Assembly: GCF_032118995.1 (NCBI RefSeq)
Contig: NC_092648.1
Location: 24,394,059 to 24,458,058, forward strand
Direction: 5' to 3'
DNA: 64,000 nucleotides
DNA from: Asterias amurensis
Taxonomy: Eukaryota; Echinodermata; Asteroidea; Forcipulatida; Asteriidae
In this document: piece after piece, positions 1 through 64,000 of the stretch
How positions within the stretch are numbered: position 1 is the first letter of the stretch
How the letters are laid out: every line of letters begins with the position of its first letter
The notes under the pieces: generated by a model
What the model saw: the letters and a program-made list of their open reading frames with translations, nothing else
Databases searched by the model: none
Told to the model about the DNA's origin: nothing
Position numbers and translations under genes: made by a program

Positions 1-209
1 AAAGCAATCTGGGAAAGAAAAACACATGGCTAGGCAAGGTTATACACCGATGGGAACGAGGTTGATATGATTATCTATGGTGAGAACTATTATGTGCCTT
101 TTTTTTTCTTTTCTTTTTTAATTTCGGGTCAAATTGATCGGCCAACCAAAAATTTTACACATAGCAATTATTATTTGGCTCTTTATAATTGTGTGTTTAC
201 CCTATACAG

Positions 210-793
210 GCCTCGACCCTGCGAGACCTTTTTTCCGGGAGTACCTCGGCACTTCAGATTGCCATTTGGATAGAACTGACGCTGACTTTGTTGATGTCAT
301 CCATACGGATGGACCCATCCATGCGTTAGGACTTTATGAACCGGTAAGTTTTTGTTTAGCCCGAAAATTAGCCTCAAAAGAAGATGTGTTCGGCTGAAGC
401 TAGAGCCCCTAATTAAAAAGCAATTGGCATATTGTGCACCCAATCTTTGTGTTAAATTAATGATATGAATGAATATCTCTGACGACACAGGTGGGTCACC
501 AAGACTTTTATCCTAACCATGGCGACCTCGACCAACCAGGCTGTTTTTTGAAAATCGAATGCAGTCACCTGCGAGCAATTGACTACTACTTATCCAGCAT
601 GAAGAACTTCCACATTCGGCCCGGTCGAACCTGTTCCTTCGACACCCTGACTCGGATGTGGCCGCCCCGTTGCAGCGGGACATGCCCCCGGATGGGCATC
701 CATGCAGAGAAAGGAGACGGCTCTGGAAGATTCTTCATCAGGATGAATTCCAACAACTGCGGACGCCCCTTCATCAAGTGGCCGGTTGGATAG
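210..793 (+). CDS. Lipase/phospholipase A1-like gene A, last two exons (5' part outside window)
   Basis: Two exons are visible, 210-343 and 491-793, bounded by AG/GT sites and in matching phase with gene C. The first encodes GLDPARP, which holds the catalytic Asp of pancreatic-lipase-family enzymes, followed by DADFVDVIHTDG. The second encodes VGHQDFYPN, then the lid segment CFLKIEC and CSHLRA with the catalytic His. Only five residues separate the two lid cysteines, as in lidless phospholipase A1 enzymes. The last exon ends in a TAG at 791-793, giving a C-terminal tail different from gene C. The nucleophile exon and signal peptide would lie upstream of the window. The product is probably a secreted esterase acting on phospholipid or neutral lipid. 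The visible part has no defect. Confidence 0.85.
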
Positions 794-928
794 GTTACGT
801 TTTGATATATAAGTTGTCTTTTTTTCTCGTATAGAGACCTACTCAGAACTCGGTTGAGTATCTTTGTTTGATCAGCAATCGTAAACGTTTCTATTATTCT
901 GCAAGTTTGATACACAGATATTGTTTAA

Positions 929-1306
929 AGGCAGTGGACACTATTGATAACTATTCAAAATAATTGTTAGCATAAAACTTGTTAACGAGTAATGGGGAGA
1001 GGTTGATGGTATAAAACATTATGAGAAACGGCTCCCTCTGAAGTGACGTAATTTTGGAGAAAGACGTAATTGTCCACGAAATGATTTCGAGACCTCAGAT
1101 TCTGAAATTGAGGTCTCGAAATTAATCAAGCATCTGAATGCACACAACTTCGTGTGACAAGTGTGTTTTTTTTCTTTCATTGTTATTTTGCAACTTTGAC
1201 CACCGATTGAGATCAAATTTTCACAGGTTTGTTATTTTATGCATGTGTTGAGATACAGCAAGTCAGAAGACTGGTCTTTGACAATTACCCACAGTGTCCA
1301 GTGTCT
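929..1306. mobile_element. TTAA MITE, family 2 (AGGCAGTGGACAC ends)
   Basis: The element starts AGGCAGTGGACACTATTG, ends CAGTGTCCAGTGTCT, and has TTAA directly outside both ends. It has no coding capacity. An internal inverted repeat GAGACCTCAGATT / AATTGAGGTCTC lies near the middle. The orthologous copy is 23076-23445. Confidence 0.88.
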
Positions 1307-2077
1307 TTAAAGGTTTTGTGTACTTTTTGCACGACACAAAACATAATGTCCGCAGGTTTACATTTTGTTTACACAGTTTGAAGATAATGATGGTCAAAAT
1401 ATACCCGCTTAAAATAATTCTTGCTGAGGTGCTGTAGTTTCTGAGAAATGAGTAAAACAATGTCACAAAAGTAATGTTCGTCTCGGGAGACGAACATCAT
1501 TCTAATTTGTACAACGTATTTACCAGTAGTGTCATAACGATAGTCTCCTGAAAACATCACTCCCTGATTTTCACCTTTTTTCTCTAAAGAACTTGACGAG
1601 ACAAGAAGCTGAAACATCTACAGGTAAGTTATATTACATACATCTACCATGAGTTTAGGGATTCCTGTCATGTTCAAAAACCTACAAAAGGAACCGACAC
1701 CCTTTCAAACTCTTAGCCTATATTATTTACTCTAATATAATATAACTTTGACAATATTTAGCGGCATGTTAATTGGCTTGTTACTTTACATATTTAGTCT
1801 TAAGCGCATTTGTCCTATAGAAGGGGGTGGGAGTGTCTGGTATAGTTTAAATAAATAAACGATAGGGTGAAATAGTGTGTTTAACAACGCAAACATAATT
1901 GCATTAATATGAGTAGATGGTCTTGGATTAAATTACATTTCGATCATCGGGGGAATATGTGTTTAAATGGAGGGCAAATTTGGTAGTAAACGGAGGACTC
2001 ATACGGCAAACTATGCACACACTTCTTCTGTAAGCGCCCTCTTTTTAATTGTCTACCTCCGTTAAGCCCGGTTCATA
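1307..2077. other. No gene recognised
   Basis: Unique-looking duplicated flank, nearly identical to 23446-24209. A stretch ending CATCTACAG/GTAAGTT at about 1621 looks like a splice donor, but I see no conserved reading frame with it. Confidence 0.6.
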
Positions 2078-2572
2078 CTTCAATTCAATTTTCAATTCAA
2101 TTCAACGAACATTTATTTCCACAAAGGGTAATCACTTAATAAGAAAACAAAACAATAGATACAATAAAACTAATACGTGGAGGCATAACCCAGGAAGCCG
2201 AAGCTTATAAACGGAATGCCTTAAACAAACAAAAACAGACTTAAGTAAACAATAAAGAACAAGCAAAAAAAATAAATACAAAAGACAAAACAAAACAAAA
2301 CAATGAAACAAAACCAGACAAACAAACGGAGTGGACATAAACTGTAGTAGAAATCAGACTGACCTATGCAAAATTACGACACGGTTAATAAAAGACGTAC
2401 CAAGCAAAATAAAGCACATTTAAACCAAGACAAAAAACAAATGTACTTGTAAACTATGCTATATACTGGGAGATAAGATGGTTTTTGAAAGCGGTTTTAA
2501 ATCGGCCAACAGAGGACTTTGATCTTTCTATAGACGAGGTCCATAGAAACGAAGTGTGTTAATTAATTACCT
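2078..2572 (-). mobile_element. Truncated retroelement (LINE/SINE tail) present only in copy 1
   Basis: The paralogous sequence at about 24220 reads TTCATACTTCCTGC uninterrupted; here about 495 bases split it. The left edge is a TTCAATTCAA-type repeat, the reverse complement of a TTGAA tail as found at the 3' end of many LINEs, so the element lies on the minus strand. Flanks TACTTC and TACCTC may be an imperfect target duplication. I see no recognisable reverse transcriptase, so it is a 5'-truncated copy. Confidence 0.6.
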
Positions 2573-2699
2573 CCTGCGAATGCGATACGAATGTTGACGT
2601 CACAAATTCGCAACGAATAATTCGCAGCAGTTCAACTTTGTTCAACTCAGGGTTGTGACGTCAAATACGTCAGATTTCCATAAGACACCAGCACGTTAA

Positions 2700-3050
2700 A
2701 GGCACTGGACACTATTAGTAACTACTCAAAATAATTGTTAACAACAAAACTTGCGGTAACGAGCAATGGAGAGCTGTTGATTCTTTTAGAAACGGCTCCC
2801 TTCTGAAGATACAGTTTTTGAGAAAGAAGTTATTTCTCACTCAAAAATAGAGAAGTTCAGGCCTGAAGCATTTAAATAAGCATTTTAAAGCACACAAATT
2901 TTTGCAACAATGGCGTTTGTTCTTTCACTATTCTCTTGCAACTTCGATGATCAATATTGAGTCAAATTTTGGCAGATTTGTTTTAATGCATGTGTTTGGA
3001 TACACCAAGTGAGAATACTGGTCTTTGACAATAACTAAACGCCAGTGCCT
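2700..3050. mobile_element. TTAA MITE, family 2b (AGGCACTGGACAC ends)
   Basis: Begins AGGCACTGGACACTATTAG after TTAA at 2696-2699 and ends CGCCAGTGCCT before ATAA, a decayed target site. A diverged relative of family 2, with the same internal order of blocks. Its paralogue is 24456-24812. Confidence 0.8.
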
Positions 3051-3523
3051 ATAAACCGGAGATTTTTGGTTCAAATTACACTCTGTCAATTTGTTTTTGT
3101 TAACTTCGAAGTTATTTAAAAACAAAACTTGTAATGCATGAATTTGTCTCCCCCTGACAGTTGTTATCATGGCACCTTCAAGAGTATGACGCAAGAAAAC
3201 ATTAAACAAAAGAAAAGACAATAATAGGCAGTATTGAATTGAGTTTTAAAGGTTTCTTTTAAGCTTGTATTATAATGATGCAAAATGTATAATGAATTCC
3301 ACAAACAAGTAGCATACGCCCTCTAACACCAACTTTCTTTAGTGGGAACGAGGCTCAAGGACGTTTTGAGAATCTCGATGATCGTAAACCAGGCAGAGGG
3401 GAATGAATGAAGAACAAATGTATCCAGGGGCTAAACCATTGAGGGCCCGAAAAGTAAAAACTAATTTTTTCAAAGAAATTCAATCTCGAATTATAGGAAT
3501 CAGGTTAACAGATTTTACTAAAC
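3051..3523. other. No gene recognised
   Basis: Duplicated flank (pairs with 24813-25282). Only short frames unsupported by the paralogue. Confidence 0.55.
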
Positions 3524-4075
3524 AACACAATGCCTTGCAACGGTCGAGTTGGTCTTTGAAAAGCGTTCTGTAACCGTTTGTTATAAAATGCATATTCTCC
3601 AGAAGACGATCAGAGCATACTGATCGAAACGTCGAGTTAAACCAACGGTTCTTTTCAGAACCACCCCAACTCATTTAGAGATTATTACATGGTGTTACCG
3701 CAAACTCCTCTATATCTTATCTCCACCATGCAAAGTTTCAAATCCTACTTAAAATGCATATTGTTAGAAAGATATTGTAAAAGTAGGTTACAATGATCTA
3801 CACAAATATGCCCCGAAATTGCGTGGATTTCTATTTACCTTGTCGACTAACACGGTCGGTCATTTATGGGAGTCAACATTTTGACTCCCATAAATGGTCG
3901 ACCGTGATAGTTCGCGACGTAAAAGGAAAACCGTGCAATTTTGAGTGATACTTGTGTGGATCAGTATATTCTACTTTTACAACTGTTACATCTTTCCAAC
4001 CATATGCATTTTATAACAAACGGTTTTAAACGCTTTTAATAGACCAACTCGTCCGATCCAAGGCAACGTGTTCCT
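3524..4075. mobile_element. TTAA MITE, family 1 (long hairpin), carrying a nested insertion
   Basis: Left arm around GTTGCCTTGCAACGGTCGAG, right arm CCGATCCAAGGCAACGTG; the element is an almost complete palindrome with its centre at GGGAGTCAACATTTTGACTCCC near 3885. The left terminus is decayed. It is interrupted by the insertion at 3597-3750. Confidence 0.8.
3597..3750 (+). mobile_element. Short Penelope-like 3'-end fragment with hammerhead-like motif
   Basis: Flanked by a perfect 12-base duplication AAAATGCATATT (3585-3596 and 3751-3762), which shows a retro-type insertion. Near its start CAGAAGA is followed by a GATCAG/CTGATC stem and GAAACGTCGAG, resembling the CUGANGA ... GAAA core of hammerhead ribozymes found in Penelope-like elements; one core base (T to A) deviates. 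Related fragments are at 25370, 43334 and 52812. Confidence 0.55.
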
Positions 4076-5854
4076 CTAATTTGTCACAAGAAGTATCACA
4101 TCGTTTTGTACCCAGTAACACTCGATTTTAAAAATAAATCACACATGTTTTAACAAGCTGTATACCAAGGACTGCTCTTTGAGTTCCGATTCTTGTTTAA
4201 GAGTGTTGTTTGATCATCTTATGAAGCGACGTCCTAATTTGTACACGAAAGCGCAGCAAGGACCCAATCCGTAAGATAAACCGGATCCATGTTGGTTAAA
4301 TTCCCCACTCGGTTTCACTAGACAGTATAGAAACTCACGGTCTAAATGCATCTCGAGGAAATGTCTCTGAACCTTCCTATTGTCCATGTACTTAACATTT
4401 TTCCCATATACATGTGTGTACTTTGTACACAAATTTCCCTTTGGAGCATCCAATGTAGGCTTCAGATTTGTCCACTTGGAGACCTTTTATTTTAGGTTTT
4501 CTTGTGACCTGATTGTACCGAATAGAGCACACAAACACACATGTTTTAAGACATACGAAGTGACAAGTGCGTGAAATAGCTGTGCTGTATTCAATTTATA
4601 CGAGTAGTGCAGAGGTACATGCAGCTGGCCAAATTAACACAGTAGGCAATAAAGCGGTAGCTCAAAGACATTGTTGAGTTGAAAGTTGCCTTATTTTAAG
4701 CTTGATCGGCCAGGGATAGACCAAGGTACAGGCAAAAAGGAATGAATAGTTCTGCTGAGTTTTGTTTGTATCCTCATTTATAATAGAAGGTATGTGATGG
4801 GATCATGCCTCAAATTGAAGTTGGCACACGGTTAGTGTTGCGACTTTGCGTCTCGGGCGGCAGAGGGCGTGCTTCGTGTGCGCGAAAAAAAACGAATACT
4901 GCGCTTTAGGAAGCCGTTGTTTAAAAGCACGTGACAAATCTGATGTAGTCGATAACTTTCACGCTGCACAGAATTACAGGTTTTTAGGGTTCAGAATCAA
5001 TCATTATTGGCCTAAAGTCCAAGGGAGGGTTGCTCAAAGGGAGGGACTGCTATTTATATTGATACAGATTGAACATCCTGCACTTGTCATAAACCAGGCA
5101 ACGAGAGAACAGATTAAAACTGAACAGAAGTACAGTAGACCTACTACTCTGGTGTGCGACGGTGTTTTGCTTGGTGTATGTATCACTATAAATAAGTTGG
5201 GCAACTTAAGGTCTCTGATTAACAGTTCTACAGTTAGATTGCCATGAGAAAGATGTTTGGGTACAGGTCCATTGCAGATTTGTCTAGAAAGAAAACATTA
5301 GGATAATAACAAGAAACAATAATTCAACTTACATCAAATGTATATCAAACATTTTCCCTTATTTGCCTCACTTTTTGAGTTTCATAATACAACTTGGTGT
5401 TGTTCCACGGCCGAACGCAGAAAAAAATACTTAAGTGATGATGGGAGTAAGTAATTTCCCATGAGTCATTTAAACGCCCCCACCCCCCCCCCCCCCCCAT
5501 TTAAACCAACCTCTGGTAAAGGAGAAAAATGAGTTTTGTACTATGATAACTTTTGTGACTTTTTTCTGTTTTATTTCTATTTGAATTGCTCCCCGAATAG
5601 AAGCCATTAGGCCCAACAGTATATGACAAAAGGGAAGAAGAAGGTGGAAAAAAGAAAGAAAAAAAAAAGACCGAAATGGTGAAACTTAAGTTAAAATCAG
5701 AAGTCTTTGTGTGAATCTGTTTGGGGGTATACCCCGTTGTAGTGCTTGTGAGTAGGTATACATTATTCAACTTGGTGTTGTTCCACGGCCAGTATGTGAC
5801 ATAGTATAACTATTTTGTCCTGATTGTCTAGGGCATGAGTAGACCATAGATTAA
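4076..5854. other. Intergenic; includes segment 4787-5138 unique to copy 1
   Basis: No gene seen. From 4787 to 5138 the sequence has no counterpart in copy 2, where a Penelope-like element sits instead. A 17-base poly-C run is at about 5484-5500. The 23-base string at 5390-5412 recurs at 5768-5790, at the point where a 442-base block of copy 2 is absent. Confidence 0.6.
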
Positions 5855-6067
5855 AGGGACAATCGGACGAGTTGGTCTTTAAAAAGCGTTTGTAACCGTT
5901 TGTTATAAAATGCAATGTTAGGAAAACCATACAATTTCGAGGCATGTTTGTGTGAATCGTTGTATTCTATACTTTGAGAACATCTTTCTAACCATATGCA
6001 TTTTATAACAAACGGTTACAAACGCTTTTCGAAGAACAACTCGACCGATCCAAGGCAACGTATTCCT
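5855..6067. mobile_element. TTAA MITE, family 1, internally shortened
   Basis: TTAA at 5851-5854 and 6068-6071 flank a 213-base hairpin whose arms carry the family-1 strings CGTTTGTAACCGTTTG and CAAACGGTTACAAACG. The palindromic centre of full-length copies is missing. Paralogue at 30077-30287. Confidence 0.88.
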
Positions 6068-6824
6068 TTAACATGAAAGAAAACAAGCACCCTCCCCGCA
6101 CCCCCCCCAAAAAAAAAAACATTTCAAAAGAAAATTAGATAAACCTCCCCTATACGGATGATGAAAGGGTGAATGGGTATATACAGTTCTTCAAGATGTA
6201 TATTTCATCCATTGTGTTCGCTCCATATTTCAAGGTCAGTATGATTATTGTTATGGTTGATATAATTACTTTAGTATTATTATGTCAATGTCTAAGGATG
6301 CGGCCGTTGTCGGTGCTCCTTACTTGGGTGCGGACGCGTTGTGGCCCAATGTTGCCTGGCGACGCAATCCTCAGTATCATGATCAATATTAGTATTTTCC
6401 CTTGGGTGTGTAATGCAAATAATCTTCCTAGTTATATTTTCTGCGCGTGCCATAACCAAAGCTTGTTTCATCAAATGCAAACCCCCATAAAAAAAATACA
6501 TATAATAATATTAAATCCCATATGTGCCCGGCAACCTCTAAAACAACGACTTCATCAACAAAATCATAATGATAATATGGAACACCCGCGTCTGTTGGAG
6601 CAATATGACAATGCAGAAAACTCAAATATTATTCGTTGGTTCGAATTAAACTATGGAAGCCTCGGAACGTCATATTGTTTTAAACAACAAGTATTTTTAA
6701 AATATACAGATCAGGCTATATTTCGGCGTGTCTAAATGTCAAATGAAACACATTGTGAACTCTTGTTATGAAATGGTTTCGGGGAAACGAAATTATATTT
6801 CGAGGTTACGAAACAATATTTTGA
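6068..6824. other. No gene recognised
   Basis: A 188-codon open frame at 6169-6735 is broken in the paralogue (30391-30956) by an indel and has no recognisable domain, so it is not annotated as a gene. Confidence 0.6.
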
Positions 6825-6892
6825 AGGAACACGTTGCCTTGGATCGGTCGAGTTGGTCTTTGAAAAGCGTTTGTAACCGTTTGTAACAAAAT
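6825..6892. mobile_element. TTAA MITE, family 1, truncated by deletion
   Basis: Keeps only the left arm from AGGAACACG onward, then joins directly to sequence that lies 3' of about 31945 in copy 2. The complete version is 31046-31430, so copy 1 suffered a deletion of roughly 0.8 kb. Confidence 0.85.
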
Positions 6893-8084
6893 ATGCGCAT
6901 ATTGTACGAAGAATGGGTTAAGTTGTACCTTTCGTCAAATTTGAAAACACCTGTGTCTGATGACTTTATAAATCAGGAGTCCGTCATTTACCCCCCCCCC
7001 CCCCAACCCCTCTAAAAGTATGTTTTAAATACTCGTATCAAATAAGCACGGTCCTTAAGAACCAATCGATCGGTATACCTGCTATAGCCAATCCACGAAT
7101 GATACTCAACATTTCAATATCATTACTTCACTCAATTAAAGAGTAATTCTCACTAGCGATGAACCTGTTAATGGCAATTAACATAAGCAAGGTGTAATCA
7201 CGGAGCAAGGTGTAACTAGAGGTCCTGACTCTTTGAAGGTGCTTCAGCACAAACAAGCAGCTAAAGCACAACATTAGGCTCACCACAAAAAAGTTACCAA
7301 CCAAAGTGCCATGCCATGCCATATTTGTATTGACTGCAAACATTCATTCAAACTAAAGTTTGGAAACGTACACCAGGTATAAGTCACTCAAATTAAACGT
7401 GCCAACGACTATCGAATTACAAATTTTACACTCGGCACCATTATGAAAAATTGTGTGATAAGCCCACGGTATCCGATTTTACGGTCCACAATTACCTCAA
7501 GCATTACGTAATGACGTCGAATCGGGTAGGCGTCCCTGATTTTGACCCCTCCCCACACAAACCCCACAGCCAACCATACAATATCGTTGCACGTTTTTCT
7601 ATATTATTTGGTGTATTAATTTGTATATTTTGTTGTTCCTATATGTGCCAGTTTTACTTGTTATGTGTTCGTGTTGGACTGCCTGACCGCCATTGTCAGT
7701 TTATTCAAGCTTTAAAAAAAAAAATAACAAAAATCTTGCAATTAATATTAAAACAATAACATTTTTTATGTTAATTTTTTGTATTACTATATGAACTATT
7801 TTTAACTTGTAAATGTACTTTTTCGCCTTGTTACGATTGTTTAGTATGGATGATTATTGAGCCACGACTTTGGACACTTAAAAAGCTTCATTTATGTAAC
7901 ATTTATATATTTAAATCTTGTTTTCAGATTATTATACATGTTTTAATTCTATTAGTAAGAACTTGAGTCCGATGATATCGGCATTATTTTATTTATAAAA
8001 CATAAAAATTATTTCGGTGGAAATCAGGCATTGAAACTTTACGAACCAATTGAAATAAAACAAAGGTTGTACATGCACATTTAA
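6893..8084. other. Intergenic; contains the empty site for the 32758-38511 transposon
   Basis: No gene seen. At 7709-7722 the text CAAGCTTTAAAAAA is the uninterrupted version of the two flanks of the large transposon in copy 2. The duplication ends at about 7827. A poly-C run lies at about 6990-7004. Confidence 0.7.
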
Positions 8085-8450
8085 AGCCATTATACACTTT
8101 CGGTAAACAGTATTGTCCAAGTCCCACACTTCGTGTATCACAACTTATATATAAAATAACAATCCTGTGGAAATTTAGGCTCAATCGGACATCGGAGTCG
8201 GGAGAAAATAACGGGAAAACCCACTCCTGTTTTCGCGCGTTTCGCCGTGTCATGACATGTGTTTATAACAACTCCGTAATTCTCGTTAACGAGAATTTAT
8301 TTTGTTTTACCGTTTTCTCAAAAAGTAAAGCATTTCATGGACTAATATTTCAAGAGAAGTCTTTCACCATTACCTTCTGTAAACCCTGTAAATTATTTGT
8401 AAATCTGTGAACTTTTTTTTTTTTTTCTGTACCGAAAGGGTCCAATGGCT
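8085..8450 (-). mobile_element. TTAA MITE, family 3 (AGCCATTGGACCC ends)
   Basis: TTAA lies immediately outside both ends (8081-8084, 8451-8454). Reverse-oriented relative to 63134-63499. It has an internal palindrome TTCTCGTTAACGAGAA and terminal strings AGCCATTATACAC / GGTCCAATGGCT. Confidence 0.85.
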
Positions 8451-8640
8451 TTAAAAAAGAAAGGATAAAAAAGGCCTATATGGATAGTAAATAAGTTTCA
8501 TTACAAGCCATGGGTGAAGATAATGCCGATCGACAGCTTTAAGATTCCATATATGGCAAACACAAAACGTCAGTTTTCGGGTGCATTTCACAAGCTTTGG
8601 ATCCTCGGCCTCTAATTGGCCCTTTAATGGGCAACTGCGC

Positions 8641-8740
8641 AATCAATGGGCGTGGTTTGTGTGGGTGTCATGAAGAATGAAACCTTTACTGCGACGGTTC
8701 AGCTTTTCATATCATCGAAGTGTTCTGTCAACTCAACAGG
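8641..8740 (+). other. Candidate 5'-UTR exon of lipase gene B
   Basis: Ends CAACTCAACAG/GTAAGTG, a strong donor, about 650 bases before the acceptor GTTTTAG/GTTTTACTGG that opens the first coding exon of gene B. Gene C has the same acceptor arrangement (TTCCAG/GTTTTACTGG), which shows that an upstream non-coding exon exists. The exon's 5' limit is a guess. Confidence 0.4.
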
Positions 8741-9089
8741 TAAGTGAACAACTCAGCTTGTATTGCTTTTATCGTCATAGAGTGATAGCAGACAACTGAT
8801 ACAATCGATCGGGTCTAAATTGTACATTATTCGGGGTCAGGAAAGCGGGGAGTGGGGAGGGGGAGTGGTGGTCAATTTGTCTGGCGTTCCAGAATGACTC
8901 GAAATACGAGTAGAATTTACACGACCTTGTGGATTCCTTTGTCCCGGTACGCTATCTTCTGCCTGTAAAGGTTTACACAATTGGGATCTGAATCCTGGAT
9001 CTATGTTCTGGTAATATCCCCGCGTCTCTATACCGTACGTCTGTTTGTTGTGTAATCTTCAAAACTTTAATATTGGTTGAGAAGATTTT

Positions 9090-9291
9090 GAGTTTTTTTC
9101 AGCTGAAGTATTTTTAGCACACAAATTTGTGCAACAAGGGTGTTTTTTTCTCTCATTGTTCTCTTGCAACTTCGATGACCAATTGCGCCCAATTTTTAAC
9201 AGGTTTGTTATTTTGTGCATATGTTGGGGTAGCCCTACACCAAGTGAGAATACTGGTCTTTGGCAATTGCTAAAGGTGGTGTCCAGTGACT
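9090..9291 (+). mobile_element. Family-2 MITE fragment
   Basis: Keeps the right half only: GCACACAAATTTGTGCAACA, the GAGAATACTGGTCTTTG block and GGTGTCCAGTGACTT. Lies in the first intron of gene B. Confidence 0.65.
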
Positions 9292-9861
9292 TCAGATTGG
9301 AAGTAAAAGGTTTCAAGTGACAAGATGCTTCTTTACAATTTATTCCGGGCTTCCCTTACTTATAAACATGTATAACTGTTGTTTTAGGTTTTACTGGGAA
9401 CACGGCTGGGCAAGATGATTGAACTAACGCGTATCCTGGTTGGGTCTTTGGTACTCCTAGTCATGATCAACGAATCCTATGGTAAGACAGTGTAAACTGT
9501 AATCCCCCGGTCAGAACTTCGACCCGGATCCCCGTGGGACCTGATCCGTTTCCGAGTCAGTATGACCCGGATTGTCAAAATGACACAGAAACGTGTCAAG
9601 TTGACGCAGAATCCGAGCTGAAGTCCAATTTTTAAAGGCACCGGACTAGTCACACGTTTGGTAATTGGGACCGGAATCCGGATCAGGAGTTTTAGAGTGT
9701 GTTCAAAATAATTACTGTACACAAACTCTGAGTGTAATTTTGTTATAGGCTAATAATAATCTCTGAAATTTAATTAAATGTCGTTTACGATGGGCCGAGT
9801 CAATTAAATAGAAAAGTGGTATATAATATGCGCGGCATACACATTATTCTTTATTAATAAA

Positions 9862-10013
9862 GGCAGTAGACGCTATCGGTAAATACACAAAATAATTGTG
9901 AGCATAAAATCTTACTTTGTAACAAGCAATGAGCTGTTGATAGTTATATAACACATTGTTAGAAACGGCACCCTCCGAAGTAACGTAGTTTTCGAAAAGA
10001 AGTAATTTTTTAC
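9862..10013 (+). mobile_element. Family-2 MITE fragment (left half)
   Basis: Begins AAAGGCAGTAGACGCTATC and follows the family order to GAAGTAATTTTTTACA, then stops. No right end. Confidence 0.65.
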
Positions 10014-10818
10014 ATCAGCCACACCCCCTGCGTTCATGCATACGAATTTCAGGAAGATTTTTTTATCCTAAAGGATGAATTTTATTTCACAGACGCAGTT
10101 TCCCAGATCCACTTGCTCCTAATAATTGTTGTACAAGTAAAAAGTATACTGAAATATGTATGATGAAGTACAGTAAAAACAAATAGAACATGTTTATTTT
10201 CGGGTGAATTCGATATTACTATACCTCATACATATTCATCACCGAGAGTCGAGTTCTCAGCATCAACATCACATGACCCGATTTATGCCAAAAGACATTT
10301 CTTAAAGATTTGTTTCTCGAAAGACGAATGTTGACAAAGGATGCCGATTCAAAACATTTGTATATTATGTCTGGTGGACGTGAGATAATGTCATAGCCAT
10401 AATACATTGTTTATAACACCGTTAACAATTGGCCACTTGTTTTGTTTTTAATGCAAAATAAACCTTAAACGAATGCTTTCATCAAAATAATTTGAAAACA
10501 AAATAGCTTTTCAAAAATTTAAATCTCAATTTTCAGGTAAAATCGGCCACCCAATATAGTTGGACCTTGCGTATGAAATCAGAAGGAAGACTTTGTTTGT
10601 TTTTTAACTGTTCGATTGTTTAAGTCATATAATGAAGATAATATAATTGACTACATCGAAAGCTGCTGCACTTCTAACCAAGTCAGTTTTTGTTGCCGTT
10701 ATTTCACGAGTGATTACCAAACAGTTGCATTTTTGACGTGAATTTTAATCTTGTCTTTTTGTTGGTTAATTCAACAAATTCTCATGTACAATCTAATACT
10801 GCTGGACTTTGAATTATT
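10014..10818. other. No feature recognised (intron-like sequence of gene B)
   Basis: AT-rich sequence where gene C carries exons 2 and 3. No translated similarity to those exons in any frame. Confidence 0.5.
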
Positions 10819-11194
10819 ACAGTGGACACTCGGTAACTGTCAAAATATTAATCTTCTCACCTTGTGTATCTCAACATACGCATAAAATAACAAACCTGTG
10901 AAAATTTGAGCTCAATCGGTCGTCGAAGTTGCAAGATAATAATGAAAGAAGAAACACCATTGTCACACGAAGTTGTGTGCTTCAGATGCTTGATTTCGAG
11001 ACCACAAAATATTTCAAAATCCGAGGTCTCGAAATCAATGTTGTCGAAAATTAATTTGTTTTATCGATAACTACGCTACTTCAGTGGGTAAGCCGTTTCT
11101 CGCAATGTTTTGTTATCGCCAACAGCTCCCCATTACTCGTTACCAAGTTCGGTTTTATGCTAATAATTATTTTAAGTTATTACCGATAGTGCCT
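10819..11194 (-). mobile_element. TTAA MITE, family 2, reverse orientation
   Basis: Left end ACAGTGGACACTCGG (target site decayed), right end TACCGATAGTGCCT followed by TTAA. Carries the GAGACCACAAAAT / ATCCGAGGTCTC internal inverted repeat of the family. Confidence 0.8.
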
Positions 11195-11531
11195 TTAAAT
11201 GTGTGCAGTTCTAATGTTTTTGAATTTTATTGTGTTAGTGTGTATGTGTGCGTGTTTATTTGATATATTTATATATTTGATATTATTGTTGTTGAGAGAC
11301 GACGTCGTCTTATATCCAGCTTTGGATTTAACAATGTTATATCTATCTAATCTATCAAATCTACAGGCCTTGACCCTGCGAGACCAGATTTCAAAGATTA
11401 TGTGGGAAAGCCGGAGTGCGTTTTGGATAAAACTGATGCCGACTTCGTTGACGTCATCCATTCGGATGGAAGCCTCCAAGCGTATGGACTTGAGGAACCA
11501 TTAAATCTTGTTTAAACCGCCCAACCCTTTC

Positions 11532-11780
<249 letters not shown>

Positions 11781-12298
11781 TGTATTCGGGCAAACACATT
11801 TACAAGTACGTGAAGTATACTTGTAAACAAATATTTAAAACAAAGTAAAACAACAGCGGGATACCAAGAAGAGCTTTTAAAAACTAAAAAAAGTAACAAC
11901 AAAATAACTATCGCCGAAAGGCGTATGTCTCCTAAATCCGAGAAATAAAAAAAAAAAAACATAAAAAGCACATAAAAAAATACAAAACCAATTAACAACT
12001 AGAATACGAAAGGCCCAACAAGCATAAAAAGGAAGCGCGTCTACCAGTGTTGAAAAATAGCAGACGCGCGCGATCTAGCCGTAGCTGTAGCCGAAGTCGC
12101 CGTTTCGGACACGGCCTAAGTTAAAACTGTGTACAAACTTCTCCTGATAGCGCCCTCTTTTGAATCCTCCTCCTACACCTACGTTAATCCGACCCCTACG
12201 TTAATTTCCAATGAGGAGGACTGAATTTCCGGCAGACAGAATTCCCTGGTACCCGGCACTGATCTCCAGGGGGACAGATGTCCCGCCACAACCCCACT

Positions 12299-12425
12299 CA
12301 ACGAGAACGAAACCGATAAAAATGCAAGCATTCGATTGGTTGAAATGCTCCACGCAGAATACGTCCACGCTCATTCAACCAATCGAGGGCGTGCATTTTT
12401 ATCGTTCTCGTTTTCGTTCTTGTTG
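12299..12425. repeat. Inverted repeat / hairpin in gene B intron
   Basis: Arm ACGAGAACGAAACCGATAAA at 12301 pairs with sequence ending at about 12420 (TTTTTATCGTTCTCGTTTTCG); CGATTGGTTGAA pairs with TTCAACCAATCG. Probably a small foldback MITE; no target duplication identified. Confidence 0.7.
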
Positions 12426-12762
12426 TCGGGGCTTGTGTGACCGAACCTCTAATCAATGTTCCTTCTTTTTACAGTTGGGTCACCAAGACTTTTATCCGAA
12501 CAAAGGAACCTTTATGCAACCAAAGTGTTTGTGGAAGGTCGCTTGCAGTCACATGCGGGCATATGACTTCTACTTATCCAGCATAAAGAACTTCGACATT
12601 CAGCCCGGCCAAACCTGTTCCTTCGTCACTGAAGCGTGCAGCGGGACGACGTGCAGCGGTACATGTCCCCGGATGGGCATCCATGCTGAGAAAGGAGACG
12701 GCTCTGGAAGTTTTCGCATCACGATGACATCAAGCAACTGCGGGTGTGCATACATTGTCTAG

Positions 12763-15177
12763 GAGACGTTTGGATGGGTTATTAACAACAACAAAAAGAG
12801 GAAGAAAAACCCAAGTATGCCTACACTTTGCCTCTGCCCTTACTACCAAATTTAATTATCCTCTAAAGTACATTGAGCTTATTTTGGTGATGGTATTTTA
12901 CTGAGAATTTAATTATATTAGAGGATTGAAATAAAGTTTGTTAGGACGCACACTTATTACATTAATGTGGGTGAATTTTTTTGGGTTAAATAAAGTTCAG
13001 CAATTAAGTGAAAATTGAGAAATAGGCAATGATGGGCAAATTCATCAAAAAACAAATACATTGCCCTATTTGCTTCTGGTAAACGGTGGATGAGTCAGTT
13101 TAAATAAAGGGGGTGGGCGTGACCTATAGTGGGATTGCGTCTTTACCATCTCTCTCAATGTAAAAGTGAAAACTACTCGTTTTGTCCGCCATACCACCGT
13201 TGCAAAAAGCCATAATGACATACAAATATTTTTAGAGTGAACAACGGGTACTTTTAACACCATTTAGAGAGCAATTCATACCACTTCATCGAAGAGGAGT
13301 GGTGCAGATTTCACCTTTAAAAAAAGCGAAACTGACACAACTCGGAAGAGAGTGAAATTGTTCACTCTTTTACCTACGGACATAATACTAGTTTACATTA
13401 AAACAGAAACTACAGGTGCGAATGAATCTGCATGCCATTATACACAAGTAAATGTTATCAGTAAAGGAAACGTTATCATTATTATAGATCTGTCCATGAC
13501 ATTTTTAAAAGATCAAGCATAGCGAAAATTATGTCAAATTTTTGACCGTGATACACTTTATAATCGACTTGGAAATCGAAAATTCAACAAGTCAACAATT
13601 TTACGATCTGTCTGTTCAACGCTAGGTGGCAGCAGACCAAAATAATTGTCATATACCCGTCGAAATACCCATTGCGCAATGAGGTACATGCTGGTCTAGA
13701 TAGGGACCAAGCTTGATAGCTAGCTAGACCAGCATGCACCTTATTTCACGGCTAAGACGCGTGTACAGAGAATTTGCGAAACGTTCTATGTTTACGTCGC
13801 TGGACATGTTCACATTTCCGCTGGTAAGTCTGCTGCCATCAAGTCCCCCCCCCACCCCCATTGAAATTATTCTTCTTAGAACACGACTTTTAAGAAGGAT
13901 GAAATTATTTTACTACGTGGTTTTATTTGGCACTAACAGTGATTTAAAAAAGGAATGCGAAATAGTAACAACTACAATTGTACGAGTCAGTTATTGAGCA
14001 ATCCTGTCTAGAATCCTAAATTGTACGCCTTTTAGCAAAAATAGGGTTTAAGCCAAAGTGCAAAGGATAAGATTTAACAAATTGTGAGTGTTGACTTATA
14101 AAAAAAAACTAACCTAAACAAACTGATTTATTTCTTTATTAGCCAACTTTCACAGTTTGCAATTTTGTTAAGGTTTATTTTATTCAAAAACCACAAATCG
14201 GGTCCAAAATGCCAAATTAAAAGACACCTTACATCAGAACACCTGATATTGCCCTACGCAAAGCATAGCAAACGCCAACTTCGCTTGAAATTCCTTTAAA
14301 AATATATTCAGCCCGTTGTAATATACAATGACGTAGTTGTTCAGACTAATCACACTCTCGTACTTTGGTGTCCATTCGACAATTTTGTAGTTCCATTCAA
14401 AGTTTGATTATTCTATTTTACCCTGGTTTTAGCTAGTATATAGTCACTAAACTACAATTAAAGAAATACTTGTTGCCTACATGTAATTATATTTAGCTCC
14501 ACTCCTAAGATCAACAAAACAAACTTTTTTTTTTTTTAGTCTTGCGCATTATTTTCGGTATATGAGGTGTTGTGACGTATGGAACTATAATATGAGAACA
14601 GAGTGCGTTCCTTCTAGGCCTATTTCTGATAACAGTGCGGAGTGGTATCCATTGAGTTTGGTTGCAGTTTGCTCACAGGGGGCCTTCATTTCCCACTGGT
14701 ACTTCGTGCAACTTGGTAAGGTTGTGGAGTTGGTTGTGGATCTGGTGAGTTTATTGCTTTATTAGCTAAATCATAAATGGAGTTATTTCACTTGTCATTG
14801 TCTTAAAATAAATTGGCTTGCCTTTGTAATGTTAACATCCATATGTTCCAATTACAGCTTGGCGTAGTGAACATAGTACTTGCTTGCCACTTTTGTGTTA
14901 GGCAAGATAGTTGACTTTCTTTGACGCAGTTTCTCATAAACATATGATGAGCTTTCATAAAAGATTATGGGACTCTGTTTTACAACTTGGATTGTAATTG
15001 ATTAAATTTGTGTAGCTTTACTTAATTTAAATGAGTATACTGTCTAAAATATGGTTGTTCTGATTTTCGTTAACAAAATTGTCTGTGTTTGCTTTTTGTT
15101 CATCATAACTCGTCCGAACGTATGAAATTGTAATAACCGAGAGTCGAACAAATTAATTAAATCAATTAAATCAACAA
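12763..15177. other. Intergenic between lipase genes B and C
   Basis: No gene recognised. A small inverted repeat at about 13690-13742 pairs TACATGCTGGTCTAG with CTAGACCAGCATGCA; a related string GTGCATGCTGGCCTAG recurs near 21024 in the gene C intron. Otherwise AT-rich sequence. Confidence 0.5.
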
Positions 15178-15495
15178 TCAAGGAGTTTTGTAAGTTTCAT
15201 CGATCCCTTCTGAATGAATACTCCAACCCTTGGCATGGTGAGGAACACTAGCTAGACTCACAAGCAGCCTTAGCCAGGAACCGGGGCGAACCCTTTCTCT
15301 TTTCGCTAAGTGTACTGGGTCTTTTATATGCGTTACGCAACACACGGGACCAACGGCTTTACGTCCCATCCGAAAGACGAAGCAATGGTTAAGTGTCTTG
15401 CTTAAGCAAACAAGTGTCACGACTGCGGATTCGAACCCATACTCTGCTGATCAGAAACACCAGAGTTTGAACGTATTCGCTCGGCCACGACACTT
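15178..15495 (-). mobile_element. tRNA-derived SINE
   Basis: On the minus strand it opens with a pol III head: A box TGGCCGAGCG and B box GGTTCGAATCC, with a Leu/Ser-like long variable arm, followed by a conserved body (GGACGTAAAGCCGTTGGTCCC). The body contains TTTGCTTAAGCAAG at 15400-15411, the uninterrupted target of the MITE insertion seen in the related SINE at 60656. Confidence 0.75.
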
Positions 15496-16246
15496 CCACG
15501 CATGCAAAAATATTAAGAGAGGTGTATAGAGGTACCCTGTCCTTCTTCTGTCATTTTTCTTTAGAAATCCCTTGTGGGGTATTGTCCACTTTCAATTTAC
15601 TTGTGGGATACCAATGTTCGCTTTGTTGAGGTACCCCACAAATAGGCATTATGTGAGTAGGGTATGGAGTGTAAATATGCCTCCAATGTCCTTCTTTTGC
15701 TAGTCCTAACATTTTGTTAACAGCTCCCACGGGATTTGCTCACATTTTCCAACCTGAACCCTTTAATCGTTCGGCCATTGTCCTCTTTTGTTTTATGGAT
15801 TAGTTTGAACTATAACCAGCGATCTGGGGACCTCTTCTTTTTCCTCTGTCGTTTTTCCAGTATGGTGTTGTTGCACATGAAGAGATTTCCCCCATCATCT
15901 TCCTGAGGAAGTTACAATCAGAACTTGGCCTTGTATTTTCATACAAACACTTCCTGGACGCGAGACTGGTACCGAGTAGAAGGTTGAAGTATTACACCCC
16001 CCCCCCCTCTTTATGAAGGGTTGACTCTTTGAATAACCAATTTTGTAGGAAAGGATGGTTTGGAAATGCAAAAAGTACAAGTATGCAGTACTGCCAGATT
16101 TGAAGGCAGGAACCAGGGTTGGACTACTGATGTTTTTAAAATGAATTGTTCATTCTACACAAGACTTGGTCTGCTTGTTCCATGTGTTAACGTCATTACT
16201 TTGAAAGCCTTGAACCCTTGCTCTATGCTTGAACAAATACTTCACA
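15496..16246. other. No gene recognised
   Basis: Intergenic. One poly-C run near 15997-16006; no supported frame. Confidence 0.5.
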
Positions 16247-17005
16247 ATGCTAGGAGTCCACTGGACCAGCGCCAGTTGGTGCCAGTTCGCGCCAAAGATT
16301 ATGTGATTGGCGCTTAGTGGCTCGCTGTGGCGCCGAATTAATGTCCGCTCGGCATGTGTCGCCAAGTGAAATAAACTGGGTTGCAAATGGCGTGCGCCAA
16401 TTGCCACCCGGCTTGCTCCAAAATGTTGCGCCAGTGTGCGCCAGTTCGCGTAATTACACGGCCATTTGATTCCAAAATTCACCCTGTTGGCGCCATTCGC
16501 GCCAATAGACGGCTACTTTGCGCCACTTAGTGATTAGTTTGTGCCAAAGGTCGCCAAATTGGTTTGAACTTGCCGCCGCTTGGCGCTACTTGCCGACTAT
16601 AATACCGCCCATCGGCTACCTGGTTCAGACCCTCCTCAGCTGCTGTATGAACAACATCTCTACTAAATATTTACAATTTTGATATGTCATTGGCGCAACT
16701 TGGCGCGCGCCATTACATTCCAGTGGATTCCAATAGGCGGATTGTTTGCGCCAAAGGGCGATATGTTCGCGCCATTTGGTGCCACTTGACGCTGATTGCT
16801 CGATGCAAGTGGCGCGACGAAAATTTCAAACATTTTAAAATTTTCTTGCCGCCACATTCAAATTTGGTGCCGCAACGGGCCGCCACGAGCCAGTTGGGAG
16901 GCATTTTGAGCCACTACCCGCCACTATGCACCTTATTGGCGACACTAGGCGCCACAGTAAATTGCATTGGCGCCAACTGGCGCTGGCCCAGTGGACTCTT
17001 AGCAT
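16247..17005. mobile_element. GCGCC-rich TIR element
   Basis: The ends form an imperfect inverted repeat of about 35 bases: left ATGCTAGGAGTCCACTGG then CCAGCGCCAGTTGG; right reads CCAACTGGCGCTGG then CCAGTGGACTCTTAGCAT. Between them about 19 GGCGC/GCGCC cores, many as TTGGCGCC or TGCGCCA, are scattered on both strands in otherwise unremarkable sequence. No transposase frame. No clear target duplication. Probably a non-autonomous DNA transposon with many subterminal binding repeats. Confidence 0.75.
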
Positions 17006-18312
17006 AAGCAACAACAACACTTCCACCAAAAGACGCCGTAAAAGGACGCACTCTTTCGGTGCTCCGACAATGCCGACATTCTCGTCAAGTTTCTGTCGTA
17101 ACAAAATGGTGCCCAAAATCACAGCCATTAAATAAATGCAATAGAAAAGGACCACGAAAATATCAAGACGATCAGAAACATTGTACGAAAATTAGCACCA
17201 AGATCCGTTTTTTCGCGGGCCGTTATTGGCATGGCAGTGGTGAGGTCTGTCTATTTGAAGACCATTAAAGATCTTTACTTGAACTTATTTACACTGTTTT
17301 CGAACTTTTGGGGTGAGTGCAGATTTTATACCAAGATATATGTAGTGTTAATTTTGTCCATATTTTATTTTTCTCTCTCACCCTTGGAGCACACTGATGA
17401 GCGTCTAATGCGCCTATCTCTTTTTCCTCTTTTAAACTCACAGGAGGCGCTGGTTTGGTTTATTTTTGGTTCCCCTTTTCTCCACTATTTTTGTCTGTTG
17501 TTGTCTCAGACTTTTTCCAAAATGACGAGCGTCAATTTTGTCTGTTTCGTGTCTGGGAGCTTTGGGGTCGGGTTTGTTTGCTGCAAAACCCCGGGGTAGC
17601 ATGTCGTGCGCAAAGAGGAAGACCGAAAGCCAGATTGACCTACAACATTCGTGCACTGAAAATAAGTTTGCATGAGCTAAAGACAGCTGCTCTAGACAGA
17701 TGTCTTAGAGAGAGTTCGTTTCTCAGACCACCACGGTATGGCGGACGGCTTACTGGACTTATTCAGAGAGAGCATTTTTGTGTGCTTTGTATCTAGGCCG
17801 TATGGTGTTTCCTTTACAAAAGTCTTCTTCGCAAAACAGAAAGCGTATTGTTCGTATAGTGATAACACGTACTTTTTGTCCCTCCGTTGTTATTGACGTT
17901 CTGTTTCACCATGCAATCTCTCGATACCCTCGATAAATTTCCAACCAGGCAAAATGTATATTTTCATTTCCTCAAGTCAAAGAACTTTTCTGTGTAGACT
18001 TCGCTCAATAAGATATTTGTTAAGGAAACACCATGTAAAGCACACAAACATGCTCGTTCCGGCTCGGGGCAACATGCCAATATGGCAAGATGTATAGGAC
18101 TACTTTTAATTTCTGATCGCACCAAAACCATAACCATATAACTTCCTTCATCGAAACACTTTTTATGATGTAATGTTTTCTTATTCTCCCTGAAACTTTT
18201 GAAATGTTGTGAAACAGACTTTAAGTTTTACGTGTTCTTAGACCTTATAATGAAAATGCTACTTTTTCTGGTAATGATGAGGTCATCGAAGACGTCATAA
18301 CATAAAGTTTAA
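17006..18312. other. No gene recognised
   Basis: Several overlapping open frames (17231-17796) have no domain I recognise and no splice-consistent structure. Left unannotated. Confidence 0.45.
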
Positions 18313-18688
18313 AGGCAGTGGACACTATTGGTATTTACTCATTATAATTATTAATATAAAACCTTAATTGGTAACAAGTAATGGGGAGCTGTTGATAGTT
18401 TAAAACATTGTCAGAAACGGCTCCATCTGCATTAACATAGTTTCGAGAAAGAAGTAATTTTCCACGAATTTGATTTCGAGACCCCAGATTTAGAACTTGA
18501 GGTGTCTGAATTAAGCATCTGAAAGCACACAACTTCGTGTGACAAGGGTGTTTTTTCTTTCATTAATATCTCGCAACTTCGACGATCGATTGAGCTCAAA
18601 CTTGTACAGGTTTGTTATTTTATGCATATGTTGAGATACACCAAGTGAGAAGACTGATCTTAGACAATTACCAAAGTGTCCAATGTCT
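18313..18688. mobile_element. TTAA MITE, family 2
   Basis: TTAA at 18309-18312 and 18689-18692. Starts AGGCAGTGGACACTATTGG, ends AAAGTGTCCAATGTCT. Confidence 0.88.
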
Positions 18689-19234
18689 TTAACAAATATG
18701 TATATATATTTATATATAGAGAACAATAAACGATAGACCTACAAAATATTTGCACCATGAAAGCTCTTGATGCATGCATAATACAAACTTTACAATCACC
18801 TCTACTTTCGGCCGAAACCGGACGTTGAAATACATGTATGCAAGGATGTATGTATAAATTGAACTACGCCATCTTGGATAAAAAGCGCGCCATCGAAAAG
18901 CTCTTATAGACATGCAATTTTGTCTATGATGTCTTAGATCAGATTGTATTTTTCCTTTGAATGTTAATACTTATCACATCCTCATGTTAAAGCCGTTTTT
19001 GCATAAATCAAGCTAGATGTAATTCCTATGGCCGTCTTGTAATCAGTGGAGCCATCTTGCGTAAAGTGGCGCGGCTTACAGTGAATGGAAAGAAGCAGAC
19101 CTTTGAAGATCCCTTACTTTCCTCAAAAATGTTTCTATGAAGCAAAGAGCACATCACCAGTCTTCATTTGTCGTTTGTTAATGGACAGAAATACTTGGTT
19201 TTTAATGTGCACTTAGTTCTTCAGCCTGTGTAAG

Positions 19235-19565
19235 TAATAGTAATAATAGTAATAACTATATAGCGCATTTCATAATAATGCACTTTACTTGTGCCCTGGT
19301 CATTTTGGCCAGTAACTTCCCTTTAATTCTTCTCAGCTTCCTGAAAGCCCTGAGCTGCCGTGTTGCTCCAGGTGCTTTTTCGTACACAATATCAACCTCT
19401 ACCTTATCAGGTACCCATTTATACCCCTGATGGGTGAAGAATAATAAATCGTTTTGCTCAAGGACAAAAGTTCACGACCATCACGACCGGGATGTGAACC
19501 GTCACTCCGATGATCCTAACCACCAGAACTTTAAGGCGAAGTTCTAAACCATTCGTCCATGCCAC
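19235..19565 (-). mobile_element. tRNA-derived SINE, second family
   Basis: The minus strand has a tRNA-like head (GTGGCATGGACGAATGG as A box, GGTTCACATCCC as B box) followed by a body reaching a TAATAATAG tail near 19235. A genuine tRNA is unlikely because the cloverleaf is not completed. Confidence 0.55.
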
Positions 19566-19689
19566 TCTACAATAGGGCTGAACCTTCAATATGCTTCGTT
19601 ACTAAGCTTCAATAATCCAACTTATTGTTTAATTAATTACCTGTAATCATCGACATATCTGTATAATTACTGAGTCAGTATGAAATAAA

Positions 19690-19692
<3 letters not shown>

Positions 19693-19744
<52 letters not shown>

Positions 19745-19800
19745 TTTTGTTGTTTTTGTTGTTGTTTTTGTTGCTGTTGTTGTTGTTGTTTTTGTTGTTT
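19693..19800. repeat. (TGC)n microsatellite followed by GTT-rich tract
   Basis: About 16 perfect TGC units (19693-19742) run into a TTGTT-rich low-complexity tract. Lies about 110 bases before the first coding exon of gene C, inside its 5' intron. Confidence 0.95.
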
Positions 19801-19913
19801 AGGCTAATGTGATGTCGTGATTTTGAGGCACTTCACTGCTTCAATTATGCAGACATATTAAACTATTTTGTCATGTTTTGTTCCAGGTTTTACTGGTAGC
19901 AAGGCTGGACAAG

Positions 19914-22546
19914 ATGATTGAACTAACACGTATCCTGATTGGGTCGCTGGTACTCCTACTCATGGTCAACGAATCCTACCAGAGTAAGACAGTGAAATGT
20001 ATTTCCAAATAATTACTCATATAATAACTGTGAGGAATTTTGCTAATTTGAAATTCTAACTCCACAATCTTATAATCCGGGATAGAACTCGCCATGTGTT
20101 CTGAGAAGGGCGTTCTTCATGTATGCAAGGATGTGGAATATCTATACTAAATAAATCTGTAACCTACGCCATATTGGATAAGAAGCACGCCATCAAAAAG
20201 CTCTCGGACTTAGACTTATTTATTTTTTATTTTTTTGCGATTCTTATTTGTTTTTCTTCGATCAGTTATACGATTTTCATTTTGCCCATTTCTCATTATG
20301 CCCCTCATCATGAAGACATTGCGTGATATCATGCCCCTCATCATACCTGACTCCTTTGATTCAATTGAGTCATGTTTCATTAGAAGAAATAACATTGTGA
20401 TTCGCACTACTTAATGTTCTTTCTTTATTATGATACATTTCTAGCCACATGTTATAACAGTCAGGGCGTCCGCGATACCGATGGCCGCTTCTGCTTTGAT
20501 ACCAGCTTGTCTTGTTGGTCCAATAAGTTGAAGCCAGCTCACCTGTCAGACATAAACAACGAGTTCTACCTGTTCACCCGTCAGGATAATAGTGACAGAC
20601 GCTGCAGTTATTACCAACAACAGTTAACCTGGGACGACCCCAACACATTCGATGGTTTCCACAGCTACAAGAAAACAATTGTTATAATCCATGGCTGGCG
20701 AACAAGCGTTTGGAACGGATACTTCATGTCACTCTGTCATTCGTTCATGAAATTGGTATGTATAACTTTTGTGTCTAGATACCCTCCGCAGCGTTCTCAT
20801 TGGTTGTTCGAGTGATGTATGAAGTGCGTTTTGGCGACCCCAACCAAGCCCAACCGAGAAACGAGTCGGTTACCGTTTGGTTTGAACAGCCTCTCTATCG
20901 CGGTTTAAACGCGAAAACGCTCGACCGATGACTAAACAGTTTCTGGTTTCGGGTCGCCAATACGCACTATATACAAATACCCTTTCGCACTCCATTGCTC
21001 AAGCGCTTACTGTTGATTGGGGTGCATGCTGGCCTAGCTAGCGATCAAACTTGATCATTTATAGCTTAACCAAAGTGCATCTCATTCCACGTCTAACGTG
21101 CTCGTAACGAGTATTGACGATAATATGTGCGTAAATCCGGGGTGGGGATATTGAGGATTGCATCAGTCACACTTCGTATTACATACGGCAGGCCGCGTAT
21201 TTTTTTGCCCAGGACAGATGAGGCCACTTACCATTTAATGGGCGCATGCTAAGTGGCCTCATCTCATCTGGGGCAAAAATACGCCAGCAGGCCAAATCTT
21301 ATAACACTAATAAAACAATACTGTCACATTATACAGGGCAACTACAACATCATCATGGTGAGTTGGCCATCGTTCCGATGGGACTTACTTACTTATCAAA
21401 AGAGTGTGATGGATATCGTACTGGTTGCAAAGGAACTTGCCTTACTGCTGGAGGAGTTGCACGAGCATCGAGGTTTACAGTACGAAGACGTCCACATGTT
21501 GGGGCACAGCCTTGGTGCCCATCTGGCAGGGTACACTGGCATGTTCTTAAACGGACAGATCGGGCGTATTTCAGGTATACAGCTAGACTTGAGTTAAAAT
21601 CTAGCTGAGATCGCGATTGTTTTAGCTGAATCGGACAGGCAACCCCAGCCCGGCACCTCGCGCGTTTTGCGTACTAACACATTATGGATTGATGATAAAA
21701 ACTATTAAAACATTCAATATATTTCGATACTTTCAAATCACACTTCCAGTGGGTTACGATCGGGCAAAGCAATCTGGGAAAGAAAAAAACATGGCTAGGC
21801 AAGGTTGTACACCGATGGGAACGAAGTTGATATGATTATCTATGGTGAGAACTATTTTGTGCCTTTTTGTTTTCTTTTCTTTTTTAATTTCGGGTCAAAT
21901 TGATCGGCCAACCAAAAATTTTACACATAGCAATTATTATTTGGCTCTTTATAATTGTGAGTTTACCCTATACAGGCCTCGACCCTGCGAGACCTGGTTT
22001 CAGGGAGTACCTCGGCACTTCAGATTGCCATTTGGATAGAACTGACGCTGACTTTGTTGATGTCATCCATACGGATGGACCACTCCATCTGTTCGGACTT
22101 TATGAACCGGTAAGTTTTTGTTTAGCCCGAAAAAATAGCCTCAAAAGAAGATGTGTTCGGCTGAAGCTGGAACCCCTAATTAAAAAGTAAATTGGCATAT
22201 TGTGCACCCAATCTTTGTGTTAAATTAATGATATGAATGAATACCTCTGACACAGGTGGGTCACCAAGACTTTTATCCTAACCATGGCGCCCTAGCGCAA
22301 CCAGGCTGTCCTTGGATCCCCCACTGCAGTCACATGCGAGCAATTGACTACTACTTATCCAGCATGAAGAACTTCTACATTCAGCCCGGCCGAACCTGTT
22401 CCTTCGCCACCCTGACTCGGATGTGGCCGCCCCGTTGCAGCGGGACATGCCCCCGGATGGGCATCCATGCAGAGAAAGGAGACGGCTCTGGAAGATTCTT
22501 CATCAGGATGAATTCCAACAACTGCGGATACCGCTTCCTTATGTAG
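19914..22546 (+). CDS. Lidless pancreatic-lipase-family enzyme (phospholipase A1-like), gene C, complete
   Basis: Five exons: 19914-19983, 20445-20755, 21337-21574, 21976-22109, 22256-22546. All have AG/GT borders and compatible phases (1,0,1,0), giving 347 residues. Residues 1-22 form a signal peptide. IIHGW lies in exon 2. GHSLGAH in exon 3 places the nucleophile at Ser185; GLDPARPGF gives catalytic Asp209; CSHMRA gives His277. The lid loop is only C269-PWIPH-C275, whereas classical triglyceride lipases have over 20 residues there; short lids are typical of secreted phospholipase A1 enzymes. No C-terminal PLAT domain; the tail is Cys-rich (CSGTCPRMGIH). The protein is probably a secreted digestive or defensive phospholipase. 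The true substrate cannot be read from sequence. The acceptor before the ATG exon implies a non-coding first exon upstream. Confidence 0.92.
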
Positions 22547-22688
22547 ACGTTTGGATAGGTTACGTTTTGATATATTAGTTGTCTATTTTCTCGTATAGAG
22601 ACCTACTCAGAACTCGGTTGAGTATCTTTGTTTGATCAGCCATCGTAAACGTTTCTATTATTCTGCAAATTTGATACACATTGTTTAA

Positions 22689-23071
22689 AGGAACACGTTG
22701 CCTTGGATCGGTCGAGTTGGTCTTTGAAAAGCGTTCTATAACCGTTTGTTATAAAATCGGTATGGTTAGAAAGATGTTGTAAAAGTAGAATACAATGACC
22801 TACACAAATATGCCTCGAAATTGCGTGGTTTTCGTGTTACCTCGTCGACAAACACGGTCGGCCGTTTATGGGGGTCAAAAACTTGACTCCCATAAATGGC
22901 CGACCGTGTTAGTCCGCGACGTAAAACGAAAACCGTACAATGTTGAGTGCTACTTGTGTGGATCATTGTATTCTACTTTTACAGCATCTTTCTAACCATA
23001 TGCATTTCATAACAAACGGTTTCAAACGCTTTTCATAGACCAACTCGTCCGATCCAAGGCAACGTGTTCCT
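22689..23071. mobile_element. TTAA MITE, family 1, full length (383 bp), absent from copy 1
   Basis: Ends AGGAACACGTTGCC and GGCAACGTGTTCCT, with TTAA on both sides. Copy 1 has the uninterrupted site at about 923-932 (TGTTTAAAGGCAG). Nearly the whole element is one palindrome, centred on GACTCCCATAAATGG / CCATTTATGGGAGTC type arms. It inserted exactly at the TTAA bordering the older family-2 MITE. Confidence 0.95.
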
Positions 23072-23075
23072 TTAA

Positions 23076-23445
23076 AGGCAGTGGACATAACTATTCAAAA
23101 TAATTATTAGCATAAAACTTGTTAACGAGTAATGGGGAGAGGTTGATGGTATAAAACATTATGAGAAACGGCTCCCTCTGAAGTGACGTAGTTTTGGAGA
23201 AAGACGTAATTTTCCACGAAATGATTTCGAGACCTCAGATTCTGAAATTGAGGTCTCGAAATTAATCAAGCATCTGAAAGCACACAACTTCGTGTGACAA
23301 GTGTGTTTTTTTCGTTCATTGTTATTTTGCAACTTTGACCACCGATTGAGATCAAATTTTCACAGGTTTGTTATTTTATACATGTGTTGAGATACAGCAA
23401 GTCAGAAGACTGGGCTTTGACAATTACCCACAGTGTCCAGTGTCT
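23076..23445. mobile_element. TTAA MITE, family 2
   Basis: Paralogue of 929-1306. Shares its left TTAA with the family-1 element just upstream. Confidence 0.9.
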
Positions 23446-24209
23446 TTAAAGGTTTTGTGTACTTTTTGTACGACACAAAACATAATGTCCGCAGGTTTAC
23501 ATTTTGTTTACACAGTTTGAAGATAATGATGGTCAAAATATACCCGCTTAAAATAATTCTTGCTGAGGTGCTGTAGTTTCTGAGAAATGAGTAAAACAAT
23601 GTCACAAAAGTAATGTTCGTCTCGGGAGACGAACATCATTCTAATTTGTACAACGTATTTACCAGTAGTGTCATAACGATAGTCTCCTGAAAACATCACT
23701 CCCTGATTTTCACCTTTTTTCTCTAAAGAACTTGACGAGACAAGAAGCTGAAACATCTACAGGTAAGTTATATTACATACATCTACCATGAGTTTAGGGA
23801 TTCCTGTCATGTTCAAAAACCTACAAAAGGAACCGACACCCTTTCAAACTCTTAGCCTATATTATTTACTCTAACATAATATAACTTTGACAATATTTAG
23901 CGGCATGTTAATTGGCTTGTTACTTTACATATTTAGTCTTTAATAAGCGCATTTGTCCTATACAAGGGGGTGGGAGTGTCTGGTATACTTTAAATAAATA
24001 AATGATAAGGGTGAAATAGTGTGTTTAACAACGCAAACATAATTGCATTAATATGAGTAGATGGTCTTGGATTAAATTACATCTCGATCATCGGGGGAAT
24101 ATGTGTTTAAATGGAGGGCAAATTTGGTAGTAAACAGAGGACTCATACGGCAAACTATGCACACACTTCTTCTGTAAGCGCCCTCTTTTTAATTATCTAC
24201 CTCCGTTAA
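23446..24209. other. No gene recognised
   Basis: Duplicated flank, pairs with 1307-2077. Confidence 0.55.
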
Positions 24210-24392
24210 GCCCGGTTCATACTTCCTGCAAATGCGATACGAATGTTGACGTCACAAATTCGCAACGAATAGTTCGCAGCAGTTCAACTTTTTTCAACTC
24301 ACTTGCGAATATCGCTGCGAAAGGAGGGTTGTGACGTCAAAGTTACGTAAAAGTCGCTTCGCATTCGCATTCGCAGGAAGTATGAACCGGGC
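24210..24392. mobile_element. Short MITE, family 6 (GCCCGGTTCATACTTCC ends)
   Basis: Inverted ends GCCCGGTTCATACTTCCTGC and GCAGGAAGTATGAACCGGGC. Flanks TTAA and TTTA. Copy 1 keeps only the left part, split by the 2078-2572 insertion. A third, smaller copy is at 58046-58150. Confidence 0.8.
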
Positions 24393-24455
24393 TTTAGTGT
24401 ACGGTGGGGGAACTATCCCCGGCGTACAGATTTCCATAAGACACCATCACGTTAA

Positions 24456-24812
24456 AGGCACAGGACACAGTTAGTAACTACTCAAAATAATTGTTAACAA
24501 CAAAACTTACTCGCGGTAACGAGCAATGGAGAGCTGTTGATTCTTTTAGAAACGGCTCCCTTCTGAAGATACAGTTTTTGGGAAAGAAGTTATTTCTCAC
24601 TCAAAAATAGAGGAGTTCAGGCCTGAAGCATTTAAATAAGCATTTTAAAGCACACAATTTTTTGCAACAATGGCATTTGTTCTTTCACTGTTCTCTTGTG
24701 CAACTTCGATGATCAATATGGAGTCAAATTTTGGCAGATTTGTTTTAATGCATGTGTTTGGATACACCAAGTGAGAATACTGGTCTTTGACAATAACTAA
24801 ACGCCAGTGCCT
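24456..24812. mobile_element. TTAA MITE, family 2b
   Basis: Paralogue of 2700-3050; starts AGGCACAGGACAC after TTAA. Confidence 0.8.
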
Positions 24813-25282
24813 ATAAACCGCAGATTTTTGATTCAAATTACACTCTGTCAATTTGTTTTTGTTAACTTCTAAGTTATTTAAAAACAAAACTTGTAATGCA
24901 TGAATTTGTCTCCTCCTGACAGTTGTTATCATGGCACCTTCAAGAGTATGACGCAAGAAAACATTAAACAAAAGAGAAGACAATAATAGGCAGTATTGAA
25001 TTGAGTTTTAAAGGTTTCTTTTAAGCTTGTATTATAACGATGCAAAATGTATAATGAATTCCACAAACAAGTAGCATACGCCCTCTAACACCAACTTTCT
25101 TTAGTGGGAACGAGACTCAAGGACGTTTTGAGAATCTCGATGATCGTAAACCAGGTAGAGGGGAATGAATGAAGAACAAGTGTATCCAGGGGCTAAACCA
25201 TTGTGGGTCCAAAAAGTAAAAACTAAATTTTTCAAAGAAATTCAATCTCGAATTATAGGAATCAGGTTAACAGATTTTACTA

Positions 25283-25817
25283 AGCAACACGTTGCCTTGC
25301 AACGGTCGAGTTGGTCTTTGAAGAGCGTTCTGTAACCGTTTGTTATAAAATGCATATTCTCCAGAAGACGGTCAGAGCATACTGATCGAAACGTCGAGTT
25401 AAACCAACGGTATTTTTCAGAACCACCCCAACTCATTAAGAGATTATTACATGGTGTTACCGCAAACTCTTCTATATCTTATCTCCACCATGCAAAGTTT
25501 CATATTGTTAGAAAGATATTGTAAAAGTAGGTTACAATGATCTACACAAATATGCCTCGAAATTGCGTGGATTTCTTTTTACCTTGTCGACTGACACGGC
25601 CGGTCATTTATGGGAGTCAACATTTTGACTCCCATAAATGGCCGACCGTGATAGTTCGCGACGTAAAAGGAAAACCGTGCAATTTTGGGTGATACTTGTG
25701 TGGATCAGTATAATATTCTACTTTTAAAACATCTTTCCAACCGTCTAGCATTTCATAACAAACGGTTTTAAACGCTTTTAATAGACCAACTCGTCCGATC
25801 CAAGGCAACGTGTTCCT
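25283..25817. mobile_element. TTAA MITE, family 1, with nested Penelope-like fragment
   Basis: Paralogue of 3524-4075. The nested fragment (about 25370-25502) has lost its right-hand target duplication here, while copy 1 keeps both. Confidence 0.78.
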
Positions 25818-26153
25818 CTAATTTGTCACAAGAAGTATCACATCGTTTTGTACCCAGTAACACTCGATTTTAAAAATAAATCACACATGTTTTAACAAGC
25901 TGTATACCAATGATTGCTTTTTGAGTTCCGATTCTTGTTTAAGAGTGTTGTTTGATCATCTTATGAAGCGACGTCCTAATTTGTACACGAAAGCGCAGCA
26001 AGGACCCAATCCGTAAGATAAACCGGATCCATGTTGGTTAAATTCCCCACTCGGTTTCACTAGACAGTATAGACACTCACGGTCTAAATGCATCCCGAGG
26101 AAATGTCTTTCAACCTTCCTATTGTCCATGTACTTAACATTTTCCCATACATG

Positions 26154-26759
26154 TCGTCAGCGGTTTCACGAAGTAGCACTCACTGCTATACCAGCAAAAA
26201 ACAACAATCAGAGAAAACGGCCTCTGAAGTTGAACACTCTTTAGAAACCCGCCTCCCTTCAAAACTTCAAAGTATTTCCATTTAAATTTCTCAATGTAGA
26301 TACTTGATGACTTGAACTTATCAATTTATCTTATTTTGACTCATTTGCATAATTAGTTATGAAACTAGACACAAGAGAAGATGCGTGCTACTTCGTGAAA
26401 CCCAAAAAGTGCAAAATATGTCTTTTTGCGTTTTCACGAAGTAGCACTCGCCTATGCTACAACACAGCATTTTGTATTGATTTTTGAAACTAGGTCAGCG
26501 CGCGCGCGCTCACATCTTGCGTGCCATGCATACAACGGTAACAGAGGTTCGGGTGCTACTCCGTGAAAACAAAAAATGCCACGTTTGTGCCAAAATTGAA
26601 AACACTAATTAGCTTAATTAAAAAAGTAAAGCTGTCTGAGCTTCGAAACATTATGGAATTGTAGGTCTTCGTACATTGTCAATAGAAATGTAAAAAAAAT
26701 AATAATGTGTAAAAAAATCCTTAAGCACGTAGAGTGCTACTTCGTGAAAACGCTGACGA
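26154..26759. mobile_element. TIR element with five dispersed subterminal motifs, absent from copy 1
   Basis: Copy 1 reads ACATGTGTGTAC at about 4410; here the site is split by 606 bases with inverted ends TCGTCAGCG-TTTCACGAAG and CTTCGTGAAAACGCTGACGA. The target duplication is 2-3 bases (TG or ATG). The motif GTGCTACTTCGTGAAA or its complement occurs near 26164, 26385, 26435, 26553 and 26732. No transposase frame; non-autonomous. Confidence 0.85.
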
Positions 26760-27128
26760 TGTGTGTACTTTGTACACAAATTTCCCTTTGGAGCATCCAA
26801 TGTAGGCTTCAGATTTGTCCACTTGGAAACCTTTTATTTTAGGTTTTCTTGTGACCTGATTGTACCGAATAGAGCACACAAACACACATGTTTTAAGACA
26901 TACGAAGTGACAAGTGCGTGAAATAGCTGTGCTGTATTCAATTTATACGAGTAGTGCAGAGGTACGTGCAGCTGGCCAAATTAACACAGTAGGCAATAAA
27001 GCGGTAGCTCAAAGACATTGTTGAGTTGAAAGTTGCCTGATTTTAAGCTTGATCGGCCAGGGATAGACCAAGGTACAGGCAAAAAGGAATGAATAGTTCT
27101 GCTGAGCTTTGTTTGTATCCACATTTAT

Positions 27129-27864
27129 AAGCGAACGTAGGGTCCAACTTGCTATCAACAGGGCTCTCAACGTACCTCGTCATACTCTGTTGACTAACAC
27201 GGGAGCTAAAAAAGCTCCGACCAATAGAGTTGCTTTGGTCACCACCTTCCACCCCAAACTACCCAAACTTCCCTCAATTCTCAATAATAACATGCCTATA
27301 CTTCACTCCTCCAGCAGGCTACACTCAGCAATCCCCGAGGTTCCCATGGTTGCATTCCGCCGCCCTAAGAACCTTGGTGACATACTAGTCAGGGCCAAAC
27401 TGCCCCCAGGTACAGTCCAAACACAACCCCCGACAGATATACTGGGCTGTCACAAATGTACCCGTTCCAAATGCAGAACGTGTCTGCACATTAAGCCCTC
27501 ACTTAAGGTGAAGAGTCATACCACTGGCTCTCCATACAACATCAAGACCGACTCTGAATATAGCACGTCTAATGTAGTCTATGTCATATCATGTAAGAGA
27601 TGTGGGTTACAATATGTGGGAGAGACTAAGACCAAACTTAGTCTTCGCTTTGCGAATCATGTCTCTTCCATGAAGACTAAGAAACCGTACACAGTCTCTA
27701 TCCACTTCAACAGCCCCAATCATAGTGTCAGTGATGTTGAACTTCTGGTGATTGAAGCTTGCAATGGTGATGACACACACCGCAAGAGTAGAGAATCACA
27801 CTGGATTCACCAACTCAAGACAGTCAAACCCTTTGGACTTAACATAAACACTGGTGTTAAATAA
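27129..27864 (+). CDS. C-terminal part of Penelope-like polyprotein: linker, zinc knuckle, GIY-YIG endonuclease
   Basis: About 245 codons, open to TAA. From N to C: an RT-thumb/linker region with VALVTTFHPKLPKLPSIL and PMVAFRRPKNLGDILVRAKL, typical of Penelope-like elements; a CxxC...CxxC stretch, CHKCTRSKCRTC; then NVVYVISCKRCGLQYVGET (the GIY-YIG equivalent is VVYVI...QYVGE), an Arg in LSLRFANHV and a His, ending ESHWIHQLKTVKPFGLN. The nuclease would nick target DNA during insertion. The reverse transcriptase is absent, so there is no autonomous activity. The first few in-frame codons before 27129 belong to the flank. Confidence 0.85.
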
Positions 27865-28034
27865 CTTCTCATTACCCTCCACTTCACTTCGGCCTAAGAA
27901 CTTATATGTTGTATATATTCTGTACATAAAGTATAAATTAATCTTGTTTAAAGTTGTTTTTATAAATTCATCACTGTAACTATCTGATGTAAGTAACCCC
28001 CCCCCCTTTTTTTCCACAGGTCCCTCATACCTAT

Positions 28035-28563
28035 TGTTACGAACCTCGCATTGATCCCTGTGCCTTACTAGCGCCCTCTTTTGACCCAATAACTTATCAA
28101 TGTATTGACTTGAGATCAATGTTCGATTCGATATAATCTAGAACTGCTTAGCTCTTACTTCCACATACGTCACAAGGACCCTCTGTCCAGTCAGCACATT
28201 TTGATGTCGGACCCTGGATCGTCCAAGGGCCAGCGCTTCTCCCACTCATGCATATTCAGTGAAAGCTTTGTTTGCAACCTAGTAAACCACTCCCTCCGCA
28301 CACGACGCAGAACTTTGTGCTTGATCAATTGCCTGTGTACAAGAAGCAATGCCAATCCTTTTATGATTAATGGCTAATAAACCTAATAGTAACACTTGTG
28401 GCATTATTGCGATACCACATCACATGTTGTAATGTCATAAGTGATTCAGCTGTAAATAAATTACCAGTTCATGTTGTCAGTAAAGTCAGACTCTTGCAAC
28501 TTTATTATTGTCTTCCTCGTATGTGATAGGCCAGCACACTCGCCTCATGCGAGGAACGCAACA
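28035..28563 (+). mobile_element. Solo LTR of an LTR retrotransposon (fossil)
   Basis: Begins TGTTACGAACC and ends GGAACGCAACA, with a 4-base target duplication CTAT on both sides. 529 bases, with an AATAAA-type signal within. No internal region. Family not certain (Ty3 or BEL kin). It is younger than the Penelope-like copy that it interrupts. Confidence 0.75.
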
Positions 28564-28914
28564 CTATTTTTAAAATCATCATACCTTTGATCTTGCTATT
28601 CTTATTAATTGACCATTGTTAGTTGCATCATGATGCAACTTGCTCTCTAATCCTACCCTTTCATGTCTCCCTGCATTGTTGTCGAACAATACATTTACCA
28701 CTTTTATGGTCCAGTAAACCCATCCTTTCATTCTAAACATCCTTTGTCCTCGCCACTTTACTCCTATTGGTTCATAGCCACCAATATTGTCTCTGAAATA
28801 GAAACTTTGATTGGCTGTTATTTTCCCGCCTCTTTCTGGATCCTTTCCTTAATCCCTTCCCCCCTCTCTTTTTCTATAAATGGATATGTATTTGTTTGTA
28901 CTTGTATTATGCCT

Positions 28915-28941
28915 CTGAAGAAGGTCCGGATTGGATCGAAA
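28915..28941 (+). ncRNA. Hammerhead-like ribozyme motif at Penelope-like element end
   Basis: CTGAAGA (fits CUGANGA), then a GGTCC/GGATC stem with a short loop, then GAAA at 28938-28941. This is the arrangement known for hammerheads in the terminal repeats of Penelope-like elements. Stem I and the cleavage triplet cannot be assigned with confidence, so activity is unproven. Confidence 0.45.
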
Positions 28942-29567
28942 GCTACTACTCTGGTGTGCGACGGCGTTTTGCTTGGTGTATGTATCACTATAAATAATTT
29001 AGGCAACTTAAGGTCTCTGATTAACAGTTCTACAGATAGAGTGCCATGAGAAAGATATTTGGGTACATATATATATATTTGCAGATTTGTCTTTAAAGCA
29101 AACATTAGGATAATAACAAGAAACAATAATTCAACTTACATCAAATGTATATCAAACATTTCCCCTTATTTGCCTCACTTTTTGAGTTTCATAATACAAC
29201 TTGGTGTTGTTCCACGGCCGAACGCAGAAAAAAATACTTAAGTGATGATGGGAGTAAGTAATTTCCCATGAGTCATTTAAACGCCCCCCCCCCCCCCATT
29301 TAAACCAACCTCTGGTAAAGGAGAAAAATCAGTTTTGTACTATGATAACTTTTGTGACTTTTTTCTGTTTTATTTCTATTTGAATTGCTCCCCGAATAGA
29401 AGCCATTAGGCCCAACAGTATATGACAAAAGGGAAGAAGAAGGTGGAAAAAAGAAAGAAAAAAAAAGACCGAAATGGTGAAACTTAAGTTAAAATCAGAA
29501 GTCTTTGTGTGAATCTGTTTGGGGTATACCCCGTTGTAGTGCTTGTGAGTAGGTATACATTATTCAA

Positions 29568-30009
29568 ACCGGGAGGCGTTATACAAACTAACTTGTGTGC
29601 GTGTGAAAAGAATTGTTGATTTGCCTCGCTAATTATCACAATTAGATAAAACCATGCGAGTAAACCGATGGAAACAGAATGACAAGGAGGGGGCCTGGGA
29701 CTCGCTAAAAGAAGATTGTGGTTCAATGGAGAAAGTACTTCGGAATCCACAAAATGTAGCTAGTTTTACAAGCACATATTAGATTTACAATAAAATTTGA
29801 CGAGGGAGAAACGTTCTCTGTTTTAGCAAAAAGCACATAAGCCTAATGTAGATTGGAGATCTATCTATGCACCATGTTTTGATCATTCTATCAACACAAA
29901 CTTCACACAAAAGTCTCCTGAATTGTCTTTATATCAAACAAATGAGCGGGCTATATATCTGGCACGGCCTAAAATGGTTAGGAAACCTTCGCAGAAATAA
30001 TGATGAAAG
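29568..30009. other. Block present only in copy 2
   Basis: 442 bases lie between shared sequences ATTCAA and CCAGTATGTG. No TIR, target duplication or coding frame is recognised, so loss from copy 1 is more likely than gain here. Confidence 0.65.
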
Positions 30010-30076
30010 CCAGTATGTGACTTAGTATAAACTATTTTGTCCTGATTGTCTAGGGCATGAGTAGACCATAGATTAA

Positions 30077-30287
30077 AGGGACAATCGGACGAGTTGGTCT
30101 TAAAAGCGTTTGTAACCGTTTGTTATAAAATGCAATGTTAGGAGAACCATACAATTTCGAGGCATGTTTGTGTGAATCGTTGTATTCTATACTTTGAGAA
30201 CATCTTTCTAACCATATGCATTTTATAACAAACGGTTACAAACGCTTTTCAAAGAACAACTCGACCGATCCAAGGCAACGTATTCCT
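30077..30287. mobile_element. TTAA MITE, family 1, short form
   Basis: Paralogue of 5855-6067; TTAA at 30073-30076 and 30288-30291. Confidence 0.88.
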
Positions 30288-31045
30288 TTAACATGAAAGA
30301 AAACAAGCACCCTCCCCGCACCCCCCCCAAAAAAAAAAACACATCTCAAAAGAAAATTAAATAAACCTCCCCTATACGGATGATGAAAGGGTGAATGGGT
30401 ATATACAGTTCTTCAAGATGTATATTTCATCCATTGTGTTCGCTCCATATTTCAAGGTCAGTATGATTATTGTTATGGTTGATATAATTACTTTAGTATT
30501 ATTATGTCAATCTCTAAGGATGCGGCCGTTGTCGGTGCTCCTTACTTGGGCGCGGACGCGTTGTGGCCCAATGTTGCTTGGCAACGCAATCCTCAGTATC
30601 ATGATCAATATTAGTATTTTCCCTTGGGTGTGTAATGCACATAATCTTCCTAGTTATATTTTCTGCGCGTGCCCTATTCAAAGCTTGTTTCATCAAATTC
30701 AAACCCCCATAAAAAAAAAATACATATAATAATATTAAATCCCATATGTGCCCGGCAACCTCTAAAACAACGACTTCATCAACAAAATCATAATAATAAT
30801 ATGGAACACCCGCGTCTGTTGGAGCAATATGACAATGCAGAAAACTCAAATATTCGTTGGTTCGAATTAAACTATGGAAGCCTCGGAACGTCATATTGTT
30901 TTAAACAACAAGTATTTTTAAAATATACAGATCAGGCTATATTTCGGCGTGTCTAAATGTCAAATGAAACACATTGTGAACTCTTGTTATGAAATGATTT
31001 CGGGGAAACGAAATTATATTTCGAGGTTACGAAACAATATTTTGA

Positions 31046-31430
31046 AGGAACACGTTGCCTTGGATCGGTCGAGTTGGTCTTTGAAAAGCGTTTGTAACCG
31101 TTTGTAACAAAATGCATATGGGTAGAAAGATGTTGTAAAAGTAGAATACAAAGATCCACACAAACATGCCTCGAAATTGACTGTTTTCCTTCAGCCTCGT
31201 CGACAAACACGGTCGGCCATTTATGGGAGTCAAAGTTTTGACTCCCATAAATGGCCGACCGTGTTAGTTTGCACAGTAAAATGAAAACCGTGCAATTTTG
31301 AGTGATACTTGTGTGGATCATTATATATATTCTACTTTTAAAACATCTTCCTAACCATATACATTTCATGACAAACGGTTTCAAACGCTTTTCATAGACC
31401 AACTCGTCCGATCCAAGGCAACGTGTTCCT
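31046..31430. mobile_element. TTAA-class MITE, family 1, full length, with TTGA target
   Basis: Complete hairpin AGGAACACG...CGTGTTCCT flanked on both sides by TTGA rather than TTAA. The truncated paralogue at 6825 keeps the same left flank. Confidence 0.9.
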
Positions 31431-31434
31431 TTGA

Positions 31435-32757
31435 GGACACAAAATATTTTGAATTGTACAGTTTAGATTGTTGTTAACCTTTCTCAGAGGGGCTCCATAA
31501 TACCTTAGCTATATTATGTAAACATCTCTGAACATATTTTCGAATTTACCTTTTGACCACAAAATTTCGATTGTGCTGCGACATCCTTTAAGTTAAATTA
31601 AAAACATATTACGGAACGTCTTTTGGCAACAATGTCATGTTAAACATAGTGGTGCGTGTCAGTTGGTGAGTATTATTGGTTCTGATCAAATAATTACAAT
31701 GTGAACGTTACTCTCGTTGTTTTAAGCTTTCAATGCGATTATTCATGTGCAACCATACTATATTTCAACAGTTTGTAATAAAATTATGACTATATCTAGA
31801 TAATATGTTTCGAACTACATAGTCAATATAAGTCATCAGAACTTGAGTTTAAAATAGCATAATTTTCGAGAGTTTCCGAAAAAGACTCTAAGAACGTATT
31901 AGGCATACGAAGAATTGTGTCATTAGTTTTAAATCAAATTGTATGCGCATATTGTACGAAGAATGGGTTAAGTTGTACCTTTCGTCAAATTTGAAGACAC
32001 CTGTGCCTGATGACTTTATAAATCGGGAGTCCGTCATTCCCCCCCCCCAACCCCTCTAAAAGTATGTTTTAAATACCCGTATCAAATAAGCACGGTCATT
32101 AAGAACCAATCGATCGGTATACCTGCTATAGCCGAATGATAATCAACATTTCAATATCATTAATTCACTCAATTAAAAAGTAATTCTCACTACTGCTGTA
32201 ACTGTTTATCGTTAATGGCAATTAACATAAGCAAGGTGTAATCACGGAGCAAGGTGTAACTAGAGGTCCTGACTCTTTGAAGGTGCTTCAGCACAAACAA
32301 GCAGCTAAAGCACAACATTAGGCTCACCACAATAAAGTTACCAACCAAAGTGCCATGCCATGCCATATTTGTATTGACTGCAAACATTCATTCAAACTAA
32401 AGTTTGGAAACGTACACCAGGTATAAGTCACTCAAATTGAACGTGCCAACGACTATCGAATTACAAATTTTACACTCGGCACCATTATGAAACATTGTGT
32501 GATAAGCCCACGGTATCCGATTTTACGGTCCACAATTACCTCAAGCATTATGTAATGACGTCGAATCGGGTAGGCGTCCCTGATTTTGACCCCTCCCCAC
32601 ACAAACCCCACAGCCAACCATACAATATCGTTGCACGTTTTTCTATATTATTTGGTGTTAATTTGTATATTTTGATGTTCCTATATGTGCCAGTTTTACT
32701 TGTAATGTGTTCTTGTTGGACTGCCTGACCGCCATTGTCAGTGTATTCAAGCTTTAA
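31435..32757. other. No gene recognised
   Basis: Duplicated flank; its first 500 bases are deleted in copy 1. A poly-C run is near 32040. Confidence 0.55.
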
Positions 32758-32953
32758 AGTGCGTGGAAAATGAGAAGTTTCCATTCAATCCACTTTCAAA
32801 ATCTAGTTGCTGATGTATCAAACACAATATATAAGTATACAAAGATAATTTCTCGAAATTGTAAAAAGATTAAAACAAGGATTTTTTAAAAAGCCCGCGC
32901 GTCGCGATTCTGAAAATGCAGAGGTCACGATTGGTTGTTGCGCAATGGCTGTG

Positions 32954-32968
32954 ACGTCATAAAGGAGA
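32954..32968 (+). promoter_or_regulatory. Subterminal CRE-like motif, left end
   Basis: TGACGTCA core within ACGTCATAAAGGAGA, 196 bases from the left terminus and about 100 bases before the ATG of the P2X7-domain gene. The same 15 bases recur inverted at 38289-38303. Confidence 0.6.
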
Positions 32969-33067
32969 CTGACTAAGTCTGGTACCCATACAACTCACGC
33001 ACGCTACGCAAGCCCCACATGTAATGTGCGTGTATTATCCGCCGATTCTTTCCTCGACGAAGTAAAC

Positions 33068-34481
33068 ATGTCAGACTCTGAAAACTCCGGTGACGAATTT
33101 TGGGAAGAAATCAGTGTAGATTCTGATGGTTTCAGTGAAGGATCAGAAAGTATCTCAGGGGGATCGGGAGACAGCGATGACGTTGAGCCAGACGATGAGG
33201 ATGAGGAGGTGGTTCGTGGGGCTGAACCATATAGATTCGAGCCACTGGCAAGACCACGCCAACAGCAAGGTGACGCTGCTGCTGCTGATGACGCCGACCC
33301 CGATGAAGAACAAGATGGGAATGACCAAGCTGCCAACAACGAGCGATTGAACAATACCGACTGGTAATTTTAATTTCTGAATAATTGACATAGTATAGTT
33401 CACTGATTTTACATAGCCTGTGTATGTAGGCTTTTGCTGATATTGATGAGGGCAAAACACGTACCCATGTGTGTATACCTGAATTTACCTGGTCATTTGG
33501 CTCATAAAATCATAGGCCTTTATACTCGCTCGTCTATATCTACACAATCATACATCATACAATGCAAAGACAGCTTTGTTTGTGAGTAGTTTTCTGTAAC
33601 TGTTAGTGTCTAATTTGTCATGATGTCAACCAAGTGAAATTCAGTTGTGTACATGAATGTTGAGTTAAATTCCATGCCACAGTTCTCTAAAAAATGTCTG
33701 ACTATTTAATTGTCTTGCTTTTTGAATTGAAGGTGTTCCTGTGGTAAATGTGTGGTGATGGAGTTCGTTCACAACTGCATTTGCTGTAAAGAGATTGCAG
33801 CCATACAGGAGAAAATCGTTCATACTGGAGTCGACACTGAGGGTTTCAGTTGTTTTACAGACCATCCCTGGTCTTCGGCTACATGTCTGAACCCCGGAAC
33901 ACTAGAGACAGCGTACTATGCGTACCGACAACAGTAAGGGGCTAGAGCTGTTGAAGGTGACCTTCCACGGTAAGAGTTAATTTTCAATGTTTTTAAATTT
34001 CAACTTTTTTTTCTGTAAGATTTTTGAACCGAAATAGAAACACACAACCTGGTTATTATATTCAGATAATCTATTTTATGAGAAACGTGACATACATGAA
34101 CATGTATCAGGACACTTTTCCCACCCCCAAAGTAAAGACGACTCTCTTGATAAGCCCAATATTCCTTGTTTGAGCCCATTTCGTCAATCCCACTTATCCT
34201 GGTAACACTGATACTGGCTAGAACACTGGTCAATTCAACATAACAAATGGACAAATGATATACAGTTTGTTGATTGTAAAACAGAACGGTATTATTTTTT
34301 ATTTCACAGAAAGTACAGACATGTGTCTTATCGGCAGGTGATCAGGTGGTGTTATGGTTACCTTGGAAGACACAACAGAGTGCCCCTCCCAGCATGCATA
34401 ATGGGGATAACCAGAACGACTTTCCCTGATGAAGGAGGCAACTATGAAGGGTTTAGATTTCCTGACCTTGATGACATGTAG
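33068..34481 (+). CDS. P2X7-type cytoplasmic ballast-domain protein (stand-alone)
   Basis: Three exons: 33068-33363, 33733-33933, 34310-34481. All have GT/AG borders and phase-match, giving 222 residues. Residues 1-95 are acidic and low-complexity (MSDSENSGDEFWEEIS, later ProArgGln-rich). From W99 the chain matches the C-terminal domain of vertebrate P2X7 receptors: WCSCGKC (99-105), CICC (114-117), TDHP with C150, then YRHVSYRQVIRWCYGYLGR (168-186), LPAC (192-195) and the end motif FPDEGGNYEGF (204-214). In P2X7 these cysteines bind zinc and the domain also binds guanine nucleotide. Here there is no channel or membrane segment, so this is not a receptor; nuclear or cytosolic action is inferred only. 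The 33068 ATG is preferred: the open frame extends upstream but has no earlier in-frame ATG. It lies inside the transposon, with intact splice sites. Confidence 0.88.
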
Positions 34482-35912
34482 ATTTACAATATAGTAACAC
34501 ATAACTGGATATCAGTAACACTTTTACATGGTTTAGGAGTAAATATACACTTTACAATGTAAATATGATGATAGTCTTTCAAAAATGAGTTTGAACGGTC
34601 AAGCGTTTTTGTAAAGTTAACAAAAGAGGCCTTTGCATTTTTTTATTATTTTTTTACACAAAATATTTTACATTCAAAGTTTTGGACTAAATATATTTGA
34701 GGGAATGCCATGTTAAATTCATTTTTGTGATGCACTCTTGGATGAGTAGGAAAAATAAAACAGAATTTGTACTTTACAATAAAAAAAATGTACAATTATA
34801 CGGCACAAGTACATGTGTTTGTTAAAATTCAAGCTCACCACGATGTCAAATTTAAAAAATATGTTGTTGCATTTTTATTTAAAAATGTAGTGGTAGCCAT
34901 GGCTAGTTATATTGGTTGAGTTCAGTCGAATAGTATTCTAGTGTGCAAACCAAGTAACAATAAATGCATGCTGAAATGAATGCATAATGAATATCAAAGG
35001 ATTATGCTCTGTTGTGTCGTCACCCCCACCCACCCACCCACCCACCCATATATACTGCAGCAAATGGGTCCCTACACTGACAAATTGAGAAAATATTATG
35101 ACTGACGATAATCCAAAATTTTTGTTTGAGGAAAAAGGGTGTGAGATGCCATTTCGACTTTTTCAATACCCCAAGGCACAGGTTGCATTCATGAACCTTT
35201 GTTTTGGAAGCATGTTTTTTTTTATCTTGAGAATTTTGATAAAATCACTGTCGGAGGCATCTTCACTGTATTACCTGTAACAAACTAAACTACATCTTCC
35301 CACTGAGCAGTGGAATGCAGACACACCAATTTCATGGGCAAAATAAAATTTCAAAAAAAATCTTTCACTTAGTTCAAAATTGGCACTGCGATTTATTAAA
35401 TCTTGTGTTTTTTTTATTTTTAGTACAACAGGTTGGTCGAGTCATTAACAATCACCTTAACAAGGAAGTCCTGCTTACAAAGAGTAAATTCTTGGGTCCC
35501 AAATATCCAGTTCTCTTTGTGTTTCTTTGACAGTTGAGTGTTTCACACAGAACATCTTATTGTGTTTCTTTTTAGAAATATGAAACTGACCGCATTTGAC
35601 GAATTCTTGTGTTTTGTTCAGAAGTGGGCAACAGTATAATAAAGATTGTGCACGTAAACATTTAGCTTATTTAAACCAGGCAAACGCAGCATTCCAAGTT
35701 GATATTTTTTGTGGCAATTTTGTAGGTCGGTACATGCCTTGCCAGTATCTACTGTAATGTTTCACAAGAATTTATCAAAGGTATTAAAACCAAAAAACTT
35801 CCAATTTTGTGTTAGTTGCAACAGTCCTTATCCACAAGTTTTCAATGTACCCTGTTGGTTTACACACAACTTTAACAAAATCACAAAGAATGTGCTAGCG
35901 GCAACTTGGCGT
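34482..35912. other. Interior of the transposon between the two converging genes
   Basis: Non-coding. Holds AATAAA signals for the + gene near 34755 and 34780 and a (CCCA)n tract at about 35021-35047. Small open frames have no recognisable content. Confidence 0.6.
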
Positions 35913-38121
35913 TTACTTCTTGCGTTTCTTTCTGGATGAAGGTTCTCCCTCTTGTTGGCCCTCAGTATGCCTTTTGTCAGCATGCTTGCTCTTCTTCTTC
36001 TTCTTTGTTGCCATACTTGCTGGAACAACCACACCTTCAGTCCCCTCTGGTCTTCCTACAGGCTCCACCGCTTTACCAAACCTTGACACAAATTCTTTCA
36101 CAGCCTGTGTTTTGTCAGGGCGAGTTACCTTTGCTGTTAGATATCCAGGATTTGCCTTCAGCTCCGGGTACTTGGCTCTGGTGTCTGCCCCAGCTGCGCA
36201 GAGTAACAGAACCTTTTCCATGATCCTCTTGCTGAAATCTATAATGTAATAAAATCAATTATAAGGACACAACCCACAAAGTGCACATAAAACTTCATGT
36301 GGATTTGCCTAATCAATTGGTTAACTTTGATGCATGCAAAATATTGCTAAAGGAATGTGAAGGGTGAAAAACTAGGCGCAAATTGTGAAACAAGGAAAAT
36401 TTTATACACAAAAATAAGGGGGTGCCCCCAAAACAAAGAAGTTGTTCATTTGAAATAAACTGTAAAAAAAGGAGACTTGAACATCAACTGTATCTTACAG
36501 AAATTTAGTCTTTGTACTGTGCCCCAAATAAAAAGTAAAAATTACTTAGATCAGTTGAAGTTTATTTGCATAGAAATTATTAATCAGGACAAGAACACCT
36601 CTTGTGCCAGCATATGTATGTACTTGCACACAACCATGCACTTACTGTGAGTGGCCTTTATGAGCACCTTCCTGACAGTATATCCCCCCGTGGTCTGCTT
36701 GGCCCTTGGATAGCGAATGCTGAATGCTGGATTGCCCTCCCTGTCCATGGCCTGTGCCCTGTTGGTGTTCTCGTTGAAATGAAGCGCAGCAAGGTATATT
36801 CTGAAATAAACAAGGATGTACTTGTATGATAAAATGCATGGTGTTGCAGTATGTACTGCCAAAACCTTGGCCGAACCTTTAAATGAAAGCTAGTGGAATG
36901 CACAAAATACTAATGCACTGTACAGGTACATTTTGTTTTTACACCTTAATCATCCAACCTAAAAGTTTCACCCAATTATGATCTACTCTTTGAAAAATTG
37001 CAAAAATCAAGGGCAGGTCCCATAAATTAGTTAGGGGGGTCAGGCCCATAGTTATTCTTTCTAGTCAATTCCCCATCCCACAGCTTCTAAGGCATACACT
37101 ACAGATAGCCTTGGGAGATCTGCAGTGCACCTCAACACCCCCCCCCCCCCCCCGCAACCACCCTCTAAAGTATATGGTTAAACCTAGTATGTAGACCAAA
37201 TTTGCTCACCTGCATAACATGCCCTCATACGAAAATGAAAACATCTTAGGCGCGTACTGGTTAATAACCGAGTGGAAGCCTTCCACCGAGGATGTCTGCA
37301 TGGATGGCGACAACATTTTCACATCCTTTCTTGTCCACGTGCTGTCCAGAATGGCTGCAACTTTCTTGGCAGAAGCCGACCCTGAAAAATATTCAACAAA
37401 AGGTGTACAAACCTTTAGTGACAAATACAGTGTCTGCTGGTCCATGAGAGAACAGTTTTAAAATTCAATTACTTCAAGCTGAATGAAGTCCATGGCATGG
37501 CATTGACTTAAAAAAAAAAATAGAAAAAATTTTCAGATAAATTTTTGTATTAATTACTGTTAAATTTACAACCGCATTGAAACTTTCCCCAATGACCATG
37601 ATTATGAATAATTGGACAAACGAAATCGGTGGTTTGTACATACCCTTGCTCTTTCCCTTTTGAGGTATGCACCCCCAGAGCGCTTACGAGGATCTGTACT
37701 CCATGTCTTCTCTGCGGTGCTTGTGCTAGGGCCGGGCTCATCCGACTGAGTCTGCACATCGGCGGACGTCGAAGGAATTCCCGTCGAAGTACTCGGTGTC
37801 GGACGTTGATGCATGACCGATACTGTTGGTTGCTTGGGATGATGCTTGGGACATACCCAACTTTAAGTCTGAACCGAAATGGCAAGCCAAGACTTCGCTT
37901 GTTCTTAACTGTTTCGTCAATACAATCATCGGTGAAGTGAGCCGGCCGAGCAGACAAAAGATGAACTACCTACATGTAGTGTGAAGTCGGAACGTGTGTT
38001 GTTGACGAAACGAACTCATGCTCGCTGGTAGTGCACTATCTTGGGGAAACAACAACCAAAATACTTCGGGATTTTTCAGTATATTACGTGTGCACCCGCC
38101 TACAACACACGATTTGGGCAT
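35913..38121 (-). pseudogene. THAP-domain / Kolobok-type transposase gene, core deleted
   Basis: Minus strand. Exon 1 (38121-37644) opens MPKSCVVGGC and has FPQD, matching the start of a C2CH THAP zinc finger. The rest of the finger (VRFVNNTRSDF, then AHFTDDC) lies in other frames, so the finger is interrupted at least twice. A Ser/Thr/Pro-rich linker follows, ending at a GTATGT donor. Exons 2-4 (37381-37210, 36800-36646, 36238-35913) are open and phase-matched: LSPSMQTSSVEGFHSVINQY, APKMFSFSYEGMLCR, IYLAALHFNENTNRAQA, then a Lys-rich tail. This is the C-terminal signature of THAP transposases whose full proteins have a DDE core before it. Only about 260 bases separate exon 1 from exon 2 and their phases disagree, so the catalytic exons are missing. 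Confidence 0.75.
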
Positions 38122-38288
38122 TTTGATAGTGTCGGCACTGAACTTTAGATACACAAATCGAAGATTAAATTATACTAAACTGGGATACAACCAGAGGATA
38201 AAATTGTGAGCCCGCATCGCTACGGCGAAAACAAAGCATACACACACACGTTGAAGCTCCTAGTGTACTTCCGCGTCACGTGACTCGA

Positions 38289-38303
38289 TCTCCTTTATGA
38301 CGT
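38289..38303 (-). promoter_or_regulatory. Subterminal CRE-like motif, right end
   Basis: Perfect inverted copy of the left-end 15-mer, 208 bases from the right terminus and about 170 bases before the ATG of the THAP gene. A CACGTGA box lies next to it at about 38275-38282. Confidence 0.6.
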
Positions 38304-38752
38304 TTTTGGGGTCACGTGCATATCATTATCTCAATGTCCTACTTTTACGTTTTGGGGGCAGAGGGGGTCATGCGAGTGCTAGGGTTGTCGCTTCTTTTTC
38401 AAGGTCAAATACACAGATAATGGTAAAGTAATATTTTATTTGGAATCAGTAGGGCTTGTTTTATAAAGTATATGTGTTTCCGTCCCTCAAAGCTATCATT
38501 TTTCACGGCCTTTAAAAAAAAAAAAAAAAACTTGCAATTAATATTAAAACAATAACATTTTTTATGTTAATTTTTTGTATTACTATATGAACTATTTTTA
38601 ACTTGTAAATGTACTTTTTCGCCCTGCTTGGCCGCCAGTGCAGTGAATAAATAAAACAACAACTTTGAGTTTGATTCAAAGCAAATAGAAGAATACAAAC
38701 CATGGAGAACAGACCTAGGCCTATACATAGAACAATGTGAAACTACTCTTAA

Positions 38753-39265
38753 AGTCACCTGGAAGTGGTATTTTTTCAAAATATGCTTTTGTCACTAATA
38801 TATGTGTTTTGATGAGTGGAATGTGAATAAACAGTTAACTAAGGTTTAAAAAAAATCAGTTCTTATGTTTAATACAAATTTAAGAGTAGACCCCGACCCG
38901 AGAGGGCGCTGTTCGTGACGTCAATCGAGGCAGTCGTGAGTTTGTAAGTTTAAAAAAAAAATGGTTTTTTTCCGGCAATGCAGACCAGGTGTATTGCTGC
39001 TGAATGCAGAAAAACACTTTTTGAAATGTACCAACTCACGACTTGGACGTACATGAACTTTGCACGTGTGTTTACTATACGAATTGCAGGCAAAGTCTGC
39101 CTCGAATGACGTCACAAAAGGGGTAGGCGGAGTCAGCCCCCAAACAACTTTATATATTTTTTAAATATATAAATCGTGACAAACAATTACTAAAAAAATT
39201 GTTTTATTGTTCGTAATCATATACTCTTATGTTTGAAAGGACAAAAATTCTTTTTCCAGGTGACT
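38753..39265. mobile_element. TTAA MITE, family 4 (AGTCACCTGGAA ends)
   Basis: Perfect ends AGTCACCTGGAA / TTCCAGGTGACT flanked by TTAA. Internal inverted blocks GTGACGTCAATCGAGGCAG and CTGCCTCGAATGACGTCAC give a nested hairpin. No coding capacity. Confidence 0.9.
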
Positions 39266-41521
39266 TTAATGGTTATGATGTTTACTCACGGAGTCCCGCT
39301 GCTTGTGAAATCAGTTTGCTAAATTCAATTTTGAAAATTAAGTTTGGCTAAAAAATGATTGCATTCTTGGCAAAATGTTTACACATCACTGAGTCCTGCT
39401 GATTGTGAAACCGGTCTGTTTATAGGAGTTGCTTCCAATTTTGAAAATTAAGTTTGGCTAGATGGTTCTATACGTGGGAAAGATGTTTACCCACGGCGTC
39501 ATTCTTTTGTTGTCCGTTGCTCATATCGGGGTGTATTGTCTTGTATTTTGTTTTGTACTGTTATGGCAAATAAAATCATAGTAATAATAATTTTGCAGTT
39601 TTTAGTTTCCCCTCGTTTTTTAGGTTTTTGTTTTTGTTGTTGCTGGTAATGAGATTTGATAAAATCCATCCCTTGTGTTTTTCCTTATGTTTTGACAAGA
39701 ACATTACAAAAGAACACATCAATTTAACTGAAAGCCCCAGAAGGTCATATTTAAAAGAAAATAATTTCAAAACATGTTGATCTTCTTATTTCTGTTCGAG
39801 AAAAGATAAACATTCCGGAGGCAATAAACCAGCGCAATTTCCTCTTACACAATTCAGATAAATATTGTTTAAAAAAAGAATTTTCAAAAAGGGCCATTGC
39901 TTGTCAATCACATCAGCCTATATTTTGTTCAAAGGACAATCTATGATATTGTATTGTATATTTCTCTTAATATTTTCTTTATGGAGCTGGTCTGCTATTG
40001 TAATTGCCTGCAAAGGATGGTTAAAGTTTTTTGAATTGAATTGAATTGAATGAATTGAATATTTGTGCTCACGAAACCAATTCGGGCAATAGACTGTTTC
40101 GGGCGCACTGTGATTTCGAGCGCTATATAAATATTATGACCTTTCGGTACACGTGAAAACTACTTTAAAAAGATGTCCATGTTTATGGGATCCATAGTTC
40201 GGCGCTCCGTACGCATGCCTCTTTTAATAAAGGGTTCTGATACCATTTGTAAATCAAGTTTTCGACCATACCATGAATTCCTACTCTGCGTTTTAGTGGA
40301 AGAAAATTGTCAGAATTATCAACAGCTTTCCGTTGCTCAATACACAAAAAAGCCTTCAGGCCACATAAAAAAAATTGTTGATCGTCCCCGCCCGACCGTT
40401 CAAAACCCCCCGACCCCATTTTTTTTAATCATAAAAAACAACCTTTTCAGCTGATATTTTTTTCAAAATGTACAGGTTTGAAAAGATGTTTAAAGAAGGT
40501 GGTTATTCATGTTGGTAAAGCAAGAACAATTCTTCAAATATTTACTTGGGCTACACTGTACTTAGTTGTTTGAAAAAGTTTACAGAAAATGTCATTTTGT
40601 AATTTTAAATTTGTTTGACAAAACTATTGAAAGCATCAACGAACACACAAACCCTCTGTTTTATAGTGATTGTGATGATTTCTTTATTCTTGATTTCATA
40701 TTTGGCATGTCAAAAAAAAAAAACTCCCTCCCTCCCCCATCCGCAAAAAAGGACGATCAACAATTTTTTTGTATGTGGCCTTATGATGATATGTTGCTGA
40801 GTAATTACCAAACGTGTCCAATGCCTTATAATTTCATGGTTATTAGTTAAAGAATGAACCACTGCAAATAACATAATGGTATGGGGCCACACCCTTGCAA
40901 ATCTTCCCAAATTTGATTCTTATTGCGTCTGAAAAAAACCCACTAATGCAAGAACCAAGACGGTTTGTTCAAGGACGGTCAAAACTTTAAAAAGAATTTA
41001 AAAATATCATGAGAAAATTTGTCATACTTTTCTTTCCAAAGTCGATGGAAACATAAACTTATAGTCCAAAAGCGCCCGCATAACCACTTATCTACCATGA
41101 ATAGTATGGTTATAAGCAAATCTCCAGTCACCCAGCAATACAAGCAGATGCAGTTTTATACACAAAGGCAAAATTTGACATAATTTAGTTTTCAACTTGA
41201 TAACTGGTTAATCCCCTTTTGTCAGGAGAGTGACAATACCGTACTTTTGAGTCATTCAAAGTTGGTGAGAAAAACAAGTACAATTTGAGCGAATAGTAAT
41301 TACCGCGACAATTTGAAATGCTTGTAATAGTAAAGGTTGTAATGCTTGCAGTTAGAGTCTGATTAAACCATGGTCTCTCTACAGAGAATAGTCCACGTGG
41401 CCCTATCTCTGTTAGCACACACTGCGAACAAAAGGTAATTAAATATGACAAACCAAGTCACTATATTGCCTGTTGCAGATCAATCCACGTGATCTTTTGG
41501 CTTCGCACGTGCGCGATGCAG
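39266..41521. other. Intergenic, repeat-rich, no gene recognised
   Basis: A (TTGAA)n-type retroelement tail is at 40030-40063. An inverted repeat pairs GCCACATAAAAAAAATTGTT near 40361 with sequence near 40760-40783, and probably delimits a decayed foldback element. Low-complexity A and C runs; no supported gene. Confidence 0.5.
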
Positions 41522-41527
41522 TATAAG
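41486..41527 (+). promoter_or_regulatory. Putative promoter of the GPCR gene
   Basis: Two CACGTG E-boxes (41486-41491 and 41506-41511) precede TATAAGTA at 41522, 54 bases before the ATG. The spacing suits a TATA promoter with a short 5' UTR. Confidence 0.5.
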
Positions 41528-41575
41528 TAGTCTTAGCCCTAAAGCCAAACCATAGTAAGACTTAAGAGAGCAGAC

Positions 41576-42538
41576 ATGGAGAGTGAAGGTACCACTGCCC
41601 CGTGGTTTAACATACTAAGGTGTGTGCTGTTTGGTATCACGGCCATCCTCATCATCGGTGGTAACACAGTGTGTCTTCTCGTACTACGGCGTGTCAAAAA
41701 GATCCACGCGGTAACCAGGCTCTTTATGGCGTCACTTGCAGCCTCCGATCTCCTCAACGGTATCTTTGTGACTACTCCCTTGATCGTGTCCTCGGCCATG
41801 GATCGCTGGCCGTACGGTGAAGTTGCCTGTGATATCTACGGTATCGGCAAATATCTCTGCTATTACTCCGGGCTGTTCTCATTGATCGCAGTCACAGTGG
41901 AGCGATACATCATGGTCGTTGCACCTCTACGATACCAACACATCGTAACCATAGAGCGTGCTTGGAAAAGTTTGATTGGTATATGGGGCCTCAGCATCGC
42001 TATCATGATACTGTATGGCTTTGGAGTCAACTGGAAAGGAGAAATAGACGACGAGGAGGACAACTGCAGTCTCGGTGTCACCAACGGGGACTTCTGGTAC
42101 TACTCGGTGCGTTACGGAGAGTTGATGTTCATCGTAATTCCAGTTCTTCTCGTCACGGTATTGTACACGCACATGTGGTTGAAAGCCCGTCATCACATAC
42201 GCGGTGCAGGAATGGACCGAACCACTGAGCAGAGACAAGCCGATAAATCCCGTCAAGTCAACCGTAAAGCTGTGGTCACTTTCCTCATCGTCACAACGGC
42301 TTTCTCCGTGGCCTGGGCGCCGGCTGCAACCCGAAAGCTCTACAAGTTGATCACTGGAAACTCTGATACGTACTACACAGAATTCATTGCCCGGATGGCC
42401 ATGCTGACCAACAGCTGGTTAAATCTCTTCATTTACTACATGCGTAATAGCTACTTCAGAGAAACTGCAAAACGATACTTCAGGTTGTACTCGCGTTGCT
42501 GCCGCAGAGCAACGCCTGTAGTTACCCCGGCATCTTAA
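41576..42538 (+). CDS. Class A (rhodopsin-like) G-protein-coupled receptor, intronless
   Basis: A single exon of 320 codons with seven hydrophobic segments. TM1 carries GNTVCLLVL, TM2 LAASDLL, TM3 ends in the ERY motif (VERYIMVVAPLRY) used for G-protein coupling, TM6 carries FSVAWAP (FxxxWxP), and TM7 carries NSWLNLFIYY, where the usual NPxxY proline is Leu. Cysteines before TM3 (ACDIYG) and in extracellular loop 2 (DNCSLG) can form the conserved disulfide. A short basic, Cys-rich tail (RLYSRCCRRATP) may be palmitoylated. The ligand is unknown; the sequence is of the aminergic/opsin/peptide-like alpha class without a diagnostic pocket Asp that I can place. Echinoderms have many such lineage-specific intronless receptors. 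Confidence 0.9.
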   Translation: MESEGTTAPWFNILRCVLFGITAILIIGGNTVCLLVLRRVKKIHAVTRLFMASLAASDLLNGIFVTTPLIVSSAMDRWPYGEVACDIYGIGKYLCYYSGLFSLIAVTVERYIMVVAPLRYQHIVTIERAWKSLIGIWGLSIAIMILYGFGVNWKGEIDDEEDNCSLGVTNGDFWYYSVRYGELMFIVIPVLLVTVLYTHMWLKARHHIRGAGMDRTTEQRQADKSRQVNRKAVVTFLIVTTAFSVAWAPAATRKLYKLITGNSDTYYTEFIARMAMLTNSWLNLFIYYMRNSYFRETAKRYFRLYSRCCRRATPVVTPAS

Positions 42539-42735
42539 TACATCACCACTATAAAGTCAAATGATGACAGTGTTTAGTATGTGTACACTTTAGTGATGGG
42601 CTTGATTGATCAGAGTTGCATATCATTCACGAATGCTAAGCGAAGTGTGAAATGTCAAAATACAAATCACTATGGTAATGCAGAAAACTAAAGATGAATC
42701 ATAGTGCTTTGTGAAGCAAGAGGGGACAACTTATG

Positions 42736-43125
42736 GGGGGACACGTTGCATTGGATCGTGCGAGTTGGTCTATGAAAAGCGTTTTAAACCGTTTGTTATG
42801 AAATGCATAATGGTTGGAAAGATGATTACAAGAAGTAGAATAAAATGATTCACACAAATGCCTCAAAATTGTACGGTTTCCTTATACGTCGTGACGCGTG
42901 AACTGCTACTTGGCACGCCATTTTGTGGCGTCAAACTTTTGACTCCACAAAATGGCCGACCGGGTTAGTTCGCATGCGCAAAGAAAACCGTGCAATGTCG
43001 AGGCCTATTTGTGTGGATCGTTACATTCTACTTTAAAAACATCTTTCCAACCAAATGCATTTAATCACAAACGGTTTTAAACGGTTTCCATAGACCAACT
43101 CGCCCGATCCAAGGCAACGTGTCCC
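42736..43125. mobile_element. TTAA-class MITE, family 1, diverged
   Basis: Ends GGGGACACGTTGC and GGCAACGTGTCCC; central palindrome CGCCATTTTGTGGCGTCAAA / TTGACTCCACAAAATGG. More diverged than the other full-length copies. Confidence 0.85.
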
Positions 43126-43333
43126 TAACTTTGGGAATTACAACTTTTTGGTGCAAAAGTGACGTCATAATTCGAACGTTACATAAAGTGATGTTGAGGC
43201 TTTAAACTGTTTTTGTTTAAGTAATAGTAAACTTGCGGGTACAACAATGTTTTAATTCTCTGTTGAGGGAGTGTTGGCTGTGAAAAGTACCTGTTTGGTC
43301 TCGACGCTTCGAACATTACTCTACTCATCTCAT

Positions 43334-43440
43334 GAAGACACACAACAGAACATACTGTTCGAAACGTCGATACCAAATCGGCTCTTTACAGAGCCAAAAC
43401 TCCATCAAAGGAGAATAAAATAAATACACTGTTGTACCGG
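43334..43440 (+). mobile_element. Penelope-like 3'-end fragment with hammerhead-like motif
   Basis: TGAAGACACACAACAG, a short loop and CTGTTCGAAACGTCG repeat the stem-GAAA-CGTC layout of 3600 and 52812, followed by GGCTC/GAGCC hairpin sequence and a CACTGTTGTACCGGCAAG end. Confidence 0.5.
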
Positions 43441-43930
43441 CAAGTTTATTAATTATTAATATTGTTTATTCTTCACGTTAAATTAGTCTACACTATATTC
43501 AGTTACTGAATTATGTAAAAGTGCACGAAACAACTATACTTCAAGCTTTGATTCAAGCATAAATTTCTTAATATCATTCTTGGTGATTCTTATTGGTGAA
43601 GTAAGTGCAAACCAAATGCCAAATTCAAGTGCAAATTTCATTTCATGACTCATTGAATATGATCGGAGGAATTAACTAAACACATTAATTTAACATTTTG
43701 TAAACCCAGCAACCGAAGCTTCTTTTTTTTGTGAGCGAAATTCCAATCCTAAATGCATTTTTGTTGCTTTATGTTGCGTTCACGAAATCGAAATATAGTT
43801 AAACCAACCGCAAGTGTTTCTCGATATCCTATAGAAAACACTGGATATCCTCTTGACATTTTCGGATGGTTTTTGGTACATAATAACTGGACATACAAGT
43901 CGAAACAGTGCGTAGAAACTGTTCTGCTAG
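43441..43930. other. No gene recognised
   Basis: AT-rich intergenic sequence. Confidence 0.5.
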
Positions 43931-44131
43931 TAAAGACAATGTACACTTTTGGTAATTGTCAAAAACCAGTCAGTCTTCTCACTTGGTGTATCTCAACATA
44001 TGCATAAAATAACAAACATCACTACACAGAGGGAGCCGTTTCTCCAAATGTTTTATACTATCTACCTCTCGCCATTACTCGTCACTAAGTGAGGTTTTAT
44101 GCTGAAAATTATTTTAAGTAATCCACTGCCT
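43931..44131 (-). mobile_element. TTAA MITE, family 2, internally deleted
   Basis: Carries both outer parts of a reverse-oriented family-2 element but lacks the central GAGACC region. Ends CCACTGCCT, then the TTAA shared with the next element. Confidence 0.75.
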
Positions 44132-44135
44132 TTAA

Positions 44136-44503
44136 AGGCACTGACACCTTTGTTAAATGTGAAAGACCAGTATTCTCACTTGCTGTAGCCCAACGTTATG
44201 CACAAGAATAACAAATCCGTGAAAACTTTGACTCAATTGGTCTTTTGAAGTTGCAAGAGAATAATACAAAAACACCCTTTCTGCGCATATATGTGTGCGC
44301 TTTAGATGCCTTATAAATTAGGCTTCAAGCCTGAAGCCTTTTAATTATTTGAGTGACAATTACCTCCTTCTCAAAAACAATGTTACCTCAGAGAGAGCCG
44401 TTTCTCACAATGTTTTATATTATCAACAGCTCCCCATTGTTTGTTATCAAGTAAGTCTCTTGACATTTGTTTTGAGTATAATTACCAATCGTGTTCGGTG
44501 CCT
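44136..44503 (-). mobile_element. TTAA MITE, family 2b
   Basis: TTAA on both sides (44132-44135, 44504-44507); ends AGGCACTGACACC and GTTCGGTGCCT. Back to back with the preceding MITE. Confidence 0.82.
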
Positions 44504-44726
44504 TTAAAAATAAGCACAATACCAGTCGTGTAAGTGACATGGTAATTTGACAGATAACCTTATTCCGGGCAGTATAATATTTTTTACTGTTTGTGCCGAA
44601 GTAGCTTCATTAGGTCAGGCCTGTATATTTGCATTTTGATCCTAACTGTCATTATGTGCAATTAAGTCGTAATCCGGTGCAAACACTGAGTCTTGCTTGG
44701 GCCTTTATAATTGGGTGCAGTATTAA

Positions 44727-45072
44727 AGGCTGTGGACACTATGGGTAATTACTCAAAATAATTATTAGCATAAAACCTTACTTGGTGACGAGTAAACGAC
44801 TCCCTCTGAAGTGACATAGTTTTCGAGAAAGAAGAAATTTTCCACGAATTTGATTTCGAGACCTCAGGTTTAGAATTTGAGGTCGAAATCAAGCATCTAA
44901 AAGCACACAACTTCGTGTGACAAGGGTGTTTTTCTTTTCTTTTATAGTTATCTCGCAACTCCGACGACCAATCGAGCTCAAATTTTCACAGGTTTTTTTA
45001 CTTTAAGCATATGTTGAGACACACCAAGTGAGAAGACTGGTCTTTGACAATTACCAATAGTGTCCACCGTCT
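44727..45072 (+). mobile_element. TTAA MITE, family 2
   Basis: TTAA on both sides; ends AGGCTGTGGACACTATGG and AGTGTCCACCGTCT. Confidence 0.87.
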
Positions 45073-45076
45073 TTAA

Positions 45077-45964
45077 TGATCATTGAGATGTTGATTATAA
45101 TTATTCAATGGATTGGTTGCTGAAGCCATAGCAAGAACCAAGAGCTTAAAATGATAATGATTATTAGTATAATAATGCGTGTTTGAAACATCGAGAAAAA
45201 TGAAACACTGTGCTCACCAGTTATAAATGGCTAAGACACAGGTGTCTTCTGGTTTCGGCGTCAAAGTTTGAAGAAACGCTCTATATGCAAAGGCCAAGCC
45301 GTGCAGTATACTTGCGTACGACTTGATTTAAAATGTATGTCCCCATATGGTAAATCTAAAGACGTTCTATTTCTTATAAGGAATCTCTTAGACTGATACA
45401 TGTTCAACTTGCTAGTTATGATAACTAATGATAGCCAAATTCATTTGAAACATATATATTTAAAATTATTACAAAATTTCAAAGTGTGGTTTGACAAGAC
45501 GCTTGTGGTGATATGGGCCGTGTGTTATAGGTTTATCACCATTCCATTCTCCACTGCCTTTAAAACCATAAAGCCACTGGACAGCCCGGGTGTCTAAAGC
45601 GAAACATGCGGTTGGATGAAACCTCGCCATATATAGCTTGAGTTGGTATAAAATAAGTAACATCATTAGTCATTAGGTCGCACTGGTCAATCCATCTAGT
45701 TGGTTATAGATTATTAATCCCGTCTTCAGTAGAACTGTTGCTTTGTAAAATGTCGATAAATAATTTTAGCACTTGCACAACAAAACGCCCGTTTGTGAAG
45801 AAAATGAAATTGCCTATCAAAATGATGATAATGTCAAAAACTAAAGCCTTCGCAAATCAGGGTGAGCAATGAGACAAGTAAGATCCTTAAAAAGCTGCGT
45901 TCATTTTAACCATAAGAAAGAAAGATTCGCCATAAGATGCATTCATTGTTCCCAGTTGACTTAA
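45077..45964. other. No gene recognised
   Basis: Intergenic; no repeat or frame that I can identify. Confidence 0.45.
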
Positions 45965-46332
45965 ATGCAGTGGACACTATTGGTAATTACTCAAAATAAT
46001 TATTAGCATAAAACATTTCTTGGTGACGAGTAATGGGGAAAGGTCGATGGTATTAAACATTGTGAGAAACGGCTCCCTCTGAAGTGCCATAGTTTTTCAG
46101 AAAGAAGTAATTTTCCACGAATTTGATTTCGAGACCTCAAGTTTAGAATTTGAGGTCTCGAAATCAACCATCTAACTTCGTGTGACAAGGGTGTTTTTTC
46201 TTTCATTATTATCTCTCAACTTCGATGACCGATTTAGCTCAAATTTTCACAGGTTTGTTATTGTATGCATATGTTGAGATACACCAACTGTGAAGGCTAG
46301 TCTTTGAACTTTACCAATAGTGTCCACTGCCT
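45965..46332 (+). mobile_element. TTAA MITE, family 2
   Basis: TTAA left, TTCA right; ends ATGCAGTGGACACTATTGG and AGTGTCCACTGCCT. Confidence 0.85.
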
Positions 46333-46762
46333 TTCATAATTTTTAGCACATATACCGATAACGACACAAATTGTACATAAATAATAAGCCTTGGCTATCC
46401 TTTGAAAATTGAACCCAGACAGTGTTCATGGTTTGTGCGATTGACCATTCAAATAGCCAGAGGAAACCTAGACCCGATCTGTTGCGTGGGTTAGGAAAAA
46501 ATTGACAAAAAATGCAGTTTTTAGAATAACACACATTGCCCCCTTAATTTTGACAAAGCATGAACTTTATAATCTATATTTTATCTATTCGTTATTCAAA
46601 TCTTTGGTTATACACATCTTAAGATGTGTAGAACAAGACCCTTACCAACGAAAACAATGATAATTACATCATTATAAAAAGTAGATTTCACCGAGTGACT
46701 TAAAATCAGTGAACTTCTGTAGCCTAATCAAAATAATGCCTGTATCCTAAGATACCGACCCT

Positions 46763-46911
46763 GCCGTCGATTTCACAAAGAGTTAGGACTCGTCTTGTCT
46801 CGAGTTCTTAGGATTAATCTTAAGGTCTGCATGCAGTAGTGCAGGGTTGGGACTCGTCCTAAAGTCCTAAGATTAGTCATCAGTTAGGAAGAGTTTTGTG
46901 AAAGCGACGGC
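46763..46911. mobile_element. Short palindromic MITE (GCCGTCG-TTTCACAAA ends)
   Basis: 149 bases with ends GCCGTCGATTTCACAAAG and TTTTGTGAAAGCGACGGC; the interior repeats TTAGGACTCGTC-type strings on both arms. Confidence 0.7.
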
Positions 46912-47490
46912 TGACAATTACAATTGCAAATCAATGAATGGCAATACTGACAACTATAATTATTGTGAACCCTGTCTGCACTAAAGTTATTTATTACTAA
47001 ATTGTTTTTCGCATGCGTTAAAGGGAACGATAGTATATGCCTTGGTATGTTGGAACCGTTCATTCAATTGATAATCCTAATATGAAGTAAAGTTGATAGG
47101 CGTATGTACAATAAAACTATCCTGTGAACATCTCATTCGGAAAGTTTGAATTATCTGTTATTAGAAAACAAACTGAGGAACGCAAAAACTGAAAGATTAA
47201 AACTTAGAGTGATTAAAACTGATATCTTTTGAACATAAACCATCTTCGAAGCCGGGAAAGATTCTCAAAGTGCTTTAAATTAACAGAAGCGCTTTGTACT
47301 TCTTCACAATAAGTGCTTATTGCCATTAAGAGCGATTACTAAACGTCGATGACTAACAAACTTGCCATCTGTAACGTGTTACTCATAAAGTTGCGGTACT
47401 ACATAAAAGGGTCAACCAATATCGGTTGTGGTGACCTTTTTCTCCACAGTCGTTATGTTAAAGTCGTATGAATCTACCTGCAAATACTAA
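46912..47490. other. No gene recognised
   Basis: Intergenic. Confidence 0.45.
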
Positions 47491-47842
47491 AGGCAGTGCA
47501 CACTATTGGTAATTGTCAAAGACTAGGCTTCACAGTTGGTGTATCTCAACATATGCATAAAATAACAAAACGGTCATCGAACTTGCAAGATAATAATGAC
47601 AGATAAAACACCCCCGTCACACGAAGTTGTGTGCGTTTAGATGGTTGATTTTGAGACCTCAAGTTCTAAATCTGAGGTCTCGAAATCAAATTCGTGGAAA
47701 ATTATTTCTTTCTCGAAAACTACTCCACTTCAGAGGGAGCCGTTTCTCACAATGTTTTATACTATCAACAGCTCTCCATTACTCGTTACCAAGTCATTTG
47801 TTATGCTAATATTTGAGTAATTACCAATAGTGCCCAGTGCCT
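47491..47842 (-). mobile_element. TTAA-class MITE, family 2
   Basis: Flanks CTAA (left) and TTAA (right). Ends AGGCAGTGCACACTATTGG and AGTGCCCAGTGCCT; the GAGACC internal inverted repeat is present. Confidence 0.85.
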
Positions 47843-50128
47843 TTAATTAAGCCCCAAAAGGGGGGCTCTATGCTTAAAGTCACCTTTTGTAATGCACCCA
47901 TTTCCAATTAAGAATCCATATCATATTGTGGACAATAAATGCAAGGCTCTTATTAGGCCCTTAACCTTTTGTCATTGGTATAAATGCAAACAATAGTTAA
48001 TGGCCTGACGTTTCCTTTCAGATTGACTCAGTCTAAACGTCCGGCAATTAACTTTTTTTGTGGGGGCAATATAATTCTTCCTTTAAATTATTATTTATAT
48101 ACATCTTTGTTCAAATTCCTTTATCTTCGAAGAGTTGAATGGAATTGAATTGAACTCAAATTGCATTGAATTAAACTGACAAACTCAACTCGAAAATTCA
48201 CAAAAACTTTTACATCGATATGTTTAAACTCGAGAGATTCCCTTCAAATCCCCGCACTCGGGAGTGACCAGACGTTTTCAATTTCGGGAAATTCCTTTTC
48301 AATTCATTTTATTTTCATTCATTAACTCTGGTTGTGAAGCCAAGGACTCACACGAATTTAATCACTGTTACTAGCTAAGAATTCAATGACAAAGAAGGAA
48401 GTTTCAGTTTTTAGAAGTGGGAGGAAAGCCCAAGAGAGTTATATTATATCACAGGCTGGAAAATCCACGCAATCAGGTGTAGGGACTGAAAACCAAATCC
48501 ACTTAGTGCCCCCGGGGGAGGTTTTAGCATACTTTAAGAGGCTGTATCTCGGAAACGGCATGGAGAATGGATTTAATTTTTGGTTTGTGTTCAGTTTAGC
48601 CAAAATGGAACAGTTAGACAAAGTTTCATGTAAATCTGAGCTCATTTGACATCAGGTTAATTTCAACCCATAGGTTTGTACACTAAATATTTGGGGGAGG
48701 GGGTGTCTGGCAGGCCTAATGCAGCAGAAAATTTGTCTAGCGGTTGATATTTTTTACTTAGTATCATGGTAATGACCGTTTCCACTTGGTTTCATGTGGT
48801 ACAACAATGTTTGATTCACCCCATTTTGGTTCAATTTTGCCTCTTTGTTGGGGGTCCATGCGCTATACGCAGCGGGGGGTCCCCGGTAGACAGCCATATC
48901 TGACTATGACTATGTCAGGTTATCCACTAAACGTTCCGGTACTCAAATATTGGTACCTCGTTCCTTTAACCAAAGTGCTCTCGGCTGCCGGTAACAGTCC
49001 GTATATGGTGAATGGTTAATTGTATATGGGTGGAAACAAGATACGCACGAAGCACAAATAACTTTCAATTGGAAGCATAATTCGTGGTTTGCCAAAGCTC
49101 TTCACGGGTTTGAGTCACCCTTATTTTTGCCAGAACAATCATTTGATAATTATAACTTCTGTTGGTTAAAATATGTTTAGCATTTTAAATAAGCAAAAGG
49201 TCTATATTAATGATTTTTGGTATTTCTAGTTGTCTTCGACTCACTGATTGTGACTGGATCGCTGTATTCAGTCAGTGGCTTTAGCAGATGTGATGTATGA
49301 GATATTGAGCAACTTGCGCTTTAAATAAGCTTTAACAGCATTCCTACACTAAAGGGCATCAAGTTTATTTTTGTTAAAATGGTGTACACAATGACAAGCC
49401 AATGACGCATGTTTGGTTTTGGGGTTCACGCTAAGTCATGACTTGTCTTAAAATAAAATAATTTGTTTTATGTTTTGTTTCTATAATATGTATAACCTAC
49501 TTTATATTTTGTGTCACTTGCGCAATATGTTATTATTAATTGATTTATCAGCTTCGGCCAAAAATTCAAGTTAAAGTCTTTCACGTCAGCTCAGAAAAGT
49601 TACTCCAACTCTGAAAAGTATCTCGAACTCCAACGCGATGACTGTGTGTTGTTCTCTCAACGTCTATTCAACCAGGGCTCTGCACTCATTTTAACAGAAA
49701 TTTTTGTTTGACTCGATGCAAATGTCAAAATTGTATATTTAATATATATAAAAATGAGTACGGAGCCCCAGTTACTGGTTCTCTTCAATATGTCTATCAT
49801 TTATCTCTTCGTTGACTGACATTCTCCGTCCAAGCCCCAGCCATCCAAACCAATTAGATTAAGGAGAAAAAAACTCTCTTCTGCTCACAGAAAAACTCGT
49901 ACAGATTGCACTATTTTTTTCTGCTTGGTGTTGAGGGGCCGGTTATTACACCCGACCCTATCCGACACCTCCATGTTCTAACACCGACTGTAGAACTAAC
50001 GCGTAAATCGTCGTCAAAAGAAAGTAGCTAAAAACAAAACCCACCTCCCCGAAAGTAAATCTGGATCCGCCCTTTTAAGACCCTAGTGACAATAATGTAA
50101 ATAAGGGAATCAATGTGTGGTGAAGAGG
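47843..50128. other. Intergenic, no gene recognised
   Basis: An 87-codon frame at 48386-48649 has no recognisable domain. AATTGAATTGAA repeats near 48130 resemble a LINE tail. Nothing else is supported. Confidence 0.45.
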
Positions 50129-50245
50129 TTTTCAACTAGTGGTTTAAACCCCGCCGACACCTGGTTCTTGATAATTTTACCGAGACGAAATCGAGGTAAA
50201 TTATAAAGAACCAGGCCTCGGTGGGTTTAAACCACTAGTTGAAAA
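50129..50245. repeat. Strong hairpin (about 50-bp arms)
   Basis: The left arm starts TTTTCAACTAGTGGTTTAAA and the right arm ends TTTAAACCACTAGTTGAAAA; the arms pair with few mismatches around a 14-base loop. Probably a foldback MITE or a structured element. Confidence 0.85.
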
Positions 50246-50744
50246 CTGATTTAACACACTTTGAATCCCCTTCATAATTACCTTCTCGGTCAAAAAACAT
50301 CAACACTTTTTGTCAAAAAGTAAAACAAATGCAAATATTATAATTGTTCAATGATTTCTTTCAACACAACACCCATCCAGAGGCCCTTGGGTAAACAACT
50401 ACTTATAAGGAGATTGCTGTGCGCGTCGCGCGTATCGCGTGATGTGGCACAACTGTCCCGACCGTTGCTCTCGACCAATAGGAATGCAGAAACTGTCTTA
50501 TAGGCACCATAGATATAGAATTCTATATCTATGATAAGCACAGGTGCAAGCTCGCGGGTCACGCCCATGTTTCAACACTTTTTACTGGTCATTATCAAAG
50601 GTTTAAGCACGAGACGCGCTCTCTACCAATAGGGATGGCGAAACTGTCTTAGCTATTTATGAATAGATGTTTACGTATTATCATAGTTAAAAATAACACA
50701 ATTGTATTGTACGCAATTTTCAAAATCCATTCTTACTTTTTCAG

Positions 50745-50975
50745 CCAGGCTATGAAGCGTTGGGACAATTTAAAAGGGTTTCAATTTGAAAAGGCTTTGC
50801 ATGAGACCAGTGACATATTTCACCATCAGAAGAGGATCATATGAATTTCGGGTGAAGACACCAAACAACGTTGCGCTCATATTTAGTGCCTTTTGGAGAC
50901 CAAGGACAATAATCATGAAGAAAATAAAAGGACTCCTTATGACAATTCTAACGACCGTGGTGCTCCAACAAGGAG
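50745..50975 (+). other. Possible first coding exon of a secreted protein
   Basis: Acceptor-like TTTTTCAG at 50744, then an ATG at 50915 opening MKKIKGLLMTILTTVVLQQG, a plausible signal peptide, then GGAG/GTTTGT at 50976 as a weak donor. No following exon was found. It may be a stray remnant. Confidence 0.22.
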
Positions 50976-52069
50976 GTTTGTGTTAAAGTTAAGGGGAATG
51001 GAAAGAACAGAAGATGTCTCCACATGGATGCAAAACAAGGAATTGGTTTGAGCTATTTCGAGCTTTTTTGTTGGACAAAAAAACACAATGTCCACAAATT
51101 TACATTAATATCACACAGTTTGAAAATAATGATGGTAGAAAGCTTCCCTTAAAATACTACTTGCTGACGAAGTGCTGTAGTTTTAGGGAAACTAGTATTA
51201 AAAAAGGGTATAATTTTCTGCTCAAAAGACGAAAAATATTTAAGCATGTAAAACGTATTTTCTTGACATTGTTTTACTCATTTCTCAAAAACTACAACAC
51301 ATCAGCTAATAATATTTTCAGTGAAGCTTTATACTACCATAACGGTATAAGTTTAATGTAAATCTGATGCGGACAGTGTCTTTTGTTCAAATCCTGGAAC
51401 AAGCCGTTTCAATTCATGATGTTCATGTCTATGCATGTTGCATATTATGCCAGTTCTGCCTCACCAGACTTCCAAGGATAGTTATGAACATCGTTAATTA
51501 TGGAAACGAGGATAATTATGGAATCATTCGTGCAATATTTTGATATTTTACCATTTTATTTTTCCTACAATCTATGTCTCCAGGGGCTGACATAATAACT
51601 GAAGACTTAAATCAGTCACATAAATGTTCTTGTTTACGTGACTGAAGCAGACACAAAACACACATACAAACTGTATCTAACTGTTCATGCTTTTATTAAT
51701 CTTTCTATAATGTACAAGAATATACATAAATAGTTCTAAAAAATGTAGAGCTTTCATTTTCAATGAAGGGCTAATGTGAAACTTAAGTTTGCAAATTCAA
51801 GAGAAAGTTTATGGAATTGTGGCCGGTCACCAGTTTCTGTTTAGCTAAAGTTTGATGTGCCTATCAAGTCTTTATGCTTACAGGCTTTACGAAATTGGGC
51901 CTGGGAACCAACAGATATTTACTAAGAGCAGATGATACCTACATGCTTTTCTTGCTAATAGGAGCTAGGCAATACTTTTTTTCTTAGCTAAACTGTGTTA
52001 TTGTATGTCCCTAATAGAATTATATTGTATTGTGATTCTTTGCAACTGAAATGAATTGTTTACTCTTAA
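50976..52069. other. No gene recognised
   Basis: A 115-codon frame at 51014-51361 overlaps sequence resembling 1310-1470 (GAGTAAAACAATGTC-type text in reverse), so it is probably a repeat, not a gene. Confidence 0.45.
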
Positions 52070-52448
52070 AGACAATGGACACTATTGGTAATTGTCAAAG
52101 ACAAGTCTTGTCACTTGGTGTATCTCAACATATTATGTATAAAATAACAAACCTGTGAAAATTAGAGCTCGGTTGGTCGTCGGAATTGCGAGATAACTAT
52201 GAAAGAAAAAACACTCTTGTCACAGGAAGTCGTGTGCTGTCAGATGCTTGATTTCGGGACCTCAAATTCTAAACTTGGGGTTTCGAAATCAAATTCGTGG
52301 AAATTTACTTCTAACTCGAAAACTACGTCACTTCGGAGGGAGCCGTTTCTCACAATGTTTTATACTATCAACCTTCCCCTATTACTTGTTACCGAGTAAG
52401 GTTTTATGCTAATAATTATTTTGAGAAGTTACCTAGTGTCCACTGCCT
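52070..52448 (-). mobile_element. TTAA MITE, family 2
   Basis: TTAA on both sides; ends AGACAATGGACACTATTGG and AGTGTCCACTGCCT. Confidence 0.87.
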
Positions 52449-52811
52449 TTAACTGCTATTATATACTTATTTGAAACTTGACAGCAGTCTTGACAGCAGT
52501 CTTGGGTGCTCCACACTCCACATTTTTTTCTCTGTGACAGGAAACATGTACTCAGATTGTATTCGGATTACCTCGATTCTCATAGCTCTTTAATCTGCCC
52601 TTAATCCTAATCTCCGGAAATACCTTACAAAATAAAATTTACAAATATTCCATGGAATTATGCTTTACTATAATGTAGGGGTAAGTGATGTAAAAAATCA
52701 CACTGCTCTAAGTATTGCTGGCAATGATTTAACTTATTGAACCAATTCACCCGATATCATCATCACAATAACCTTGATTGCCTTATTTTGATGTTAAAGT
52801 CTTCAAGTCTC

Positions 52812-53085
52812 CTGACGATGACTAGAGCAAACTAGTCGAAACATCGAGACCGACACAATAACTGACTCCGCGGTAGTACATTAAATTACGATCCTATAAG
52901 CTTAAGTAGTAGTCCCAGTCTATTTCTACACCATCCACCCAGGACAGTTCTTTTCAGAACTGAGAAGTCTTCCGAACACCCGAACAATCCACTCCGCGGC
53001 AGTAGAATTAAGCAAGACAGTTCTCTAAGAACAAACTCTACCTGGCAAGTAGATACACACATGGTGTTACCGAAAACCAAATATA
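52812..53085 (+). mobile_element. Penelope-like 3'-end fragment with hammerhead-like core
   Basis: CTGACGA (fits CUGANGA) at 52812-52818, a GACTAG/CTAGTC stem with AGCAAA loop, then GAAA at 52838-52841 and CATCGAGACC. The fragment continues to ACATGGTGTTACCGAAAAC, the same end as at 3750, and CTCCGCGGTAGTA / CTCCGCGGCAGTA recurs within it. Confidence 0.55.
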
Positions 53086-54144
53086 TATAAAAGTCTTTGA
53101 GTGGTTTACAGTGTAGTGCGTCTTAATTTTTATGAGCAATTTGACTAAGAAAATGGCGAGGGTGACAGACAGTTGATGCATGTGACGTTGGTGCATTGGG
53201 GTCAATAGTGTATGTAGGGACTTTTTGCCTCATATAATTTATGTTTTATTTTATTTACAAACATTAACCACATATTATTTGGGCTTACATACAATCTTGA
53301 TCATGGCATAGAACCCACATAATCTGTAATAAATACGCCACACAAATAAAAACTGTTACATTGGATGTAGTTTCCAAACAATTCACTGAAAAAAAAACCT
53401 AATTTATGAACAGAGCAATGCTTTGCAATGTAGTACCTATAAAATGTAATTGCACCTTTTTAAAATTAATATTATTTAAGTAGTCAATTTGACAAATCCA
53501 AAGTCACCAATGACTGCCTGGATTAACAGCAGAGAGGAATTTAGGATAAAATGTCTGTCCACTAATTTACAACTGACAAAATATAAGATTTATGTACAGA
53601 AGAATCTGGCCAAGGCAAATGGCAGCTGGTTTCATCCAACTTGCGTCAGATAAACACCCATCTTAGGGACAGTTTATTTTTTGTTTTTGGTTTTGCGAGA
53701 TAAAGACACTTGACTTCACTCTCCTTAATCAAGGCTTACGAATAGGGACCAGTGAAAACAGGAATGGTATTGTGGTTTGGTAATACCCGTTTACACTCCT
53801 TAGTTACTTGAGATTGTTTGTTGGGATGGGAGGGGGGTTGATAAGTTTTAAAAACCTGTGCATGCTTAAGGGAGGCAACAATAAATCCTTCATTAAAGAA
53901 TCCAAATTAAAGAATGTAATATAAATTTGAACTATAGACCTGATGCATTGTCGTCATCCAGCCGCCGTCTTAGGGATAAAACCATGACACAACAATGAAA
54001 GCGCACAGATTTGTTCGCGCCAGGTTTGGCCTATGAATGGCCGCTTTTTTACCTCTAGGTGAGGGCGCCCTACTGATAAGACATCATGTGCATAAGGTAC
54101 ATTACCAACCCTTCTCTAGCAGACCAGTGGAGCACTATTATTTA
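53086..54144 (-). other. Downstream of golgin-84: probable 3' UTR and flank
   Basis: No coding frame. AT-rich with several possible poly(A) signals on the minus strand. Where the transcript ends cannot be fixed from sequence alone. Confidence 0.4.
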
Positions 54145-57100
54145 TTATTTTGGGCCTTGCGGATGGAAGTTGGATCCATGTATTTCAGGGGTGTAGGTTA
54201 GCAGTACGATCATCACCCACAGATGAAGCAGGATCTACACGGTAGAAAAGAAAAATAATACTTCAGTGTCTGGATAGTGTTTACTCATTAAAGGCAGTAG
54301 ACACTGTTGGTAATTACTCAAAATAATTATTAGCATAAAACCTTTCTTGGTGACGAGTTATGGGGAGAGGTTGATAGTACAAAACATTGTGAGAAACAGC
54401 TCCCTCTGAAGTGCCATAGTTTTCGAGAAAGAAGTAATTTTCCATGAATTTGATTTCGAGACCTCAGATTTAGAACTTGAGGTCTCGAAATCAACCACCT
54501 AAATGCACACAACTTCGTGTGACAAGGGTGTTTTTTCATTCATTATTATCTCGCAAGTTCGATGACTGATTGAGCTCAAATTTTCACAGGTTTGTTATTC
54601 GATGCATATGTTGAGATACCCCAACTGTGAAGGCTAGCTATTGACAATTACCAATAGTGTCCACTGCCTTTAAAAGAAATTTTCTTTGAATGAAGATAGT
54701 GGCAAGGCACCTGCTCTAGAATGGCATACAAGTGATACACCAGTGGATTTGTTTCACAGGACTGTATACAGTGCTGAACACACGTAATACATTTAAATTA
54801 TTAAGATATTCATTCATGTACATGTAGGTGTTAAGTATTGTTCACAGCAGTGTTCTAAGAAACTTCACATACTTTTCTAGTTTCAAACAAAGGCAAAATG
54901 GCACTAAGCTTTAAATAAGCTTTTTCAGCATAGGAGGCAATTTTTGCAGCCAACTTGTAGGCAGCCAGCTGCATTGTATGCAAAGAGCAACATTTCAGGA
55001 AAACTTTGGTATTGCTATTTCCAAGAACATTATTTTGCAAATCAATACAAAAATTATGTTATAGTAAACTGTAAATGTTATGCCATTTACAGTTTTTTTT
55101 TACAAACAATGAGTATGACCATATGTTTCTTATTTTTAATTTGTCCATATTGCCATGTTTAGCGCCCTAGAGCATGTCTACATGATTAGGGCGCTATATA
55201 AGTTTTGGTATTACTATATTTACTATTATTAAATGTTTTGCGACAGTTTTGCTGTTTTGGATTCGAACTGCCTCTACCTATTGGGCTTTCTCAGTGGTCT
55301 CGTGGTAAGCTATCTGCTCTGGAACGGCAAAGAACATTGGTTCAAATCTTACACGAGTAATATACCTCAGGGCTTGGGAAAATAACGAGTATTCAGTACT
55401 TTACACATTATTGTCGTATGGGTGAAAACCAAAACTCTAAAAGGTTTCACTCTTGTTATAAGTACTTTCTAGGGGCCATATATTTAAGACTGGATTTTGA
55501 CCAGTCTTTGCATTACTGTACATACCATGTACGCAATGACAAACAGTCTGGCTATGGGGTAGCGCCTGAGAAACAACCCCAGTCTAATGCTGAAACGGTC
55601 CAGTGTATTTGCTGCACGTTTGACGTTCTTTGTGACCACGGCATCTAAAGGTGTCTCTCTTAGGAAGGCAGGTAACCCACGCTGTCTGGTTCCTGAGGAT
55701 AAAACAAAAAATTGCACGATGAGGTCACAGTTGTGATGATTTGAGGCATTGCATAGTGAGGCATCAATGTATTATTCAATGGTTTATTAAAAATCTATTC
55801 AAATTGCTGCCAGCAGCACAATTACTTGAACAGTTAAATATCGTTAACACTATGTGTTATCTACTTTTTTTCTTCTAAGGATTTGTTGGTAAGTTCTCAA
55901 AAGAGCATAATCTACCCAGCATGTAGATAAACACATATAGTGTTATCGTAAACAAAAAAACACCAAGTTCACAGTGCCAGGATGAGAGTCATTGCTAAAA
56001 AAAGATTCTGAAGCTAGGATCTCATTTTTACAATCTAGTTACATCTTGTTGCAGATTGTGAGGGGTATTTGTCATTCAAGTCTAAACCCTTTGCATTTCC
56101 CTTGGTCTAATTTTTGTTCATCTTTAACCTGAGCACCATTTGGCATCTCTCATGTCCACACTTATTTTATAAGTTCATCTGTTCTTGTTTATTTGATGTA
56201 CTTACAACTGAAGTTCTCATGTTTAAAGGCAGTGGACACTATTGGTAAGTACTCACAAAAATTACAAGCATAAAACCTTACTTGGTAATGAGTAATGGGG
56301 AGCTGTTGATAGTATAAAACATTGTGAGAAAAGGCTACCTCTGAAGAAGTAACAACAAGGTAATTTTCCACGAATTTGATTTCGAGACCTCAGAACTAGA
56401 TTTTGAGGTCTCGAAATCAAGCATCTGAAAGCGCACAGTTTTGTGTGACAAGGGTGTTTTTTCTTTCATTATTATCTTTGACGACCAATGGAGCATATGT
56501 TGAGATACACCAAGTGAAAGACTGGTCTTTAACAATTACCAATAGTATCCAATGTCTTTAATTCTCGTTATTAAAAATTTATAATGAAAGGAGCCCCATA
56601 AAAGCTTCACTATTTTGTCTTTATTTTTATTTTAGTGCCCTTTGTTTGTTTTTGTAAATCCCCCTTGCACATGTTGCACCGTTTATTTCCTGCTTGCTGA
56701 GGGCTTTGTCCGTCTGGGCTCTGCCCACATCCACACTCAGCCTGTTACAGTCTGAATACATACAGTAAAAATAACACCCAGCATCATAAACTGTGTTTAG
56801 TAATTACAATAATAATATTGCACTCATAAGTTACCATCATCATCCTCTGCGTTCCCCACGTTAACGATGTGACTTTTATTTCTGACTGCATTTAGCTCAA
56901 TCTCTTTATGCTGTCTCTGTTGAAGAAGAACATTCAAAGATTTTAACATGACCATTTTGCATCCATACGTTTTGCAACTGTCAATTGACAGTTGCAAAAC
57001 GTATATGTTGGGTTTAGGAATTGATCAAATGTAATACAATTAGGCCTACACTCTTGGAAAATAACCAAAAATATTTGTGTGCACTTGGTTTAGGAAAGGA

Positions 57101-60100
57101 TCAAATGTAATACAATTAGGCCTACACTCTTGGAAAAAAAAACAAAATATTTGGGTGCACTGGGTTTAAGAAAGGATCAAATGTAATACAATTAGGCCAA
57201 CACTAAAAAAATTGGGTGCACAAATTGGCACGATCTTACGGTTCCCCGAGGTACATAAGATTATAGCTACAACTTTATACCCCACCAACAGCTAACTACA
57301 TTAAGAATGTTTTTCATCTATTCCTATCTCACTAAATAAGTTTACTATAACCAAAATTTAAAAAAAAAATCAGCTGCATTTAGTCTTCCTTTGTTTGTTT
57401 TCATTAAATTGTTTGATTAAGTCAATCATAAACTTTCTAATAAGAAGATACATCAATACAAAATAAAGAACGTATGAGAAGAGACAATATTATATGTACC
57501 GACTCGAACACATTTCTGACATTATTTTTAAATGGTACAATGATGAAAAAGCTTAAAGTGATGACACTGTGACAGTAAGTTTACAAAGTTAAAAACCTGA
57601 AAACACAGTAAAGCACAGGTTCAAGAAGCGACAATACAATAAATTTAAATATACACAAAAGTATGACAGAGAAAAATGGAAAAAAAGGAAATTAGAACAA
57701 TCATTTGACACAAATAGACAGAAAAAATACATTAACCAAATTTAAAGCAATGCCAGCAACCCAAACATCACTTGAGTGTCCCTCATCCTTTCAAACAATC
57801 TCTCCAACCACCAACCGTACAGTCAATCAGGAAAATGAATTTTCATTCAGCTAATGCCAGAATGAAGAATAATACCACACATGAATAGGATAAAGGAATG
57901 TTATTCAAAAATAGAAGTACATGTACCAAATTAACAAAAATTGCATTTAGGCTTTGGAATAAAAAAAACAACCAGAGATTTGGAAAAAAGTTACACAAAG
58001 CCCTCCAGCACTATTACAGAGAACCAGGTTTTTTTCTGAACCTCGACTTAAACCCGATTCATACTTCCTGTGAATGCGAATATTCAACGTAATTATTTGT
58101 TGCGAATTTGTGAGGGAGTATTCGCACTCACAGAAAGTATGAACCGGGCATCAGGCTCCGTCTCCAGGCTCCTAAATTTATGATGGAGCCCAAGTCGAAG
58201 CTGTTGCCCAAGTTAATGCCCAAGTCGGAGCCCAAGCCGAGGTTTGGTGAACAGGCTCACAGATGGATTTGAACTGGCCTTAAGTACTAACCTCCATTCT
58301 TTCAAGCTGCATGACTAGTGAATTCTTCTCAGTGCTTAGAGCTTCTAACATCGTTTGTTTCTGTATTAGACTCTCAGTGAGGGCACGAAGCCTGGACTCA
58401 AGCTCTATCTGCGATGTACTACTTGCACTTTTTGCCATCATCTGCAGAATACAAATAAAACATTACTTAAAGTTTTGTTTATTGCTATATCACAACAACA
58501 TTGTAAATATCAATTTTTGTTTTACCCACATTTTACAGCACTCAGAAAAGTACTGAGTATACAGTGCTTACACCCATCGGTGTATATGGGTTCAACCAAA
58601 ACTTTTTTTTTTTTCCCATCCCCATTGCAAACATCCATCTATTTTAAATCATTTAAAATGAAAATAGGGGAAAAAAGAGAGCTGTGAAAAAGAAGAAGCA
58701 AAGACTGAAAAAAAATACTAAAAAAGGAAAATGTTAATGAGCGACTGCCGTCATGAACAAAGCAGGCATGTGGCTGTACATGGAATTAAATTTGCAACCC
58801 AGTTACTGCACGAGTGCATGCTGGCCTTCACATCACAAACGAAGAATTTATTATCACATTGTGATCAATGCATTAATTGGGTTACACACAATACACAATA
58901 TCGAGCCAGGGTTTCAACAAATTTAACAGTCCAGTACTTTCAGACGAACAGCATTCAAATACAATCGTCTGCAGCAATTACAGCATTTGTCGTGTCAAAA
59001 AAAAGGAGGTTACATAAATGTTTATTAAAGCATTGTAGAAAATTACATTCAATGTTAAGACTTGACGGAGAAGGGGGGGGGAGAAGCTGTCAAAAGGTCC
59101 AGTTTAATAAGAATGAAGAAATAATAAAATAAAGTAAAAATAATAATATTAATAAACAAAGGTACAGTAAAGTGCCAAACAAAAGGTACATTTTATTCGA
59201 GCAATGTTGGGGGAAACAGCACAACTTGATTGTCCATTTTGTTTCAGAAACTCTTACGAGTGTGTGTAAATTGAGAAAATGTGCACAAATATTCTAGTAG
59301 GTTTAGATTCTTTCATTTTGGCTTTTACCCATATAACAATGAGTGTTATCACTGTCTACTCAGTACTTTCCCGAGTTATGTGACATGAGTTCTCACAGGC
59401 ATATTATTCAGGTGGGATTCAAACCCACTACCTTTGCAATTCTAGAGCAGTGTCTTACCAACTAGACCACCGAGATTGCCAGATAGCTAGAGGCAGGTTA
59501 AGATTTGTATATAAAGATTTGATTGAATTTAAAGCTAGCCAGTCATTTTTTACCTGATTTCTCAGTTTCTGAATGTCGTCCTCTCTATCCTGCAGCCTCG
59601 TCTGCAAACTCATCTTTGATTTGTATCCTTCATCCTCGGCATACCTCAACTCTTCCGTCTTCTGTCTTAAGTCTGTCTCTACCTCTCGTAGTTGTTGCTC
59701 CGTGGTGGACAGCTGGTCTTCCAGGTCTCGGATCTGATCCTGCGCCGTATCGGATTCATTCTGCTGTAGGACTTCAAGCTCCTGAAGAAAAAGAATTAGC
59801 AACAGTTGAATCAATGTTTATTTCACTGCCTTTCATCTCTGTGGACCCAGTTCAAATCACACCTCAGACTGATGCCTTTGCATATGAATTTGGGTTTTTA
59901 GTCCCTGCCTACCAGATTTTGAGGTTTCCCCCCATGGGGGTTTTCCTCCCACATTTAAAACTCTTTCTATTCATTATGTTACTAATGTTAATTGTGCTGT
60001 TGGACGTCAAAATCTAAGAAAATATAGGGGATGTAACTTCAAACAGTAATTTGCAGTTGGCTTGTTTTTGCAGTCGGCATTATGTTTGAAACAGAACAAA

Positions 60101-63100
60101 CAATGTACAGTCGGTAGAAAGCAGTCCTTTTATTCAGCTGGACTTAGGAATGTGGAGTCAGGTTGTTTAGAGCATGACGATTGAAACAGCAGTGTACTTT
60201 TAAGAAGGCTCTGAAAACTCATATTTTTGAACAGTGACTTCAAGTTTAATCGCATCATTTGGTTAGTCGTCAAGTAAGAGCACTCTATATGTATCGTATA
60301 ATATTGTATTACATTTAAAATGAAGATGTAGCTACACCAAGGTATATCAATGTGACACTTAGCATTCATCGACCTACTTGTAACTCAGTCCGTAGTTGTT
60401 GTATCCGCCCACCAGCAATCTGAAGCTCCTCCCTCATGCCATCCCTCTCATTCCTTAGCTCCTCCAGCTCAACGCTTGATGCAATACTGCCCTCGCTTGA
60501 CCCTGAACCTTCTTTAAGACTTGCTATTAGTTTGTCTTTCGACTGAGGGAGAAAACAAATTCAAAGGTGAGTTACAGATGTTCCAAAGTACTGTTCCATA
60601 GTAGTGAGAATTGCGATGGTAGAGCCATTGGTGTAATTACTTAGCGTTTCGCTGGCATGTGGTGGCCGAGTGGATAAGAACACAGGATTCAAGCTCTGGT
60701 GTTTCTGTTCAGCAGAGTGTGGGTTCATGTTTCGGTAGTGATACTTGTGTGCTTAAAGGAACACGTTGCCTTGGATCGATCGAGTTGGTCTTTGAAAAGC
60801 GTTTGTAACCGTTTGTTTCAAAATGCATATGGTTAGAAAGATGTCTTAAAAGTAGAATACAATGATCCATACAAATTTGCCTCGAAATTGCGTGGTTTTC
60901 TTTTTACTTTGCGAACTAACACGGTCTGCCATTTATGGGAGTCAAAAATTTGACTCCCATAAATGCCCGACTGTGTTAGTCGACGAGGTAAAAGGAAAAC
61001 CACGCAATTTCGAGTGATACTTGTGTTGATCATTATATTCTACTTTTAAAATATCTTTCTAATCATATGCATTTTATAACAAACGGTTACAAACGCTTTT
61101 CAAAGACCAACTCGTCCGATCCAAGGCAACGTGTTCCTTTAAGCAAGACACTATTGCTTTCTTCGGATGAGACGCGAAGCTGTTGGTCCCATGTGTTGTG
61201 TAATGCATGCAAAAGAAGCCAGAGCACTTATCAAGGGTCTACTCTGGTGTTTCTGGTTTGATTGCCTGCATACTTGCCACAGCACATTGAATACCATTAC
61301 ATGGTGGGTGCTATGTTTAGGAATTGGTCTCAATTCTAAAAACGTAGCTCAAAAATACCTTGCAGGAAAATACTGAATGTTGTAGCACATTGACAATCAC
61401 TGAGAAACAGATATGAACACCATATAAGAAGCGAACATTATTGTTGCTATTATCATCAGTATGCCCCAAATGGAGTACAAATGAGTACCAGTTTGGCCAT
61501 GCGCTAGAAGTTTGCTTATCAAGTTCCAGCTTGAGGTCATATCTTACCTGCAGTATTCTGGTGGCTTTTTGCTTGTAATCGACAAGCTCTTCTTTGACAC
61601 TGTCCAACTGACTCTTAGCTGTCTTGAGCTGCTGGGCAAGACGGTGTGTGTTATCTGATAGATGTAGGTTAAGATAATTAAAGGAATGTATAAGAATCAA
61701 ACTCTGTTCTCAATTTCAGGCATGAGAATGGGTGATGTTAAAAAAAAAGGAAAAAATTCAGTTGATTGGAAATGTCAATATTCCATCATTTTTGTGTGCG
61801 AAGCACAACACGAGCGCGCAGCGCGAAGTCCCTTACGGCCGGGGTCCAGGGCCCGCTTAAGGGCCCTGGGAGCTCTGGCTATTTTAGAAGCTCTGTGGTG
61901 GTCTCTAATGCATTTCTGACACCTGTTTTTCCAGGTAGAAGTGAGCTACTTTTGTGTGATTTTTCCTTTTTTATTTTTTTATAATAGGTTTAAGGGAAAA
62001 TAAAATGTAAAGCTCAAACAATTCAAACAATTTTGGGTTCGCCTGCGATTTTATTACAATTCCGGAAAAAGAAAGGAAAAAAAAAAAAAAAATTATCCCT
62101 TATTTCTGCCCTTGAAAATGCTTTTTTTCTCACCAACAACCATTTTTATAGGTTCTTGATTTGAAATTCGGTTGTGTAAAAGAAATTCTTTTGCAGTTAA
62201 ATGTTTGTGATTTTAACGATCCGTCGGCGACGCACATTTAAAAAAATATATAAGCCTATATACTTGGCGAGAGCGATGTGTTTTTGAGAAAGAGGTTGTT
62301 ATTCAGCATAGGGTATAACTGGAACGAGGTTGAGATTAGACCCCAACATAGAAATAGAACCAATGAAGAAAGCACGTCGTCCGGACGCACAGTGTGTTCG
62401 CTGGTTCCCAATATATCTTTCGCTGGTTGTGAGGCAATAACAGGTACCAGTTTCCCATGGCCTGCCGGCGATCTCAGATTCGTGCCGCGCCGCTCATTGG
62501 TTCGTGTACAAACCTGCACGCACACAGTACACATGGTGCAAACACGTGCATTGTTTTTTTCAGTAGACTTTCAAAAGTCTCCACACGTGTTATCTTTGCT
62601 GCAGCAGCAAGCCCATTACACGCAAACATTATTGAACCGTACCACTATAAACGAAGCAAGGAATGAGGCAAGTTTATACATCGGTCGCTGCTGCTCCATT
62701 ATGCATGCGCGATGCCAGGAAGACCACAAGCCGTAAACTGAGCCAGTTGCAGGACGGCAATTTATTGTTTAGGTGCCGTTTTTTCATGAACGCCGTGCGT
62801 GTGGATCCGCGATAAGAACAATTACAAAGGTAAACTGGACATTGTCTGACTAGAGAAGAGGGATTAGAGAAATCCAAATGTATACCCCCCAAAACCTACC
62901 CCCTGAATTTTATAGCAAATTCACATTGAACTCGGAGACCACATATTTTGAAGTGAAAAATCCGGAATTCCGGAAAAATCCGGAAGATTCTCATGCCTGC
63001 AATTTTGATCAGATGTAACATTTCCTCAAAATTGCTTGCTGGCCTGAGTTCCCCACTTATTCTACACCCAGAACCTCCCCAGAGATAAAAACAAATGTTG

Positions 63101-64000
63101 AAAAATGTCCGCTAAATATGACAAAGCCTTTAAAGCCATTGGACCCTTTCGGTACAGAAAAAAAAAAAAAGTTCACAGATTTACAAATAATTTACAGGTT
63201 TTACAGAAGGTAATAATGAAAGACTTCTCTTGAAATATTAGTCCATGAAATGCTTTACTTTTTGAGAAAACGGTAAAACAATAAAAATTCTCGTTAGCGA
63301 GAATTACGGATTTGTTAGAAACACATATCATGACACGGCGAAACGCGCAAAAAACAGGAGTGGGTTTTCCCGTTATTTTCTCCCGACTCCGATGTCCGAT
63401 TGAGCCTAAATTTCCACAGGATTGTTATTTTAAATATTAGTTGTGATACACGAAGTGTGGGACTTGGACGACACTATTTACGAAAAGTGTATAATGGCTT
63501 TAAAGGCAAAGTACACCGTTTGTTTTGGGAAACATATGGTTGTGTTAATCTGAAATAGATGTAGTTAACAATAAAACTAACATGGGTAAATTTGATTTTA
63601 AAAGGTGGTCGTTTTTTTGAGATGTTGCAAAAAATCCGGACAGTAACCCTTCTCAGATTCAAAATTTTGGGGCATAAAAACTGATATCTTTTATACATAA
63701 CTACCATTACTTTGCAGTGAATTGTATCTCAAAATGCTTTATACTGTTGGCTTCTAAGAAAAATTAGTCTTGCCATTAATTTATAAGAGTGATTACCAAA
63801 CGTATTCCTTCCCTTTAAACCTACTTCCTAAGACACTGCCAAAAAGCACTCTATTTCCTTGTATGTCTAATATAAAAACAAACTGTCGATTGAACGTCAC
63901 ATTTAAGGATACTTTTTTCTTCATGATATCTCTTCTGGGTGGTTGTCAATGACTCAGCTAGGTTCTGCTGCTCCGATTCCAATCTTCCCTGTCTCTCCAT
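54145..64000 (-). CDS. GOLGA5: Golgin-84 (golgin subfamily A member 5), 3' part
   Basis: Nine exons on the minus strand: 64000-63913 (partial), 61654-61548, 60542-60378, 59781-59554, 58441-58292, 56916-56835, 55692-55526, 54234-54145. The eight listed join in frame with GT/AG borders; the 5' remainder lies beyond the window. The product is a coiled coil followed by a C-terminal membrane anchor: KATRILQ-SKDKLIASLKEGSG, IQKLRNQ, LTESLIQKQTMLEALSTEKN, then FSIRLGLFLRRYPIARLFV and a final segment HLWVMIVLLTYTPE. These match the known golgin-84 C-terminus closely. The protein tethers vesicles at the cis-Golgi and binds Rab1. Introns hold many MITEs and SINEs. No defect seen. Confidence 0.93.
54292..54669 (+). 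mobile_element. TTAA MITE, family 2, in golgin last intron
   Basis: TTAA on both sides; ends AGGCAGTAGACACTGTTGG and AGTGTCCACTGCCT. Confidence 0.88.
55285..55440 (+). mobile_element. tRNA-derived SINE, third family
   Basis: Head with A box TGGTCTCGTGGTAAGC and B box GGTTCAAATCTTA, then a body with GAGTATTCAGTACTTTACAC and ATGGGTGAAAACC shared with 59330-59475 and 58525-58605. In the golgin intron just downstream of the 55526 exon. Confidence 0.6.
55693..56226. other. Golgin intron, no further feature
   Basis: The stretch TACCCAGCATGTAGATAAACACATATAGTGTTATCG near 55913-55948 resembles the end of the Penelope-like fragment at 53085. Nothing else seen. Confidence 0.4.
56227..56557 (+). mobile_element. 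TTAA MITE, family 2, shortened
   Basis: TTAA on both sides; lacks part of the CAGGTTTGTTATTTTATGC block near its right end. Confidence 0.87.
56965..57004. repeat. Perfect 40-bp palindrome
   Basis: ATACGTTTTGCAACTGTCAA is followed without spacer by its exact complement. Immediately upstream of golgin exon 56916-56835 and next to a minisatellite. Confidence 0.95.
57010..57222. repeat. Minisatellite, three units of about 60-77 bp
   Basis: Each unit has GGTTTA, GGATCAAATGTAATACAATT and AGGCCTACACT, then an A-rich part and TTGGGTGCAC; the third is shortened. Confidence 0.85.
57223..58045. other. Golgin intron, no feature recognised
   Basis: AT-rich intron sequence. Confidence 0.45.
58046..58150. 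mobile_element. Short MITE, family 6
   Basis: Ends TTAAACCCGATTCATACTTCC and GAAAGTATGAACCGGGC; a short relative of 24210-24392. Confidence 0.7.
58525..58605 (+). mobile_element. SINE body fragment (third family)
   Basis: CAGAAAAGTACTGAGTATACAG and the GTATATGGGTTCAACCAAAAC tail match the 3' body of the SINEs at 55285 and 59330; no tRNA head. Confidence 0.5.
58620..59329. other. Golgin intron, no feature recognised
   Basis: A 133-codon frame at 58731-59132 has no recognisable domain and lies opposite the golgin gene in its intron. Confidence 0.45.
59330..59475 (-). mobile_element. tRNA-derived SINE, third family
   Basis: The minus strand shows a good tRNA-like head: A box TGGTCTAGTTGGTAAGAC, anticodon-arm-like TCTAGAATTGCAAAGG, B box GGGTTTGAATCCCACC. 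The body continues past the would-be acceptor stem, so it is a SINE rather than a tRNA gene. Confidence 0.65.
60656..61290 (+). mobile_element. tRNA-derived SINE (as 15178) split by a family-1 MITE
   Basis: Head TGGTGGCCGAGTGGATAAG with a Leu/Ser-like arm, then ACTTGTGTGCTTAA at the break and TTAAGCAAGACACTATTGC after it. The same body is continuous at 15300-15430 (minus strand). Confidence 0.78.
60757..61138. mobile_element. TTAA MITE, family 1, full length, inside a SINE
   Basis: 382 bases, ends AGGAACACGTTGCC and GGCAACGTGTTCCT, TTAA on both sides. The interrupted SINE has one TTAA at this point in its other copy, which defines the 4-base target duplication. Confidence 0.95.
61717..62999. 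mobile_element. Non-autonomous TIR element in golgin intron (1283 bp)
   Basis: Ends CAGGCATGAGAAT / ATTCTCATGCCTG with CAATTT directly outside both. Interior has TCCGGAATTCCGGA repeats near the right end and a GCGCAGCGCGAAGTCCCTTA block near 61815. The 152-codon frame at 62278-62736 has no transposase signature that I recognise. The CAG start hints at the hAT superfamily, but only 6 bases of target duplication are clear, where hAT gives 8. Confidence 0.75.
63134..63499 (+). mobile_element. TTAA MITE, family 3
   Basis: TTAA on both sides (63130-63133, 63500-63503). Forward copy of the 8085-8450 family: AGCCATTGGACCC to ATAATGGCT, with the TTCTCGTTAGCGAGAA palindrome. Confidence 0.88.
63504..63814 (+). 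mobile_element. TTAA MITE, family 5 (AGGCAAAGTACACC ends)
   Basis: Starts at the TTAA shared with the preceding element and ends CGTATTCCTTCCCT before TTAA. The terminal inverted repeat is weak. Confidence 0.7.

Follow-up and report, generated by a model that had tools for sequence, protein, structure and literature searches.

How does a gene for the ballast domain, the C-terminal cytoplasmic part of the P2X7 receptor, come to lie within a DNA transposon, and what does its presence there say about the source of the P2X7 tail? The question is raised by a locus in the window, the 64,000-nucleotide stretch of Asterias amurensis DNA analysed here. The original prediction described an insertion that would hold an apparently complete three-exon ballast gene and a converging THAP/Kolobok-like transposase gene, and proposed that the domain travels as cargo or as a second gene of Kolobok-type transposons. 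It knew of no description of such an element; the link between the two had, however, been published. According to Kojima & Bao (2022; PMC9587614), the Kol0 lineage encodes a second protein, KolX, which has the ballast fold and resembles P2X7 476-595; that fold contains two zinc ions and seven conserved cysteines. The same authors derive P2X7 from the fusion of a P2X4-like gene and KolX. We assign the window element, with high confidence, to a young Kolobok (Kol0-type) family of non-autonomous DNA transposons in the sea star. The element is genuine, its borders are clear, and it is typical of its kind and accounted for by earlier literature; what deserves further attention is the possible existence of two ballast lineages and its bearing on P2X7.

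The element (32758-38511) begins with AG, ends with CT and has TTAA on each side, and the window reads TTAA / AGTGCGTGGAAAATGAGA ... TATCATTTTTCACGGCCT / TTAA over 32754-38515 (Table 1). Of the first 22 bases, 16 pair between its two ends, and some 200 bases further in on either side are the arms of an exact inverted repeat of 15 bases. Taken alone, this end pairing is only suggestive of true borders: a score of at least 16 is reached by 7 of the 23,506 TTAA pairs that lie 3-9 kb apart in the window, the element's own pair included, and with gaps allowed 0.57% of 20,000 sampled pairs score as high. The ranking among TTAA pairs is not decisive; second copies are the decisive test of the borders, and they reject the possibility of chance ends.

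Table 1. Features of the element and its flanks (window positions)
Feature	Position	Strand	Remark
Left TTAA target site	32754..32757	.	sequence
Left terminal inverted repeat, 5'-AGTGCGTGGAAAATGAGA	32758..32782	+	AG start as in Kolobok ends
Subterminal inverted repeat, left arm	32954..32968	+	
KolX exon 1, acidic N-terminal part	33068..33363	+	open in window; stop or frameshift in several other copies
KolX exon 2, Zn-cysteines CSCGKC..CICC	33733..33969	+	in-frame stop 33935-33937, before donor at 33970
KolX exon 3, KYRHVSYRQ...GFRFPDLDDM	34310..34481	+	PF20478
Transposase C-terminal exon C, with stop	35922..36238	-	P0015 734-755
Transposase C-terminal exon B	36646..36800	-	match to P0015
Transposase C-terminal exon A, SVEGFHS	37210..37381	-	62% identity to P0015 608-646
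THAP-like remnants and linker, several frames	37602..38121	-	P0015 1-26 and 56-112, E 0.001
Subterminal inverted repeat, right arm	38289..38303	-	
Right terminal inverted repeat, ends ...CACGGCCT-3'	38487..38511	-	
Right TTAA target site	38512..38515	.	sequence

The left 743 bases of the element were searched against the genome, which comprises 23 contigs and 491.5 Mb; the counts from this and from a right-end search are lower bounds. The left-end search gave 17 matches, namely the window, 14 that run from query base 1 to base 724 or 743, a 94-base match and a weak internal one (C21:9881093); of the 16 outside the window, the 15 other than this weak one were compared. Both ends are present at 13 of these 15 loci, the other two being left-end fragments. 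At least 20 matches came from the right-end search, 14 of them full right ends, all at the same 14 loci; besides C21:9892516, discussed below, four other matches of this search are weak. Eleven of the 13 two-ended copies measure 5706-5763 bases and two are shortened (3530 and 4862 bases). Like the window, all 13 have AG...CT termini; the first 22 bases of the left end are identical in 13/13 and the last 22 of the right end in 12/13, with one change in L017. TTAA follows the right end in every copy and precedes the left end in 12, the left flank of L017 being ATAA. The inverted termini and TTAA duplication that had been predicted are confirmed in this way, their borders being reproduced at 13 further loci of the same genome. 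The 24-base flanks are not the same from copy to copy, so the copies are insertions and do not stem from one duplicated block. Pairwise divergence of the copies is 0.09-1.75%, and the window differs from L009 by 0.09% with unlike flanks. As the copies occupy TTAA sites with unlike flanks, the family has spread by transposition into such sites, and recently. The copy borders in this one sea star genome confirm transposon-encoded ballast proteins.

On the minus strand, the three open C-terminal exons match P0015 at 45% across 151 amino acids (5e-40). P0015 is a pipefish protein of 757 amino acids that has THAP and Mutator-like domains; by these domains and its motifs it is a presumptive Kolobok transposase, and judging by its alignment SVEGFHS is probably the third (E) catalytic site. 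The predicted converging THAP/Kolobok-like transposase gene is present in pieces, but its catalytic core is gone: nothing of it is left between the THAP-like remnants and 37381. In the window, P0015 113-607 is matched by just two rows at chance level (E 0.33 and 2.2), and none of the 13 other copies has a match to it at E <= 1e-3; Pfam finds no THAP or transposase family above cut-off in the minus-strand ORFs of the window. Since the gap is common to all 14 copies, the deletion is a feature of the family, which is non-autonomous. Neither the window nor any of the 13 copies has a DDE transposase with C/DxxH, and what they carry is a deletion derivative. The original prediction asked whether other copies of the ballast gene lie within the same TIRs next to a full-length THAP transposase; the TIRs are there at 14 loci, but the core is absent from all 14.

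Left- and right-end searches of the assembly found no autonomous, core-bearing element with the window's ends. Three candidates for such an element were rejected: C8:11295173 and C3:24234389 are only left-end fragments, and C21:9892516 has a right end only, with neither ballast nor P0015 matched in 7 kb there. In viral contigs, 13 stretches fitted the search pattern and none codes for a relative. We infer that the family was moved in trans by a transposase made elsewhere, from an element outside the assembly or with somewhat different ends. With the D-to-E core missing, the family does not lend itself to placement in a transposase tree.

The plus-strand gene, spliced as the original prediction implied, encodes a protein of the P2RX7_C family (PF20478; 50.8 bits, E 2.5e-13), so that the window holds the second gene that marks Kol0. 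Its best P2X7 chain is 6u9v (rat), matched over 468-594 with 25.9 bits and E 6.9e-5. The closest protein, at 91% across 94% of the query, comes from Asterias rubens, and the next, at 54%, from Patiria miniata. The structure model of the A. rubens relative has a mean pLDDT of 52.7, and although the top 8 of its 46 Foldseek hits are P2X7, none has E <= 0.001; with a model of such low confidence, the ballast fold of KolX rests on sequence. Compared with the P2X7 C-terminal ballast domain (6u9v, 8tr5, 9e3m), the window KolX has the same Zn-cysteine pattern and tail. It differs from the receptor in lacking the channel part, as had been predicted: Pfam scans of eight element ORFs and of the spliced protein found no P2X channel family, and no channel domain is joined to the ballast.

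A ballast gene enclosed by TIRs and sharing homology with a host receptor's tail could be host cargo that a Kolobok transposon of this lineage acquired. The other ballast loci of the genome make this very improbable. A PF20478 search gave 27 rows, which we grouped into 25 loci: 14 belong to the window family, five lie beside a THAP transposase with core matches and six remain. At the five loci (on C7, C2, C18 and two on C10) KolX converges on a core-matching P0015 relative within about 3.2 kb. A P0015-related locus on C4 was rejected as a further such pair, as it has no KolX within 6.3 kb. The C7 element appears complete in outline: TIRs of about 220 bp that are 96% identical, with TTAA on both sides and an inner span of 11588845-11596818, enclose three KolX exons, THAP, GGDGRADSPG, SDRH...DVWH and SLESFHS. 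Its KolX is only 34-44% identical, by stretch, to the ballast protein P0001, so the pairing of KolX with transposase is old. The C18 element has the same layout and a second copy on C10 at 99%; no ends were found for it, the match to C10 extending beyond the stretch compared. KolX is also given as the second protein of Kol0 in PMC9587614. Judging by these pairs, the ballast gene is the native second gene (KolX) of Kolobok-type transposons and not captured host cargo; of the two routes first proposed, the second gene (14 + 5 of 25 loci) stands and the cargo falls. The ancestor of the window family carried two convergent genes, one for KolX, a free ballast-fold protein, and one for a THAP-DDE transposase.

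The window KolX is not the apparently complete three-exon gene that had been predicted: its family identity holds (PF20478), but exon 2 contains a stop and the frame is broken in 14/14 copies. The splice sites are common to all 14 (GT at 33364 and 33970, AG at 33731 and 34308), and with them no copy has an open KolX frame. Lesions comprise an exon 2 stop in 7/14, an exon 1 stop at 33326 in 4/14 and exon 1 frameshifts in 3/14. A GTAAGG donor at 33934, the one on which the original prediction relied, overlaps the exon 2 lesion, and its use as a cryptic splice site would bypass the stop in frame at a cost of 12 codons. KolX might then still work, the copies being selected for a shortened ballast protein without transposase. 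This is very unlikely: with the alternative donor the frame is open in only three of the 14 copies (the window, L009 and L013), L010, L011, L016 and L019 carry further lesions, and L015, L018, L020 and L021 have the exon 1 stop. Exons are also as variable as introns, the share of variable sites among the copies being 0.052 in KolX exons, 0.052 in KolX introns, 0.044 in the spacer, 0.033 in transposase exons, 0.048 in transposase introns, 0.052 in the THAP part and 0.049 in the ends. Synonymous and non-synonymous changes number 13 and 26 in KolX (149 and 556 sites) and 3 and 18 in the transposase exons (144 and 498 sites); these counts leave room for weak past constraint on KolX in the family.

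A piggyBac-related element, suggested by the TTAA flanks and by a statement in PMC9587614, is the least credible reading, as the AG...CT ends are of the 5'-RR...YY-3' type that separates Kolobok from piggyBac in the same source, the exon 2 cysteines are conserved and the transposase pieces match a THAP/Mutator-like protein. Among the nearest systems, the Kol0 lineage with KolX, as described in PMC9587614, shares TTAA, AG...CT ends, KolX and a DDE transposase, features seen in outline in the C7 element and as remnants in the window copy; the window family differs in having no catalytic core and broken KolX frames. Xenopus Kolobok (XKol; PMC6004289) likewise has AG ends, TTAA and a transposase with THAP, DDE and H2CH; passages of that paper treat transposase genes, domesticated or possibly active, and the term KolX does not occur there. 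Because several families retain KolX next to the transposase, it could be an accessory nucleic-acid-binding factor of transposition, a role we propose tentatively and rate at somewhat under an even chance.

The six remaining ballast loci are a gene on C8, its broken copy on C10, C4:5319200, C5:22913168, C16:13290569 and C12:3582422. The C8 gene (L059; C8:19894159-19895132, minus strand) encodes a separate ballast protein that scores 82.4 bits against human P2X7 (9e3m) and 84.7 bits (E 7e-23) against chain 9e3q, much above the window KolX; the best scores of three KolX proteins against P2X7 chains are 25.9, 33.1 and 35.8 bits. Not every protein trails so far behind: among the rows of our first tree, C8 (82.3 bits against rat P2X7) is followed by P0060 from sea urchin (53.8) and P0025 from sea cucumber (42.4).

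The original prediction called for a tree of ballast domains including P2X7. Our first tree had 47 rows, 42 hand-chosen from 84 ballast-type proteins plus five typed rows; for the second (42 rows), five long-branch rows were dropped, P0060 among them, and 39 of its rows were named 'KolX' without regard to the transposon context of each. The row HUM_P2X7 is chain 9e3q, for which the species is not stated (human is stated for 9e3m). In both trees (47 and 42 proteins), which are unrooted and sample one gene of the C8 class only, C8 groups at 100/99 with both P2X7 rows; the branch is long, with 2.2-2.4 changes per column. Because the same genome has a ballast gene of another class much nearer to P2X7, it is less clear than PMC9587614 says that P2X7 took its domain straight from a transposon.

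These data may point to two animal ballast lineages, the mobile KolX and a stand-alone one represented by C8, with P2X7 having captured the stand-alone gene and not the transposon's KolX; we consider this reading evenly poised. If true, it would amend the published direct KolX origin of P2X7, and it makes the source of the P2X7 tail a question for a wider tree. Passages of Rump et al. (2020; PMC7016195) report stand-alone ballast proteins through animals, sea urchin and acorn worm included; the linkage they describe of such genes with two markers, from sponge to echinoderm, is more in keeping with host genes than with transposons. The string 'transpos' is absent from the main text of that paper. 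Transposon-encoded ballast proteins may account for 'P2X purinoceptor 7-like' entries in databases whose length leaves no room for a channel. The diverged copy of the C8 gene on C10 retains the intron, is interrupted by several stops and is 86% identical over 1478 columns, and the one border seen, within 2.4 kb of the C8 locus read, is a sharp duplicated border without TTAA.

The ballast gene on contig C8 of the A. amurensis genome (L059) has open frames in its two main exons, and its likeness to P2X7 is far closer than that of the KolX proteins compared, the ballast-fold products of the second gene of Kol0-lineage Kolobok transposons. None of the matches to the THAP-domain transposase query P0015 listed in the genome search lies close to this locus. 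A broken copy on C10 (L060), 86% alike, has the intron and carries several stops.

Ballast loci outside the window and further features within it
Feature	Location	Strand	Match
Ballast gene, L059	G000:C8:19894159-19895132	-	
Broken ballast copy, L060	G000:C10:10231900-10233400		
Putative histone 3' UTR stem-loop	window 3642-3686	+	Rfam, 35.3 bits (cut-off 34)
Reading frame with shared stretch	window 4819-5247	+	
Lipase family	window 12205-12762	+	PF00151
Lipase family	window 20393-20815	+	PF00151, under curated cut-off
GIY-YIG endonuclease domain	window 27106-27864	+	PF01541, E 9e-8
Reading frame with shared stretch	window 28651-29049	+	
Rhodopsin-type GPCR, single exon, 331 aa	window 41543-42538	+	PF00001, E 1.4e-43
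Putative tRNA	window 59405-59476	-	Rfam, 39.8 bits (cut-off 29)

Elsewhere in the window, the GIY-YIG stretch resembles a piece of a Penelope-like retroelement. The stretch TTLVCDGVLLGVCITIN-LGNLRSLINSST, common to two reading frames, is perhaps a dispersed repeat, and the GGTTCTTTTCAGAACC hairpin of the histone stem-loop match may be a piece of a repeat.
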